Below are positions 1 through 64,000 of a stretch of DNA of 64,000 nucleotides, in pieces. The DNA comes from Melanopsichium pennsylvanicum. Its lineage: Eukaryota > Basidiomycota > Ustilaginomycetes > Ustilaginales. The stretch is from assembly GCA_900208305.1 (NCBI GenBank), contig OAPG01000002.1, positions 1,550,001-1,614,000 of the forward strand. Reading direction: 5' to 3'. Numbering within the stretch: position 1 is the first letter of the stretch; the number at the start of each line of letters is the position of its first letter. Under the pieces are notes generated by a model. The model ran no database searches and was not told where the DNA came from. It saw only the letters and a list, made by a program, of their open reading frames with translations. Both the position numbers and the translations under genes were made by a program.

Positions 1-795
1 ACATATGTTACAATCGTGTAGGGGAGCGTCAAGCAGAGGAACAAAAGCGAGAGAGAAGGGCCTCTTGATCCATCAGAAATCTCCAGTAGAATCTTTTGAC
101 CGTCATGGGGTGGCGCTTTTCAGCGCGCTCTGTGTGTTGTGTCCGGATCAATTGTGTCGCCAGTAGCAGATCATCATATGGAGTGCCTGCTTCCGTGTGT
201 TTTTCGCCTTCGTCATTCAGGTTGCATGATTCATAGAGAACTTACCTTCATCATCGTCGTCATCTTGCGGTAAACGGATGTCCGCCAGGTCATCCAAGCC
301 GCTGAGCGACTGTCCGTAATGTGTAAGCAACTCGTCATCGTCATTGAGGTTGAATGCAGCACCCTTTGCTGCTCTTCGTTGCTTCTCTGTGGCAAATCGT
401 TCTAGCATCTTTTCCTCGGGAGTCATGTTGGCATCGTTCTCACCGAAACGTCGGTCGACGAACGTTCCTGTACGGTTTCGTGCCTGCCATTCTGGAAGCA
501 AGGTCTCTCTTCTTTGTGCAAGCCCGCTTGCTTTGGCAGCGCCGGGTCGACCAACTGAGCCCTTGATTTTGCGACCAAGCACTTCATGCTTTGGCTTGGT
601 GAGCTTCTGATCGAATGGATTGAGGCCGGAAACGATGGAGTTGATCTTGTTCAAGCGAGCTGCAGCAGCATCCTTCTCGTCCTGACCGCCTTTTCGCGAG
701 CGTGACTTTTTGGAAAGTTGACGACGATCTGTGACGCCAGAGCTATGAAGTTTGGACTTGAGCTGAGACAGCTGCGAGCCGCCGCCCTTCGCCAT
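1..795 (-). CDS. NOP14: NOP14, U3 snoRNP-associated 40S ribosome assembly factor (5' exon, gene runs off the left edge)
   Basis: Nop14 is a nucleolar protein needed for pre-18S rRNA processing in the small-subunit processome. The start ATG is at 795 and exon 1 covers 795-246 (183 codons plus one base). It carries the family's N-terminus: a basic Ser/Lys-rich stretch, then the conserved NPFD motif near residue 60, a Gly-Arg-rich segment with the RRETLLPEW region, and the MTPEEKMLERF motif around residue 125. An acidic run of Asp/Glu closes the exon. A canonical GTAAGT donor starts at 245 in minus-strand reading, so the open frame beyond it to 217 is intronic. The rest of the visible sequence down to base 1 is intron or lies before an unplaced acceptor. 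The gene is head-to-head with NDUFA13. The family call is confident; the exon 2 boundary is not visible. Confidence 0.9.
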
Positions 796-1308
796 GATTG
801 AAGGACGAGTGTATGGGGCGAGTACTACCGTCTTTGTGCGACGGTAGGAGCTCTATGAGTGAGTGATTGAGACAGTCCTTGCAGTCAGATCTCCAATATG
901 TTGACCTACAGCAGACGCAGTGGTCGGAGGATCCAATTTGGTGAAGAGAAGGGTATATGGTGCCGGAGTAGATTGGCGCTTGGGTCGTGGCAGTCTCTAG
1001 ATGGTCTCTGTGAAGAAGAACGGCAAAAGTCAGATAAATTTACTGTAGTGTCATGTTCAGGGTCGTCAAAAAAAAAACCAAAAAAAACACACACACACAC
1101 ATATAGTTTGTAAAGAGAGGAAAATCTGATAATCAAATCGTGAATGATTGGAGGGGAGATCTCCCGATCAAATCGATTCGGTTCCGACGGCGAAACGGTC
1201 GGATTGAGTGTCTCAACGCGCCGCAACCATTGCTTGTAGGAAGCCACGCCTGATCACCTTGTCTTTCACCGCATCGACCAACCATCACAACGCTCGATAC
1301 AGACGACA
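796..1308. other. Intergenic region between divergent NOP14 and NDUFA13
   Basis: This 0.5-kb stretch lies between the two start codons and presumably holds both promoters. It contains an A-rich run followed by a short CA dinucleotide tract at about 1069-1102. I see no gene in it. Confidence 0.6.
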
Positions 1309-2036
1309 ATGAGCGGTGCAGGTGAGTAAGACATGCATTTGCGACGGCAACGCACCCCAAGTCGCAGCAACAGCAACGACTATTGGCTCTTGCGATGAAG
1401 GTAGAACCTCCTCCCCTTCCTCATCAATCGATATCATATCGCTCTCCTGCGATCATCATTCTGTTTACAATCGCTTATCTGCCACATTTGCATTTCTTAT
1501 TGATCCGCACTCTGACCATCGTGACTCCTATTATCTAAATTCTCTTACCATCAATGACAAAAGTCCCATTCCGACAGGATCTTCCTCCTTCTGGAGGCTA
1601 CCAGCCCATCCGATACAAGCGTAATTTGCCAGGCAAGAACCTGTCCGGTCTCACTATCTTTGGCGGTGTCATTGCTATCTGTGCATACGGCTTCTACAAG
1701 GTTGGCCTTAGTAACCTGGAACAGAGGTAGGTTCAAATCCCCTACAGCTTCACCAATTAACAAACTACAGTACCTCGCAATCGCTCAGCCCAATACTGAT
1801 CCCGCAAAGCTTGTCTTTTGAATGACTCCAACAGAGAGCTTAAGCGGGAACGAGCATGGTCGCGAATTCACCTGATTCCTTTGCTCATGGCCGAATCTGA
1901 CCGAGATGCTTACCGACGTAACGAGGCCCAGGTTGCACGAGAGAAAGAGATCATGAAGGACGTCCCTGGCTGGGAGGCTGGCAAGTCGGTGTACAACACA
2001 AAGCGATACACTCCACCCAACTTTGTGGTATTGTAG
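1309..2036 (+). CDS. NDUFA13: NDUFA13/GRIM-19, accessory subunit B16.6 of mitochondrial complex I
   Basis: This is an inner-membrane accessory subunit of NADH:ubiquinone oxidoreductase. The model has three exons: 1309-1321, 1564-1726 and 1835-2036, giving 125 aa. Exon 1 reads M-S-G-A and joins at a GTGAGT donor. The exon 2 donor is GTAGGT at 1727, and exon 3 begins after CAG at 1834. Conserved landmarks are QDLPPSGGYQPI followed by YKRNLP near the N-terminus, one membrane span (about residues 30-50), and the IIMKDVP-like segment EIMKDVPGW near the C-terminus. An alternative start at the in-frame ATG 1554 would replace the first residues with M-T-K. The spliced start is preferred because of the strong donor and exact frame agreement. 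The presence of the gene implies a respiratory chain with complex I, as in smuts and unlike budding yeast. Confidence 0.88.
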
Positions 2037-2185
2037 ATTTTTCCAACTCCCGTTTGCCTTACGAGGCAGCAGCAATACGCAGAATCAACTCCTGCAAACG
2101 AAACAGTACAAGTGAGGGACGACAAGATTGCTGTATAGCTGCATGCAGCCGCCTGAGTTGCTAGACACACCTATGTGCTTGCAAA

Positions 2186-2377
2186 TTACTTTCTGCAGTC
2201 GACGCAGGGAGCAACTCTCTGACTCTTATGAGCCTCCCGCAGGTTGAGCTTGAGGATTCGCTCTTTGCATAGGCGGCATTGATGATTACCAAGTCCATCG
2301 AGGTATGCCGCGACGGCGGGGGCAATGACTGTGTTCGGTACAAGACAGACGGAAGTTCGGGTTGTGGTGACCAGCAC
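2186..2377 (-). CDS. Doubtful short ORF with two CxxC pairs (possible last exon of a small protein)
   Basis: The minus-strand frame ends with HQCRLCKERI, then about 17 residues, then APCVDCRK and a stop at 2186. The CxxC-x(~22)-CxxC arrangement suggests a small zinc-binding module. No ATG opens the frame. A pyrimidine-rich tract ending in ACAG, just inside it, could be a splice acceptor (exon from about 2329). A possible upstream exon on the same strand reads as a short Ser/Arg/Ala-rich, presequence-like peptide before a GTAAGC donor, but its phase does not fit this frame. I do not recognise the family. It could be a chance frame. Confidence 0.18.
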   Translation of the reverse strand: MLVTTTRTSVCLVPNTVIAPAVAAYLDGLGNHQCRLCKERILKLNLREAHKSQRVAPCVDCRK

Positions 2378-3250
2378 ATATCATAGCCTGTCATCACCTC
2401 GATCGCTGAATACTGACAGACACAAGTAACTGGTTTCACGTCATCCGGTCAGGCGAAAGGTCACTGGCTTGCTTACAGTCGTGGCTGCTGAGGCTAGGCG
2501 TGCTGATGTGCTCGATGACCCACCGAGGCGCATAAAGAGAGCAAGTATGCCAAGAACGCGTACCCAACCATGATTGCCCGCCACGTTTGTATGTGGATGG
2601 CTGAACATTGTGTGGACAAGATGTATAGCACTATAGCAACATCAGCTTGGAAGAATTAAGTGGGTTGAGCAGCTGAAGCCGGAGTTGAGGGCCGTTTGTA
2701 GCTGTCAGTCCGGTTTCCTTGAATGTCGACATTCGCCTTCCTTCGTGCTTTCTGACAAGGCAGCTCCCATCCTGAGACAAGCTCAAACATATGTTGTGCT
2801 TGAGGGTGACAACGGAAAGAGGATGACTTGTTGAAAACAAGACATGGCAAGAGCTCAAGGATGATGCTGTGTGACATCAAGGATGCATGTTGTCTCTATC
2901 GTCGCGGCGTATTCGCAGTGGTGTCTGCATGCTCACATGACTTTCGCTCTGACGCAGATCTGGTGTACAGTGCTGCTTTACGATGTCTCTATCAAGATCC
3001 GTAACATGGTCAAGCCGTATTAAAGAATCGCTAGGAACTCAGCTGGCAACGCAAGAGTGCCCTGTAGGATTGAACTGACACAGAATAAAGAGCGTCAGGT
3101 CAATATTTGCTCAACCGCGTGATGTCCATTCAAAGGTTGCCGGACCAACCTTCCTCAGACAAGGCAGCGCCCAAAAGGTAGGTTTTGTAAATGAGAGACC
3201 AAATACTCCTCGAACTAAAGACAAGGTGCGCAAAAAAGAGTGTATTGCGC

Positions 3251-3260
3251 AAAAAAAAAA
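3251..3260 (-). terminator. Pol III terminator of tRNA-Leu
   Basis: A run of ten T in minus-strand reading begins six bases after the discriminator base of the tRNA. This is the usual RNA polymerase III stop. Confidence 0.85.
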
Positions 3261-3265
3261 CGTGT

Positions 3266-3367
3266 TGACAAGAGTGGGATTCGAACCCACGCCCGAAGAT
3301 AGCAGGTTTCCTCGAACGAACAAGGTATCTCCTTAATGCTACGCCTTAACCGCTCGGCCATCTTGCC
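3266..3367 (-). tRNA. tRNA-Leu(AAG) with a 25-nt intron
   Basis: In minus-strand reading the gene starts GGCAAGA at 3367 and ends TCTTGTC plus discriminator A at 3266, giving a 7-bp acceptor stem with one G-T pair. The D-arm A-box reads TGGCCGAGCGG. The T-arm is GTGGG-TTCGAAT-CCCAC and contains the B-box. The anticodon stem is TAGCA/TGCTA, and the loop before the intron reads T-T-A-A-G-G, so the anticodon is AAG (3334-3332), decoding CUU. The intron is 3330-3306, between positions 37 and 38. The short variable arm and G37 also suit Leu. The AAG anticodon depends on placing the intron at the canonical site. Confidence 0.9.
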
Positions 3368-3782
3368 AGAAGTATCCCTGCGAAGGACATAAGTAAATAT
3401 AAATGCGCACGCCAAGTTGAGCCTGAAGTGACGCACGGATCTTACTCGCCCCCACTCGTCCATGCGTCAATCTTCAGGGTCGATATGTGCATGTCCTGCT
3501 TCTGCACCATTACATTCCAGCTCGTACACAGCACATCCAGCTGAGCACAGAGGAGAGCTGGTATCTAACAGCCAGCTTCACTCACGTCGAGCCTTTGTAC
3601 TCGACTGAGGAACGCCCGATAAGCAGTTACGAAACCAAAGCTCACTCTAGCCGATTCTCCATCACCCTCGAGTCGCGTTCTGGCATGGACAGCTCATAAC
3701 ACACACTCTATCGCGCTCGAAGAGGCGTACGCACGAGCTTCAGTGCAGTTCAAGCCGGCTCTCTTCACTGGCCACTTCTACC
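3368..3782. other. Upstream region of VPS41
   Basis: This 0.4-kb spacer between tRNA-Leu and VPS41 presumably carries the VPS41 promoter and leader. I see nothing else in it. Confidence 0.5.
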
Positions 3783-6700
3783 ATGTCGTCGCCGGAAGAA
3801 ACCGTCAAGTTGGCTTCCGAGATCCAGAAGCGTCAAGCAGATTTCCCGACTTTCGCAACCCGTGGCTTTGGTCGCCGTGACCGCCCCGGACTCCGCACTA
3901 GCGCCTCTTATCAGAGCACTAGTCCAAGTTATGACGAGACTGCTGCTGAAGCTAGTCGATACAGTGAGACTGGCAAGAACGAAAGAGAAAGTATCGATGA
4001 CGAAACAGTAACCGACATTGTGGTAACGCTTCCTGACGACGACGATGAGGAAGCAGGCCAACTTGAAATGGACTATGCGCCTTTCGACGTTGAAGACAAG
4101 AAAAAGGCTGAAGAGGCCACGAATTCAGACAGAGATGAAGGCGAAAGGCCGTCGCTTGCCGCAGAGATCCTGGCTGCAGCGGCATCGTCAGGAGGACCCG
4201 CTTCTCCACGAAAACGCACAAAGCGCAGGCCGGACTCGCTGAGCAGGGCACATAGCAGCTCTTCGGCGGGTCGAAGCAGTGTCAGCACGCTGGACTCACT
4301 GCCTACTTCTCCGAGGCGAGAGAGGCCATCACTTCGCAGGGGTGAGTCGAGCAGGGATTCGCAGTATGAGACCAAAAAGCGCATGACGGTACTTCTTGAT
4401 GGTGAGATGCCCAACGAAGACGTGGGCGCTGCAACCGACGAGAAGTTTGAAGACGGGCCACGGTCTGTACAGGAGTCAGGTGGAATCCAGGCAACGCAGG
4501 ACGACGAAGCAAAGGCAAGAGCGAGGCAAAAGTCTGACGCCGTGTCGGAGTCCTGTCGGCTGCAAGAATCCATCGACGGCAGCGACAGGGGAGCATCAGT
4601 AACCGAGCCTGAGGACGAGGAGGAAAGCAATTCTCAAGAAGGAGTCTCCTCTGACGACTCAGACGAAGAATCAGACGAGTCGGAAGAGGAGGTTGAGCCA
4701 TCGCTCAAGTACTCTCGCTTGAAAGGTGGAATATCCGACATCCTCAAAAAGGACACCGCGTCGTCCTTCACCATGTCCCCTCGCTATATCGCTCTGGGCA
4801 CCCATAGTGGAATGATCTTTATTCTCGACCACTCCTCTTCTCTCATCAAAGGCTTTCGACTCCACACTGCACCTATTCTCGATCTTGTCATTGACACCAC
4901 CTCGGACTTCGTCGCCGCCGCTTCCATGGATGGACTCGTTTCCATCTCTGCATTAGCCACCGCCGAGCAGTATGTGTTTGACTTCAAGCGCCCCATGCGG
5001 TGTATAAGCCTCGAGCCCAACTTTGGCAGGAAGAGCAGCAGGGCATTTGTATGTGGTGGAATGGCGGGCAATCTCATCCACAGGGAGAAGAGTTGGTTCG
5101 GGCACAAAGAGACGGTGCTGCATCAAGGAGAGGGACCGATTTGGTCGACGAGGTGGCGCGGAAATATGATTGCTTGGGCGAGTGACAAGGGCGTCCGAGT
5201 GTATGACACAGAGGCTAAGCAAAGGATCAGCTTCATCAGTCCTCCAAACAAGGAAGTCAGGGGTGATCTGAACAGGTGCTCGCTGTATTGGCAGGACGAC
5301 AAGACCTTGCTCATTGCTTGGGCGGACCATATCAAGGTTGCAAAGATCAAAGAAAAGCAGACCGGAGGAGCGACAGCAAGCTCGAGCGCGAGTATTACGT
5401 CAAACTCGACACAAAGTGCCGCAATGGCATTGAGCAAGGTGGGAGTTTCCGGGGCAACTGCTGGACCGCATTACTATATCGAGATTACGGCCATCTTCCA
5501 GCTCGATTGTATGATCTCAGGCATTGCTCCTTATGGGCTCGACTACCTCGTGCTCGCTTATGTCACAGAAGAACCCGAAGACGAGTCTGACGAGTCTGAA
5601 GACGGTCTAGAAGATGGCTCCGTCAGACAAGTGCTCAAACGAAGTGAGGTCTTGCGGCCAGAATTGCGAATTATCAGCAGACAAGGTGAAGAACTCAGCT
5701 CCGACGTCCTCTCTTTAAACGACTACTCGCGCTTCCAATGCAACGATTATCTCCTTATCCCGTCACCAGAAGCCCACGCTTACTCTGCTGCCCTCCTTGC
5801 TGGTCGCAAAGTCCGCACAGCCTCGACACTCTCTTCCGAATTCTACGTCGTCTCTCCCCGCGATATTGTTCTGTCAAAAGCACGAGACGAGAAGGACCAT
5901 GTCGGGTGGTTGCTCGAGCGACAACGATTCCAGGAAGCTCTTGTCAAGGTCGAAGCCCTGGGTCGCACGGCAGCGCTGCAAAATGGCTTTGATGCGGAGG
6001 ATATTGGCAAGAAGTACCTCAACTGGCTAGTCGACGAAGACAGATATGATGAGGCGGCAAGGGTGGCGAGTAAGATCTTGGGTAGGAACGTCGCAGCGTG
6101 GGAAGATTGGATTTTCCTCTTTCTCGAAAAGGGCAAGTTGGAGTTGGCGATCCCGTTCATCCCAACGACGGACCCCAAACTCGGTGAGGTCGTGTATGAC
6201 ATGATTTTGGCACACCTCCTGGGGTATGACTTGGAGAAATTGCTGCAAATCATTCAGGAATGGCCACCAGAGATCTATTCGACCCATGCGGTGGTATTGG
6301 CGATTGAGGATAGGCTCAAGTCTGGAGGAAAGACGGAGGAAAAGTTGCTCATGGAGTGCGTGGCAGAGATCTACATCCGCAACCGCCATCCCGGAAAAGC
6401 GCTCCAATACTATCTCCGCTTGAGAAGGGCAAACGTATTTGATCTGATTCGAGAAAACAACCTGTTCACAGCCGTCCAAGACCAAGCACTGCTTCTTATC
6501 GAGTTTGAAGAAGACCTCAAGAGCCGTCGCGCACAAACTTCCACCTCGAAACACGGTGCAGCGATAGACCTCTTGGTCGATCACACCTTTTCGATCCCAA
6601 TAGGCCGAGTCATCTCTCAACTCGAAACACATCACAAGTACCTCTACATGTACTTGGACGCCTTGTTCGAAAGAGACTCGCAGCAGGTGACCCCGTTCTC

Positions 6701-7721
6701 GGACCTGCAGATCAAACTATATGCGGAGTACGAGCCAGCACGACTCATGCCATACCTTCGCGCCATGTCCAGCTTTTACTCTTTCGAAAAGGCGTATTCG
6801 ATCTGCGAAGAACAGGACTTTGTGCCCGAGATGGTATTTCTCCTGGGTCGGGTTGGCGATAACAAACGGGCTTTGTCTCTGATTATCGAGAGGTTGGGTG
6901 ATGTGGGGAGGGCGATTGACTTTGCCAAGGAGCAGAATGACGATGATCTTTGGGAAGATCTTTTGCTCTACTCTGAATCGAGGCCAGCCTTCATCAGGGG
7001 ATTGTTGGAGAATGTGGGAGCAGAAATCGATCCGATTCGACCGATAAGGAGAATCAAGAACGGGTTACAGATTCCGGGGTTGAAATCGGCCTTGATCAAG
7101 ATTTTGAGTGATTTCACACTGCAGATCAGTCTTCTCGAGGGATGCGAAGCCATACTGAGTCATGATACCAAGGTACTTTCGGATGAGTTGCAGAGGTCGC
7201 AGTTGTACGCGAGTTATATGGATGACGAGAGCGTCTGCGCTAGTTGCAGCCAAGCGCTTTTCGCAGCAAAGAGCAAGGACGGGGGCGAAGGGGATACGTA
7301 CACCAAAGCCAGGCAGAGCAAGGTCGTTGTTTATCTTTGCGGACATGTACATCATCTCAAATGTCTGCTTCCACCAGCAAACATTCCGGTGATGAAGACA
7401 CCGGCGGCAACAGGCGAAATCAAGTGCACAACGACGCAAGCTTTCGCAAGTACCCCTAGCATTCGTCAACGATGGAGTCGGATCGAGCCTCAACCCACTC
7501 CAGATGCCGAAAAAGGAATCGGAGTTGCAGAAGCAAAGCACGTCACTACAGCATCGGTGGTGGATTTGTCGAATTACGGGCCACTACAGCGAGCAAATCA
7601 TGCCACGGAGCAGTTTCAAGCACGTCTCAATTACGAGGCTAGATTGCGCTCTACTGTGGTCGGCAAAAGAGGTTGCCCGAGTTGTCTTAAGGAAGGTCTT
7701 GTGGCCCCTGCGTACGCTTGA
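3783..7721 (+). CDS. VPS41: VPS41, HOPS tethering complex subunit
   Basis: Vps41 is the Rab7/Ypt7-binding subunit of HOPS and tethers membranes for fusion with the vacuole, including the AP-3 route. The protein is 1312 aa from one exon and starts at the ATG in TACCATGTCG. Residues 1 to about 310 form a low-complexity extension, Ser-rich and then very acidic. The conserved core begins with the propeller segment GISDILKKD ... YIALGTHSGMIFILD (about 315-640). Helical clathrin-heavy-chain-type repeats follow (about 700-1120). The C-terminus has a RING-like module with CASC near residue 1151, LCGHVHHLKC and a final GCPSC at 1297-1301, separated by a long insert. At 1312 aa it is much longer than yeast or human Vps41, mainly because of the acidic N-terminus and the insert in the RING region. 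Confidence 0.95.
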   Translation: MSSPEETVKLASEIQKRQADFPTFATRGFGRRDRPGLRTSASYQSTSPSYDETAAEASRYSETGKNERESIDDETVTDIVVTLPDDDDEEAGQLEMDYAPFDVEDKKKAEEATNSDRDEGERPSLAAEILAAAASSGGPASPRKRTKRRPDSLSRAHSSSSAGRSSVSTLDSLPTSPRRERPSLRRGESSRDSQYETKKRMTVLLDGEMPNEDVGAATDEKFEDGPRSVQESGGIQATQDDEAKARARQKSDAVSESCRLQESIDGSDRGASVTEPEDEEESNSQEGVSSDDSDEESDESEEEVEPSLKYSRLKGGISDILKKDTASSFTMSPRYIALGTHSGMIFILDHSSSLIKGFRLHTAPILDLVIDTTSDFVAAASMDGLVSISALATAEQYVFDFKRPMRCISLEPNFGRKSSRAFVCGGMAGNLIHREKSWFGHKETVLHQGEGPIWSTRWRGNMIAWASDKGVRVYDTEAKQRISFISPPNKEVRGDLNRCSLYWQDDKTLLIAWADHIKVAKIKEKQTGGATASSSASITSNSTQSAAMALSKVGVSGATAGPHYYIEITAIFQLDCMISGIAPYGLDYLVLAYVTEEPEDESDESEDGLEDGSVRQVLKRSEVLRPELRIISRQGEELSSDVLSLNDYSRFQCNDYLLIPSPEAHAYSAALLAGRKVRTASTLSSEFYVVSPRDIVLSKARDEKDHVGWLLERQRFQEALVKVEALGRTAALQNGFDAEDIGKKYLNWLVDEDRYDEAARVASKILGRNVAAWEDWIFLFLEKGKLELAIPFIPTTDPKLGEVVYDMILAHLLGYDLEKLLQIIQEWPPEIYSTHAVVLAIEDRLKSGGKTEEKLLMECVAEIYIRNRHPGKALQYYLRLRRANVFDLIRENNLFTAVQDQALLLIEFEEDLKSRRAQTSTSKHGAAIDLLVDHTFSIPIGRVISQLETHHKYLYMYLDALFERDSQQVTPFSDLQIKLYAEYEPARLMPYLRAMSSFYSFEKAYSICEEQDFVPEMVFLLGRVGDNKRALSLIIERLGDVGRAIDFAKEQNDDDLWEDLLLYSESRPAFIRGLLENVGAEIDPIRPIRRIKNGLQIPGLKSALIKILSDFTLQISLLEGCEAILSHDTKVLSDELQRSQLYASYMDDESVCASCSQALFAAKSKDGGEGDTYTKARQSKVVVYLCGHVHHLKCLLPPANIPVMKTPAATGEIKCTTTQAFASTPSIRQRWSRIEPQPTPDAEKGIGVAEAKHVTTASVVDLSNYGPLQRANHATEQFQARLNYEARLRSTVVGKRGCPSCLKEGLVAPAYA

Positions 7722-7891
7722 CCTTCCTTCAGGCATTCCACTTGTTAAGCAGTTTCATATTCAACGAATCTCATGGCATTGCCACAAAACCTTCGCATCT
7801 ATTACCCAAGATCTGCGTCGTAAGCCCGGACACACTCTTCATCTTGGGTTTCATGTCATGGACAATTGTTTGATTCTGCAAAAGGGGAGTT

Positions 7892-8746
7892 CTAGACATT
7901 GAGCCTTCCTTCGGCACTGGCCCTCTCCAAGGGTGTAGGTTTGCCTTCCCACATGGCTCTCTCCCTCTCTCCCTGGGCACCCATCCTTGGTGGAGGCGTG
8001 AAAAATTTGCATCGACTCTTGAAAGCGTCTAGACTTCTTGCTCTGATGATACTTTCGACTTTGAGTTCATTGTGCAGTTGTCTTGCCAAGGTTTCAGCAG
8101 TATTTTCGGCTCTGCTCCATCGTATTTGACTTGATGCCGAGCTTTTGGTTTTCGGATTTAAAGAAGGTTTGTAATCTGCGTCTAGGATGCGATCTGACGT
8201 TGGAACATTTGAGTCGACTGCTGTTAAGGGAGGTAGAGTAGGGTTTGCAGCTTGGTCGGCGACATTGATGCAAAAGCGTACTGCATCTTCTCTACCCGAC
8301 CAGACGGCGACCAATTCATTCCAAAACTCGACACATGCACCGGGTGCAGGTGTACTATACGTGCTCGTCCCCAAATCTTGTACACTATCACTCTTTGCGT
8401 TCCCTGAAAGCAGACTTGGACTTGTGGACTGGCCCAAGGCACGCGATCGTGCAAAGCTTCGGTTGATCCGAGTGGTAATCCCATCGTCCAACGCACGGTA
8501 TTGTCGAAGAAGCTCTTTGAATTCTCGGATGTTCAGACACGTAGATGGCAAAAGATTTGTCACGGAAGGTGGTGTCAGTGGTTTAAGAACTGAGGCTGAT
8601 CCAAGGTCTACCGTCTCATACTGAGGGGCATATGGAGTAGAGGTAGGTGCAGAAGATGCGTCTGTGTTGGAAGGTTGGGTCGCAGTAGCAGCGTCAGTGG
8701 ACTTGCGGTTGAAGCGGCTCAACGAGGGTGAGACCCAGGTCGACAT
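7892..8746 (-). CDS. MIX23: MIX23 (CCDC58 family), mitochondrial intermembrane-space protein
   Basis: MIX23 proteins are small cysteine-containing intermembrane-space proteins that use the Mia40 oxidative import route. This one is 284 aa. The family pattern is clear: Cys70 followed by FKELLRQYRALDDGI, Cys138 and Cys159 flanking an FWNEL helix, and a C-terminal block LHNELKVESIIRARS ... FKSRCKFFTPPP with Cys246. The four cysteines match the four seen in the human homologue as I recall it. The protein is about twice the animal length because of a Ser/Thr-rich N-terminal extension (residues 1-60) and loops around 100-135 and 165-205. It converges with VPS41, 170 bp apart. The family call is confident; redox function is inferred. 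Confidence 0.85.
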   Translation of the reverse strand: MSTWVSPSLSRFNRKSTDAATATQPSNTDASSAPTSTPYAPQYETVDLGSASVLKPLTPPSVTNLLPSTCLNIREFKELLRQYRALDDGITTRINRSFARSRALGQSTSPSLLSGNAKSDSVQDLGTSTYSTPAPGACVEFWNELVAVWSGREDAVRFCINVADQAANPTLPPLTAVDSNVPTSDRILDADYKPSLNPKTKSSASSQIRWSRAENTAETLARQLHNELKVESIIRARSLDAFKSRCKFFTPPPRMGAQGERERAMWEGKPTPLERASAEGRLNV

Positions 8747-9141
8747 GTTGAAAATCTCTTGAACGGGTAGAGCTGTATCGCGGATGAGTTAGGGTGAGTG
8801 AGATGATGGTAAGACGATCAGGTGGGCAGAGGAAAGACCGCGCGATTCGCTACAAGATCAACCTGCTACACACACAGGAACATGTGGTAATCTTCCTTTT
8901 GGCGGCTCAGTCGTCTGCACGAACCGTCCTCCGGAATCCGAGCTTTCCCCAACCTCACGTCACGTCACCTCACCTCCGCTCAACCACACCCTTTTTTGAT
9001 CTTCAATGTTGGCCATGGCTCCAAGGAAGCTCCTTTCTGCCCATCTTTGCTAGTCATTGCGGAGGGCGAGGAACTACACTCACATGAGCTCTCAAGGTAT
9101 TTGATTGGAAATCGTAATTTGTTCCTGATATTAACAGCTTT
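8747..9141. other. Spacer between MIX23 (5' side) and the D-2-hydroxyacid dehydrogenase (3' side)
   Basis: Both flanking genes are on the minus strand, so this 0.4 kb holds the MIX23 promoter... only if the dehydrogenase, which lies farther right, ends here as its stop at 9142 indicates. No additional gene is visible. Confidence 0.45.
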
Positions 9142-10830
9142 TTACACCTGAATATACTTGTATGGGTTCAAGATGCCTTTTGGGTCGAAGATGTCTTTGA
9201 TTTTCTTCATATACTCGATGCTTTCTGGCGTCTTTGTGTATCCGATCTTGGTAGCCTTCATCAGTCCCAGCCCGTGCTCTGCACTGACACTTCCCTTTAC
9301 CCTACTTGTCCACTCGTAGATGTACGGCTCGATGATCTGCTCGATCTTTTCATCGTAGCTCTTCGCCACAATGTTGATATGAAGATTACCATCGCCAATG
9401 TGGCCATATCCGCACACGGCACCTACATCCTTGCCCTCTCCATGAACTCCATGCTCGTCAAATCGATTCCTCATGTCCACCACCAAGTCGTACATCTTTC
9501 CGATGGGCATCGAGAGATCGTACTTGAACACCTTACCCATCTTGCCTGCTGCCTCGGGAATCGACTCGCGAAGCGCCCACAAACCCTGAAGTTGAGTTTC
9601 GTCCTGTGCAAGCACACCATCCTGAATCATACCCTCCTCCAGCAGGTGTTCGAGCAGCACTTGGAGCTTCTCATCGTCATGATCCTTGTTGCTGCCGCTG
9701 GTTTCGATGAGGACGTAGAACGGATGGCGCGCCTCAAAGGGATCTCGGACGTGTGCCGTGGCGTGCTTCTGCACCACATCGAACGAAGTCTGATCGAAGA
9801 ATTCGAACGCAGAGAGGATCTCGCCGCAGTGCTTCTTGACTTGGCCAAAGACTGTCTGCACCGCCTCGTACGAGTCCAAGGCAAAGACGGCTACATTCAT
9901 GGCAGAAGGGCGACGCGGGGTGATGATGGACACTCCAGTAATGAGACCGATAGTGCCTTCGCTGCCGATAAAAAGCTGTTTGAGATCAAAGCCTGTGTTG
10001 TCCTTACGAAGAGTGGAGAGGTTGTCCATGATTGTTCCATCTGGAAGCACGACTTCAAGACCGAGCACGTTCCCATGCAGAGATCCGTAGCGAAGGAAAC
10101 GCAAACCACCGGCATTGGTAGCGACATTGCCACCAATATGACATGATCCTTTGGCACCAAGATCGAGAGGCATCATGTAGCCCTTCTCGCCGATGTGGTT
10201 GTCCAAGGCCTCAAGAATGCAGCCTGCGTCGCAAACCAATGTGCCGGCGACCTCGTCGAAATCGCGGATCTGATTCAGTCCGCTCAGCTGAACTACGACC
10301 TCGTCGAAAACAGGAACACCGCCTCCCACGAGCCCGGTGTTTCCACCTTGTGGGACAACCGCAATGTTCTTGCTGTGGCAATATTTCATGATACCCGAGA
10401 CTTCCTGCGTAGTCTTGGGCTTGAGGACAAGCTGGGACTTGCCGTGGTACTTGTTCATCCAGTCATTGTTAAATGTGTCGAGCTCGGATGCATCGACGAT
10501 CTGATACGAGACGGAAGAGCCCGATTCAGGGGCAATAGTGGTGAGAATTTGAGAAGCGGACGGTAAGATCTTGGTGAAAGCTTCCACATCGGCAGAGGTG
10601 ATCTTCGCAAAGGCGTCGCTGCGGGCAACTGTCGCCAGAGTTCGAAGTGAGGGAGATATTGGAGAGCTGACAGATGCTGGGAAATTCTTTGAAGCAGGGC
10701 GGGACGAGTAAGAGGCGATAGAGCCGGAGGAACCGATGGCCCGTGGGAGTGCCGACTGCACTTGCTGAGAGCGAAGAAGCCGAGCGAAAGTTCTGCCGGT
10801 AGCGCGAACTCTTGGTGTGGCGTTCATCAT
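9142..10830 (-). CDS. DLD2: Mitochondrial FAD-dependent D-2-hydroxyacid dehydrogenase (D-lactate / D-2-hydroxyglutarate dehydrogenase, DLD2 type)
   Basis: This FAD enzyme oxidises D-2-hydroxyglutarate or D-lactate in the mitochondrion. It is 562 aa in one exon. The first 60-70 residues are rich in Arg, Ser and Ala with few acidic residues, typical of a mitochondrial presequence. The FAD-binding type-4 (PCMH/VAO) domain follows, with VVPQGGNTGLVGGGVP at about 158-173 and the GGNVATNAGGLRFLRYG segment at about 233-249. The C-terminal FAD-oxidase domain contains the His motif GYGHIGDGNLH and the terminal SAEHGLGLMK. It resembles yeast Dld2 and human D2HGDH more than the cytochrome-linked D-lactate dehydrogenases. 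Which substrate it prefers cannot be read from the sequence. Two consecutive ATGs (10830 and 10827) could serve as start. Confidence 0.92.
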   Translation of the reverse strand: MMNATPRVRATGRTFARLLRSQQVQSALPRAIGSSGSIASYSSRPASKNFPASVSSPISPSLRTLATVARSDAFAKITSADVEAFTKILPSASQILTTIAPESGSSVSYQIVDASELDTFNNDWMNKYHGKSQLVLKPKTTQEVSGIMKYCHSKNIAVVPQGGNTGLVGGGVPVFDEVVVQLSGLNQIRDFDEVAGTLVCDAGCILEALDNHIGEKGYMMPLDLGAKGSCHIGGNVATNAGGLRFLRYGSLHGNVLGLEVVLPDGTIMDNLSTLRKDNTGFDLKQLFIGSEGTIGLITGVSIITPRRPSAMNVAVFALDSYEAVQTVFGQVKKHCGEILSAFEFFDQTSFDVVQKHATAHVRDPFEARHPFYVLIETSGSNKDHDDEKLQVLLEHLLEEGMIQDGVLAQDETQLQGLWALRESIPEAAGKMGKVFKYDLSMPIGKMYDLVVDMRNRFDEHGVHGEGKDVGAVCGYGHIGDGNLHINIVAKSYDEKIEQIIEPYIYEWTSRVKGSVSAEHGLGLMKATKIGYTKTPESIEYMKKIKDIFDPKGILNPYKYIQV

Positions 10831-12595
10831 GGTGATAATGCTACGATTACCAGAAGACCCTTCAGCAGGCTATTGCGAAGCAGAAATGATTGATACGGTG
10901 AGGGTAGGGTGGGGTTAGGTAGGAAAGAAAGAGGATGTCGAACATCAAGAGGCTTGAATTAAAGTGAGAAATATGGCCACCGTGCGTGGGAAGCCGATTT
11001 TTATCAGAGTCGAATTGATTATCAAGATTTTCCACACGCGCTCGGAGTCATCCCGGCTGTCGCCTTTTGCTGCTGCGTTTGACGTTTACGAGTTCGACTT
11101 TGAGCGTTCAATTCCCCGAGAGAGAGGTGAGCGTCTAGAGATCCGACAGAACGACGAGCTGTGTGGTTGCAGTGTAGAGCTGCAGTGGATACTTGCTGCA
11201 TGCTGTGTTGACACTGTTCAGGGTCCAAGTTGGACAAGATGGTTCGGATGTTCCCGCCATCGTGAGATAGTGTGAGGATGGCTGATCGAACATCGGCAAC
11301 CTGTCTCGGACACAGACGGTGGCGGACAGAGAGACTTACTAATCGAATGGCTTCCCGCCCAACAAGTCACTGTCACTCGAGAGTTGGAAACGTTCAACAG
11401 CATTGGGGCAGTAAGGCTCTGGAGAAGACGCCGAACACTTTTCATAGCGCACAGCGTGTAAGCGACGTGACCCAGGGGATTGCTGTCTGGTCGGATGAGC
11501 CGATCAATCCGTCGATTGGAAGCAGTCGGATGTCGGGAAGCGTGCGCTCTGTATGACCGCAGCCGTTGTAGACCGATGCTCAGCCAAGTGAACCTTGTTT
11601 CCAATTTACGATACAGTAGATTCGACAAAAGTCTCTTTGTATATCGGCCTTTGATGGACGAGAACATACAGGATATATCGCTGAGTACGGACGTTGCATC
11701 CTCGATCCGTCTGCTTCTTTGATGGTTTAATTCTGCTGAGATCGAATCGAGATGATGTACGTTAGACCCATAAGACTCGAAAATCTCCGCGTGTGCCGAA
11801 AATGTCAGTCAGATCAGGGTCCTCTTGGTGAGGTCTTTCAGGCACCTTGCTGGTGAGAAACTGTCCGAAACAGCACAGAATTCAGGCTTTTCATTAGTGC
11901 TGTGAAGGCAAGTGTGGAGTCGAGAACTCGTTAAAATTTCTTTGAAAATTCGACTTTTTCCGGCCACCAACCTGGTCGCTTCCAGACTCTCCCATTCTAG
12001 GTCTTTTAGTCGACGTACAGTTCCTGAAGTAACTCCAACTCGACTACACCAAATAGCAACATTAGGTCGCATCTGGTCACCCGACCCATTCCATCGTATC
12101 TTTCGCCAGCTCAGCCGACAACATCTCCACCACCTACTTTCACATATTAAGGCGTAGGCTATCTGGATCGAGCAATCTCCCCGCGCCTGTTATCGCATCT
12201 GCATTTAACAACTCCACAATCTACGCATCGAGCATCGTTCGGCACTCCCCGGTCTCGCCACAAAAAGCATCTATAGAGCATTCCAGACTATTTTTGCATA
12301 CAGCATACCGCGGCGCCTAAGCCGTTCACGATCGCTTCACTCTGTAAACCATTTCTGGGCCTGGCAGTGAGAGCGCAATTCCGCAATCATAGCTTCACAC
12401 CCACGCGCGATCGCACGCGAAAGCTTCCGCACCTCTCCAAGCTAGCAATCTCCGACGCGACAGCTCTCTTTGCGGAACTCGAATACCTTACAGGCATCGT
12501 CCACATTCAAGCTAGTCGCTGTACGCCGCGGCTAGATTACAGGACATCGAGGTGGCCACAGCCCCTCTTGTCCAACACCCCACACACAGCCCAGG
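10831..12595. other. 1.8-kb divergent intergenic region (dehydrogenase / PPH3)
   Basis: No coding frame with homology or good codon bias is visible on either strand. The last ~450 bp (from about 12150) are C-rich and free of obvious ATG-led frames in phase with PPH3, as expected for a promoter and leader. A non-coding RNA cannot be excluded. Confidence 0.5.
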
Positions 12596-13513
12596 ATGGG
12601 AAGCGATCTCGATCAGCAAATAGAGCAACTCAAAAAATGCCAGCCTCTATCTGAGACGCAAGTCAAAGAGCTCTGCCTCAAAGCTCGAGAGATCCTCATC
12701 GAAGAGGGTAATGTCCAACATGTCGATGCGCCGGTTACTATTTGTGGCGACATCCACGGCCAATTCTTCGATCTGATGGAGTTGTTCAAACACGGAGGCA
12801 TTTGTCCGGAGACCAACTACCTGTTCATGGGCGATTTCGTCGATAGAGGCTTCTATAGCGTCGAAACATTCCTACTGTTGTTGGCGTTGAAAGTCAGGTA
12901 TCCGGATCGGATAACGTTGATCCGAGGCAATCACGAGAGCAGGCAAATCACTCAGGTGTATGGATTCTATGACGAATGCGTACGAAAGTATGGCAGTGTC
13001 AATGTGTGGAGGTACTGTTGCGAAGTGTTTGACTATCTTGCTCTCGGTGCCGTGGTGGATGGGAGGGTTTTTTGCGTTCATGGAGGGCTTTCTCCGAGCA
13101 TCACCTCTTTGGATCAAATCCGCAGTATCGATCGAAAACAAGAGGTGCCACATGATGGAGCCATGTGCGACCTGCTCTGGAGTGATCCGGATGATATAAC
13201 GGGTTGGGGTATGAGTCCAAGAGGTGCCGGGTATCTGTTCGGAGGAGATGTCGTGCAGCAGTTCGCACATACCAACGATTTGGACCTCATCGCAAGGGCG
13301 CATCAGCTCGTTCTCGAGGGTTACAAACTCATGTTTGATCAGACCATCGTTACGGTTTGGAGCGCGCCCAATTATTGCTACAGGTGCGGAAATGTGGCCA
13401 GCATCTTGAAGTTGGATGATGCTTTGAATCAGAAATACGAAACGTTTGATGCGGCAGCACAAGAAGCTCATGGTGTTCCAGCAAAGAGGCCCGCTCCAGA
13501 GTACTTTTTGTAG
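12596..13513 (+). CDS. PPH3: PPH3, catalytic subunit of protein phosphatase 4 (PP2A-like)
   Basis: PP4 is a Ser/Thr phosphatase that, with Psy2/Psy4-type partners, reverses DNA-damage phosphorylation and has other nuclear roles. The protein is 305 aa, the usual length. The metallophosphatase motifs are intact: GDIHG at 51-55, GDFVDRG, GNHES, HGGLSP and the [11 protein letters not shown] segment. The C-terminus is YFL, the carboxymethylated tail of the PP2A/PP4/PP6 group. The N-terminus [10 protein letters not shown] and the stretch [18 protein letters not shown] favour PP4 over PP2A and PP6. There is one exon. The A-rich stretch with tandem AAAT units just downstream (about 13696-13724) probably contains the polyadenylation region. 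Confidence 0.93.
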
Positions 13514-14109
13514 CCACCCAAACACACCCTCTTGATCGGAACCATCTTCTTCAACCGCGGTACGTATTGTATATCAATTGGGTTCTGTCTCATAAAGCTT
13601 GGTCGAGGGGAAAAGAAAAAAAAAGGAGCAAAGCCACCAAGTTGGGCTGCGTTATTTGTACTTTTATATCCGTTTCTCTTTCCCTTTCTGTATTAAAATA
13701 AAATAAATAAATAAATGAATGAAAGCCATCTGGATTGCTGCATATGTTTTTCGCTGGGTGTGTACTCTGCTGTCTGTCAAAGGGCGTTGCGTACACTGAA
13801 GCAAAAAGTTATGTCAAGAAGTAGGGACAGAGTGGTTCGACCCAAGAATGCTCGCCAGTCTCCAGCCCGATTAAAACACATTTGGAGAGTCGTGATAGGC
13901 TCGATTTTGTACGCAACGAAATTCAGAGGTTGGAAATGATAATAATCTACAATGACAGACATGCGCTTGAGCTTGCCCGCATTGTCTAGACGCCTGCTAA
14001 CCAGAGTCGCTACTTTCGCATTTCCCTAAACGCACCACCACTCTTAGAGTTCATGTTCAGAACCAGTCAAAGTGCGCAAAAAAAATGGTGTGGGTCTGCC
14101 CTCTTTTTT
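13514..14109. other. Convergent 3' spacer between PPH3 and CLC1
   Basis: The spacer contains an A-rich run at 13614-13625 and an AAAT-type tandem repeat at about 13696-13724. No gene is seen. Confidence 0.5.
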
Positions 14110-15118
14110 TCAGTAGCCAGCGGCACCGGGAGCTCTCTCACCCTCCCTCCTGAGTTTGAGGTAAACCTCCTTCATCCTACCGAGATCGCTCGCTCCAGGT
14201 CCACTCCTTGCGATTGTCTTGGACTGACTATTCTTAAGTTCCAGGATGTTTGTAACTCGATCCCATGTGGTACCTTCGGCCAGTTGCTTGTTCCTCTCTT
14301 CCTGAAATTTGGCTTCGGTCTCCTTGTTGGCTGCAATGTTCTTTTCCTTCTTGGCATTGTACTCTGCGTAGAAATTGTCAATGTCTTGTTCAGCCTTGGA
14401 AATGGCTTCTGCTTTTTTACGTTCTCCTTCAGCGTCACGTTTGGCGATAGCATTCTTTTGAGATTCCCGCCAAGCTCGGACGGCTTCTGGTTCGGATTCT
14501 GGCTCGTTGTCGTAATTGTAGCTATAGGTGGGTTGGGTAGGGGCAACGGCAGCGGCAGAGCGAGATGCGGTGGGAGCCAAAGATGCTGGAGCGGGGGCGC
14601 TCATAAGGTCATCCTATGAAAACAGATTCATGAGTCGAGTTTGGAAAGGAGAAGGAGCGGATGAATGTCAGTTTACTTGTCCGGCATTCGAAAAGCCCCT
14701 TCCAAGTCGAGCGAGACTGGACATATTTACTCACAGTATCGCCATACGAGGCACCGTTACCGTTTGTCGCCGGCGCATCATCGAGTTCAGGAAAGTTCTG
14801 TTCAAACTTGCCGACCTCATCATTGGCATCCACTCTGGTGGCAATGACCGGCTCAGGTTCGTCATCGAATCCGAATCCAAGAGTGCTCCCAGCTGCATTT
14901 CCACCAGCTGTAGATGCGGGGATTCCATCGTTGTCGAGAGCGGGGAAAGCAGATGCGGAGCGTTCAAAATCATCTCCCATAGCTCCACCGGCGGCAGGGG
15001 CCGAGGAAGAGCCGAACAAGTCTGCATCTCCGGACAGAACGCCAGCTGCTTCTCGCTCACGTGCGAGGAAATCAGCGGTTGGGTCGGAAGGCTTTTCGGA
15101 ACCAAAGTCAAAGGCCAT
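14110..15118 (-). CDS. CLC1: CLC1, clathrin light chain
   Basis: Clathrin light chain binds the heavy-chain leg and regulates coat assembly in endocytosis and Golgi transport. There are two exons: 15118-14735 (128 codons) and 14613-14110, with an intron bounded by GTGAGT and CATAG, giving 295 aa. The N-terminal half is acidic and Ala/Gly-rich and ends in a conserved region around FDDEPEPVI. Exon 2 carries the heavy-chain-binding helix, beginning EPEAVRAWRESQ and continuing through a Lys/Glu-rich coiled coil (AIAKRDAEGERKKAEA, then FYAEYNAKKEKN). The family tail TTWDRVTNILEL and the segment DLGRMKEVYLKLRREG close the protein. An upstream in-frame ATG at 15142 would add eight residues. The ATG at 15118 is preferred because MAFDF fits the family start. 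Confidence 0.92.
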
Positions 15119-16207
15119 GGTTGGTATGTGTGTTGTTGGCAATTGGCGACTGCTTGTGAGAGATTTGTTAGGTTTGTGAAAGGGCGTGATATCAATAGTC
15201 GCGTACGTGTCTGGAAAGACTGTTCACCTTGATCGAGTGCGAGATATGGGTATGGTATTTGATTATGGTGATGAGGAGGTGGTGGTAGTGATGGTAATGG
15301 ATTGGAAATGTGAATGTAGAATATGGGTTTGAGAGTATGTGTGTGAATTGTTTGCGTTGACCTTCCACAGCTGGCAAATGCACACTTTCGCTCACTCTCA
15401 CTGGCCACTGCAACCTGCAAGATCGAGTGCCTTAATCGGAGCGTGACTTGTTGGTTGTGTCTGTGCACGTCCATCGACTGTCCAGCCAACAGAGGAGTAG
15501 CAGCGGCTGCAGCTCCATGTCGAAAAACTCGCGTTGGTGCATCGGGCTCGATTTACATCCATCCAAATCGTTGTCTTTGCCTCGTGATCAATTATCGCAT
15601 CTCTTACAATTGTTAGCACTCCTCTCACCTCACATTTTAACGCTAAGCGACTGTTTGAAAACGTTGCCTAACTCAGTCACTCCTGTCTTCTGGCCTACAC
15701 TTTGTCCTTCTTTGCGCTGTGAATCCCTTCCAAAGCAATGATAGCCAAGATGTGCCACTAATAAGCCATACTTTAAAAAACCGAATTTCATACTACACAA
15801 GACACAAGAGCTTTCAAACAATCAGACCAAAGGTTCTTGGAGACCTGATGCATTCAATTGGAAAATGCGATGGTGGCTTCGGCATCATCTCTGGTTATGA
15901 GAGTGATGTTGAGGGTGAAAATACATGATAGAAAGTATGGAAGAGAGAGAAAGAGGGAAATGCATGTTGATGTACAACTTGGTCCTTATCGCAAGCTCTC
16001 GCCCTCTAGCAACAAAGACCCTTGGATTTTCGACTTTTGAGTGTGAAGGGTAGTAGTCACAATCGAATCACAACATGCTCTATATCGCGACACTCGGTTT
16101 TAGAGTAACATCGCGATCAAGGACATGTGAACATTCAATCATGTTCGGAGAAGTGAAGCAAGCAAAGAGAAAAAGAGGCGTTCTGTTCGGCGGTGAATGA
16201 GAGCGCT
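15119..16207. other. 1.1-kb spacer, 5' of CLC1 and 3' of RPS11
   Basis: Both neighbours are on the minus strand, so this stretch holds the CLC1 promoter and leader and the RPS11 3' region. Only chance frames are seen. Confidence 0.5.
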
Positions 16208-17646
16208 TTAGAAACGACCAAACTGCTTGGCGGCCTTCTCGGCAGACTTGTTCTTGGCGACCTTGAGGACGTTGAAACGAACAGTCTTGGAAAGAGGTCG
16301 GCACTGACCAATGGTGACGGTGTCACCGACCTGGACACGGAAAGCGGGCGAAACATGGGCGGCAACGTTCTTGTGGCGCTTCTCGTAACGCGAATACTTG
16401 GGCACAAAGTGAAGGTACTCTCGGCGGATGACAATCGTACGGGTCATCTTGGTGGAAACCACCTTGCCGGTAAGGATACGCCCACGGATCGAAACAAGAC
16501 CAGTCCAGGGGCACTTCTTGTCTGTTGAGTTGGCCCAAACGTAGAGTCAAATGAAGGATGGAGACGCGAGAGAGAGAGACAAGTATTTGGTTAGTACGTA
16601 AGATTTGAGGATGCGAATGTGATCCAGAGGCAGAGATCACAGCGTCGGAGCGCATCAGCTCGCAGCTCAATTCCAGTCTCTTCGCAATTGTCGATAGCAG
16701 TATTCGTGTCGGTAGCGGTGTTGATAGGATGAGAAATTGGATGCTGTTGAACGGATGGTAGTTTCAAGACTTTCTCCTCCCTGTCGAAAGTCGAAAGTTG
16801 CAATCACTGATCATCCAACATCTTTGAATCGACTCTATGAAAGCAATTCTGTCGAATGCATGGTAGCATCACATGTTGTCACAGTAGCGCCAGAGTTAGA
16901 CAGGCAAGAGACTGATGTGCCATGTACAATACTTGCTCCTTCGTGTCCCTGGTCAATTCCCCTCTAGTCTACAACAACGCAGATCTCCTATTTCTGACGT
17001 AGCTTTTTTCGATCTGATTGATATGTCCGGCTTGCGAGTCCCCTCCCCGCAATCTCAATCTTTTCAGCAATATGACTGTCATCGTCCCTCCCTTGAGTCA
17101 TTGACCTCTTCAATATGTGCTGATGAATATTATCGTCTGAACCTCCGTCACTGAATCCTGGCGTAAAGCTTTCCTAGCGTAAACTTTGAGCTACGATGCG
17201 AAAGTCAATGTCTAAATAAAACGATTTGATTCAATCTCTTCTCTGTCTTCTTATTGAAGGTGAATCTGCTGCCCGAGACGCTGATGCTGTTGTAATCATG
17301 TTATGACGCCGCTGCGATGCTAAAGATTTTCCCATGTCGGTGCTGCTACTGCGACTGTCAAAGTTGGTATCGCTACTATGTGTCGAGATTGCATGATACT
17401 GGAACTGATTTGCGCGGATGATGTCCACTGTGTCTCATACTGGAAGTGATTGTTGGTCAGGTTGTTGATCGAGTGCTTACCAATGTAGGTACCGTCAATG
17501 GCGGCACGGGGGGTCTTGAAGCCAAGACCGACATCCTTGTACCATCGGCGGTCGCGGGTGGTCTTGCGAGCAGCCTTGGAGTTCTGGAAGATGGGCTGCT
17601 TCTGGAAAGCCTTTTCGGTCTGGACACCGAGCTCAACGTTCGACAT
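16208..17646 (-). CDS. RPS11: RPS11 (uS17), 40S ribosomal protein
   Basis: This is a cytosolic small-subunit protein. There are two exons, 17646-17481 and 16521-16208, giving 159 aa, the normal length. Exon 1 encodes [18 protein letters not shown] and the conserved [14 protein letters not shown] ... IDGTYI. Exon 2 resumes DKKCPWTG, with the uS17 core [17 protein letters not shown] and [14 protein letters not shown]. The intron runs 17480-16522 (959 nt, donor GTAAGC, acceptor ACAG) and is unusually long for this window. I looked for a C/D-box snoRNA in it and found no RUGAUGA box on the sense strand. The gene is head-to-head with RPS12, 882 bp between start codons, and codon use is strongly C/G-ending. 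Confidence 0.95.
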
Positions 17647-18528
17647 GATGGAATATACGGTGGAGAAAGGCAAAAGGGGGTTGAAGGTCTTGAGGGTAAG
17701 CGATGATGGTGACGACGACGTCTAGTTTGAGAGATTAAGATTGCCAGAGCCACACGCTATGAACGGCTAACGGTAGACTCAACTGTGCTAAACTGGGCTG
17801 GTGCAGGGCTCGAGTTCTGCTGTGTCCACCCGAGAAATCTCCAAATCCTCGAATTCGCAGACTGAGGTCGAAATGCCTATCTTCCCTCTCTATCCTCCCC
17901 TGTCTGTGTTGTGCTCTGTTGATCCTCGTTGCTTGCTACCTTTCTTCTGAGTCCTCACTCAGTTCGTTCTTGCTTGCCATTGCTGCGTTTGCTTTTTGCT
18001 TCCTCTATCTTAGCGCTGTCTGCGCGTTTGAGCCTCCAAGACTGATCTGCAACCGCAAACTTTCCAAACTTCTATGCGCGATTCGCCAATTAGGAAATTC
18101 AGCAAGTTTAAAATGAAAATTATAGTACTCGAGGAGGTAAAGAAAGGGTCTCACGTGTTTTCTCAGAGAGCTCGGCCGAGGTACATGTTCTGCCGTGAGC
18201 GTGGAGCAATTTGCAGATCACATGTGGACTTGATCGGGTGTACTTGACGATTCGACAGGCTAGCGCATCAATGGAAGGATGTTGCTCTCCCGATGGTGTT
18301 GTGCAATGGCTGCAAAGCCAAGATTGGCGGCAGACTCGAGCTGATTTTGAGGTTTGTCACCAGTGGAAGGCGTCGATGTTACTCATAACCTGTTCACCAT
18401 CCAACACCATATCTCTCGTATTCCCATTCTTCACCATACGTGCTGAGTAGGAATCGCCTTTCATATTTCCCTAAGCGATCCCTTTCGAAGAAGCCAACCT
18501 TTTCCCTTTTCCACCACCAATCACCAAC
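17647..18528. promoter_or_regulatory. Shared divergent promoter region of RPS11 and RPS12
   Basis: This 882-bp region separates the start codons of two 40S ribosomal protein genes transcribed away from each other. A pyrimidine-rich leader precedes RPS12 (about 18465-18528). The region contains the E-box plus palindrome element described separately at 18152-18182. Promoter function is inferred from position. Confidence 0.6.
18152..18182 (+). promoter_or_regulatory. E-box CACGTG plus 14-bp AGCTCGGCCGAGGT palindromic element, RPS11/RPS12 promoter
   Basis: CACGTG (18152-18157) is followed after 11 bp by AGCTCGGCCGAGGT (18169-18182), whose core CTCGGCCGAG is a perfect 10-bp inverted repeat. The identical 14-mer occurs once more in the window, upstream of RPL18 in the same orientation to its gene and at nearly the same distance from the ATG (about 346 bp here, 358 bp there). 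No other copy of the 10-bp core was found by eye. Confidence 0.5.
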
Positions 18529-18969
18529 ATGTCTGACGTTGAGGAGGTTCCCCAGCAGGTCGAGGACGTTCAGGTCGAGGAGGCTGCTCCTGCCGCCAAG
18601 GGTGCCATGTCCATTGAGGATGCTCTCCAGGAGGTTCTCAAGAAGGCCCTCATCCACGATGGTCTCGCTCGTGGTCTTCGTGAGTGCGCCAAGGCCCTCG
18701 ACCGTCGTCAGGCCCACCTTTGCGTTCTCGTCGAGACCTGCAACGAGCCCGAATACCTCAAGCTCATCGAGGCTCTCTGCAATGAGCACAAGATCGACTT
18801 GCTCAAGGTTTCCGACCCCAAGACCCTCGGTACCTGGGCCGGTCTCTGCAAGATCGACCGTGAGGGTAACCCCAGAAAGGTCGTCGGTTGCTCTTGCGTC
18901 GTCGTCAAGGACTACGGTGAGGAGTCCGAGGGTCTCAACGTTCTCCTCGAGTACTTCAAGTCCCGTTAA
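18529..18969 (+). CDS. RPS12: RPS12 (eS12), 40S ribosomal protein
   Basis: This is a cytosolic small-subunit protein of the L7Ae-like fold near the 40S beak. It is 146 aa in one exon. An acidic N-terminal tail (about 25 residues) precedes the conserved core: [24 protein letters not shown], then [19 protein letters not shown], and the C-terminal [21 protein letters not shown]. Codon use is heavily biased to C-ending codons, as expected for strong expression. The start context AACATGTC and the preceding CA-rich leader are typical. No intron is present, unlike RPS11 and RPL18 in this window. Confidence 0.96.
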
Positions 18970-19832
18970 GCATATTTCACAGCGTTTTTTGGACACCTAG
19001 GATCCTCTGACTTGAGTAGGCCGTCCATCTTCGTTTGCTTTTCTCCGATTGAAGGTTAGTATATTTGTTACTACGATTTGGTTTTGATGACTTGTGATGA
19101 CCACATGGAGAATCTGGAGAATCCCTTCATGTCGGATGGGTTTGGAATGTTAAGAACAGTAGAAAGTGCTGCGATGAAATGGCCTCGACGACTGCAGTTC
19201 CATAACGAGGTATCAGAGAGAGAGAAAAGGAACAGGGAACAAGTGATGAAAGGCTGGTGCTCGTTGCTCAAATTCAATGATGATATACAGGACTCCCTCA
19301 ACGGATAGTGCCCTTCTTTTGCAGTTGGGTACAGAGAAGAAAAACACCCTATCCGGAATCATTATACACTTGTCTGACACCGAGCCAGAGCGAAGTCTTC
19401 AACTTGGTCAGAAGCTGGGCACTGCAGAGGGATGGCTGTCTTAAGCATGGTCACCATTCGGGATGCAACGTTCTTTCTGGTGTGGTGAACAACGACTGAC
19501 TCTTTTACCTCCTTCTCTTCTTACACGTTGCTTGGCTATCGCATAGTCAATTGTCGAGTTCATTTGAAATTCCCGCGCTTCTAATCCAAAATTTGGCTGT
19601 TTACTTAGCCGGGAAAAAACCCAACATACATTCATGCGTGTGATAGTTATCTCTTCGTCATGCTGAAGTTTACTGAATCGATCTAGTTATCTTTCAGTTG
19701 TCAACTTGAATGACACCAGAGGTTGTGAAAGGTGGGGTATATTGCAGTAGTCTGATGCTACAGTATGTCATGTGGCAAATGTACGTGCGTGCTGTTTCAC
19801 AGATGAGGAGGAGTGTGTCGGGACATTGGCCA
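18970..19832. other. Convergent spacer between RPS12 and SAP18
   Basis: These 0.86 kb hold the 3' regions of both genes. I see no additional gene or repeat. Confidence 0.5.
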
Positions 19833-20639
19833 TCACCGCCTCGAGTGGCCGAAGCGATCTGCTGAGGGTCTATCGCGACCCAGCGGTCTGGATGATTTCG
19901 ACGCCAACACCAAGGAGGGGTCAGGCTTTACAACACAATCGAGAAAGTCTCCATCAGCCAAATCAATTTCAGCCAAGGTGATGGCGGCAGCCTTTTCGTC
20001 GATCTCGTCTGTCAACATGTCGTATCCAAGCAGTTTAGAGGTTGACGGACCATTGCTAGGATCAACATGCCTGTCATCTGCTGTATCGACATCCATTTCG
20101 TGCTTGTCATCTTGATCGAGGTCGGAAAGCAGGGCAGAGACGCTATCAAAAGGAACACGGGTGACGCCTACGCCGAGTGGGGTGGCTTCGAAATCTCGCA
20201 ATCGGTGGTTCCAGTAAATATGCCTGAAGGCGTGCGGGGCGAGCGGCGTTGAAATATCGGGATCGGCATCGTACAGCAATTGCGCAACTTCTCTTAGGGT
20301 GTTGGTCTTCCTGCAAGGTCGAAAAGGCGTGTAAAGAAGGCAGCAGAGGCGGGTCAGCAAAGAGCTTGTAGGCATACTTCGGAAAGGAGAAGCGAATGAA
20401 TGCTACCAGACGTAGAGCTTGAACTCGTCGCGGATGGTTCTGCTATCGAAATGAAAGTCGTCCAATGACCGAAAAGGAGCGGGTTTGACAAACACCCTTA
20501 ACAAGAACGGTGTAGCCTGTTAAAAAGAAGTGGCGTGAGGAAGCGTCAGTTTGAGCAAGTCGGCTCCCTCGGTGTGGTTGTCCAGAATATGTCAAGATAT
20601 GCTTACATCATCACCAGGTGATGGAGGCCGACTAGCCAT
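19833..20639 (-). CDS. SAP18: SAP18, Sin3-associated / ASAP complex subunit
   Basis: SAP18 is a ubiquitin-fold protein of Sin3-HDAC and of the ASAP/PSAP RNA-processing complexes. The model has three exons: 20639-20607, 20516-20407 and 20310-19833, totalling 206 aa, with GT/AG junctions and exact phases. Exon 1 encodes MASRPPSPGDD. Exon 2 gives ATPFLLRVFVKPAPFRSLDDF and ends EFKLYVW. Exon 3 continues KTNTLREVAQLLYD and HAFRHIYWNHRLRDFEATPLG, and ends with the family's ITLAEIDLADGDFLDCVV strand. An acidic insert of about 40 residues (DLDQDDKHEMDVDTADD region) separates the last strands, and a basic tail (RPLGRDRPSADRFGHSRR) follows. The gene is absent from budding yeast as far as I know, so the match rests on metazoan and fission-yeast type sequence. 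Confidence 0.85.
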
Positions 20640-21702
20640 GCTGATGACTACTCTTCTGGAGAGTCACCTAAATCTGCTGTTCGCAAGTGGTGTTGGTCGT
20701 GCTGAGCATGTAAACAACCATATGGACGCGCAACGAGGTGATTGCTTCGGATGGTTTGAAAAAAGTGGAGGAATGGGAAGCAAGCAAGCAAGCTCAAGCA
20801 AGCAAGCTAAATTAAGCAAGCAAGCTGACTGACAACATTCACACATATCATTAATTTGGTGGCTGTTAGATTGTTGCAAGCCAAGAAAAGTGTGAAATTG
20901 TGCGTGATGTTGCTCTGTCAAAATTCAAGACGCGGCAACAGTTGAAAATAAAAGGTGGATGAGTGTTGTTCTCCAAACGAGACGCCAAATTTCTAATTTT
21001 TGATTGAGACTCGTTTGACTACAAAGACAAAGGCATCATTGTTCAATCAATAAGGTATTGCCTTTGCATGCTGTTGCTATTGGACCCTCGAGAGTGTGAT
21101 ATACGCTAAACAAGGAGAGAGCTTCCTCGGTCAATCACACGCAACCGAGCTTCTTTCATCTGAACAAGACTTTCTTACGATACTGTATCACCTTCCCTTG
21201 TCGGTCTTGCTGACTAAAAATACACTGCCGAGTATACTTGAAGCTTCAAGCGCATTCTCTTTTTTCCAAGCGCAGAACAGCCTTGTGACAGCAGAGAATC
21301 ACATCACCACAGCAAACTACTTTCGTTGCCTTTGTCTGTTGTCACCTTGACAAAATTGGGCTGTAACAGCTTCGACAAATTCATCTGTACCTTCTCAGGA
21401 CTGGACTGCAATCTAGTTGCTCTTGACCTTGAATTCGAGAGGCTACTTTCAACCGAGCCACTCACCCAATTACAGCGATTAATTGGTATAACGCTACGCC
21501 AACGCCATGTCGCGAACCTGCTGAATCACAAACTCCTCGAAAACAGCATACAAGAACTGGCTTGATGCGCAGTGCATACATGCAAAGGCTTCGAGCATAC
21601 AGAGTCATCTGATTCGGGACGCATTCATACCTACTTTTGCCTGCAGTCCCGTCACGGCCTCAAGAACGCAGAAGATTTGCGGCGAGCGAGCCTTCCTTCA
21701 GT
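20640..21702. other. Divergent intergenic region SAP18/CDC7 with an AAGC tandem repeat
   Basis: A short degenerate tandem repeat of AAGC lies at about 20778-20826. The rest holds the CDC7 leader, including a short uORF listed separately. No other gene is seen. Confidence 0.5.
21565..21612 (+). promoter_or_regulatory. Upstream ORF of 15 codons before CDC7
   Basis: ATG at 21565 opens a 15-codon frame ending TGA at 21610-21612, with a second in-frame ATG at 21580. It ends 90 nt before the chosen CDC7 start and no other ATG intervenes. Whether it lies in the mRNA depends on the transcription start and on a possible leader intron: CTGCAG at about 21640 resembles an acceptor. Confidence 0.35.
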
Positions 21703-23889
21703 ATGACAGAAGTACACCAACAGCAAGGCGGTCTTTCACCGGAAACACCACGCCACCGAGTTTCATCACGCAACATCGACCTCGGTAGTACCGAAATATC
21801 CTCACTAGCCAAATCTGAACCCGTCGCTGCTCCCTCAACAACTATACCCTCTCCACAGCGTACACCCCAGACATCAGCGCAAATAGCACAGCATCAATTA
21901 CCGCAACCAATACAGCCTCAAGTACATCCAACACCTGGCGCAGCACAGAACAGAGACGAGAGTCAGTCTACCCTCATCGGTATGGTACACTCATTAGCGC
22001 GATCCCGCCAAGACGCTGTCGCAGCTAACCGGCAATCAGCATGTAATGAGCCTTCGCCTGCGCATCCTGGCCAGCTGGGTAGCCAACCGCATCGCCTCAA
22101 AGCTGGACCTTGCCCCGAGCACGTCGCAACAGTCGATGAGCAAGTCGACGATACAGATGATGGAGACGAAGCTACCGAAGAAACTACCGACACCCATATT
22201 AACACCTCAAGCGAAGACGCCAAGCACGCTGAGCTCATCAAGCTCCAAGAAGAGATCGAGGATCTAGAAAACGCCATACAAGGTCTCGGTGACCACTACC
22301 ACATCATTGACAGACTCGGTGAAGGCACCTTTTCGTCTGTATATAAAGCCATCGATCTTCAGCATCATGCTTTCGACAACGACGAGTGGGTCAGCCGAGG
22401 CCTTCTTAATCCGTTTCGAAAGGGTGTATGTCATGTTGCCTTGAAGAAGATTTATGTGACATCAAGCCCACAGAGAATCTTCAACGAGCTCTCAATCATG
22501 GAGGATCTGCGTCCGGCAGAATACGTCAGCTATTTGATCACTGCGTTCAGGTCTGAGGACCAGATCGTCGCGGTAATGCCGTATAGCCGGCATGCGGACT
22601 TCAGGGACTACTACAAGCAGATGCCACTTGGAGACTTCAAGTTTTACTTTAGGTGCTTGTTTTCGGCACTACAGAGTGTGCACGAGGCCGGAATCATGCA
22701 TCGCGATATCAAGCCGGCCAATTTCCTCTACGACCCCTCCACCGGCCACGGGACTCTGTGCGACTTCGGTCTAGCTGAACGTTTCGAAGCCACAGAATGG
22801 AGAGGCAAGTGCCACCATACGTGCCCAACGCCCCAACATCCGCATGGCACCAAAGAGATCAACCGTGCTGTCGACTCGATCTGGTTTGAACCGGGTAAAG
22901 CTCTCTCTGGCCTCCCTCTTCCTACTGAGTCTTCAACATCCGGAGCATCGACGGCGGACCCCAACGCAGAAGCACTGGGTGGCGCATCATCCTCGAAGCC
23001 TGGTGTCATGGAGCCCCCACCCGAGCGCATCGGCTACCTCGTCCACGACGCTCGTCAAGGAGTGCGAGCCAATCGTGCTGGCACTCGAGGCTTCCGTGCT
23101 CCCGAAGTGCTGTTCAAATGTCAAGATCAGACGGTAGCCATCGACATTTGGTCAGCCGGAGTCATCCTGCTCACCTTGCTCATTCGACGTTTCCCCGTCT
23201 TTAACTCTAACGACGACGTCGAGGCTTTGCTCGAGATTGCGGTCATCTTTGGCAAGTCCAGGTTGGAGATGTGCGCCATGCTCCATAACCGAACTTTCCA
23301 CTGCAACATTCCTACGGTCAGCAATTCGGCGAGTCTGACGCACTTTATCGGAAAGTTGAATCCGGATCTCAAGAATCCTGGCCATCATCCGAATCCAAAG
23401 CAGTACCACGAGGATGTAGTCAATGCGCTGGATATGGTCAAGAGTTGTTTGCACGTCGACTGTACGCGAAGGAAGACGGCGGCAGAGCTGCTGGAGCATC
23501 CGTTCTTGAGGATTGATGATGAATTGGCGGAGGACGAGATGATGGAGGATGAGCACATGCAGCAGAATTTTGCGGACTATTATCAGGTCGGGGATGAGTA
23601 TGCGGTTGATGCGAATGAGGCAAGGCAAGAGGTGAAGGGAGACGTTTATGAAGAGGAGGACGAGCTGGAGACAGTGGATGAAGATGAGTATGCAAGGAGC
23701 GAGGAGGTGGTCCAGCTGAGGAGCAGGCGTGGGGTGGAGGGGAAGCCATCCGAGACTGGTGAGCCCATTCGATCGCTGGGACAGCAGCAGCAACAGCATC
23801 ACAATCATACCCAGCACCACCAGCATACTCCTATCGGAGCTGAGATGGCGCACACTGTTTCTGCGGCTAATCCTGCACACCTGATGTAG
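21703..23889 (+). CDS. CDC7: CDC7 (Hsk1) protein kinase, catalytic subunit of DDK
   Basis: Cdc7 with its activator Dbf4 phosphorylates the Mcm2-7 helicase to fire replication origins. From the first ATG (21703) the protein is 728 aa. The frame is open upstream to 21637 but without ATG, so an upstream exon is possible. Residues 1 to about 190 are low-complexity and Gln/Pro/Ser-rich. The kinase domain starts HYHIIDRLGEGTFSSVYKA (about 195) and has VALKKIY, HRDIKPANFLY (about 332), CDFGLAERF (about 353) and GTRGFRAPEVLFK (about 460). A long activation-segment insert of about 100 residues with a His/Cys cluster lies between DFG and APE, typical of Cdc7. DIWSAGVILL and the FPVFNSNDD region follow. 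The tail is acidic, then His/Gln-rich. Confidence 0.92.
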   Translation: MTEVHQQQGGLSPETPRHRVSSRNIDLGSTEISSLAKSEPVAAPSTTIPSPQRTPQTSAQIAQHQLPQPIQPQVHPTPGAAQNRDESQSTLIGMVHSLARSRQDAVAANRQSACNEPSPAHPGQLGSQPHRLKAGPCPEHVATVDEQVDDTDDGDEATEETTDTHINTSSEDAKHAELIKLQEEIEDLENAIQGLGDHYHIIDRLGEGTFSSVYKAIDLQHHAFDNDEWVSRGLLNPFRKGVCHVALKKIYVTSSPQRIFNELSIMEDLRPAEYVSYLITAFRSEDQIVAVMPYSRHADFRDYYKQMPLGDFKFYFRCLFSALQSVHEAGIMHRDIKPANFLYDPSTGHGTLCDFGLAERFEATEWRGKCHHTCPTPQHPHGTKEINRAVDSIWFEPGKALSGLPLPTESSTSGASTADPNAEALGGASSSKPGVMEPPPERIGYLVHDARQGVRANRAGTRGFRAPEVLFKCQDQTVAIDIWSAGVILLTLLIRRFPVFNSNDDVEALLEIAVIFGKSRLEMCAMLHNRTFHCNIPTVSNSASLTHFIGKLNPDLKNPGHHPNPKQYHEDVVNALDMVKSCLHVDCTRRKTAAELLEHPFLRIDDELAEDEMMEDEHMQQNFADYYQVGDEYAVDANEARQEVKGDVYEEEDELETVDEDEYARSEEVVQLRSRRGVEGKPSETGEPIRSLGQQQQQHHNHTQHHQHTPIGAEMAHTVSAANPAHLM

Positions 23890-24013
23890 TTGATCATTCC
23901 TCTTTCCGAGGCATCAGCATGCTTCACATAAGCAGCCATACGAATGTTGTATGATTGCCGACACCAATTCATCATGGCTTCAAACTTTACATTTAATCCT
24001 GTTCCCATTCACA

Positions 24014-24245
24014 TCTCTCTCTCTCTCTCTCTCTCTGTCTCTTCTCTCTCTGTCTCTTCTCTCTCTGTCTCTTCTCTCTCTGTCTCTTCTCTCTCTGTCT
24101 CTTCTCTCTCTGTCTCTTCTCTCTCTGTCTCTTCTCTCTCTGTCTCTTCTCTCTCTGTCTCTTCTCTCTCTGTCTCTTCTCTCTCTGTCTCTTCTCTCTC
24201 TGTCTCTGTCTCTCTCTCTCTCTCGCGCGCGCACACACACACACG
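24014..24245. repeat. 15-bp minisatellite in a polypyrimidine tract, ending in an alternating CG/CA tract
   Basis: A CT run (24014-24036) leads into about 11 head-to-tail perfect copies of GTCTCTTCTCTCTCT starting at 24037, with the G recurring every 15 bases up to 24202. A CT run and then alternating CG/CA (about 24224-24245) follow. The plus strand has only pyrimidines except one G per unit. It lies between the convergent 3' ends of CDC7 and eIF3d. The period is a multiple of three, so frames stay open through it on both strands; these are not genes. Confidence 0.95.
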
Positions 24246-24404
24246 CAAGTATGCGCTTTGGCACAATTCAAGGAAATGCAGGACACACGATCGGAAGTGT
24301 GAGATTTTTGGGAATGAAAGGAGAATATACTTGAAAAAGCCATCAACAAGGACGGAGTTGGAGATGTTTGCGAAAAAAAAAAGAAAAAAAAAAGGATCCA
24401 CGTT

Positions 24405-26165
24405 TTAGGCATCGATTTGGTTCTCTGCGTCTTCGTCGTCTGCGATATCTTCGTTGTCCTCGCCAAAGTTAGCGGGCACACGGTAGAAACGGATGGTTTG
24501 CTTGTTGGGGTCTTTGAGCAAGACGTACTTTCCTTGGTCTGCCTTTCTAGCCAAATCAGCGATGGTACGAACGATACCCCAACCGTTACCGAGGTTGACT
24601 GCCATCTGACCTGCGAGTTCTCTGGGTTTGAGCCAAGAGGTTCCTAGAATGGTGTGACGCGAAGCATCCTTTGGGTTGGCACGAGAAATGTAACCCAACT
24701 TCATGCTATCCGCACCTGCCAACAAGGACTGGACAGCGAAACGAGCGAGTTTGAACGAGTTGTTCTTCATCTCTGTGGCCACAACCGCACCACGCTGCGA
24801 ATCCAGCTTGGAACGCCAATCCTGTGCTCCACCAGCACCTTGAGCACGAGCATCAAACTCGTTAAGCGACTTGATTGTGATGAGTTGCTTCTCCTTGGAT
24901 GCACCAACAGTGAAAGCGTCCACTTCGGTACGAACCACAAGTTCAACAGGATCGCTTTCCTCGGAAGAAAGGTTGAACTTGCGGTATCGGTAACCACAAG
25001 ACGCGAGAGGATCGGTCTCATCGGGCGAATAGAAGGGGTTCGAGTGCTCCAACTTGTACGCAGTCTTTTCGTTGACCACCTGGAATGCAAAGTTCTGGTT
25101 GACATATGTAGCCTCGAGGGAAAGAGCCGAAGGAGTGTTGAGAGCATTGGCTTTGGAGGCCGCGTCGTTCTCTTTGCCCTCGGGAGCTTCGGCAGGAGGA
25201 TCGGCTGCGTTTTCGTTGACAGTGAGGTAGTCGAAAGGTCCACCGTCACGTTTGTCGAAAAATACCTTGCCGTCGGCGGTCTTGGTGATGATAATGTCCC
25301 AAGAGTAGACGGAACGGGTGGCGCACATGAGCAAGGCGAGGATGGAGTCGGTCATGTAGATCTTTGCATCGTGGCTTGCTGAGATTTCTTGGATCACAGG
25401 GTCATCCGAGGTGGTGGGATTGTATCGCATGCGGTCGATGGAAGAGAGCGCCTGCGAAGTCTTGACAGTGACACGATCGTAAGATCGGTCGTACTCGAAA
25501 AGTGCACCGTAACTGGAAATGTCTTGAGGTTCGTCAACTTCGAGACGAAGCTTTCCGAGACGAACGAAGTCAATCTCCTCGACCTGTTCCCAGTCTTGAC
25601 CCACGGTGACGGAAGCCTCACGAATACGTTGAGGCTTGTCCCACTCTTTCCAGCCGAAGCGTCCACCACCTCGGCCGCCCCGGGCACCACCACCTCGGCC
25701 CCCCCTAGCACCACCCCTACCACCTGCACCTGCATTTGCACCTGCACCAAACTTGCTACCACCCCTGCCGCCAGCGGCGCCGGCACCACCACGACCACCG
25801 CGAGCACCACGTGCGCTCATCTGACCCAAACCACCACGACGGGAAGCTGCGGTACGGGTGTTGTCAACAACGGAGAAGGAAGCTTCGTCATCACCGTGGA
25901 AGTAGGCGAAAGCGGAAGATGCGGCGGAAGTACCAAAGTTCTGCTGAACATCGCGTGCACGACCCTGTCGTCCACCACGAGCATTTGCATCGGCAGCAGT
26001 TGCACCGGTTACGTTGTTCCAGTCAGCGATTCGACCTACTTTGTCGTTCTTGGCATAAGGGGCGAAAGGGATGTCCTTAAGTTGAGAGGGGAGAGCATTG
26101 GAGCCCGAAGCGGGACCCCAGAGATCGTTGTCTGGCTGAAGCTTGGGGAGATTAAAGCTGGCCAT
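24405..26165 (-). CDS. EIF3D: eIF3d, translation initiation factor 3 subunit D (Moe1)
   Basis: eIF3d is a peripheral eIF3 subunit that can bind the mRNA cap. The protein is 586 aa from the ATG at 26165; the frame extends upstream without an earlier credible start. The N-terminus FNLPKLQPDNDLWGP is followed by the FAPYAKNDKVGRIADW segment. The cap-binding-like core has EPQDISSYGALFEYDRSYDR, the TSDDPVIQEI region, and CATRSVYSWDIIITK followed by FFDKRDGGPFDYLTV. The region near the end includes DWRSKLDSQRGAVVATE, LGTSWLKPRELAGQM and KYVLLKDPNKQTIRFYRVP. An acidic tail closes it. Between residues about 110 and 180 is a Gly/Arg/Ala-rich RGG insert where the human protein has a basic Lys/Arg region. 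The gene converges with CDC7 and is divergent from VID27. Confidence 0.95.
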   Translation of the reverse strand: MASFNLPKLQPDNDLWGPASGSNALPSQLKDIPFAPYAKNDKVGRIADWNNVTGATAADANARGGRQGRARDVQQNFGTSAASSAFAYFHGDDEASFSVVDNTRTAASRRGGLGQMSARGARGGRGGAGAAGGRGGSKFGAGANAGAGGRGGARGGRGGGARGGRGGGRFGWKEWDKPQRIREASVTVGQDWEQVEEIDFVRLGKLRLEVDEPQDISSYGALFEYDRSYDRVTVKTSQALSSIDRMRYNPTTSDDPVIQEISASHDAKIYMTDSILALLMCATRSVYSWDIIITKTADGKVFFDKRDGGPFDYLTVNENAADPPAEAPEGKENDAASKANALNTPSALSLEATYVNQNFAFQVVNEKTAYKLEHSNPFYSPDETDPLASCGYRYRKFNLSSEESDPVELVVRTEVDAFTVGASKEKQLITIKSLNEFDARAQGAGGAQDWRSKLDSQRGAVVATEMKNNSFKLARFAVQSLLAGADSMKLGYISRANPKDASRHTILGTSWLKPRELAGQMAVNLGNGWGIVRTIADLARKADQGKYVLLKDPNKQTIRFYRVPANFGEDNEDIADDEDAENQIDA

Positions 26166-26991
26166 GATTGAGTACTGGTGATGAGATGGATCGAGTGGAA
26201 TCCGTTTCAATACAGTAGTAGGGTTCCAGAGTAGATGGAGAGAAGGCAAAGGGTGTGTTGGAGCACATTCTTACATGCGCGCTATAACCAAAAGACAGAG
26301 AGTCAGTGTGAGTTTCCTCGACTGTTTCAAGAGCTCCAATCTAAGCGCGGCAGATTGCTTCAAAGAGAGAAATTGTGGGCAAGTTTTTTTCTTCCCGACT
26401 AAAGTTAGTAAGTGGTGTAAGACCTTGGAAGGTAAAGATTTTTTGCAAATTGTTAGATCGACGTCTTTAGAAATTGCCAATTGATTTCACGTGATGGAAA
26501 ACACGCAAGTTGCAAGTCTTGAAGATTGACAGCTTTGTACTTTGTTAAGCCGAGACATGGATTGGACAAAACACGCTTTCTTGGCTGAGTCGGAAGGGTG
26601 AGGGTGTTCCTTTTTGGGAGCTGCACGTATGTCATTTTTCAAAAACAAAGATCCGCACTTTGCGTCGACACTGGTGTAGGACCTATCAATTTTACTCCAA
26701 CACGGGCACACTGCAAGAGAGTAAAAGAGATGAGGGTCCAAGTGGTGTTTGCAAATTAAATTGAATTTACCGTATCTTTGACTTTGCAGTGTGACTGACA
26801 GTAAGTACTGTAAGTACTGTAACTGTAGTGGCTCCTTAAACAACGTTTGACAATTATTACAAACCAAAATGCAGGCTCAGCTTTCAAGTTTCTGCTCTAC
26901 CACCATCCACCTCGGTCGTCACTTCCGCCACTTTGTCGCTAGATATAAGTCATCCTTATCATAAGCTACCATTGGCATACCTACAAACATC
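26166..26991. promoter_or_regulatory. Divergent promoter region of eIF3d and VID27
   Basis: This 0.83-kb region separates two start codons. It contains the palindromic E-box TCACGTGA at 26487-26494. On the eIF3d side, a minimal ATG-TAA frame (26276-26271, minus strand) overlaps a possible splice donor GTAAGA, with a candidate acceptor CACCAG close to the eIF3d start. A leader intron or a start-stop uORF are the two readings. Confidence 0.45.
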
Positions 26992-29343
26992 ATGTTCATG
27001 CTCAAAAGCCTCTTTGGTAAGATCTGGGGCGACTCCAACAACCAGGAGCTCGTCCAGATCCCTGCAGGTGCTCTTTACTTGGTTCGTCCCAATGGTCCTC
27101 AAGGTTCACGCGAGTGCATCTACGAAGATGCCGTTCTCGCCATACGCAGAACATCTACCGAACATCACTACCAACTCGTCGTCACAAAGGCGTTTCAGGA
27201 CTCGCAGCCAGAGCTTGTCGACCAGGAGGACGAAGATCTGGAAGACGAGCGCGCTTTTCTCATCGATCGTGCACTCGAATTTCGACTCTCGACCCGCGGT
27301 AAGGATCGTACGCTCGTATGGAGAGACTTTGAAGGCGATGAGCATGAAATCCTCGAGTTTGTCATTGACAGCAAGCAGGTAAACGAAGTCACCATCACCA
27401 TCTTCGAAATCACCTTTATGCAGTGCGTGTATGAGCAAGCCTTCCGCACCACTCACGAGCGCGCTACCGAAGAAGACCTTGATAAGCTCCGATACAAGGA
27501 TGAGGCAGATCAGTTGCTCAAACGTGAGCGCAAACACGAACTAGACAAGAAGCTCCAGGACGCCGACGTCTCCTCCACCACCACGACTGGCACTGCCACC
27601 ACCGTTTCAAAGTCAGAACCAAGTGCTAAACCTGCATTCCAAGTTGCTGCGACGGTGGCCCCAGCTGCCGACACGGCCGGCCCTCAAGTCGATGACAGCT
27701 CCGTCATCTTCTCCGCCAACGCAGATCTTTACCTCTACGATCTCAAGTCACAATACTTTTTAGTGCAGGAGCGCAAGGTCGATGTAAAGGTGGTTGAAGC
27801 CGGTCGCTTCCTCTTCTGGCTTTCCATCCATGGCGCCGACAAGGTTTGGCTCGCTCAGAAGGTTGAAGCAGATATGAATATGAACTTTTCTGCCGAACAG
27901 GCTTCCGCGGTCTGGAACTATTTCACAGACGACCGACAGTGCTTCTCCTGGCTCCTTCGATTCGACGGCAAAGAGGCCTACGACCACTTCCACAAGGGCT
28001 TCAGTAGAGTCATCTACGAGACACAGAACGAGGAACCGTGGGCAAAGGCCAAGAGCGACGACCGCGCCTACGCTGAAACAGCTTACGAGCAAGGAGAGCC
28101 CATGGACGTGGATGAGATCAGCGAAAGCGAGGGTGGCGATCAGTCCGTTCGCACGGCCAGGGAGGAAGAGGAGGACGATGACGAGGAAGAGGTGGCGGCT
28201 GCGTTGCAAACCGGTCGAGCCACTTCCGAAGAGGCGGGTTGGCCCGAGGAGTCTTCCCACCTTTCCGGCGCACAGGACGTCAACTCGTTGCTCGCTGTCG
28301 GCTACAAATTCGATCGATCCTTTGTGGCTCGCGGAGACAAGATTGGTGTGTTCAGGCATACAGATGACAACAAGCTCGAGTTCGACACTACCATCAACAA
28401 CGTTGGCACGCCGAGCGGTAAGGGCTTCAAACCCTTGAAGATGATGCTCCACAACCAGGATGCACAGATGGTTCTGATGGACCCTTCCAACAAAAATGCA
28501 ATCTTCAACATGGACCTAGAGTACGGCAAGATTGTTGACGAATGGAAGGTGCACGACGATGTACAGGTCAATAATGTGGTCCCCAACAGCAAGTATGCCC
28601 AGATGACAGCCGACAAGACCATGATCGGCCACTCGCACAACGGCATCTACCGCATCGATCCTCGTCTGGCGGGCAACAAGCTCGTCGACTCTCAGTTCAA
28701 GCAGTACGCGTCCAAGAACGATTTCTCCGTAGCCGCGACCGACGAGAAGGGTCGACTCGCTGTAGCGTCCAATAAGGGAGACATCCGACTCTTTGACTCG
28801 ATCGGCAAGAACGCAAAGACGGCACTTCCCGCACTCGGAGACCCCATCCTCGGTATCGACGTCTCCCAAGATGGACGATATATTATCGCCACATGCAAAA
28901 CCTACCTGCTGCTCATCGACACCCTCATCGGTTCTGGCCGCTACCAAGGTCAACTCGGCTTCGACCGTTCCTTCCCCGCCGATGCAAAACCTCAACCTAA
29001 GCGTCTCACTCTTAAACCATCCCACGTCGCCTACATGGGCTCAGCGATCTCCTTCACGCCAGCTCGTTTCAACACTGGTTCCGACCAAGAAACCTCGATC
29101 GTCACAAGTACTGGCGCATACGTCGTCAGCTGGTCCTTTAGGGAGGTCAAGAAGGGCAACCTTGGATCTTATTTGCTCAAGCGATACGGCGGTGAGATTA
29201 TTCAGGACGAACACACCTATGGTTCAGATCAGGCCATTGTGGTCGCATTCGAACACGATGTTCAGATGGCCAAGAGAAGCCAGCTGTTGAAACCTACTCG
29301 AAAGTCGCTCGCTCCTACTGGCTTTGGTCGTCAATCTCGGTGA
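26992..29343 (+). CDS. VID27: VID27, vacuolar import and degradation protein 27 family
   Basis: Vid27 proteins are conserved cytoplasmic fungal/plant proteins; the yeast member was linked to vacuolar degradation of fructose-1,6-bisphosphatase. This one is 783 aa in one exon. The N-terminal part starts MFMLKSLFGKIWGD and has IPAGALYLVRP and the RTLVWRDFEGDEHEILEF segment. The middle contains a PH-like region (SVIFSANADLYLYDLKSQYF, about 240-350). An acidic linker (about 370-420) leads to the C-terminal propeller: NSLLAVGYKFDRSFVARGDKIGVF, the GKGFKPLKMMLHNQDAQMVL block and RKSLAPTGFGRQSR at the end. A second ATG two codons downstream (26998) is equally possible as start. The biochemical role of the family is not settled. 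Confidence 0.93.
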   Translation: MFMLKSLFGKIWGDSNNQELVQIPAGALYLVRPNGPQGSRECIYEDAVLAIRRTSTEHHYQLVVTKAFQDSQPELVDQEDEDLEDERAFLIDRALEFRLSTRGKDRTLVWRDFEGDEHEILEFVIDSKQVNEVTITIFEITFMQCVYEQAFRTTHERATEEDLDKLRYKDEADQLLKRERKHELDKKLQDADVSSTTTTGTATTVSKSEPSAKPAFQVAATVAPAADTAGPQVDDSSVIFSANADLYLYDLKSQYFLVQERKVDVKVVEAGRFLFWLSIHGADKVWLAQKVEADMNMNFSAEQASAVWNYFTDDRQCFSWLLRFDGKEAYDHFHKGFSRVIYETQNEEPWAKAKSDDRAYAETAYEQGEPMDVDEISESEGGDQSVRTAREEEEDDDEEEVAAALQTGRATSEEAGWPEESSHLSGAQDVNSLLAVGYKFDRSFVARGDKIGVFRHTDDNKLEFDTTINNVGTPSGKGFKPLKMMLHNQDAQMVLMDPSNKNAIFNMDLEYGKIVDEWKVHDDVQVNNVVPNSKYAQMTADKTMIGHSHNGIYRIDPRLAGNKLVDSQFKQYASKNDFSVAATDEKGRLAVASNKGDIRLFDSIGKNAKTALPALGDPILGIDVSQDGRYIIATCKTYLLLIDTLIGSGRYQGQLGFDRSFPADAKPQPKRLTLKPSHVAYMGSAISFTPARFNTGSDQETSIVTSTGAYVVSWSFREVKKGNLGSYLLKRYGGEIIQDEHTYGSDQAIVVAFEHDVQMAKRSQLLKPTRKSLAPTGFGRQSR

Positions 29344-30109
29344 TCAGCCTTGTCTTCTGCACCTCCTTTTTCCATAATCGTAAACCCGTCACCGCGAAAT
29401 TGACGGGACTCTTCTTGTAATGTAATGTAGTCTCATGCACCACTTGGCGGTCAAGCCATTAATTATACCACTTTTCACCAACTGAAGTTGAAGCCATCCA
29501 GCGATTCTGCTGGACCAGGTTTTGGATTGACTGCACGTGAGCACTTTGTGCAGCTTTTGTCAGCACGTGTGAATCTTGAACTGGCTTGAGCAAAGCACTG
29601 CTACTGAGTTGCGTAGTTGAACGCCAACGGCTATGTTGGGAAGAATTGATTCCAGTAGTCCTTTTTTTGAAGCATGATTTCAATTTTGTGGAAAATTCAC
29701 ACCAAGCGGCTGAGCCAGCAGACTCACAGTAAGCTCGGGAGGCGGAATTCGGTTGGACAGCTTGTCAAAGTGTGACTTGCAGATTTCCAAGAATCCTTCT
29801 CTTGGAATTACAACCAACCTTTTGGTCTCACTCCACACCACACACATAGCTCGGCTCGTATCCTTTCGACCTCTGTTGAGAAGAGTTCTAATCGCTCGCT
29901 CTTATCTCTGGCTTGACACCCACCGCTACAGCTCTCTACCTCGGAGGAACGCAATACAGAGATCACTGCTAGTACACGAGCTACAGTTTGAGCTAATCTC
30001 ACTTGGCAAACGTCTCCCTATCGCTCTCCTCTCAATCTCTCCAGAAAGCTTCAAGTGCAACACTAACGCCCTTTGATAGTATCAGTCCTTACCGCAAGAT
30101 TCTACCAAG
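29344..30109. other. Spacer between VID27 and ISY1
   Basis: The spacer contains the VID27 3' region and ISY1 promoter. Two CACGTG-type hexamers lie at about 29534 and 29564. No gene is seen. Confidence 0.45.
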
Positions 30110-31303
30110 ATGGCACGTAATCAGGAGAAATCACAGTCGATGCTGTATCGGTTTCGCGAAGCCCAAGCAGCCTCTTTGGGACTCACACCCAAACCTACTC
30201 GACGACCGCGCCTCGCTTCATCCGTTACATCTGTCAAAGAATGTGAACGATGGCGTGGTGAAGTGATTCGAGAAATTTCTCGCAAAGTGTCCAAGATTCA
30301 AGATTTCGGCCTGACGGATTACGAAGTACGAGATCTCAACGATGAGATCAACAAGCTTCTTCGTGAAAAAGTTCATTGGGAGAATCAGATTCTTTCGTTA
30401 GGTGGAGCTAATTACAAACGTGCGATACCTTCCATGCTCGGAGGGCCTGATCAAGGAATGGGGAAAGGTGGGTACAAGTATTTTGGTAGGGCAAAAGATC
30501 TTCCTGGTGTTAAAGAGTTATTCACTTGCTCTTCAAAACCTACAAGCGGTCAAGAGCATATGCAGAGGTACAAAAGATTTCGAAATTTACCCGGGAGTTA
30601 CTATGGTGATCAGGATGAAGATGACGGAATGTTGCTACAAGAGGAGGCGAAAGGTGAAGAAAGGGAATGGAACGAAAGGTATCTCGAAGTGATTACGGGT
30701 CTCGGAAGGGATTTGAGATCAAGAAATCTGGAACAAGATGAACATGACGAAAACAATGCTATGAGCGAAGACGACGATCGAGACATGATCGAAGGTGGAG
30801 TAGGGGTTGGAGGAGTTGTGATCCCCAACATTCCAAGACCAAATCCAAAACCTTGGAAAGAATCCATGGCCGCTTTTTCCGCATTCTTCTCGACTTCGTA
30901 TACCGACCCAGCTTCTGACAATTTGCAAGATGTTGCACATATAACAACAACAATGGAAATGACGAAACGCGCACAGGATTCGGACCAGGATCAACAACAA
31001 GGAGGACAAGGAGGAGATGAAACAACACAAACGGGAAGCTACGCAAAGAGATTCAAGGGTCAACATGGACAACCCGTCGCAGTTAGTTCCCAAACATTCT
31101 CAACAGAAACAACAGAAATTAATGACAATCTCGACACAACCACTTCAGCAACACCACCACCAGCTGCTGCGGCAACGATGGCGTATTCGATCTTTAACTC
31201 GGAAGATCTGGCTCATCCAGCGATCCCAGATCGAGCAGCAATGGAAAAAGTCATTCTTCAGGCTAGGAAGAAGCAGTTGAGACAAGAATACATTGGCAAT
31301 TGA
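30110..31303 (+). CDS. ISY1: ISY1, pre-mRNA splicing factor (NineTeen complex)
   Basis: Isy1 is an NTC-associated spliceosome protein that acts around the first catalytic step. It is 397 aa in one exon. The N-terminus is diagnostic: MARNQEKSQSMLYRFREAQAA, then RRPRLASSVTSVKECERWRGEV, REISRKVSKIQDFGLTDYEVRDLNDEINKL and the WENQILSLGGANYKR block (all within residues 1-105). The middle is acidic (around residues 165-230). The C-terminal half is low-complexity and ends with a conserved-looking helix MEKVILQARKKQLRQEYIGN. It is longer than the yeast protein because of this Gln/Thr-rich region. Confidence 0.93.
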   Translation: MARNQEKSQSMLYRFREAQAASLGLTPKPTRRPRLASSVTSVKECERWRGEVIREISRKVSKIQDFGLTDYEVRDLNDEINKLLREKVHWENQILSLGGANYKRAIPSMLGGPDQGMGKGGYKYFGRAKDLPGVKELFTCSSKPTSGQEHMQRYKRFRNLPGSYYGDQDEDDGMLLQEEAKGEEREWNERYLEVITGLGRDLRSRNLEQDEHDENNAMSEDDDRDMIEGGVGVGGVVIPNIPRPNPKPWKESMAAFSAFFSTSYTDPASDNLQDVAHITTTMEMTKRAQDSDQDQQQGGQGGDETTQTGSYAKRFKGQHGQPVAVSSQTFSTETTEINDNLDTTTSATPPPAAAATMAYSIFNSEDLAHPAIPDRAAMEKVILQARKKQLRQEYIGN

Positions 31304-32380
31304 ACACTTTGTGGGGAATGCAACCCACGACCTGTATGTTGGGGAGCACAACCTACGACTCTTTGCTTGTAATGTGCTTTTGTCCTCATGCATGCGGTCA
31401 TAGCTGCGTTGACCGATAGATCAGACTTACTCCCGCAGATAAATATACAACAACTTAGGCTGAAAAAGACATAGCTCCTTTTGACTCCACTTTTACGCTG
31501 TTCTCCATATATACCACTCAGTTTACGATGATCGCCCCGTTTGGGTACACAACTCTCTCTTTTTTTTTCTCCGGTTTAATCTTTGCTTTCCCTTTTCTTA
31601 ATTCGAAGATTCTCGTCAAATTTTGATTTTGATTTTGATTTTTTTTTATCTGTTTTTTTTTTTGCCGCTGACAAACGTTTTGGCTACTGTTGTTCTGAAA
31701 CAAAATCTAAGCAGGTTGGGGCGGCTCTTGAATTTAAAAGGACCAAGATTGGATTTTGTCAGCTTTTAGTATGGGTTTGTACATGTACGTGTATGTCTGT
31801 CTGTCTCACTGTCGCAAATTTGATTTGAACACCAAACCACATTCGAGATTGTTGTATCGTTTTTTTTATGCAAAGGTCAGCAACAGACGGGTGTGGTGAT
31901 ATAAAGGTAAATCCCACAATGTATGTATGTGTGTGTGTGGGTGTGTTTTTTTTGGGGGAGAGAAAAAGTACAGATTCTGCATTCATGCGTTAGATGAAAA
32001 TATGTGTATGTGTGTGTATGTGTTGTTCACTGTACGCACTTGTTTGTCAGTACATATTGTGGATACATGAGCAAAAGTTAATGATAATGATGATCATGAT
32101 GATGCGAGGAAAGATGATTTTGGTGCCCATGATAATGGAAATGTGCGAACTCATTGTCCATCAAACACCAGTGTATTGGAAATTTTTTTTTTGGTGGCAA
32201 AAGCATGTCGAACCGAGTACCGACCGCGACCCATGTACCTGCAACGCAGCAAAAAGGGTGGAGCAGAGTTGGTCTGCAAATCGAATCAAACAAGAAACCA
32301 GAAGAAGAAAATATGAAAAGCTTAGGCCTCAACCAAGAGGTGGAATGTGTAATTGCAAACTGCAAAACTGTTCTCTGTTT
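31304..32380. other. Convergent 1.1-kb spacer between ISY1 and RPL18
   Basis: This stretch is AT- and T-rich with several mononucleotide runs and short GT/TG tracts (about 31921-31941 and 31998-32018). No gene is seen. Confidence 0.5.
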
Positions 32381-34037
32381 TTACACCTTGAAGCCACGAG
32401 AAGCACGACGTCCACGAGCCTTTTCGAACTTCCTACCCTTGGATCGGATGTAAGGCTTCTTGTTCTTGTGAGGACCGAAACCAAAGTGCTTAACAGCCTC
32501 ACGTGCGTTCTTCTGACCACGGATGAGAACAGCGTTGGAACCAGTAGGCGCACGAGTAGCAAGCTGGTCCAAAGTGAGGCACTCGCCACCAGCAGCCTCG
32601 ATACGAGCACGAGCAGTGTTGGTGAATCGAAGCGCAGCAACAGAGAGTTTGGGAAGCTCAAGAACTCGGTTGTCGTCGGTAATGGTACCAACAACAACAA
32701 CAGTCTTGGGAGTCTCGCTGGCCGAAGCAGCAACACCACCCTGAGACTTGGTGAGGTAGATCACCCGCGAAACCGAAACGGGAGGCTGGTTGATCTTGGA
32801 CATGTAAAGACGACGCAGGATGGCCTTGTTGAATCGGCTGTCCGTTCGGCGAGCGAGGAAGCGGTAAAGCTGCGAAATTCAAAAGTCGAGCAAGATGAGT
32901 GATAGAAAAATGGTTAGTGCGACTGTTCCTGGGGCAACAGAATGAGAGAGAGAGTTTGACGCTTGCTGCAAGTCCATATTGTTGACTTTGCCTTATCTTG
33001 TTCAATCGTACTTTCTGCAAAAACTTGGACATGAATGATGCCAATGTAGGTTGCGGATGCTGCTGTCCATCAATCTGTTTCCTGATTCGCCGCTCTCTTG
33101 CGACCGACCGCAAATCCTTGCTCATTCTGTGCAAACTCGGTTGCAAGCGTCCTTACTCCCTCTCGTTTGTGCGTGCGCTGAGAACTTACCTTGACCAAGA
33201 GGAGCAGGTAAGGGTCCTGGCTCTTGGGGGCGGTACGTTGACCGTTCTTGACGTGCTTCTTGGCGATATCAATACCCTGTGGACGTTAAGAATGAACGCG
33301 ATTGGGGAGTTGGGAGTGATGCAAATCAGCATGACTGCTTAGGTGGCTGAAAGGTATCGGGGTGACAAAACGGGCAATGGGAGACCATCCAACGACGATG
33401 TGTGCGAGCTGCTGAGGTTTTGAGTTTGTTTGTTGATCAGATCCGAAAGCCTCTAATATTATCCGATTGCAAGCTGGAGTTTCACGTAGAAGTCATCTGT
33501 GATGTTCTAATCGCCAGACTGTCAGCACTGAACAGATGTTGTTTATCCTGACGTCGTCTTCCTGAAACATGGACCAGCTACATTCGAAATTCTGCATCTG
33601 TCTTGGTCATTCCCAGTTCCGATGGCGGAGAGCGCTTCTTTCCTGTCGGGCATTGTGCGATAAAGAATTTCCCGACATGCTCCGTCGACAAATGGCACGT
33701 TCTGATTGAATCAAGACTCGGATGCCTTTGAATTTGTGCGATCCACTTGTCCCGGCTGATTTCCACCAACAGCGTTTGCGCCTATATGCTTGCGTCACTG
33801 CTCAATTGGTAAAATATATGTACGACTGATGCAGGCACGAATATGGCCGAGCTTTCTTAGAGCTATGTAGATCATCGTAGAAGCCGTCTTTATCTGATTT
33901 GCATGCTACTGCTTGGTGGCGAGGTCGAAATGCCGGCTCTGCTGGATCTGCTGCGTATTGGTGCGCATATCGTTCGTCGTTGGATGCTGCCTAGGTTGAG
34001 TGCCTGTTCTGCTTCGATTGATGGCATAACTTACCAT
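32381..34037 (-). CDS. RPL18: RPL18 (eL18), 60S ribosomal protein
   Basis: This is a cytosolic large-subunit protein. The model has three coding exons: 34037-34035 (only the ATG, followed directly by GTAAGT), 33276-33190 ([20 protein letters not shown] to LLLLVK), and 32869-32381 ([20 protein letters not shown] to the end), giving 192 aa. The splice sites are GTAAGT/CCACAG and GTAAGT/TCGCAG, and phases agree. Landmarks are [56 protein letters not shown] and the terminal [18 protein letters not shown]. Intron 1 is 758 nt and intron 2 is 320 nt. I saw no snoRNA in either. Placement of the ATG exon is inferred from the perfect donor directly after an AAAATG context; the rest is certain. Confidence 0.9.
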
Positions 34038-34395
34038 TTTGATTGCTGTCTTGACGGGGTGTAGAGATGATGAACGTAGACGAGATGGTGATAGCGACGA
34101 CGAGGTTTGCGAGACCCACACACTTAGACTGCGCACAACCGGGCCCTAGCTTGGCTCATCCCCTGCGTGCTGGCTCATAGCTTTGTTGCTCTACTGTCAG
34201 CTGCAATCTTGAATTTCTCAAGTCTGCCGAGGGTCGAGACACACTCTTCTCGGAATTCGAGATTTGGCTGGTCTGATCAGATTTGCATTTCGAGTACGGC
34301 AGACTGAGCGCTGGTGCAGGGGACACTCGATGTATACTTTTAGGCTTGTGGAATCTGTCTCCCATAGCCACTCGATCAAAATGTACGTGTCGTAG

Positions 34396-34425
34396 ACCTC
34401 GGCCGAGCTGTTGCAAAGTCACATG
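34396..34425 (-). promoter_or_regulatory. AGCTCGGCCGAGGT palindromic element with adjacent CATGTG, RPL18 promoter
   Basis: In RPL18-sense reading, CATGTG (34425-34420) is followed after 10 bp by AGCTCGGCCGAGGT (34409-34396). The 14-mer is identical in sequence and orientation to the one upstream of RPS12 and lies about 358 bp before the ATG. CATGTG is an E-box variant of the CACGTG at the RPS11/RPS12 site. Confidence 0.5.
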
Positions 34426-34715
34426 ATGTATTTCTCAAATTATGCTCTGTTTTGAAATGTTCTCATCGGGAAAGCCAAATTAGTCAGATCCGAGATCCAT
34501 CATAAACGCGTCCGACAAGATTTTACTTCCGTAATCCGAGATATACAAAATGTTGGAGCACGGTCGCGATCACAGAGCATGAGACACGCCGTGCGACCCA
34601 ACCCACCTGGTCACACCTAATACTATTCCAGTCTCGAAGCTGCAGCATCCTGCAGATCCTTCCATCCAATCACGGACTCTTCACCACATATTCACCTACC
34701 GCAGAAATAGGCGAC

Positions 34716-34754
34716 ATGGTACGTTTTGACCGCAGCCCTGACAGAGTTGCATAA
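34716..34754 (+). promoter_or_regulatory. Short ATG-led frame before the SR-protein gene: uORF or ATG-only first exon
   Basis: The ATG at 34716 opens a 12-codon frame ending TAA at 34752-34754. It is directly followed by GTACGT, so it may instead be an ATG-only coding exon as in RPL18. From about 34757 to 34972 the plus strand has no AG at all, and it contains TCTAAC and CTATAAC branch-like sites. The first AG (34973-34974) precedes GAT ATC GAC in the frame of the downstream protein, so splicing would be in phase. Confidence 0.35.
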
Positions 34755-34869
34755 TAGTGTTTTTCTTTTGGACATTTGTCCTACTTACACGGTCCCACTT
34801 TTCACTTTTTATCCACTATCGTCGGATCTTTGTTTCCCTGTCCGCTGGTTCACCATCCACACGTCTAAC

Positions 34870-35970
34870 ATGCTTGCCGCCATCAACGTCACAACGATGG
34901 ACCACGATCACTATAACAACGATGACGTCGACATGGCAATGGACCACAACACTCGTCCGGTTCGCGATTATAAGGATATCGACGAGGATCGACGCCCTGC
35001 CTCTCCTCCCCCTCGTGGTCGCTCCTACTCTCGTTCTCCCTCCACCACCCCTGTTACAGGCAGGCGTGATGATCGCACTCCTGGGCGCCGTGAGAGCGAA
35101 AGCCGAAGCCGCTCTCGGTCTCGGTCTCGTTCCCCTCTTCCTAACCGTCGTCGATCTCGTTCTCCCGACGCACGAAGATACGATCGAGATGACACTCGCG
35201 ACCGTCGCAGGTCTCCTGCACCTTCTCGCTCCGATCGCGATCGGCGTCGCTCGCCACCTCCCAAACCACCTACTGCACCAGCCTACGTTGAACCCACCAC
35301 GGTGCTCGGTGTGTTTGGTCTCTCCATTCGTACCGGAGAAGCAGATCTCAAGTACGAGTTCGACGCTATCGCACCAGTAGACAAAGTGGTCATCGTGTAC
35401 GACGCTCGGTCCGGCCGTAGCCGTGGATTTGGATTTGTGACCATGAAAGATGTTGATGGAGCTTCGGCCGCCATCGCCGCGCTCAACGGCAAAGATCTGC
35501 ACGGGAGACGCATCAGGGTCGACTTTTCCACCACGCACAAACCACACGATCCTACCCCCGGTATTTACAAGGGCGAGGTACGACCGGATGACAGGTACAG
35601 AGCACCTGCACGCGGTGGCGACAGGGGCGCTAGGGGTGATGCCGGAGCAGGTAGGTACAGCGGCAGGTCATATGACAGGGCAGGAGGACGAGGCGGAGAT
35701 AGTTACAGAGGCGGCGACAGCTACAGAAGGAGTTATGTCGACTCGAGGGATGATTGGAGGAGAAGACCTTCGCCTCCGCGCAGGCCCCGGAGGAGTCCTA
35801 GCCCAGTAGGAAGGAGGGGCGCAAGCAGGTATTCGCGCTCGCCCAGCCCGAGACGTGGGGCTGGCAGGTACGGCGATGATCGGGAGGAAAGGGTTCCTCC
35901 TCCCAGGAGCAGATTGGGCAGCCACCTCGACAGTCCACCTCGCGAAGAGGTTGATCGAATTCGATACTAA
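34870..35970 (+). CDS. SR/Tra2-like RNA-binding protein (one RRM flanked by RS domains)
   Basis: This is a putative splicing regulator with transformer-2 architecture. From the most upstream ATG (34870) it is 366 aa; ATG 34897 is an alternative, and a spliced start at 34716 is possible. Residues about 45-135 are Ser/Arg-rich with many RS and RSRSRS repeats. The single RRM spans about 143-220 with RNP2 LGVFGL and RNP1 RGFGFVTM, and ends GRRIRVDFST. A His-Lys-Pro linker (HKPHDPTPGIYKGE) resembles the Tra2 linker. The C-terminus is Gly/Arg- and RS-rich (RSYDRAGGRGGD, RRRPSPPRRPRRSPSP). It is nuclear by inference. Low-complexity flanks make the exact orthologue uncertain. Confidence 0.82.
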   Translation: MLAAINVTTMDHDHYNNDDVDMAMDHNTRPVRDYKDIDEDRRPASPPPRGRSYSRSPSTTPVTGRRDDRTPGRRESESRSRSRSRSRSPLPNRRRSRSPDARRYDRDDTRDRRRSPAPSRSDRDRRRSPPPKPPTAPAYVEPTTVLGVFGLSIRTGEADLKYEFDAIAPVDKVVIVYDARSGRSRGFGFVTMKDVDGASAAIAALNGKDLHGRRIRVDFSTTHKPHDPTPGIYKGEVRPDDRYRAPARGGDRGARGDAGAGRYSGRSYDRAGGRGGDSYRGGDSYRRSYVDSRDDWRRRPSPPRRPRRSPSPVGRRGASRYSRSPSPRRGAGRYGDDREERVPPPRSRLGSHLDSPPREEVDRIRY

Positions 35971-36844
35971 AAATCTTACCACTAGCCCTCTTTCAAGTGA
36001 CATCTTCGACCTTGCTGTACATGTACAGATATTCTCTGATGCTTGTTGATCGTTGGCTCCTTTTTTTTTTTTTTTTTTTCTCTCTTTCTCTCTCTCTCTT
36101 TCTTTCTTTCTTTCCGTATATATATATCAAGATACTGCTCAAAAGCGCCCAAGTTTACCCATGTTTCCCTTGATCGATTGTCATTGTTTTTTCTTCTTGC
36201 CGAACTTTACGATTTTGCTTCCTTTGCTTTTCGCTTCAAGTCATTTTTTCCCTTTTCAAAACCCTCAAGAAGAAGAAAAAGCTTGCAGAAACGTCAAAAA
36301 ATTTTATAAAAAAAAATGGTCATTCGCCAAAGATTCGGCTTCAACTTGGAAGGAGAAATCGCCCACATGTGTGTGCTTGTCCTCAAAACATTTCGTTTTT
36401 TCTTTAAAGGTGTTCTCATCGAAACTTGCAAATGTGTGAAAACAACCTTGCGAGATGTAAGATGCGAGAAAAGTGGTTCGAGTTTTACATTGATGATGTG
36501 GGAAAGATATGGATGAAACAAGACATTTGAAAATGAAAATGGTTATAATAAAAAAAAAAAAAAAGCAAGTATGGATGGATGGATGGAAAAAGGAGCAAAG
36601 TAACAAAGTTCTCAAGATTGGATGGAGAGAGAATGAACTGAATCTTCAATATAGGACCTAAGAAAAGGTTGTTGTTTTAAGGTATAGTAAAGTAAATTAG
36701 TTTTTTCTGTACAGTTACAGTTTGCACTGACGATTTAATCTAATGTTACTGGTATGTGTATATGTAGTAAACCTTTCAGAATGATACTTTTTGAGCAAAG
36801 TAAGATGTGTTCGAGAAAGGGGTTTTTTAAGAAAAAAAAAATGG
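35971..36844. other. Convergent AT-rich spacer
   Basis: The spacer contains a T run of about 20 at 36060-36079, a following CTTT-type tract, and A runs at about 36307-36315 and 36549-36564. A 66-codon frame at 36316-36516 looks like chance. No gene is called. Confidence 0.5.
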
Positions 36845-37352
36845 TCACAGCATGTCTGCCAACTCTGCTCGTACCTTGATCATGTGAGCGATCAATACCT
36901 CTTTTTCATCCCAACGTTGATCTTTTTCAACCTTTATACTTCCATCACTTTCAAAGATTCTTATCAATCTTGCGTTCGGTTTTTTTCCATCATACCAAAC
37001 TTGTTCCACGTTTTCATCACCATAGATAAATTGTTTCCAAGCCTCCAACCACTGTTTAACCTTGTACTCTTCTTGTCCTTTGTTGAGGGCTGTAAACCAC
37101 CAGATGAAATCATCAAAACTGTGACTCATTCCCGAGTATGTTTTCACAGCTTGATCTATAATTTTAGGTCTGTAATTGATTCGATACCTTAAAATTTTGC
37201 TTGGACTCAACCCTCCTCCTCGTCCTTCAGAAGAAATAAGATCGGTAATGAGAATTCTTTCAGCAATGTAAACTTGCGAATCGGAACAGATACGACCAAA
37301 TATGTCGACAATCTCTTCGCAAGAATGTCGTCCTTGTTCTTCCCATACTTGC

Positions 37353-37387
<35 letters not shown>

Positions 37388-39133
37388 GTAGCGTACGCGA
37401 ATGTTTTCCGAACATCCATCGCAACAAATTACTTCCATCCGATCATGAATCTGTGGTTCAGTGATCATGTATACCGAACCGCATCTGCAATCGTAACCAA
37501 ATTTTATCGATGTAGCATCGGATTCGAGCAGTGGTTGGAATGCTTCAAAATCCACTGTGGCACAAATTCTTGGTGGTTTAGAATGAGCTGAAGAGGATTG
37601 TGATGCAGCTAGGAAATGATCGTAACGTGCTCGTTGCAAGTCATCGATGAGTGTTTCATATGCGTGGTTGAGTTGACGTATGAGCTCATCCGATTCAGAA
37701 ACAGTATCGACGAGCATGATGCCATCTTTGCCTTGCTGCTGAAGTTTATCAGGATGGTAGAGTCGAACTTTGGACAAGTAGGCTGAGCGGATCTCGGAAA
37801 GACTTGCTGATGGTTTTACTCCGAGCGTCGAGTAGAATGTGGTCTCTCCACCTACCGAGGCAGGGGTTATGTTGCCACTATGTGTTTGCTTGTGTCGACT
37901 CTTTGAACTGGTTTGACACATAGGTACGCCGTAGTAAGGTAGCATCTTTTCAACCAACGGCAAGGTATAGTAATTGTTGACTTGTCTGACTAAAGAAGCT
38001 TTGTCGGTGGGCGTATTGATGTATCTATACACCCATTCCTCATCGTCACATTCTCCAATGACGAAGCGAATATCTTGTTTGTGACACCACCTCCCAAACC
38101 TGCCATCCATCATGGCGTTTGTCCAATCCGACCTCACAAACGTACCTTGCTGCGAATCTCTTGTTGCTCGAAAAGTATGCATGTCCATCTTGGCCAAGGT
38201 CTGTACAAGAGTGATATCGTCGATCTGTCTCAACTTTGCAATCTTGTCACTGTCATTCAAGTGCGCCGAAATGTTGAGGAGAGAACAGAGCTCTTCGAGT
38301 TGCCCCTCGGTTTCGTCTACTGTTTTGGATGGCCAGATGGCAGAGTTGGATTGTAGAAAGACTCGTTTGATGATAGGCTTGTACTGTGGATTGGAGGTGG
38401 AAAGATCAAACTCGTGCAAAAGCTGAGAGTGGGTGCTGTGGGCACCAGCGCTGAGACCGCTAACGGTAATGTTATTAGGATCACCACCAAAGTGCTTGAT
38501 ATTGGTATGAACCCATTCGATTGCTGCTCTCTGATCCCAAAATCCATAGTTACCTGTGAGACCGTGTGGATCTTCGGAGCGTAAAGCATTGTGAGCAAAG
38601 AAGCCAAACGCATTGAGTCGATAAGCTGCAGTAACGACGATTGCGTCGAGTCCGGCGGTGTGAATGAGATCGCTTGGATCTCGATCGGGAGCAAAGTGGG
38701 CGTTCCCTATCTGAAGCCATCCGCCATGGATAAAAAAGAGCACGGCAAGGTTGGACGAAGATCGAGAAGCATCGGAGGATGTGGGAGTCCAGATGTTGAG
38801 GTAGAGGCAGTCTTCGGATTGACGATGGACGGGTTTGTCTGGAAGCGTGATACGGTTGGTTAGGGCGTAATTGGTTGCTTGCGGGCACTGCGCTGCGAAT
38901 TCAACGTATTGTCTTGCGTCGCTATCGTAGCGAAATGTGGAAGCAAGGGGTTGAGGACGCTTCCATCGAAGTGAGCCGACGGGAGGTTGAGCATATGGGA
39001 TTCCAGCGTAACGCTGAGACTTTAGTTGGCCTGTGATGACGTCCTTTGCTACACAGCCGACAATCTTGCCTTGACCAGGGATAGTGACGGTGGCGTCAGG
39101 ATGAGAGATGAATGTGCTTGATGCTTGACCCAT
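36845..39133 (-). CDS. Composite ORF: type-B carboxylesterase interrupted by a DPH4-like J-domain/CSL zinc-finger protein
   Basis: This is one uninterrupted 762-codon frame. Residues 1-404 are the N-terminal part of an alpha/beta-hydrolase: YAGIPYAQPPVGSLRW, the SEDCLYLNIW signature at 106-115, an HGG oxyanion motif and the nucleophile elbow GLSAG (Ser228). Residues about 405-582 form a complete DPH4/Jjj3-type protein. They start at Met405 and contain a J domain (431-508) with HPD at 460-462, then the CSL zinc domain with Cys549/Cys551 and Cys571/Cys574. DPH4 acts in diphthamide synthesis on eEF2. An 11-residue Asp run (583-593) follows, and the esterase resumes: EEIVDIFGRICSDSQVYIAERIL, then GMSHSFDDFIWWF with the likely catalytic His671. 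There is no signal peptide; MGQASS fits an N-myristoylation motif. Whether it works as one, two or neither protein is unknown. Confidence 0.85.
37354..37386. repeat. (CAT)11 trinucleotide microsatellite encoding poly-Asp
   Basis: Eleven perfect CAT units on the plus strand read as GAT on the coding strand and give Asp583-593. The run sits exactly at the boundary between the DPH4-like unit and the resumed esterase. Confidence 0.95.
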
Positions 39134-39661
39134 TTACAAATTAAGCTGGCGTAGTCAAAGGGATGAGAACCTCTTGAGGAATGATGGGATCAGTCTGATG
39201 GCTTCAGGAGCGTTCGCGTGGCGTGTCAAGTATGGGGTCGGAGGTGCAGAGGCGGCTGAACGGAATGGAGATCGATGATGGTCAGCAGTGGCCGATCGCT
39301 GTCAGTCGATCAGATACAGTTTTTTTGTGCATAATCTTTGGTCTTCGCAGTTCAACATGATGTACATTACTGTATTCTGTGATTGTACGGCTATAGATTC
39401 GGGATATGTTGGAAAAGCTTAGCTGGATGAGAGCGAGTTGATGCGGAGACTAAGTTAGTGCAAAGTACAATATTTAAATTACAGTACAGCATTAAGCCCG
39501 TCCAATGTCACATAACGCTTTCCTTTCCTCGGCAAACCTTTTTTTTTTTTTTTTTTGGACCGCACCCAACAGACAGGAGTTGGGCAGGTCACATGCAAGC
39601 TCGTGGGAAAGAGTTGGCTGAACAGCCATAAGAGAGGAGAAAGTTGTAGAGGAAAAAAAGG
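39134..39661. other. Spacer between the composite esterase gene and the 5S rRNA gene
   Basis: This presumably holds the esterase promoter. An 18-T run lies at 39539-39556. No gene is seen. Confidence 0.5.
39653..39659 (-). terminator. Pol III terminator of the 5S rRNA gene
   Basis: A run of seven T in minus-strand reading begins three bases after the inferred 3' end of 5S rRNA. Confidence 0.75.
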
Positions 39662-39779
39662 AACTGCAACACCTAGGATTCCCGCGTGGTCCCCCACCGC
39701 AGTACTGACTAGGCGATACCTTGCTTAACTTCGCAGATCGGACGGGATGCGGTGCTTTCAAGGTTCTATGGCCGCAGAT
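39662..39779 (-). rRNA. rrf: 5S ribosomal RNA
   Basis: In minus-strand reading the gene begins ATCTGCGGCCATAGAACC. It contains the conserved AAGCACCGCATCCCGTCCGA and GAAGTTAAGCAAGG blocks (internal control region), then AGTACTGCGGTGGGGGACC and GGGAATCCTAGGTG. It is 118 nt, and the terminal stem pairs apart from one mismatch near the end. It is a solitary copy with no 18S/5.8S/28S nearby, so 5S genes appear dispersed in this genome. Confidence 0.95.
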
Positions 39780-40079
39780 GGCGGGTTGAGATAATATATT
39801 GCTTAAGTAGTATTATGTTCTGCATCTTTCAGTCATTCTGCGTTTCCCCTCTCTCTCTGTCTTTCTCTCTCTCTCCTCTGCACATACAAGCAAGGATACC
39901 AGAAAAGGGGTCATTTGCATAATGTCATATCAAGATCAAGAGAAAAAAAAAACAAGAGAAGCGCTATGTACGTAAATGGTGGTTCCTATCTCTGCATGAC
40001 GCCTTGGCAGGCATAGAGTCTGTCAAAGCACCCTTGGATCGCTAGTTTGCTGCCAGGCTTTACTTTTTCCCAAGCGTTT

Positions 40080-41246
40080 TTACAAACGCGAGATGATCTT
40101 TTCGGTGAAAGCGCGGGTGCCGAGCTTGCCGCCAAGGTCACCTGTGCGCTCACCGGCAGCGATGGTCTTGAAAATGGCATTCTCGACGCGATCAGCCTTG
40201 TCAAACAGGCTCATGTGTCGGAGCATCATGATGGAAGAGAGCAACAGCGCAGTGGGGTTGGCCTTGTCCTGACCAGCAATGTCGGGAGCGGAACCGTGGA
40301 CGGCCTCAAAGATGGAAGCGTCCTTACCAATGTTACCTGAGGGGGTCAAACCGAGACCACCAATGAGACCAGCGCACATGTCGGAAAGAATGTCACCGTA
40401 AAGGTTGGGCATGACCATGACGCGGTCAGCGTAAGGTGCGGGGTCCTGGACGATGCGGAGGCAGGCACGGTCAAGCAAATCTTCGTCGTAAGCGATGTGA
40501 GGGTATTCCTTGGCGACCTGTCGGCAGGCGTGCAAGAACATACCGTCGGACATACGCATGATAGGAGCCTTGTGGACGGCAGTGACCTTGTTACGACCGT
40601 TCTGCTCAGCGTGGTGAAAGGCATAACGAGCAACACGCTCGGAAGCCTCGTAGGTGATGAGCTTGATGGACTGGACAACACCGTCGATGACCTCGTGCTC
40701 GATACCCGAGTACTCACCCTCGGTGTTCTCACGGATGAGCACGGTATCAACATTGTCGTAAGCGGTCTTGAAACCTTGAATCGACTTGCAAGGACGCACG
40801 TTGGCAAACAGGTGGAAGGTTCGTCGAAGAGTCAAGTTGAGCGAAACGTGACCCTTTCCAATAGGCGTAGCAAGCGGACCCTTGAGCGCAACTGTATTCT
40901 TCTTGATGGAAACAATGGACTCCTCAGGGATGGTCTGCTTGCCATCCTTGATGAAAGGAGCGACGGATACCTCCTCCCACTTGATAGGAACATCGGCAGC
41001 ACGGTAGATTTCCTTAACAGCGTTCGAGACCTCTGGACCGATACCGTCACCGGGGATTAAAGTGACGGTGTACTTGCCATCCGAGCCCTTTTGCTTGTTG
41101 TAAGCGGAAGTGGGAGCATTTGTAACAGGCATGGCGAGACCGCGGACGCATAGTTTGTTGTTGTTAAGCTTGAGCGCCGATGAAGCGAGGCTGGGACGCT
41201 TTGCCAACGAAGAGCTGGCGGATCGGAAAGCAGGAGCCGAGAACAT
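40080..41246 (-). CDS. IDH2: IDH2, catalytic-type subunit of mitochondrial NAD+-isocitrate dehydrogenase
   Basis: IDH2 is the citrate-cycle subunit that carries the active site, oxidising isocitrate to 2-oxoglutarate in a hetero-octamer with IDH1. The protein is 388 aa. The start is the ATG at 41246; the open frame upstream to 41393 is repeat-derived leader. Residues 1-45 form an Arg/Ser/Leu-rich presequence. The core has [14 protein letters not shown], the nucleotide/substrate segment with [39 protein letters not shown], the [14 protein letters not shown] helix and [36 protein letters not shown] carries the NAD-specific region. The C-terminus is SRL. A GAA trinucleotide repeat lies in the leader. 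It is divergent from IDH1. Confidence 0.94.
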
Positions 41247-42820
41247 GATTGAAGAGGAATAAGCAAAGTGAGGAGGATGATGAGGATGATGTATGTGGAT
41301 ATGTATGGCGAAGAAGAAGAAGAAGAAGAAGAAGCAGCCATCAGCGTCCATTTGATTCTTTCTGGCAGCCTTTGCTTGATCACCAAAACCCATCCATCTC
41401 GCTCAAAACTGCCTAAGAATTCATTCGCTCACACCGCCAAATCACAAAAACGAAAAGAAATAAGAAAAACATTTAAAGCGAAAAAGCTCGAAATTGGGGT
41501 CTGTGTGATTATTTTAACCTTGCTTATCGTTGAACAGAGAGATGCACCATACACTCAGGCCATACAAGAATGAGTATATACATGACTTGAAGCTGGCCCC
41601 AATTTTATTCTTCTCGCTTTCGAGTTGCTCATAGAAGGTCGTAAGGGAAAGCATGCTTTCATTAGCTTAGCTGTGTGATAGCAGTGACGCATGGAGAGCA
41701 TGAGCGATACACCATCGCCGTCGAAAGGGCTGGTTCAAGGTGTTATATCAAGTTGAAAACTGTTTGTTCTTCTTGCGGTTTGGACGGTATTGACAGCGAG
41801 ACAAGCGTCAAAGGGGAACAAATGGTTTATTTTATTATTATTATTGGTTCAAGCGGGTCAAGTCGGATGGCGTATTCCGAGCGCCGAGTGAAATTCCAGC
41901 TTCCACGTTGACCAAATCTGTTGTTGCTTTCTAGCTTTGATGCTTGTTGATGATTCAGCCCTCGAAAGTAGCATATGGGTGACGACGACGACAAGAATCG
42001 TCATGAGATGCCGTGCATTCCAAGACCTTTTCAACAGTTTCTGATGTGTGTGTGTGTGTGTGTGTGTGACCAACTCTGTCCTCCGTCGCACAATCAAGTG
42101 AACACGCATCGCCATGAATCCCGTTTGTTACCGAACAACGTGCAGATTTTTGTTCGACGTGTCCACCGCCTCGTGCAGATTTTGTATACAGTGCTCGTTG
42201 ACAGCTAACTTACGAGTATATTAATTTGATTTTAGTGCATGTTTGCTGCATAACAGAGTATTGGCGGGAGATTTTCACCGATGCATGGAATACCTAACAC
42301 TTGTGCTCAGCCTGTACTGTATGAGTGATTGTCCCTTTTTCTTCTTTCTTTTTGCGATTCAAACTTGCGTTAACTTCCAATCATGTGGCTGTGGGCCGAA
42401 ACAAAAGTCGAATTTTGAAAAGTGGAAAACGTCGAAAAACTTTTCTTTCCCTTTTTTATTTATTTATGTATTTATTTATTTATTGATCTATTTATTGATC
42501 TATTATATACTTATTTACTTAATTATTTATCGCCGTCGATATGCTTTGTGAGCCAAAAACAGAGACATTCTGCTGTAAAACTCATTCTTGAACGCACGCC
42601 TTCTTGGAAAGTGGGTCGGTTGGATCGCTCTGCTTTGCTTTGACTTTATCCTCGTCCTCACAACTGCAACTCCTTCTTGCTCCATCCCTCGCCCATCCTA
42701 CATTGCTGTCCCCGTTTCCGTTTCCGTCGTCGTCATCGTCGTCGTCATCATCATCTCCTGCAGCAGCATCACACTTATTCAAATAAACATACAAACACCA
42801 ATACACCCTCATACACAAAT
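41247..42820. promoter_or_regulatory. Shared 1.6-kb divergent region of IDH2 and IDH1, rich in microsatellites
   Basis: The region holds a (GAA)n run at 41310-41334 near IDH2, a (TG)n run at 42044-42067, a TTTA-type repeat at about 42450-42530, and GTC/CGT-rich sequence at 42715-42750 near IDH1. Promoter function is inferred. No other gene is seen. Confidence 0.55.
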
Positions 42821-43984
42821 ATGAACTCTCTTCGACAGCTCAACAGGGCCGCTGCGCCCGCTCTCAAGCACGCAACCAAGTCCGGTCTGGTTCTTCCAAA
42901 CTCGTCTCAAATCCTTCGACCGGCTACCACGCTCGCTGCTGGTACTCCCAAGATCTCCAAGGGCCCCACCAAGTATGGCGGTGTCTACACTGTCACCCTC
43001 ATCCCCGGTGATGGTGTCGGTGTCGAGATCACTGACTCAGTCAAGGAGATCTTTGACGTCATGAACGTGCCCGTCGAGTGGGAGCAGTTCAACGTTTCCG
43101 GCGAGACTCACGGATCCGAGTCTCTCTTCAAGGAGGCTATGGAGTCGCTCAAACGCAACAAAGTAGGTCTCAAGGGAATCCTCTTCACCCCCATCGAGAC
43201 TGGCTCGCACAACTCGTGGAACGTTGCCATGCGCCAGCAGCTCGACATTTACGCTTCTCTCGTCGTCTGCAAGTCGCTACCTGGCTACCCCACCCGTCAT
43301 AAGGATGTTGACTTTGCCATCATTCGTGAGAACACCGAAGGTGAATACTCGGGTCTCGAGCACTCTTCCTACCCCGGTGTCGTAGAGTCGCTCAAGGTGT
43401 CCACCCGTGCCAAAGCCGAGCGCATCTCTCGATTTGCATTTGACTTTGCGCTCAAGAACGGCCGCAAGAAGGTCACGTGTGTCCACAAGGCCAACATCAT
43501 GAAGCTTGGTGACGGTCTCTTCCTCAACACTTTCCGACGTGTCGCCGACGAGTACAAGTCGTCAGGTATCGAGTCCAACGATATGATTGTCGACAACACC
43601 TCCATGCAGCTCGTCTCGCGTCCGCAGCAGTTTGACGTCATGGTCATGCCCAACCTCTACGGTAACATTGTTTCCAACATTGGTGCCGCGCTTGTAGGTG
43701 GTCCTGGTATCGTTCCCGGATGCAACATTGGGCGTGAGTACGCTCTTTACGAGCCTGGTTGCCGTCACGTCGCTAAGGACATTATGGGCACCAACGCTGC
43801 CAACCCCGCTGCTATGATCCTCAGTTCCACCATGATGCTTCGTCACCTCGGTCTCGACACTCAGGCCAACCAGATCGCCGAGTCGGTGTACAAGGTCATT
43901 GCTGATGCCAAGGTCCGAACCGCTGACATGGGTGGCAAGTCCAAAACCCATGAGTTCACTCAGGCCGTTCTCTCTAACCTTTAA
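42821..43984 (+). CDS. IDH1: IDH1, regulatory-type subunit of mitochondrial NAD+-isocitrate dehydrogenase
   Basis: IDH1 is the partner of IDH2 and in yeast binds AMP and citrate. The protein is 387 aa from the ATG at 42821; upstream in-frame sequence is leader. Residues 1-45 are presequence-like (MNSLRQLNRAAAPALKHATK). The core has [15 protein letters not shown], the divergent TPIETGSHNSWNVAMRQQLDIYASLV in place of the catalytic-subunit pattern, [44 protein letters not shown] and YALYEPGCRHVAKDIMGTN. The substitutions relative to IDH2 (for example EPGCRH instead of EAVHGS) identify the regulatory subunit. Codon use is C-rich, suggesting good expression. Confidence 0.94.
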   Translation: MNSLRQLNRAAAPALKHATKSGLVLPNSSQILRPATTLAAGTPKISKGPTKYGGVYTVTLIPGDGVGVEITDSVKEIFDVMNVPVEWEQFNVSGETHGSESLFKEAMESLKRNKVGLKGILFTPIETGSHNSWNVAMRQQLDIYASLVVCKSLPGYPTRHKDVDFAIIRENTEGEYSGLEHSSYPGVVESLKVSTRAKAERISRFAFDFALKNGRKKVTCVHKANIMKLGDGLFLNTFRRVADEYKSSGIESNDMIVDNTSMQLVSRPQQFDVMVMPNLYGNIVSNIGAALVGGPGIVPGCNIGREYALYEPGCRHVAKDIMGTNAANPAAMILSSTMMLRHLGLDTQANQIAESVYKVIADAKVRTADMGGKSKTHEFTQAVLSNL

Positions 43985-45239
43985 CCAATTCAGCCGAAAC
44001 AACAATCCTACAAGCAAAACAAAACAACACAGATTAAAAACTTGGACGTCGATGCATCCGTAATGCTCTTGCGTAAGCCCTCTCAAAATGCAACATTGTG
44101 CTGAACTTCAGCATACTCAAACTCATATCGATTTGCATTCTGAAGCAAGCCCCCCCCCCTTTTTTTTTTGACTTTTTCAAGGATTCACATCGACACTGTA
44201 TATCACACCCTTTTACCGATTCTCGACGCCTATGCATGCATGCTTGATTCTCAATCGATACAAACAAAATTGTGATTGCGTGAGGATTATTATGTGCATG
44301 CCTGGATGATTTGATGTTCTTTTCCTAGATGAGCTGAAGCATTTGCAGCCGATTGAAACGTCCCACACATTTGCGTGCCTGTTGGAAAGATGGCGCCGTC
44401 AACTTGATCCGTGCTTCTGCGTTTGGAAGTTGCTCTGCTTACCACCACCATTCTTGCTTGTCTTGTATTGGTTGATCTCGAAGAAAAAAGGTCAATGATC
44501 AGAGATAGAAGGCAGTAATGATGTCTAAAAGCTGAAATTGGTTGGCTTGAGGATGATTTGACAACCTCGGGCAATCAATCATCTTAAGCAAGCTAGCATT
44601 CCAGTTCAGCATCCGATTCTTCTTGCCAGAGCCGAACATGGCCAACGCTTCTTATCACCAAGATTTCGCACATCAGCTTCTCTAACGCTAGATGTTGGTT
44701 TGAGAAAGTGCATGGGCAGACCTGTCGAGGCAAGCAGCATCTTGCAGCATGGTCACAGCGTTTATCCCTGAATCCTATTCTGTCCCAATGTAAGACAGGT
44801 CCCGTCGTTAACAAAAAAAAACTGACATGTCACAAACAAACACCCATACAACCTGTCGAGCAGTCTTTCAGTAAGCTACAGGCAAGCCTAGGGCAAGCCT
44901 AGCAGCAACAGCTCCATTGCAACGTATCTTTTGGTACAAGCTTGGTAACCATCTTCCATCTCATTTCTTTCTTTTTTTTTTTTTGTTTAGACATTTTGCC
45001 TTGACTTTCGCCTGTTGCTGCTGAAAAAATAAAAAATAAAAAGGTGGATTCAAGGGTCCTTGTCTGCTGCAAATCATCATATCCGGATTCCGATATTGTT
45101 GCGTACATAGTCGTTCTTGTGAAAGCGCTACAATCTGGCGGCATCATTTGCTTCCTAACCGCCATCACTCTTTGCAGCCTCATGGATCTTTTACATTGCC
45201 ACTTTATCATGCGATGAGGTACAACATCATCGTCTCAAT
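43985..45239. other. Spacer between IDH1 and RTP1
   Basis: The spacer contains a C9/T10 run at about 44152-44169 and an A/T-rich run at about 44970-44985. I see no gene. Confidence 0.45.
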
Positions 45240-48200
45240 ATGTCATATCGACAAACTTTGAACCATGCTTTGCATGCCTCGCGCATTCTCACCGGCGCTC
45301 TCGACCAAGAGTTGGACATCAGCAAGAGCGCCATCACCACCAAGCTCGGCGCACAGCATAAAAATGAAAATCAGGCTGCCCTCCATGCCACTCTCTCCCA
45401 ACGTCTTCTTTGTGCTGTCTCGGCTTGGCATCAACTAGCGTCCTTGAAGCTTCATTCCAACCCCGAAATTGCCACAGGTGACCTTGCGTTATACTTGCTC
45501 TCCTGTATCCATGCTTGCTCAATCCAAAAGAAGGCAGATGTTCATTCTAGGGTACCTATTCAGGTTGAATCCTTGCCAGGACTCAAGCGAAAAGGTGCTC
45601 AACCCAAGGAGGACGTCGGTTTGGGTATCAAGGATGTCAAGCTTGTCACTACATTGCAGTCTCTCGCTTCCAAGTGGGCTCTGTCCACGCGCATCAAAGC
45701 ATACGATCATGCCCTTTTCTCGTTGGCACCAAACCAATTCTCAAATGCACACCAAAACAACGCCTCGCTCAAACTCACTTCGCAAAATCGATTCGAGCAG
45801 GTCGACGAGCGCGCAGAGCTGCAACAACGTGCCCTTGCAACGGCGGCATTCGATACAGCGCGGAAAGATCTAGACAGCGTGATAGATACATGGGTCGATA
45901 TCCTTATGACAACAAAGCATAGCTCAGCGCAAGCCGAACCTATGTCTTCTTTGACGGACGTGGTGACCGTCATGCTGCGCGTCGGTATCGTCGATTACCT
46001 CTCCTCGCTTCTACGTCTTGGCTTTGGTCCAAGCGTCCGCTCAGAAAATCCCATATCATCTACATTACCACCGGGAGCTTCCCTGCCCAAAGACGCAATT
46101 CAGAGGCGATCAGCTGCAGCGACCACCCAATTGCTCAGATTCCTGTCGACATACTCTGCAATCTCAGCCCTCTCCTCCGTCATCGCTCACTTGAATGCCA
46201 AGCTTGGAGCTCCATCCTTTGTCAAATCCGTCTCCTCTCGTCTGCTAAGCGCTCAGCTTCTCAGGCCAGACGGCGTCCGCTCCCTTCTCATCATCACATT
46301 TGGAGGCGCAGACCTCGCAGAGTCAGAACTTGACGGGATTAACGCGCAAAGCGACGCTACTGGCACAGCAGCGCCGGGCTCCAATTCGCTCAAACGGTTT
46401 GAGCAGTGTGCCAGACTGCTCCTCACTCCTCCTCGGGGCATGCCAACCGACGTCTATTTGCCTATTATTCTGCCCAACCTGCTTGACATCCTGGCTCCCA
46501 TCATCAATTCATCCTTAAACATCACACCACCACCACAGGAACAGATGCGTGCAGCTGGCTTTGTTCTGACTCGAATTTCGGAACGATACCCGCAACTCTT
46601 CTACAAGGCTATGGACGATCGCGTGTACTCGAAATTTCGCCCATCCCTACCGGCATCGAACTTAGGCTCTGAGTCGAATTCACGGATCGTGACATCGACA
46701 CAAGACTTGGACCAAGCCGTCTCGACATTGTCGAGCTTCTTGCTCTTCTCAGAACCCTCGCCAACTTTCTTCACAATACTGTTCCAGCCTGTGCTGCCTC
46801 AGCTGCTGACGTTGTATAATGTGCTTTCGGCTTCTGCACGCGGCACTGCTAAGGGCAAGGTCACATCGCTTGAGTATGGCGGTCAAAGGGACCGTCTCAA
46901 GCTGGAGGTGTCTAATTTTATCAAGACTTGGATTCGGCTCGTCGATGCAAAGCAGGGAGCAAACTCACTCATCCAAGCGATCCAAGCTGCCGAGTCTGGA
47001 ATCGGATACAAGCCTCAGAACGTTTTAACGCCCACCTCGGAAGCAGATTTCTTCTGGAGCGAACGAGACGAAGGAGTTTCGATACGATACGGCGAGAATC
47101 CTAGTGCAGACTCACAAGATTTCTCTGCTCTGCTCGAGCATCTCAGCATGGCTTCCCTCGCACAGAAAATCAGCCTAGGCAGCGACGACCAGGTTGACTT
47201 GACCAAGTTTGCACCCGGCCTTTCCGCCAAGCTTGGGCTCCAGCCTGATCCACGCTTAGTGGTAAACTTGTTGAAGACAGCAGATCGCAAAGATCTGGCT
47301 AGATACTTGCTGCCATTCGTACTGGATACTTATACGGCGCAAAAGTCGGCCAAGAAAGCGCAGATGGCGGAACAAAGTGACGGGGCCAGCCGAGAGACAC
47401 GGTCAATGTTGTATCTACAGTTGATCTTGCAGCTCTTCGACGCGTTTGGTGCCAATCTGCTGCAGGGTGACATTCAGGCGACATTGGCATTCATTGATTT
47501 CGCATTGTCAAATCCAAGCCAGCGTCAATCTCCACAATTCAAGGACCAAAGTGATGTAGAGTTGAAACAAGACCAAGCTGAAGAGATGCCGTTCATCTCG
47601 GCGAAAGGTTCAAAGTCTCAGCCGAAGGCTTCTTCACTTTTCAATGTTGCTGCTGGATCCCACGGTAGCGCGCAGCAATTGTTGGGTAGCGAACAGGCTC
47701 AAGATCAGCCAATGGAACAAGATGGAGACAAGGATGACGAAGAACAAGAAGAGTTGCAATCAACAGCACTCTCGCTCCTCCTCTCCTTGCTCGAATCCGA
47801 TACATCCCTCTCTACCGAATCTCAACCCATGCTCTTAGTCATCGCAGACAAGTTCGAGCCACTCCTGGACAATCACGATTCCGGGATTCGCAGTCTGGCA
47901 AAGGAAGCCAAACTTGTGCTCATGGCACGGCGCAACTCCATTCGTGGCGCTCCTCTGACTTCGAACCTAAATACGACCACAAACGAGACGTCGGCCAAAG
48001 CTTTGAGTTACGTCCAAGCGCAGGAAACGTATCAAGAAGCACTGAAATTGCTGCAAGATCCTATTCTACCGGTTCGCGCACATGGTCTTGTACTCCTTCG
48101 TCGACTTGTGTCTGATGATCCGAAATCGGGCGGGCAAAACGTTTCGCAGGTTGACGCGGCACTCATCCCTGCTATCTTGGATATCTTCTTGCTTGCGATT

Positions 48201-49157
48201 CAGGATGAAGAGTCGTATCTGTATCTCAACGCTGTCCAAGGTTTGGCGGCTCTTGCATCTGCTGGGGGCTCTCAGACCATTAGCAGGCTGGTTGGGATTT
48301 ACATTGGGCGCGATGATGGGTTTGTTTCTCAAGGTTTGGCGGCAAGGGAAGTGGAGAAGCGGTTGAGGGTGGGAGAAGCGCTACTTCAAGTGATCCAAAG
48401 GTGCGGTGATGCCATGGTAGCCCATGTAGAAGGTGTAGTACCACCACTGCTAGTCAAGTTGAGAGATAGAAACTTACCCAACGTGTTACGATCTTCGTTC
48501 CTGAGTATCCTTGGTACGGTGGTGGAAGCGGCACCATTGGCAATGGCGAGTAAAGGTTATTCGGCGCAGCTTGTAGAGATCTGTATGGACATTGTGACGA
48601 TTGAACTCGTTCAGAGGCGCAATTTGTCTAGACAACCCAAGGGTATCATCGAGATGAAGGTTCAAGGTGAACGCGTTGGCAATGTGGATGAGGATGATGA
48701 AGAAAAGAATAAAGTGGCGAAAGATAAGGAGGAGCAGAAGAATTTGGAGAGTGCCACCATAATCGATCCCAAAGTGGCACATTTACGTCGTGCTGCCATG
48801 CTGCTTCTTACACTTGTTGTTCATGGAACTCGACTTCAACTTCAAGATCGGGTTGTAGTGCAAGGTGAATTGATTGAGAATCTTTCGGTTTTACGTCTAC
48901 CTGGTGGAGGAATCTTACCCAAGATTGGTGAAATTGGTCATGATGGGTTAGTAGAACGGCAACGAGGTGAGGGAAAAATGGGAGAGGAACATCTTCTTTT
49001 GTCGCCGAAAATCATCAAAAGGTTGAACGAGGTGGTGACTTATGTTGAGGCAAGCGATATTGATGTCATTGTACGAACGCATGCACACGATTGTAAGGAT
49101 CAGATCGGTTCGCTTCAACTTGATCTTCTTAGGACTGATGTTGGTCTTTTGCGCTAA
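45240..49157 (+). CDS. RTP1: RTP1/TANGO6, HEAT-repeat factor for RNA polymerase II assembly and nuclear import
   Basis: Rtp1 binds RNA polymerase II subunits and nuclear pore proteins during assembly and import. The protein is 1305 aa in one exon, starting at the ATG in CAATATGTCA. It is almost entirely helical. The N-terminal two-thirds is poorly conserved and has an acidic, Gln-rich linker around 780-840. The C-terminal part carries the recognisable family domains: LSLLLSLLESDTSLSTESQPML (about 842), LLQDPILPVRAHGLVLLRRLV, the DEESYLYLNAVQGLAALA block, FVSQGLAAREVEKRLRVGEALLQ, and the last domain around VAHLRRAAMLLLTLVVHG. The tail is LDLLRTDVGLLR. The call depends on this C-terminal conservation. 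Confidence 0.83.
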   Translation: MSYRQTLNHALHASRILTGALDQELDISKSAITTKLGAQHKNENQAALHATLSQRLLCAVSAWHQLASLKLHSNPEIATGDLALYLLSCIHACSIQKKADVHSRVPIQVESLPGLKRKGAQPKEDVGLGIKDVKLVTTLQSLASKWALSTRIKAYDHALFSLAPNQFSNAHQNNASLKLTSQNRFEQVDERAELQQRALATAAFDTARKDLDSVIDTWVDILMTTKHSSAQAEPMSSLTDVVTVMLRVGIVDYLSSLLRLGFGPSVRSENPISSTLPPGASLPKDAIQRRSAAATTQLLRFLSTYSAISALSSVIAHLNAKLGAPSFVKSVSSRLLSAQLLRPDGVRSLLIITFGGADLAESELDGINAQSDATGTAAPGSNSLKRFEQCARLLLTPPRGMPTDVYLPIILPNLLDILAPIINSSLNITPPPQEQMRAAGFVLTRISERYPQLFYKAMDDRVYSKFRPSLPASNLGSESNSRIVTSTQDLDQAVSTLSSFLLFSEPSPTFFTILFQPVLPQLLTLYNVLSASARGTAKGKVTSLEYGGQRDRLKLEVSNFIKTWIRLVDAKQGANSLIQAIQAAESGIGYKPQNVLTPTSEADFFWSERDEGVSIRYGENPSADSQDFSALLEHLSMASLAQKISLGSDDQVDLTKFAPGLSAKLGLQPDPRLVVNLLKTADRKDLARYLLPFVLDTYTAQKSAKKAQMAEQSDGASRETRSMLYLQLILQLFDAFGANLLQGDIQATLAFIDFALSNPSQRQSPQFKDQSDVELKQDQAEEMPFISAKGSKSQPKASSLFNVAAGSHGSAQQLLGSEQAQDQPMEQDGDKDDEEQEELQSTALSLLLSLLESDTSLSTESQPMLLVIADKFEPLLDNHDSGIRSLAKEAKLVLMARRNSIRGAPLTSNLNTTTNETSAKALSYVQAQETYQEALKLLQDPILPVRAHGLVLLRRLVSDDPKSGGQNVSQVDAALIPAILDIFLLAIQDEESYLYLNAVQGLAALASAGGSQTISRLVGIYIGRDDGFVSQGLAAREVEKRLRVGEALLQVIQRCGDAMVAHVEGVVPPLLVKLRDRNLPNVLRSSFLSILGTVVEAAPLAMASKGYSAQLVEICMDIVTIELVQRRNLSRQPKGIIEMKVQGERVGNVDEDDEEKNKVAKDKEEQKNLESATIIDPKVAHLRRAAMLLLTLVVHGTRLQLQDRVVVQGELIENLSVLRLPGGGILPKIGEIGHDGLVERQRGEGKMGEEHLLLSPKIIKRLNEVVTYVEASDIDVIVRTHAHDCKDQIGSLQLDLLRTDVGLLR

Positions 49158-49391
49158 AAAAAAGCTAAAAAAAAAAACAAAAAAAGGGGGCTCTCATTGG
49201 ATTTGCAATTTTCGTTCACCCTTGATGCGCCTCTGTTCAAAACATTTGCCCCACGTCCATATACAGTACAGTATATATGTATGTGTGTGTGTGTGTGTGA
49301 ATGTTGATCAAATTAACTGTTTGTAGTATCTGAGTGAACAGTACAAGTTTTAGCGATTTCCAGCTATTAGAACTTTGTGTATCTGATCGAA

Positions 49392-50525
49392 CTACAATTT
49401 TGACTTTGAGATAACACTGTTTTGATCAGTATCATAATTGATCGTTGGAGCGAGTGGAAAGTGTGGATTTTCATCCTGTGGCTGTTCCCACTCGTAATTT
49501 GTTGTTGTTGTTCTTGTTGTTGTTGTTGTTGTTTGATAACTCTTTGTGAAATTAAATGCATCTGGAGATTTCAAGAATTGCATTCTTGGTTTTACCCTAG
49601 ACATTTTCAAAGCCAATGGACTATCAAAAGCAAGTTTGATGAGATGCGATTGAGTTGGTTGACCTTGACTTTCCAATGAAAATTGTGGTGATTCTGCATA
49701 CGCTATCATTGCAGCAAAGATCAAAATGTCGGAAGTTAAGCCACGGATAGGATTTCGTTCATCCCAAAATGTGTGTCTTCGAATCCTGTGACCACCCAAC
49801 CAAATAATATCTCTGCACGTATGCCAGTCGGAGATGGGCGAAACTTCATTGAGTGGCATATAACGTAGTGCTTCTGGATCGGGTACGCTTGCAAGTTTCA
49901 AAGAGCGTCGTAAATCTCTGGGTGGATTATGGTATAAAAACGAGACTAGAGGGAGTGAGAAAATTGAGTCAACTTCTCGTGGATTTAGATGAGGTTGAAT
50001 GGTGTGGTCGGTGATAAAGACTACATAGGGAGTGACGACGAGTTCGTTTGCAGATAAAAACGGTGGAAGTTGACACAGTTTGACTGCTTTGTCGGGGTCG
50101 ATAGGTAAGCCGATCTCTTCGTATGCCTCGCGACGCGCAGTGTATTCGAGTGATGGATCAGTGGGCTCGAATCGGCCGCCTGGAATGGCAGTGTCGCCGC
50201 CATGGGATCGTAAACGGGAGGATCGCTTGGATAGAATCACGTAGAGCTCACCATTTCGGCCAGAGAAGAGGCCCAACAGCACAGCAGCACGGCGGTAAGC
50301 AGGCACAGAGGAAGAGCACGATTCGGAACCGGGATGCGGGACGAACGAGCTCAAATTTTCAAGCGCATGGATAGAGTGAGAAGTGAGGTTTGAAAGTGCC
50401 TCTGGTGGGATTCCAAGAGATGTAGCGGCCGAGGTGATGGTGGCGGAGGAGCTCGAAGGAGACAAGAAGGAGGGCTGAGAAGGGCCAAAGAGTATGTTGT
50501 ACAGGGCCTCTTTGACCTGTTTCAT
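49392..50525 (-). CDS. PCD1: PCD1-type NUDIX hydrolase (peroxisomal CoA diphosphatase) with C-terminal SKL
   Basis: PCD1/NUDT7-type enzymes hydrolyse CoA and its oxidised forms to phosphopantetheine and 3',5'-ADP in peroxisomes. The ATG at 50525 gives 377 aa; the frame upstream has no ATG. The Nudix box has the CoA-hydrolase spacing: PGGRFEPTD, eight residues, then REAYEEIGL. RAAVLLGLFSGRNGELYVILSKRS precedes it. The HTFWDERNPIRGLTSDILI region closes the fold. A long C-terminal extension contains a Thr-rich run encoded by an ACA/GTT repeat (about 49501-49535) and ends SKSKL. The terminal SKL is the canonical PTS1 peroxisomal signal. It supports both the assignment and the intronless reading to the true stop. 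Confidence 0.88.
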   Translation of the reverse strand: MKQVKEALYNILFGPSQPSFLSPSSSSATITSAATSLGIPPEALSNLTSHSIHALENLSSFVPHPGSESCSSSVPAYRRAAVLLGLFSGRNGELYVILSKRSSRLRSHGGDTAIPGGRFEPTDPSLEYTARREAYEEIGLPIDPDKAVKLCQLPPFLSANELVVTPYVVFITDHTIQPHLNPREVDSIFSLPLVSFLYHNPPRDLRRSLKLASVPDPEALRYMPLNEVSPISDWHTCRDIIWLGGHRIRRHTFWDERNPIRGLTSDILIFAAMIAYAESPQFSLESQGQPTQSHLIKLAFDSPLALKMSRVKPRMQFLKSPDAFNFTKSYQTTTTTTRTTTTNYEWEQPQDENPHFPLAPTINYDTDQNSVISKSKL

Positions 50526-51133
50526 CTTGTTGAAATTGTGTTTGAAAATGATCACTTATCAGCCTTTGCGGAATGGGGGTATGTTTGTGTTTGTTGCTAT
50601 CTTCAGTCGAGGGTGTGCATCACGTAATGTGCTGTTTTGAGGCGGTGTACACTTCCTTCTGACTCGTGCTATATTGAAGCAGCCGCATCTGTTTAGAACA
50701 GAAACGTTGACCAAGTCGGTGATGGTAGTTGCAAAGATGACCGCTATGTGGAAAATGTCGCCTCGTGCTTGCTTTTGTCCTGCCCAATTGCAGGTTGCAC
50801 AGAGCACAATTTTTCGGGACCGGTTATTAGCCGAGCCGATCCGGAATCATATTTAATAATATATTTTAGCGTGCACACACAGCACATACATAGCGCAAAT
50901 TGGCGCGACTGATGGTTTCATCCCGGGCGTCGATTTAACACCTGCACTTCTTTTTCTCCACCCAACGCACGGGCCTGGATTTTGTGACATTAGTTCCAAG
51001 AGCGGTTCGCACCAGAATACACTGTTTTAAGCCTTTTTGCTACTTGACTTTATTCATCCCTACGTCCATTCTCATTACCTCGGCATATTGTCCTGTTTCG
51101 TTGGCTGAACCAACCGAAACAAAGGTGGCAACC
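50526..51133. other. Divergent promoter region of PCD1 and VPS37
   Basis: This 0.6-kb region separates the two start codons. An AT-rich stretch lies at about 50850-50870. No gene is seen. Confidence 0.5.
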
Positions 51134-51760
51134 ATGATCGACTCGCCAGCATCTTCCACGAGCGCACTTCAAACCAGACTCACAACCACTTTCCCCCAAA
51201 CTGCTTCGCTTCTACGGGAGGACCTTCAATCGCTTGCAGCCGACCCTTCCATTCCTCTTCCTGGGCAGTCTCCGTCAGAACCATCGCAGGCATCGGCATA
51301 CTTCGAAGCCTTCTTCCATAGCCTTCCCAAAACTCAATCGTTGTATTCCTCCCACGCTTCCCTTTTACGCGCCAACGAAGAAAAGGCGGCACGCAACCTC
51401 GCCCTTCAGCCCGATCTCGAAGCACTTCGTGCCGAAACACAAGCTCTCTTCGACCGAGCTAAAGCGCTTGAGGCCGAATGGGCAACAAAAGAGGCTCAGC
51501 TCAACGAATTGCAAAAAAGGTTCAGTCCGTCGGCATTGCATTTCGGATTGATGCAAAGTGCGAGTAAATTGAACGATAAAAGTGAGGCGTTGGCAAATGC
51601 CTTTGTGGAAGGATTGGAGTATCCATTGGATGATTCAGGGACAGCGGTGAATGCACTTTTGGACGAACAAGCATTTGTCAAGAGATACAAGGAGTTGAGG
51701 AAGACTTACCATAAGCGAAGGTTAGTTGCTGATAGGTGGGCTGGAGGTCAGGTCCATTGA
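51134..51760 (+). CDS. VPS37: VPS37-like ESCRT-I subunit (Mod(r) domain)
   Basis: Vps37 is a structural subunit of ESCRT-I in multivesicular-body sorting. From the ATG at 51134 the protein is 208 aa. The frame is open further upstream but only from a GTG. A Pro/Ser-rich N-terminus (about 1-60) precedes a helical Mod(r) region: FEAFFHSLPKTQSLYSSHASLL with LRANEEKAARNLALQPDLEALR, a coiled coil LFDRAKALEAEWATKEAQLNELQKR split by a short hinge, and the family's C-terminal pattern KLNDKSEALANAFVEG ... FVKRYKELRKTYHKRRLVADRW. The family is weakly conserved. The last block (KRYKELRKTYHKR) is the strongest match. Confidence 0.8.
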   Translation: MIDSPASSTSALQTRLTTTFPQTASLLREDLQSLAADPSIPLPGQSPSEPSQASAYFEAFFHSLPKTQSLYSSHASLLRANEEKAARNLALQPDLEALRAETQALFDRAKALEAEWATKEAQLNELQKRFSPSALHFGLMQSASKLNDKSEALANAFVEGLEYPLDDSGTAVNALLDEQAFVKRYKELRKTYHKRRLVADRWAGGQVH

Positions 51761-52395
51761 TCCGATTGAACGACCGCGTATCGCCAAGAAAAGTATTGCA
51801 TTGGAGCAATCGACCTCATTTGTATTTGTAAAGATCAAGACACAAACTTTTTGCATAGGCATTTGGAGCTCTTGTGCTGAAACGGTATAAAATGGCTAAG
51901 ATCACATCTCGGTCAAGAACAGGTCACCGCATGTGAGACTTTGAAATGTGGGTTGAGAAAAAGGAGGCTTCATCTGTTCGGAGCATTTGTTTTCAGCTGC
52001 CAAGATCGCAGCAACGTGGACCTGGATCCGATAGATCCGGTCTTGAATCACACCGCTCGCATCATTCGCCTATCAAATCAGATCATCCCCACCTTTACGA
52101 AGGATAAAAAACCCTCCGACAAGATTTCTTCATCAACACGGCAAGAAGGTTGCACGGAACCCTCAAGGTGGTCGAACCAAGACAAAGAAGCTTTTGGATT
52201 GGCTGAGAAGATGTGAGGAGGAACTATAAAGATCAGCAGATGACCTGTGTGTTTGTTGGTGAGAAGGGGGCAGCGAATCTTTTGGTGAGCGAATTGATAT
52301 ATCAACCCTTGCGGGTTGATTCGAGTCGGAAAATCTCCTTCCTCATCAAATGAGCCTTGCTAATCAGATGAGACACGCTTCCATCGACACCGAAC
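51761..52395. other. Spacer between VPS37 and the unknown secretory protein
   Basis: A TATAAAA-type sequence occurs at about 51886. No gene or repeat is seen. Confidence 0.4.
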
Positions 52396-53697
52396 ATGAG
52401 AGGCACAGCGATCTATGTCCTTGCTTTGGCCATCACAAGCCTGTGCGCTCATTCCTCCCCTCTGCCCTCACAGTCGTTCAACTTGCCTCGCTCCATCGCC
52501 AGACCTCATCATGACACATCTCTCGACACTAATCCATCTCGACCCCATCATGATTCTTCATCGATACTCCTCAAGCGCACTCCAGTCCCAGGCCGACCCT
52601 CAACCCCGCTTTTACGTTCAGCCTCGGACGCGCTCGAAAAAAAGGGAAAGGATTGGAAGAGACCTGTGGTGATCGCGATCAGCGCCATAGGAGTGCTCAT
52701 GACCGTTGGTTGGAACTACATTTCTTTACAGTCTTTCTTATCCAATCGTGCGAAATACAGAGCTCGGATGAAACAGTTGGAAGCAGAGAAAGGGAAGCCG
52801 CCTCCGAGGATCGGTGATGTTGTGTGTACTGTGCAGACTTTTACCACGACGGAGCAGGTTGACGAGAGGAAGCCCGGAGAGTGGAAGGGTCCGTGCTTCA
52901 AGCTTGATGGCGGAAAAGATGGGATGGTGGGTACATCGCCAGTTGTAGCTAGTTCTCCGATGTCGGGAGTTGGACCAGTTCAATCATCGACGAAAGTGCT
53001 GCCAGCTGAAATTAGGGGAAGCGATCAACCTCAGCCAGGGTGGGGAACTCAACCCAATTTTCAAGCGAGCATGGGACCTATGCCTGAAACCTCTTCCACA
53101 ATATCTGCGAGCAGCAGCCCTGCGTTGAATTCAGCTAGCTTCGGACGATTCGTGAAGCGTGGTATTCCACCCACATCATCTGCAGGCGAGATAGTTGAAC
53201 AAGTGTCGCCTAGACTGAGTCCCATGTCAGTCATTCATGGCCTTCCTCCAACTCCATCCGAACCTTCCACTTCATTATCACCAGTAACGCATGCAAAACA
53301 CATACCCCACATTCCCTTCTCTCGAGATCAGCGTAGACCTGAAGAAGTCACCCCACTGCTAACCGAGCCTCTGCGATCCTCAGCATTCCCCTTTGGATCC
53401 GCACGAAAACGTCCTAACTTTCCCTTGCCAAACATCGACACCTCCCACGCTAACCTAAACCAAAAATTCAGCAACGACGAAAAACGGCTAGCTACATTCG
53501 ATATTGAGTCCAAATCTCCCATCCAAGAAGAACAACAGTCTGAACTCAAACCAAAAATTCAAAACACTACCAAAAAGATGAAGACCGAAGATATCACTTT
53601 TGCCTTAACCATCTTGAATACCATCGGTAACATCCCTAGTTTGATCCTCACCATGATCAATGCGTACTACTACAGGGGCAACCCAAAGGTCGATTAG
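52396..53697 (+). CDS. Unknown protein with signal peptide, putative Kex2 site and two hydrophobic segments
   Basis: I do not recognise a family. The 433-aa product starts with a clear signal peptide (MRGTAIYVLALAITSLCAHS, about 1-20). Two related RPHHD-containing segments follow (residues 36-40 and 49-53) and then LLKR at 58-61, a dibasic Kex2-type site. A hydrophobic helix spans about 90-110, followed by a basic stretch SNRAKYRARMKQLEAEKGK. The middle (150-390) is Ser/Pro-rich, probably disordered. A second hydrophobic segment (about 401-425) is followed by only nine residues. This suggests a membrane protein entering the secretory pathway, possibly processed. Codon use resembles neighbouring moderately expressed genes. 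It may be restricted to smuts; a search would be needed. Confidence 0.7.
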   Translation: MRGTAIYVLALAITSLCAHSSPLPSQSFNLPRSIARPHHDTSLDTNPSRPHHDSSSILLKRTPVPGRPSTPLLRSASDALEKKGKDWKRPVVIAISAIGVLMTVGWNYISLQSFLSNRAKYRARMKQLEAEKGKPPPRIGDVVCTVQTFTTTEQVDERKPGEWKGPCFKLDGGKDGMVGTSPVVASSPMSGVGPVQSSTKVLPAEIRGSDQPQPGWGTQPNFQASMGPMPETSSTISASSSPALNSASFGRFVKRGIPPTSSAGEIVEQVSPRLSPMSVIHGLPPTPSEPSTSLSPVTHAKHIPHIPFSRDQRRPEEVTPLLTEPLRSSAFPFGSARKRPNFPLPNIDTSHANLNQKFSNDEKRLATFDIESKSPIQEEQQSELKPKIQNTTKKMKTEDITFALTILNTIGNIPSLILTMINAYYYRGNPKVD

Positions 53698-53925
53698 GGA
53701 GCACACGTTGCATACATTCTTTTTTCTTCTTGACACTACGTTTCAATTCATGCATTGTCAGATCTAAAACTACCGGTTTTGCTCGATCAGCGTCGGCGTG
53801 TGTCGAGACACGCTCAAATGATGGCGTTCCAGTCTATCAAAAGAGCATCTTGATATGAACGCATCCTCTTCCGTTTCTGGTGACTAAACTATTTACATGC
53901 CTCTGCTGTCTTTCTCCAGACGAAT

Positions 53926-55272
53926 TTAGTTAGCAAAGGCCTGCAAACCAGTGATACCCTTGCCGAGAATCAAAGTGTGAATGCCATAGCTGCCTTCGTA
54001 CGTGTTGACTGTCTGCAAGTTCTGCACATGCCTTCCGGTATGATACTCATCCGATGTGGCGTTACCACCAAAGATATCCAACAAGCTCCTACTCTGCTGG
54101 AGCGCCTTATTGCAGTTGTTCCTCTTTGCCAAACTGACCATTTCAGGGCTCCACGCTCCCGAGTCCTTCATCCTTCCAAGCTGCAAACTGCACAGCAGAC
54201 CGAGTGCTGCCTCTGTGCTAGCATCTGCAAGTTTCTGCTGGATGAGCTGGAATCCTGCAATGGGACGACCAAACTGCGATCGGTCCAAAGCGTACTGGCG
54301 AGCCTCGGCGATGCATGCTTCCAAAGCACCCATGGCACCCCAGCTGATGCCATAACGCGCAGAGTTCAAGCATTCAAAGGGGGATCCGAGACCAGGGCGT
54401 GCGTGGGGGAGGAGAGATTCGTCACGCTTGACCTTGACATCTTCCATGAAGATGGATCCAGTGACAGAGGCACGCAGTTGAAGTTTATTCTTGATGGCGG
54501 GAGCGGATAGACCCTTGGTGTCCTTCTCGACAATAAAGCCACGGATCTTGTTGTCCCATTTGCACTTTGCCCAGATGACGAAGACATCTGCATGAGGAGA
54601 GTTGCTGATCCAAGTCTTGGAGCCGTTCAGGATGATGTGGCCATCGCCAGTGTCGGTAGCAGTGGTCTCCATGGAACTAGGGTCAGAACCGTGGTTGGGC
54701 TCGGTGAGACCGAAGCAGCCGACAAGCTCACCTTTGGCAAGTCGCGGGAGGTACTTTTCCTTCTGTGCTTCGGTACCGAATTGGTTGATTGGACCCATGA
54801 CCAAACTACTCTGAACCGACATGATGGACCTGTATCCCGAGTCAACACGTTCCACCTCCCTGGCGATAAGACCGTAGGAGACAGAGTTTACACCTGCGCA
54901 ACCGTATCCCTCGATAGTCGAGCCGAGCAGGCCAAGCTCACCAAGGGAAGGCAGGATGGTGGGGTCCCAGGCTTCGGTGCGGTACATTTGGGTGACCTTG
55001 GGCTTGAGTGTTTCCTGGCAGAAGTCATGTGCGGTCTGCGAGATGGCTTTTTCGTCTTCCGAGAGTTGAGATTCGAACAAGCACATAGGATCTTCCCAGT
55101 TGAACTTGGAAAACTTGGTCATATTATATGCTTCTGGAGCTGTATCGGGAGTTGTGCCGTAAGTGCGAGAGGATGAGGATGGGGTGGCGACGGTGGCGAC
55201 GGTGGCGACGCGAGCAGGGGTGGTCGCAGCGCGGCGGATCGCAGGGAGAGAGTTGCGAAGGAGATTAGACAT
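53926..55272 (-). CDS. GCDH: Glutaryl-CoA dehydrogenase (acyl-CoA dehydrogenase family), mitochondrial
   Basis: This FAD enzyme oxidatively decarboxylates glutaryl-CoA to crotonyl-CoA in lysine/tryptophan breakdown. The protein is 448 aa from the ATG at 55272; the longer upstream frame lacks ATG. Residues 1-45 are an Arg/Ala/Thr-rich presequence with a VATVAT duplication. Conserved blocks are [117 protein letters not shown] and [14 protein letters not shown] [26 protein letters not shown] contains the catalytic Glu (TYEG). It matches glutaryl-CoA dehydrogenase rather than the short/medium-chain enzymes. Confidence 0.93.
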
Positions 55273-56155
55273 GATGATGAGTTTGATGATAGGTAGATGA
55301 CGATGGGGCTCTGGGATGAGCAAAGATGATAGCAAGATGTGTGAGAGGTGGTAATATGTAAGATGTGACGAAGTTACAAGAAGTAGCAATAGAGGCCGAG
55401 AAAGTGACGAAACTGTGGGGCTTGACAGCGATGTGGTGGGGTGCACAGTAAGTTTAAAGGATTTTTACTTTATTCAAGTGTGGAATTGTAGCTGTAGACA
55501 TCTTTACCAGGCAAGCGGGCACAGGGAGAAACAGAGCTACCTAACATGCATAGTAGAGACACGGCAATGACTTTAGCCGGTTGTCCAACGAATCAATAAT
55601 TGGTCACCGTTCAATTAGCCAAGCTCGCCACGCGACGTTAGCCGAATTTCTTCTTGCCTTGCACTTTCAACACCTCAGCTTTCGTGAGTACAACAAGAAT
55701 CGGGTCTATCGCATGCCTCGACCGAACGCCGCACTATTCTCCGCACTTCAATTGATTCAACAACGAGCGGTTCTTCAAATACACGATCCTTGACCTATTA
55801 CAACCCATTTCGGCGAGCTTTGCATCAGCAAAAACAATGTGTCCAATACGGTCTTTGAGCGCGATTTTAACTCGAGCGCGGCCGAAGCTGTGCGAAGTTG
55901 GTGAAAGGTGGGTTAGGCAGCAGACTCAGTATCCATAAGCACTGTCTTACAGAAGTCTCATCACATCAGTTCAAAAAAGAAAGAAAAAGTACAGATCAAT
56001 TTCTTTTAAAATAAAATATCAAGGCTTGAAAAACGCGACACTTATTCGATTGTCTGGATCGGGTGGCGTAAAGTATCAACTTCAGCAACAGATCCGCCTT
56101 TGAGAGCGGCCAAGGTGTCACGACAGCCCCGATTCCTACATGGGATCGGAAAATA
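55273..56155. other. Spacer upstream of GCDH and downstream of SVP26
   Basis: Both neighbours are on the minus strand. I see no gene or notable repeat. Confidence 0.45.
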
Positions 56156-56785
56156 CTACGATCTTCGTTCGCTTTGCTTCCGGCTCTGACCAACCACAAC
56201 ACCACCGCTCCCCCACTGAGCCCCAGCTATCCTACCAAGCAGCCTGTATACGGGCACGCTCCAAACACATACAACTAGAACGGCACAGACCTGAAGATTC
56301 GTCATCTCCACTCCTGGTAGTGGTTGCGTGCTATCCACATCCCAATCTAGTCGGCCTCCGGGGAGTTTGGGCCGGTGTAGCGTGTCATACCGATGACGTT
56401 GCCATGCGTGTATTGTTAGTGTGTGGTATCGGACTAACCATATGTGAGACACTAGCGGTAGCAGCACCAAGGAGAATATCGTCGTGTACAGGCCGACAGA
56501 CGAGCGCGAGGTCGAGAAAGGCCAGTCCGATTGCGACAAGGCCAGATAGTGCATAGGTGCAGAGAGAGAGGCTGGAAAAAGAGGGAGAAAGGGTACGTCA
56601 TCAAAGACGGTGATCGCTAGCTGGAAGAAGATAGTCAAGTAGAAGAGGCGGAGGCCAAGCCGCCGAGCGCGAGTCGAGTGCGATTCGATGTATTGCGAGA
56701 GCGAGAGGAGACCAAGAGCCAGGCACACGAGGATGGCAATGCCGACCGAAGCGACGAAGACATATGTCAAGATATAGAGAAACAT
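56156..56785 (-). CDS. SVP26: SVP26/TEX261 family membrane protein (ER-Golgi cargo adaptor)
   Basis: Svp26/Erv26 is a COPII adaptor that carries type II membrane glycosyltransferases and pro-alkaline phosphatase from the ER. The protein is 209 aa. Four hydrophobic spans are visible: about residues 3-28 (ILTYVFVASVGIAILVCLAL), 48-62 (YLTIFFQLAITVF), 98-118 (GLYTTIFSLVLLPLVSHIW) and 167-186 (QVCAVLVVCVWSVPVYRLL). Family motifs include the EXH-type SLSQYIESHSTRARRLG after the first span, the DDVPFLPLFP loop, and the cytosolic EMTNLQVCAVLVVCVWSVPV block. It is slightly shorter than the yeast protein. The basic C-terminus is presumably cytosolic. It is divergent from DBP8. Confidence 0.83.
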   Translation of the reverse strand: MFLYILTYVFVASVGIAILVCLALGLLSLSQYIESHSTRARRLGLRLFYLTIFFQLAITVFDDVPFLPLFPASLSAPMHYLALSQSDWPFSTSRSSVGLYTTIFSLVLLPLVSHIWLVRYHTLTIHAWQRHRYDTLHRPKLPGGRLDWDVDSTQPLPGVEMTNLQVCAVLVVCVWSVPVYRLLGRIAGAQWGSGGVVVGQSRKQSERRS

Positions 56786-57213
56786 GAACGCTTCATCGTT
56801 GCCTCAAGGCTCGAGCATGAGTGCAAAGAATGTACAAAGTGTATGGCAAAAAGGAAGTGTTCTTCTTGACAGCGAGCGAAAGACACTGTGGAGCATGTGG
56901 CCGAGTGTAGTACCCGACTCCCGAGATATGTAAGGATCTATAGGATTTTTTTTTTGCAATGCGCCGGCCTTCTTTGTGGAAATTTGGGTTTGAACCCTGT
57001 TTCTTCTCCAAGTGGCCGAAAGCTGCTCAGCTGCCACCATCCTGTTTCACATTCACCTGATCTTCGACGTCGTTCATTCACACCATTTTCATCCCCTCGT
57101 CCTACCGCTCTACATCTTCCACACATTCACACGGCGCCGGTGTCAACATCCGCTTTGCTGACTTTACAAACTAACATACTCGCAGATTTTTAGGCACGCA
57201 CAAACACGAGCGC
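56786..57213. other. Divergent promoter region of SVP26 and DBP8
   Basis: This 0.43-kb region separates the start codons. A T run of nine lies at about 56946-56954. No gene is seen. Confidence 0.5.
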
Positions 57214-58782
57214 ATGATGGCACCAGTAGCGTCACCCGCCACGGCTGCTGCTTCAGCATCCACTTCGACCATTACCGAGATCGCCAAGTCTGCAACCGAA
57301 CCGCTAAAACATACTTCATTCTCATCCATCGGCATATCACCCATGCTCATTCGCTCCCTCGCATCTCTCCAGATCAAAGTTCCCACCCCAATCCAGTCGC
57401 TCACCATCCCTTCCATCCTCGAAGGCCGCGACCTCGTGGGCGGAGCCCAGACCGGCTCGGGTAAAACGCTCTGCTTCGCACTGCCCATCCTCAACCGTCT
57501 CATCAAGGACATGGTCGGAGGGTTTGCCGTGGTTCTCACTCCGACTCGCGAGCTCGGCGTGCAGCTTCACGAACAGTTTGTCGCTGTCGGAGAGGGCGCA
57601 AGGATGGGTCTCAGGTGTGCTTTGGTGTTAGGTGGGATGGACATGATGAAGCAAGCTTCCGAACTTGCAAACATGAGGCCGCATGTGATTGTCGCCACAC
57701 CAGGAAGACTCGTGGATCATTTGAGGAGCGGAGGAGGAGAAGAATGGGGATTGAGGAGGTGCAAGTTCCTGGTGCTTGATGAGGCCGATAGATTGTTGAC
57801 GGACACATTCAAGCCCGAGTTGGACTATCTGTATTCGGCACTGCCTAGCGCGAAGACACTGCAGACACTGCTGTTTACAGCCACACTCACCGAGGAGGTG
57901 GTCGAATTCGCCAACGCCAAAAGACCCGAAGGCAAACTTTCTCCGATGGTGTGTAGGATCAACATGGACACCAAGACGCCAGAGACACTCGAACAGAGAT
58001 ACGTCTTCGTACCATCTCACATCCGTGAGCCCTATCTGTTCCACATCATGCGCCATCCACCGATCAAGCCGAGCTCTGACCGAGTGCGGAAGCTCAAAGT
58101 CAAACGACAAGCCGATCGGGAACGAAAAGCGGAAAACGATAGGAAGAAAGGAAAGCGACCCAGGGCACACCGTGGCTCCGATTCTGAGTCCGAAGACGAA
58201 GATGCCAACCTCTTCCTGCCCGCCACGATCATCTTTACCGCACGCTGCAAGACCGCTGCCACCCTCTCTGGGATGCTCACCGAATTAGGAATCCCCAACG
58301 TCTCGCTCCATTCTCATCTTAAGCAATCCGAGCGCAGTGAGAATCTCCAGACTTTCCGCTCTCAACGTGTCCCAGTTCTCATTGCTACCGATGTCGGTTC
58401 TCGTGGTCTGGATATCCCCGAAGTGGAGCTTGTGATCAATTGGGACTTGCCGAGCGCTTGGCAAGACTACGTGCACAGAGTAGGTCGTACAGCACGTAAT
58501 GGCAAACGCGGCTACGCGGTCAGCTTCATCACCGAGAGGGACATCGATGTCATTCACACCATCGAGGAAAAGATCAACATCAAGCTGATCCAGCTGGAAG
58601 GGCTGGAGGATGAAGACAAGATCCTCGAGAAGCTCAACACAGTGGCTACGGCCAAGAGGGTAGCGACCATGGCGCTGCATGACGGTCAATTTGGAGAGAG
58701 GCAGCAGAGAAATCAACAGAAGCAATTAGCGAGGGCCAAGGCGGAGAAGAAAGCCGCCAAGAGGGCAAAGAAGGAAGCTTAA
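57214..58782 (+). CDS. DBP8: DBP8 (DDX49 type), DEAD-box RNA helicase of 40S ribosome biogenesis
   Basis: Dbp8 is a nucleolar ATPase needed for early pre-18S rRNA cleavages. The protein is 522 aa; ATGs at 57214 and 57217 are both usable. The motif order is complete: Q motif PTPIQ, Walker A AQTGSGKT, PTREL, GG, ATPGR, DEAD, motif III as TAT (FTATL, the variant found in this subgroup), then domain 2 with IIFTARCKTA, ATDVGSRGLDIP and HRVGRTARNG. Between the domains is a lineage-type insert of about 55 residues, first basic (KVKRQADRERKAENDRKKGK) then acidic (SDSESEDEDA). The tail is Lys/Ala-rich and probably nucleolar-targeting. NOP14 at the left edge works in the same pathway. Confidence 0.92.
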   Translation: MMAPVASPATAAASASTSTITEIAKSATEPLKHTSFSSIGISPMLIRSLASLQIKVPTPIQSLTIPSILEGRDLVGGAQTGSGKTLCFALPILNRLIKDMVGGFAVVLTPTRELGVQLHEQFVAVGEGARMGLRCALVLGGMDMMKQASELANMRPHVIVATPGRLVDHLRSGGGEEWGLRRCKFLVLDEADRLLTDTFKPELDYLYSALPSAKTLQTLLFTATLTEEVVEFANAKRPEGKLSPMVCRINMDTKTPETLEQRYVFVPSHIREPYLFHIMRHPPIKPSSDRVRKLKVKRQADRERKAENDRKKGKRPRAHRGSDSESEDEDANLFLPATIIFTARCKTAATLSGMLTELGIPNVSLHSHLKQSERSENLQTFRSQRVPVLIATDVGSRGLDIPEVELVINWDLPSAWQDYVHRVGRTARNGKRGYAVSFITERDIDVIHTIEEKINIKLIQLEGLEDEDKILEKLNTVATAKRVATMALHDGQFGERQQRNQQKQLARAKAEKKAAKRAKKEA

Positions 58783-58982
58783 ATTAATCCTTCTTTTTTT
58801 CACCTCATCTGCATCTAACCTTGTACTTGTACCATATCAAATTCTACAATCATCCATTCAGTCCAATTCTGCTTGTTCGCGGCAGAGTCTGATAGAAGTA
58901 GACAGTGCGACCTAGGAGTAAGAAAAAGGCGGACATTTGATTTTAGGCTGAGACCGAAATGGCCAAAAAAAAAGAAAAAAAG

Positions 58983-58991
58983 AAAAAAAAA
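58983..58991 (-). terminator. Pol III terminator of tRNA-Tyr
   Basis: A run of nine T in minus-strand reading lies just past the 3' end of the tRNA, followed by more T-rich sequence. Confidence 0.8.
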
Positions 58992-58998
58992 GGAAGCG

Positions 58999-59104
58999 TC
59001 CGGACAGCCGGAATCGAACCGGCGACCTATGGTGCTTTTCCGTTAATACCGGATTAGGGTTTCCAATTACAAACCATCGCTACTTCCAACTGAGCTATGT
59101 CCGG
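58999..59104 (-). tRNA. tRNA-Tyr(GTA) with a 32-nt intron
   Basis: In minus-strand reading the acceptor stem CCGGACA (59104-59098) pairs perfectly with TGTCCGG, and the discriminator A is at 58999. The C1:G72 pair is the eukaryotic tyrosine identity element. The anticodon stem ATGGT/ACCAT is perfect and the loop reads T-T-G-T-A-A before the intron, giving GTA at 59070-59068. The intron is 59066-59035, directly after position 37, and contains GGTATTAACGG, which can pair with the anticodon. The T-arm is GCCGG-TTCGATT-CCGGC. A Thr(TGT) reading is possible only with a mispaired stem. Confidence 0.93.
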
Positions 59105-60252
59105 GTGAGGTTGGGCAAATGGAGATAACGCACATACTAGAACTAGATACTTTAGCAGTCTGGACCGCTCCATTAATTAGCGTCCTCTCCTCTTAGTAAA
59201 GTCACCATAGGCTTTCGCATGGCAAGAGGTACATCTTTATGCAACATCAAAGTTATAGAGATGGCGTTCAGTTTCATTCAGCGGGGCAGAGAGGTGTCAT
59301 GGCTCAGTCTTTGCGTCGAGTCGGTGAATCGGCGCTAAGAACAGAAGCACAGCTGTCGAACCGGATGTAGCGGCTACCATCTGGTCACCGTAACCGTTCC
59401 ATAGTGATTGATTGGCACTAAGTGGTCGTTTGGGCAGGATGGGATTCCAACGGAAGGAGCCTGGAAAGGGACTGTCGTCTGTTCACGTGGGGAAGTGGTT
59501 GATCACTGGTACTGTCGACACAGCACATGGGCGGCAGCGGAGTGATGAAGGAGTTGAAAGCGCGTTCCTGAACAAAATCCACCCGGCATCGTGAGCGCGT
59601 CCTTTCGTCGAGTCATCCCATCGTTGCCTTTCATGCGACCAAGATGACTCTTACCCTTGGACTTTCAATCCGATACCTTGAAAGAGATTTCGGCTGCGGC
59701 CTTTCGATGCGAAAGGTGTCGATGGAGCTGTGGATTATGAATGGGCGTTGGTGCAAGTATCGGCAACTCATGTGGGTTTGACATGGGTCACCTAATCTCG
59801 TGTTTGCTCCGAATCGACCCACGTTTGGAGGGCGTCAGTCGTTGAGAACAAATTTGGGATGGCTTCATCATGCTTCATGCTCTATACATATGCCCAGGCT
59901 CGCGCTCTAGCACACTCCTACCGTGCTCAACAGCGGCCTTCTCAATGCTTCCGCTCTGATCTTCCCGACTGTTGTGCTGGCGTCTGAAACTTTCCTGTGC
60001 TTGCCAACTTCCTCAGAGAATGGGTTCACCACCGACGAGGAAGCATTCGAGGGGCGGGAGCGAGGCGGTGAAAACATTCGTAGCGAGCAAAGCCTCCTAC
60101 CGAGGCAGGTGGGAAATCCGCGGGAACAGAGCAGGGATCGACACCGCACAGCACGACCACGAGTTGCAGCTGTCACCCTGTCATACTCCTGGACGAAAAC
60201 ATGGCTGAGTCTTCCTGACGCACGTGGACCCTTGACTCACGAGCCATCCGCA

Positions 60253-60405
60253 ATGACCGATTCTTTCTCATCCCGCTCCACGGTGCTCTTGACATTGACC
60301 AAAGATGAAGCGGAACGTCGGAGAAAACGTCAGCGCATTGAGCTGATCTCGCTCACCTTGGCGGCGGCAATCGCATCTTCGCCATTCACCGACGGCGAAG
60401 CATGA
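60253..60405 (+). CDS. Doubtful 50-codon ORF
   Basis: The ATG at 60253 gives 50 residues with a charged segment KDEAERRRKRQRIELISL and an Ala-rich helix. The frame is open for a further 330 nt upstream without ATG, so it might be the last exon of a spliced gene. No family is recognised. It could be chance. Confidence 0.15.
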   Translation: MTDSFSSRSTVLLTLTKDEAERRRKRQRIELISLTLAAAIASSPFTDGEA

Positions 60406-61023
60406 TGGCGATTGTGATCCAAGCTGCTCACGGTACAGTATGGTATCACGCTCAGATCTGCAAACGCCGTCAGGCAACAAAGAAGAATGCCACAAACACA
60501 GCTCTACGAGCTTCCATCGGTATCGTTGTGCTACAAGCGAGGGTCGAGCTCAGCTCAGATTGAGGACCTTTGTTGTGAAAAAGGTGATGATGCCAAGCCA
60601 ATTTACTGTACACTACTCAGCTAGGAATCGTCTCCGCGGATAATTCACACCCATCCACGCGTTTTGCGCTGCGGACCCTTGTCGCAATATTGACAGCTGA
60701 CATTCTGCGCCACTACCCATCCCCTGAAATGACTCACAAGGGTACAGGATTGCGATGCTGTGCCAGAGTGATTCGCACTCGGTGCTCTCCAGATCATGAC
60801 TCCCAGAATGCACTCTTTGCTCGTCAGTCCACATGATCAATCAGGATGGTGAGCGCTGACGCGTACTACTGCCTCTCCCGCACCTTGACCTCAAATCTGC
60901 GGTCAAGGCGATGAGAAGCGTCTGCAACCTACGAGTGTTTGCTAAGCCTCGTGGTGGTCATGCTCTGAGAGGATAAAATGTTAGTCGCTGTTCTCTCATA
61001 CTGTAGCTAGGCTGTACTTTAGA

Positions 61024-61030
61024 TATAAAG
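61024..61030 (+). promoter_or_regulatory. Candidate TATA box of the small unknown gene
   Basis: TATAAAG lies about 150 bp before the first ATG, followed by a CA/CT-rich leader. This layout suits a strongly expressed fungal gene. Confidence 0.35.
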
Positions 61031-61174
61031 ATATCCTCTACGAAGCATTCCCGGTATCGTCGCTCCTATCAATCACTCACATTCATTCACACAACAACAC
61101 TCACACGCACAAGAACAGACTTTCTTCATCGTGACCACTGCAGCTCCGCTTCCACTATCACTAGCCAAAGCTTG

Positions 61175-61990
61175 ATGCACTCCACAACCACCACCCTTAA
61201 CACCATCACCAACCAACGTCTAGCCAAGATGCTCTCTTTCCTCCGCAAGAAGTCCACCAATTCCACCACCTTTGTCATGGGACAGTCCAACAGTTCCGAG
61301 ACGACCCTCGTCTCCGACCCTCCCCTCACTGCTGCTGGCAAGCCCGCCAAGAGCAAGGCCAAATACAAAAACGAACCGTACGCAGCCGAATTCACCGGTC
61401 TCTCGACCATGGGTGGCGGAATGCCCTCGTTGAGCGGACAGTTTTTCGTACCTCCTCCCAAGGCCAAGAAGTCGTTTTCTTCCGGACCAGGTTCCTTGGT
61501 TGCAAGTCAACCTTTCAAGAACAACGTCAAGGCAAGCTTTGTGGATGAACGTTTGGACATCATCTCAGGTATGTTTTTGCCTCGTGTTTCGAGCGTTGGA
61601 GAAGTCAAAACATCCCCCTCAATATCATTGTGATTGTAAGAAAACAACTAAGATCGACGTGAAGGTCCCTCCTAGTAATATATCCTCTCGTTCCTTTTCC
61701 CTCTAAAGGTACAGCCTTCTTTTAGCCTATACTCCACCAGAATAGAGGGATCATGTCCGTGTAACAATAAAATCGCTGTTGCTTATGTTGAGAGGTCTTG
61801 GCTGACAAATCTTGGCCCTCCTTTTTTGCTTGTTTCTCTGCTTCATTCTTGAATAGAGAGGAACTCATTCGAGACCCTTTCAACTTGCGCTATTAGCTCG
61901 GCTAGCTCTGCTGAAAGCAACCCTTCCCAGCAAAGGAAGCTGTTGAAGCAGCATAAGGCCTTTTTCAACAACTCTTTCTCCAACACTTAA
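61175..61990 (+). CDS. Unknown small basic protein, two exons, codon use like highly expressed genes
   Basis: I do not recognise a family. Exon 1 is 61175-61568 and exon 2 is 61857-61990. The intron has donor GTATGT and acceptor ATAG, with exact phase, giving 175 aa. A second in-frame ATG at 61229 (MLSFLRKKSTNS) is in a good context and may be the true start (157 aa). The sequence is Ser/Lys/Pro-rich, without membrane spans or signal peptide. Visible pieces are YAAEFTGLSTMGGGMPSLSGQFFVPPP, FVDERLDIIS before the junction, and the C-terminal QQRKLLKQHKAFFNNSFSNT. Codons in the first exon end mostly in C, as in RPS12. The splice model is supported by the open, Ser-rich second exon ending in TAA. 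Confidence 0.65.
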
Positions 61991-62849
61991 CGGTTGATGG
62001 AGATAAGCGATCCATTTTTTAACATTTATATACTCTCACGCAAAGGTCTACACTATGGACTGACCAAGTTGGCACAGAAGGTGGATGGCGATCCCGCCCT
62101 AGGATAGGCCAGCGAAATTTGTCTTAGTGTGCATACGCACATTTTCAAGGCAGACCGTGTTCGCATCGCAACACATCGTACCACAAGGTTTGCGGAATCC
62201 GTCACCTTGGTCGTAGCTAGCGGCAGACGATGCTGTTGCTCAGCGATCAAGACTCTTCACATTTGTGAGCGTCAAAGGGAATCAAAATCAACCGGTGCCT
62301 TCACTAGCGCACCAATACAGGCATCCTTCTCTCTTTTACCAGATCTAGATCAGTACATCGTTGACCGACCCCTAGCCACGCGCTCCCAACGCCAACTCAA
62401 CATGATCTGTTTTCCCATGCTTCGGCTCCGGAAATTTTCTTAGCTTGTTTCTATCTGTTCCTTCAGAAAGTCTCTCTCACTTGGACTTTGGCCGGATTTC
62501 CTCGGTCGGTCTTGCGAGAGTCAGAAGATGCTCCAGCTTGATTTTTTTACCTTGTGTGATCTCTTCAATGTCTAATCTCGCCAACTTTTGTAAGCGATCC
62601 GTAACCTTTCGCTCGACAATCTCACCATCCTTTTTCATATCCTCTCAAATCCCAACAGCCTCATATTGAATCACTGTCCTGTTTCAAGGAAGCACTTGAA
62701 CACAATCTGCTTGAAAATCCACACATTCCCTTCACAAACTTTGGCTTCTACAGTATCTGCTTGTGCATCTGTTTCACTTAATTGTTCTCCTGTTTGACAT
62801 GAAGCTTCAATAGACAGAAATACAGAAGCTCTCCATGTTGCTGACATGA
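61991..62849. other. Convergent spacer
   Basis: This 0.86 kb lies between the unknown gene and ASH2. No gene is seen. Confidence 0.45.
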
Positions 62850-64000
62850 TCAGTGAGACGGTTCTTCAAGCATCTCAACATCTCCTGCGTCGGTCTCGCC
62901 TTCCCGCTTTGATTGCAACCATAAAATTCGTCCCTCTGGCTCGATTGGCGGCGACTCTGGACGAGACCATCCATAAGTACCGTTTTGTTCGAGCATATGA
63001 GGTGGTGGTTCTGGAGTTTGTATCTCTGTCGACGACCTACGCGAACGGTTCCCATCGTCATCTGCTCCTGGTTCGAACCCTTGCCCCTGTTCTTGCTCTG
63101 AATAATCGTGATCTAATGTGCCATTTGCATCGGGCCCAACTTGCCTCCCTGCTACCGCAGCTGCTTGTCCGTTTACATGCTCCACATCAAGTTGCATGCC
63201 GTTCCCATCCCCATCTTCAGCTTCGGCCGTCACTGTTCGATCCGCATCATCCTCAATGTCAACTGGACGAGTAGCAGCGGGACCGGGACTAGCAGTGGCA
63301 TTTCTGGCCAGTGCGGCAGCGTGCTTCTTTTTGGCCGCAGCATACCTTTCCTTAGCTGCATTGTTCCGTCGAGCTTTCTCCTCGGCTTGCTTGTCATGCA
63401 CCGCCTGGGCTTTCGCTTCATCCGCCAGATCGTATGCCCACATTTCGCTTAGATGCTCGTCAAATCTTTCGCACAATGGTCTCCATCGTCTGCCTTTACC
63501 TTCCCCTGTAGCCCCTTGCTCTCCAATGGCAAAAGTGCTGGACGATGAAGAGGAGGTAGCACGCTCCAAAACAGCCTCAATTTCGTCAGGTGGAGGATAT
63601 CGAAACCCGTGCTCGCCAGTGATGAGCTTAGCCCTTGCCCCGCCGTAGCTCGACACAAAGGGGAAATAACCCAACGCACCATCGTCAAAGACATTCTCCC
63701 TTGGTTTGACATTGATCACCGGCTCCACGGCTTGACCTTTCTTGGTAGGGTCCGCCTTTGTTGATCGGGAGATGGAAGGTTTGGTTGGAACGGCAGATTT
63801 GAGCCCCGAGAAGCCCTTGACGCGCAGAGGACGGTAGTCCAAGAGGTCTGTGAAAGCTATGCCTTGAGGCTCGCCGTTAACGAAAAAGCCTATTTTGGAG
63901 CCAGAGAGTTTAGGGACTGGGCGAAGAGACGGGATGGAGGGACCAGAAGGCTTTTCACTTTTGCCTGGATTCTTGTGAGTCTTGACTTTGGCAGAACCGC
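62850..64000 (-). CDS. BRE2: ASH2/BRE2, Set1-COMPASS subunit (C-terminal part, gene runs off the right edge)
   Basis: This is the SPRY-domain subunit of the histone H3K4 methyltransferase complex. The frame is open from the window edge to the stop at 62850, about 383 codons. It begins within the SPRY domain: KIGFFVNGEPQGIAFTDLLDY, then an insert (about 55 residues, Lys/Ser-rich), then GYFPFVSSYGGARAKLITGEHGFRYPPP, which is the end of the domain (human: YFPAISLY...). The following PLCERFDEHLSEMWAYDLADEAKA segment resembles the short C-terminal helix of the family. A long Ala/Lys coiled region and an acidic, low-complexity tail of about 200 residues follow; animal ASH2L lacks this. The apparent ATG-less start at 63842 is not a boundary. 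Confidence 0.8.
   Translation of the reverse strand, partial: GSAKVKTHKNPGKSEKPSGPSIPSLRPVPKLSGSKIGFFVNGEPQGIAFTDLLDYRPLRVKGFSGLKSAVPTKPSISRSTKADPTKKGQAVEPVINVKPRENVFDDGALGYFPFVSSYGGARAKLITGEHGFRYPPPDEIEAVLERATSSSSSSTFAIGEQGATGEGKGRRWRPLCERFDEHLSEMWAYDLADEAKAQAVHDKQAEEKARRNNAAKERYAAAKKKHAAALARNATASPGPAATRPVDIEDDADRTVTAEAEDGDGNGMQLDVEHVNGQAAAVAGRQVGPDANGTLDHDYSEQEQGQGFEPGADDDGNRSRRSSTEIQTPEPPPHMLEQNGTYGWSRPESPPIEPEGRILWLQSKREGETDAGDVEMLEEPSH

Follow-up and report, generated by a model that had tools for sequence, protein, structure and literature searches.

A DPH4-type unit apparently nested in frame within a type-B carboxylesterase of Melanopsichium pennsylvanicum

We analysed a stretch of 64,000 nucleotides from the smut fungus Melanopsichium pennsylvanicum (hereafter the window), whose minus strand carries a single open reading frame of 762 codons plus stop, without internal stop, in which an esterase N-terminal part and a probable esterase end flank a DPH4-like unit (Table 1). 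The ATG of this chimeric frame occupies positions 39131-39133 and the stop codon 36845-36847, and the plus-strand reading of the same interval contains 15 stops. Since an in-frame TAA directly adjoins the ATG, no N-terminal extension is possible without an intron. The protein begins with MGQASST, a start whose MGQASS we take to resemble an N-myristoylation signal, and no hydrophobic leader was seen by eye. About 0.5 kb upstream of the chimera start, on the same strand, lies a 5S rRNA gene, and the window also contains two divergent adjoining genes of the isocitrate dehydrogenase type, which perhaps encode both subunits of the NAD enzyme with a common promoter region.

Table 1. Window coordinates of the chimeric gene, its parts and neighbouring genes
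Feature	Positions	Strand	Remarks
Whole chimeric frame, 762 codons plus stop	36845..39133	-	no stop; TAA in frame directly before ATG
Esterase N-terminal part, residues 1-404	37922..39133	-	Ser228 (38450-38452), Glu365 (38039-38041)
S/T/K-rich opening of insert, residues 405-431	37841..37921	-	starts with Met405 (codon 37921-37919); without family match
J domain, residues 433-505	37619..37837	-	HPD 37748-37756; Pfam DnaJ; 2l6l match
CSL zinc finger, residues 538-582	37388..37522	-	CRC 37481-37489, CDGC 37412-37423; Pfam Zn_ribbon_CSL
Poly-Asp, residues 583-593, 11 GAT codons	37355..37387	-	
C-terminal part, residues 594-762 (169 residues), read as esterase end	36848..37354	-	GMSHS His671 (37121-37123)
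5S rRNA gene	39661-39779	-	Rfam RF00001, 112.4 bits
Isocitrate-dehydrogenase-type gene	40080-41393	-	Iso_dh match
Isocitrate-dehydrogenase-type gene	42677-43984	+	named by eye

A first-pass annotation, which named no strand, had described one 762-codon frame made of esterase residues 1-404, a J domain with a CSL finger, a poly-Asp run and a GMSHS motif, and this description was confirmed, on the minus strand. The motifs of both proteins are found in the order GLSAG (residues 226-230), HPD (460-462), CRC (549-551), CDGC (571-574) and GMSHS (668-672), and EDCL is present as well. In codon use, frame 0 outscored sense frames 1 and 2 in all but one of the six sections, being clearly positive in the N-terminal part (0.23), the J domain (0.27) and the C-terminal part (0.15), which supports translation of these three sections in frame 0. 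The score of the CSL section was near zero (0.02, with one antisense frame at 0.05), that of the 27-codon linker 405-431 was negative (-0.11), though the best among the three sense frames, and the 32-codon stretch 506-537 was not coding-like (-0.18), with sense frame 1 and two antisense frames scoring higher. GC3 was highest in the N-terminal part (0.51), lower in the insert (0.40) and lowest in the C-terminal part (0.36). In sliding windows it stood at 0.55 ahead of codon 390 and at 0.48 near the left border, and had dropped to about 0.3 past codon 480, a point within the insert; from codon 480 to the end it stayed at 0.27-0.43, with no shift at the right border.

For the family searches the chimera was cut into pieces, each of which was searched separately against Pfam. 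Residues 1-404 matched COesterase (PF00135) with an E-value of 2.5e-64. By structure comparison, this part aligns to residues 1-398 of the 534 of 1crl, ending about 136 residues short and before the catalytic His; thus, the esterase is incomplete at residue 404. The GxSxG nucleophile is present as Ser228, invariant in 32 aligned rows, and Glu365, which we take from the esterase family to be the triad acid, stands in a column conserved at 90% or more. The predicted fold of the N-terminal part resembles that of cholinesterases and Candida rugosa lipase. The chimera shares with type-B carboxylesterases the N-terminal part, GxSxG, EDCL and Glu365, with His671 as the candidate catalytic His, but its domain is split by a 178-residue insert and the Asp run, whereas theirs is uninterrupted.

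The relatives used in these comparisons came from bacterial and archaeal genome contigs, where esterase matches in 80 loci were kept of 357 relatives. Of these 80, 43 were aligned; in the other 37 the longest frame picked by the script lacked G.SAG or was over-long, or the locus was simply not taken. From the 43, N-terminal fragments of 31 served for fold prediction and C-terminal fragments of 24 for a profile of the esterase end. In the MAFFT alignments the esterase ends were wrongly set against the insert and the C-terminal fragments were misplaced too; only N-terminal fragments were used for the fold. In the AlphaFold model of the whole chimera, 297 of 762 residues have a pLDDT of at least 70. 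The model is usable to about residue 400 and poor beyond, where 10-residue means range from 28 to 68 and the insert and C-terminal part had no relatives in the alignment. Structural rows reaching model residues 475-477 were discarded, as they lie inside the poorly modelled insert. Viral contigs yielded no relative of DPH4 and, for the esterase, a single weak stretch.

Within the insert, the J domain matched Pfam DnaJ (E 5.1e-14, 52.6 bits) and the finger matched Zn_ribbon_CSL (E 1.7e-11, 44.1 bits). Human DPH4 (DNAJC24, 2l6l) was the best of 45 matches among solved structures (E 3.3e-9), with an alignment spanning residues 28-175 of the insert and taking in both the J domain and the finger. 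Among the remaining 44 matches, 43 cover the J domain, and the last, 1wge, covers the finger alone. The order, J domain then CSL, is that of DPH4. Folded alone, with no relatives in the alignment, the insert reached a pLDDT of 44.7. DPH4 is usually a free-standing small protein, which is not a functional need. Like DPH4, Jjj3 and DNAJC24, the unit described here has an HPD-containing J domain and, after it, a CSL finger whose cysteines form CxC and CxxC; in contrast to them, it is nested in another enzyme, with 404 residues before it and 180 after. Judged by its domains, the insert is a member of DPH4, and it differs by its arrangement.

The identity of the C-terminal part needs more care. When searched alone, it gave nothing above the Pfam cut-off, where DUF7618 came closest (E 0.05), and nothing in NCBIfam; its PDB matches included no esterase, the best of them (E 0.014) being to another protein. 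This would suit a truncated esterase N-terminal part fused before DPH4 and followed by an unrelated tail. Against such a tail, the segment gives an end-to-end alignment of 133 columns with the ends of 24 bacterial esterases, beginning where the N-terminal part stops and placing His671 on the His that is invariant in all 24 rows, although the score of this alignment is not significant. None of 442 controls (200 shuffles and 242 unrelated segments, which overlap, come from 12 frames of the window and are not independent) aligned over more than 75 columns. The profile score itself fell within the control range, being equalled or exceeded by 11 of 200 shuffles and 6 of 242 segments, and 1 of 30 shuffles had scored higher in an earlier run. 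With the whole chimera as query, HMMER placed residues 664-720 on the catalytic-His stretch, but at -3.7 bits. Hence it is only the length of the collinear alignment, not the score, that sets the C-terminal part apart from the controls. We infer that it is the esterase end, and consider an unrelated tail improbable. The earlier reading of this segment as an esterase C-terminus with the expected His motif thus holds for GMSHS and for collinearity, while it lacks a significant family match of its own. Together, the domains, the motifs and the collinear C-terminal part support a complete DPH4-type unit in frame between two parts of one esterase, as the first-pass annotation had proposed.

Another question is whether the esterase is still alive. 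It may be dead or decaying, with the frame kept just for DPH4 and esterase-derived flanks left around a working DPH4. The C-terminal part is strongly diverged from bacterial esterases, and the nucleophile motif is GLSAG, against GESAG in most of the 44 aligned rows, both of which would fit decay. On the other hand, Ser228 and Glu365 are retained, as is a His where one is expected, and both esterase parts are protein-like in codon use. In addition, the N-terminal part scored 266 bits against a bacterial esterase profile, compared with 211-252 bits for five paralogues of the same genome, a comparison to be read with the fact that the profile members had been found with the chimera as query. We consider loss of the esterase rather unlikely.

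The insert follows the helix VEKMLPYYGVP and lies between Glu365 and His671. The loop at the same place has 16-19 residues in 32 of the 43 bacterial esterases and 0-1 in the remaining 11, and measures 17, 17, 17, 22 and 34 residues in the five paralogues. The proposal of an insertion into a surface loop fits in that the loop varies in length, and its surface location is presumed. No repeats spanning the borders of the insert were found, one direct repeat lying wholly inside it, and no poly-A was seen by eye; the insertion may have involved either a gene or an mRNA. As an insertion footprint, the longest word common to both borders (7 bases) was rejected, since 61% of random pairs reach that length.

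The poly-Asp run is encoded by (GAT)11, the only GAT/ATC run of at least five units in the window, which sits exactly at one border. Assemblies can slip at such a microsatellite, and DPH4 could have been joined to the esterase by an assembly error. However, the frame is intact at both borders, the esterase seems to resume on the far side, the contig is 1.83 Mb long, and the whole gene and the C-terminal part are each present in a single copy in the genome; we find such an error scarcely credible.

A further explanation would keep both proteins separate: DPH4 would lie in an intron, or be made by internal initiation, and the esterase would be spliced without it. The insert begins with its own Met, and a good donor-like GTAGGT is found at codon 427. 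Among 65 in-frame GT..AG pairs whose use would excise most of the insert, a loose YTNAY branch site accompanies 22, but the CTRAY form accompanies none. A YAG acceptor ends only six of the 65 pairs, all at codon 562 inside the finger, and none occurs after codon 575 up to 640. As for internal initiation at Met405 (position 37921), which the first-pass annotation had considered, it is unlikely as the main route because the ATG lies in a weak context, with C at -3 and T at +4, and comes after 20 other ATGs, counted over all frames and with the start among them. The RNA around this ATG showed no unusual fold compared with shuffles (z 0.88), and no Rfam element was found in the gene, the sole match within 36000-40000 being the upstream 5S rRNA. 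A separately made DPH4 appears very improbable to us.

To place the chimera among other candidates, we searched the 21.1-Mb assembly of 61 contigs, which also gave a strong match to the Ustilago mating family (E 2.0e-90), in keeping with the smut lineage. Of three candidates scored in the CSL family search, two places proved to carry the finger: the chimera and a 94-codon frame that reads as DPH3 (G000:C12). This DPH3, encoded by its own gene, has the CSL finger family in common with the chimera but no J domain, and DPH3/Kti11 is described as acting in electron transfer rather than as a J protein (PMC6193676). Querying with the insert returned 14 places; apart from the insert and the finger of DPH3, these were 12 J-like places, some of them weak (E 9e-6 to 0.23). 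By scan, eight of these 12 have an HPD-type J stretch and the other four none. A six-frame search with the finger pattern over the loci of the chimera, DPH3 (twice) and the 12 J-like places found no CSL finger within about 1.5 kb of any of the latter; one chance match to the pattern lay in another frame of one of these loci (L007). No second J-plus-CSL locus was found in the assembly. The supposition that this might be the only DPH4 copy therefore stands for the assembled genome, where just DPH3 and the chimera carry a CSL finger. As the assembly consists of 61 contigs and its completeness is not stated, a second DPH4 may lie outside it.

Other members of the diphthamide pathway were found in the same genome, including two Diphthamide_syn genes (DPH1 and DPH2 type), a DPH6-type gene (L114, G000:C14), a gene that we take from its sequence to be of the DPH5 type, and eEF2 with the target loop LHTDAIHRGGGQ. 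Hsp70 matches occurred at eight places. With these genes present and no other DPH4 found, the fungus appears to use the pathway, with the chimera apparently serving as its DPH4. The DPH6-type frame has a long C-terminal continuation that includes nine Asp in a row, and the idea that poly-Asp is special to the chimera was rejected on that ground.

In yeast, the first step of diphthamide synthesis requires Dph1-Dph4, and dph1-dph4 mutants lack the sensitivity to overexpressed DPH5 or show it in altered form (PMC3585130, PMC6193676); one of these reports adds that Dph3 and Dph4 are thought to hold the iron-sulfur clusters of Dph1-Dph2 in the needed state (PMC3585130). Yeast Jjj3 partners the cytosolic Ssa Hsp70, and electron-carrier activity is reported to be present in human DPH4 and absent from yeast Jjj3 (PMC5473770). 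Given this difference, we propose only a J-protein role for the chimera.

The explanation that we favour, with fairly good confidence, is one bifunctional chain containing the sole DPH4 found here, nested in a length-variable esterase loop. One gene would give rise to one polypeptide, a cytosolic type-B carboxylesterase carrying a complete DPH4 as a nested domain, tethered at one end through a flexible stretch rich in S/T/K and at the other through the acidic Asp run. From the esterase, the chain would exit into the DPH4 domain and then return, so that both could fold. Through its HPD, the DPH4 domain would engage cytosolic Hsp70, and it would assist Dph1-Dph2 in the initial step of making diphthamide on eEF2; a leaderless esterase would keep it in the cytosol, where it is needed. 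Because no other DPH4 was found, the chimera is probably the only DPH4 source of the cell. From the sequence at hand we infer single-chain expression, DPH4 function, remaining esterase activity and the route of insertion. A bolder proposal, which we advance tentatively and with more doubt than trust, is that DPH4 exists in this fungus solely as an obligate domain nested in an intracellular esterase, such that the diphthamide of eEF2 is physically tied to the esterase. If so, the abundance, place or ligand state of the esterase would set the amount of modified eEF2.

Domain insertion as such is known, and Swiss-Prot holds an entry for DPH4 of Ustilago maydis. In the literature searched, drawn largely from papers outside subscription, we found no paper on a DPH4-esterase chimera, on DPH4 in smuts, or on an esterase that houses a J protein and finger as what seems to be the sole DPH4. 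Both DPH4, as a J protein, and the translation-factor modification that it serves are conserved. In the chimera, a complete chaperone of two domains appears within an unrelated catalytic domain, with neither set of key residues obviously lost and apparently as the only copy. If this is true, the chimera would be a natural test of a J protein that is constrained at both ends and still serves Dph1-Dph2, and would offer a removable link from an esterase to eEF2 modification. It would also mean that automatic annotation could call the chimera an esterase and DPH4 missing.

Among the other esterase frames of this genome, two (G000:C21:208955-210691, L021 and L022; G000:C4:1063977-1065494, L023 and L024) contain extra in-frame stretches of about 65 and about 20 residues, respectively, at a place other than that of the chimera's insert, just before a GNYG-type motif; these stretches are either unspliced in-frame introns or real insertions.
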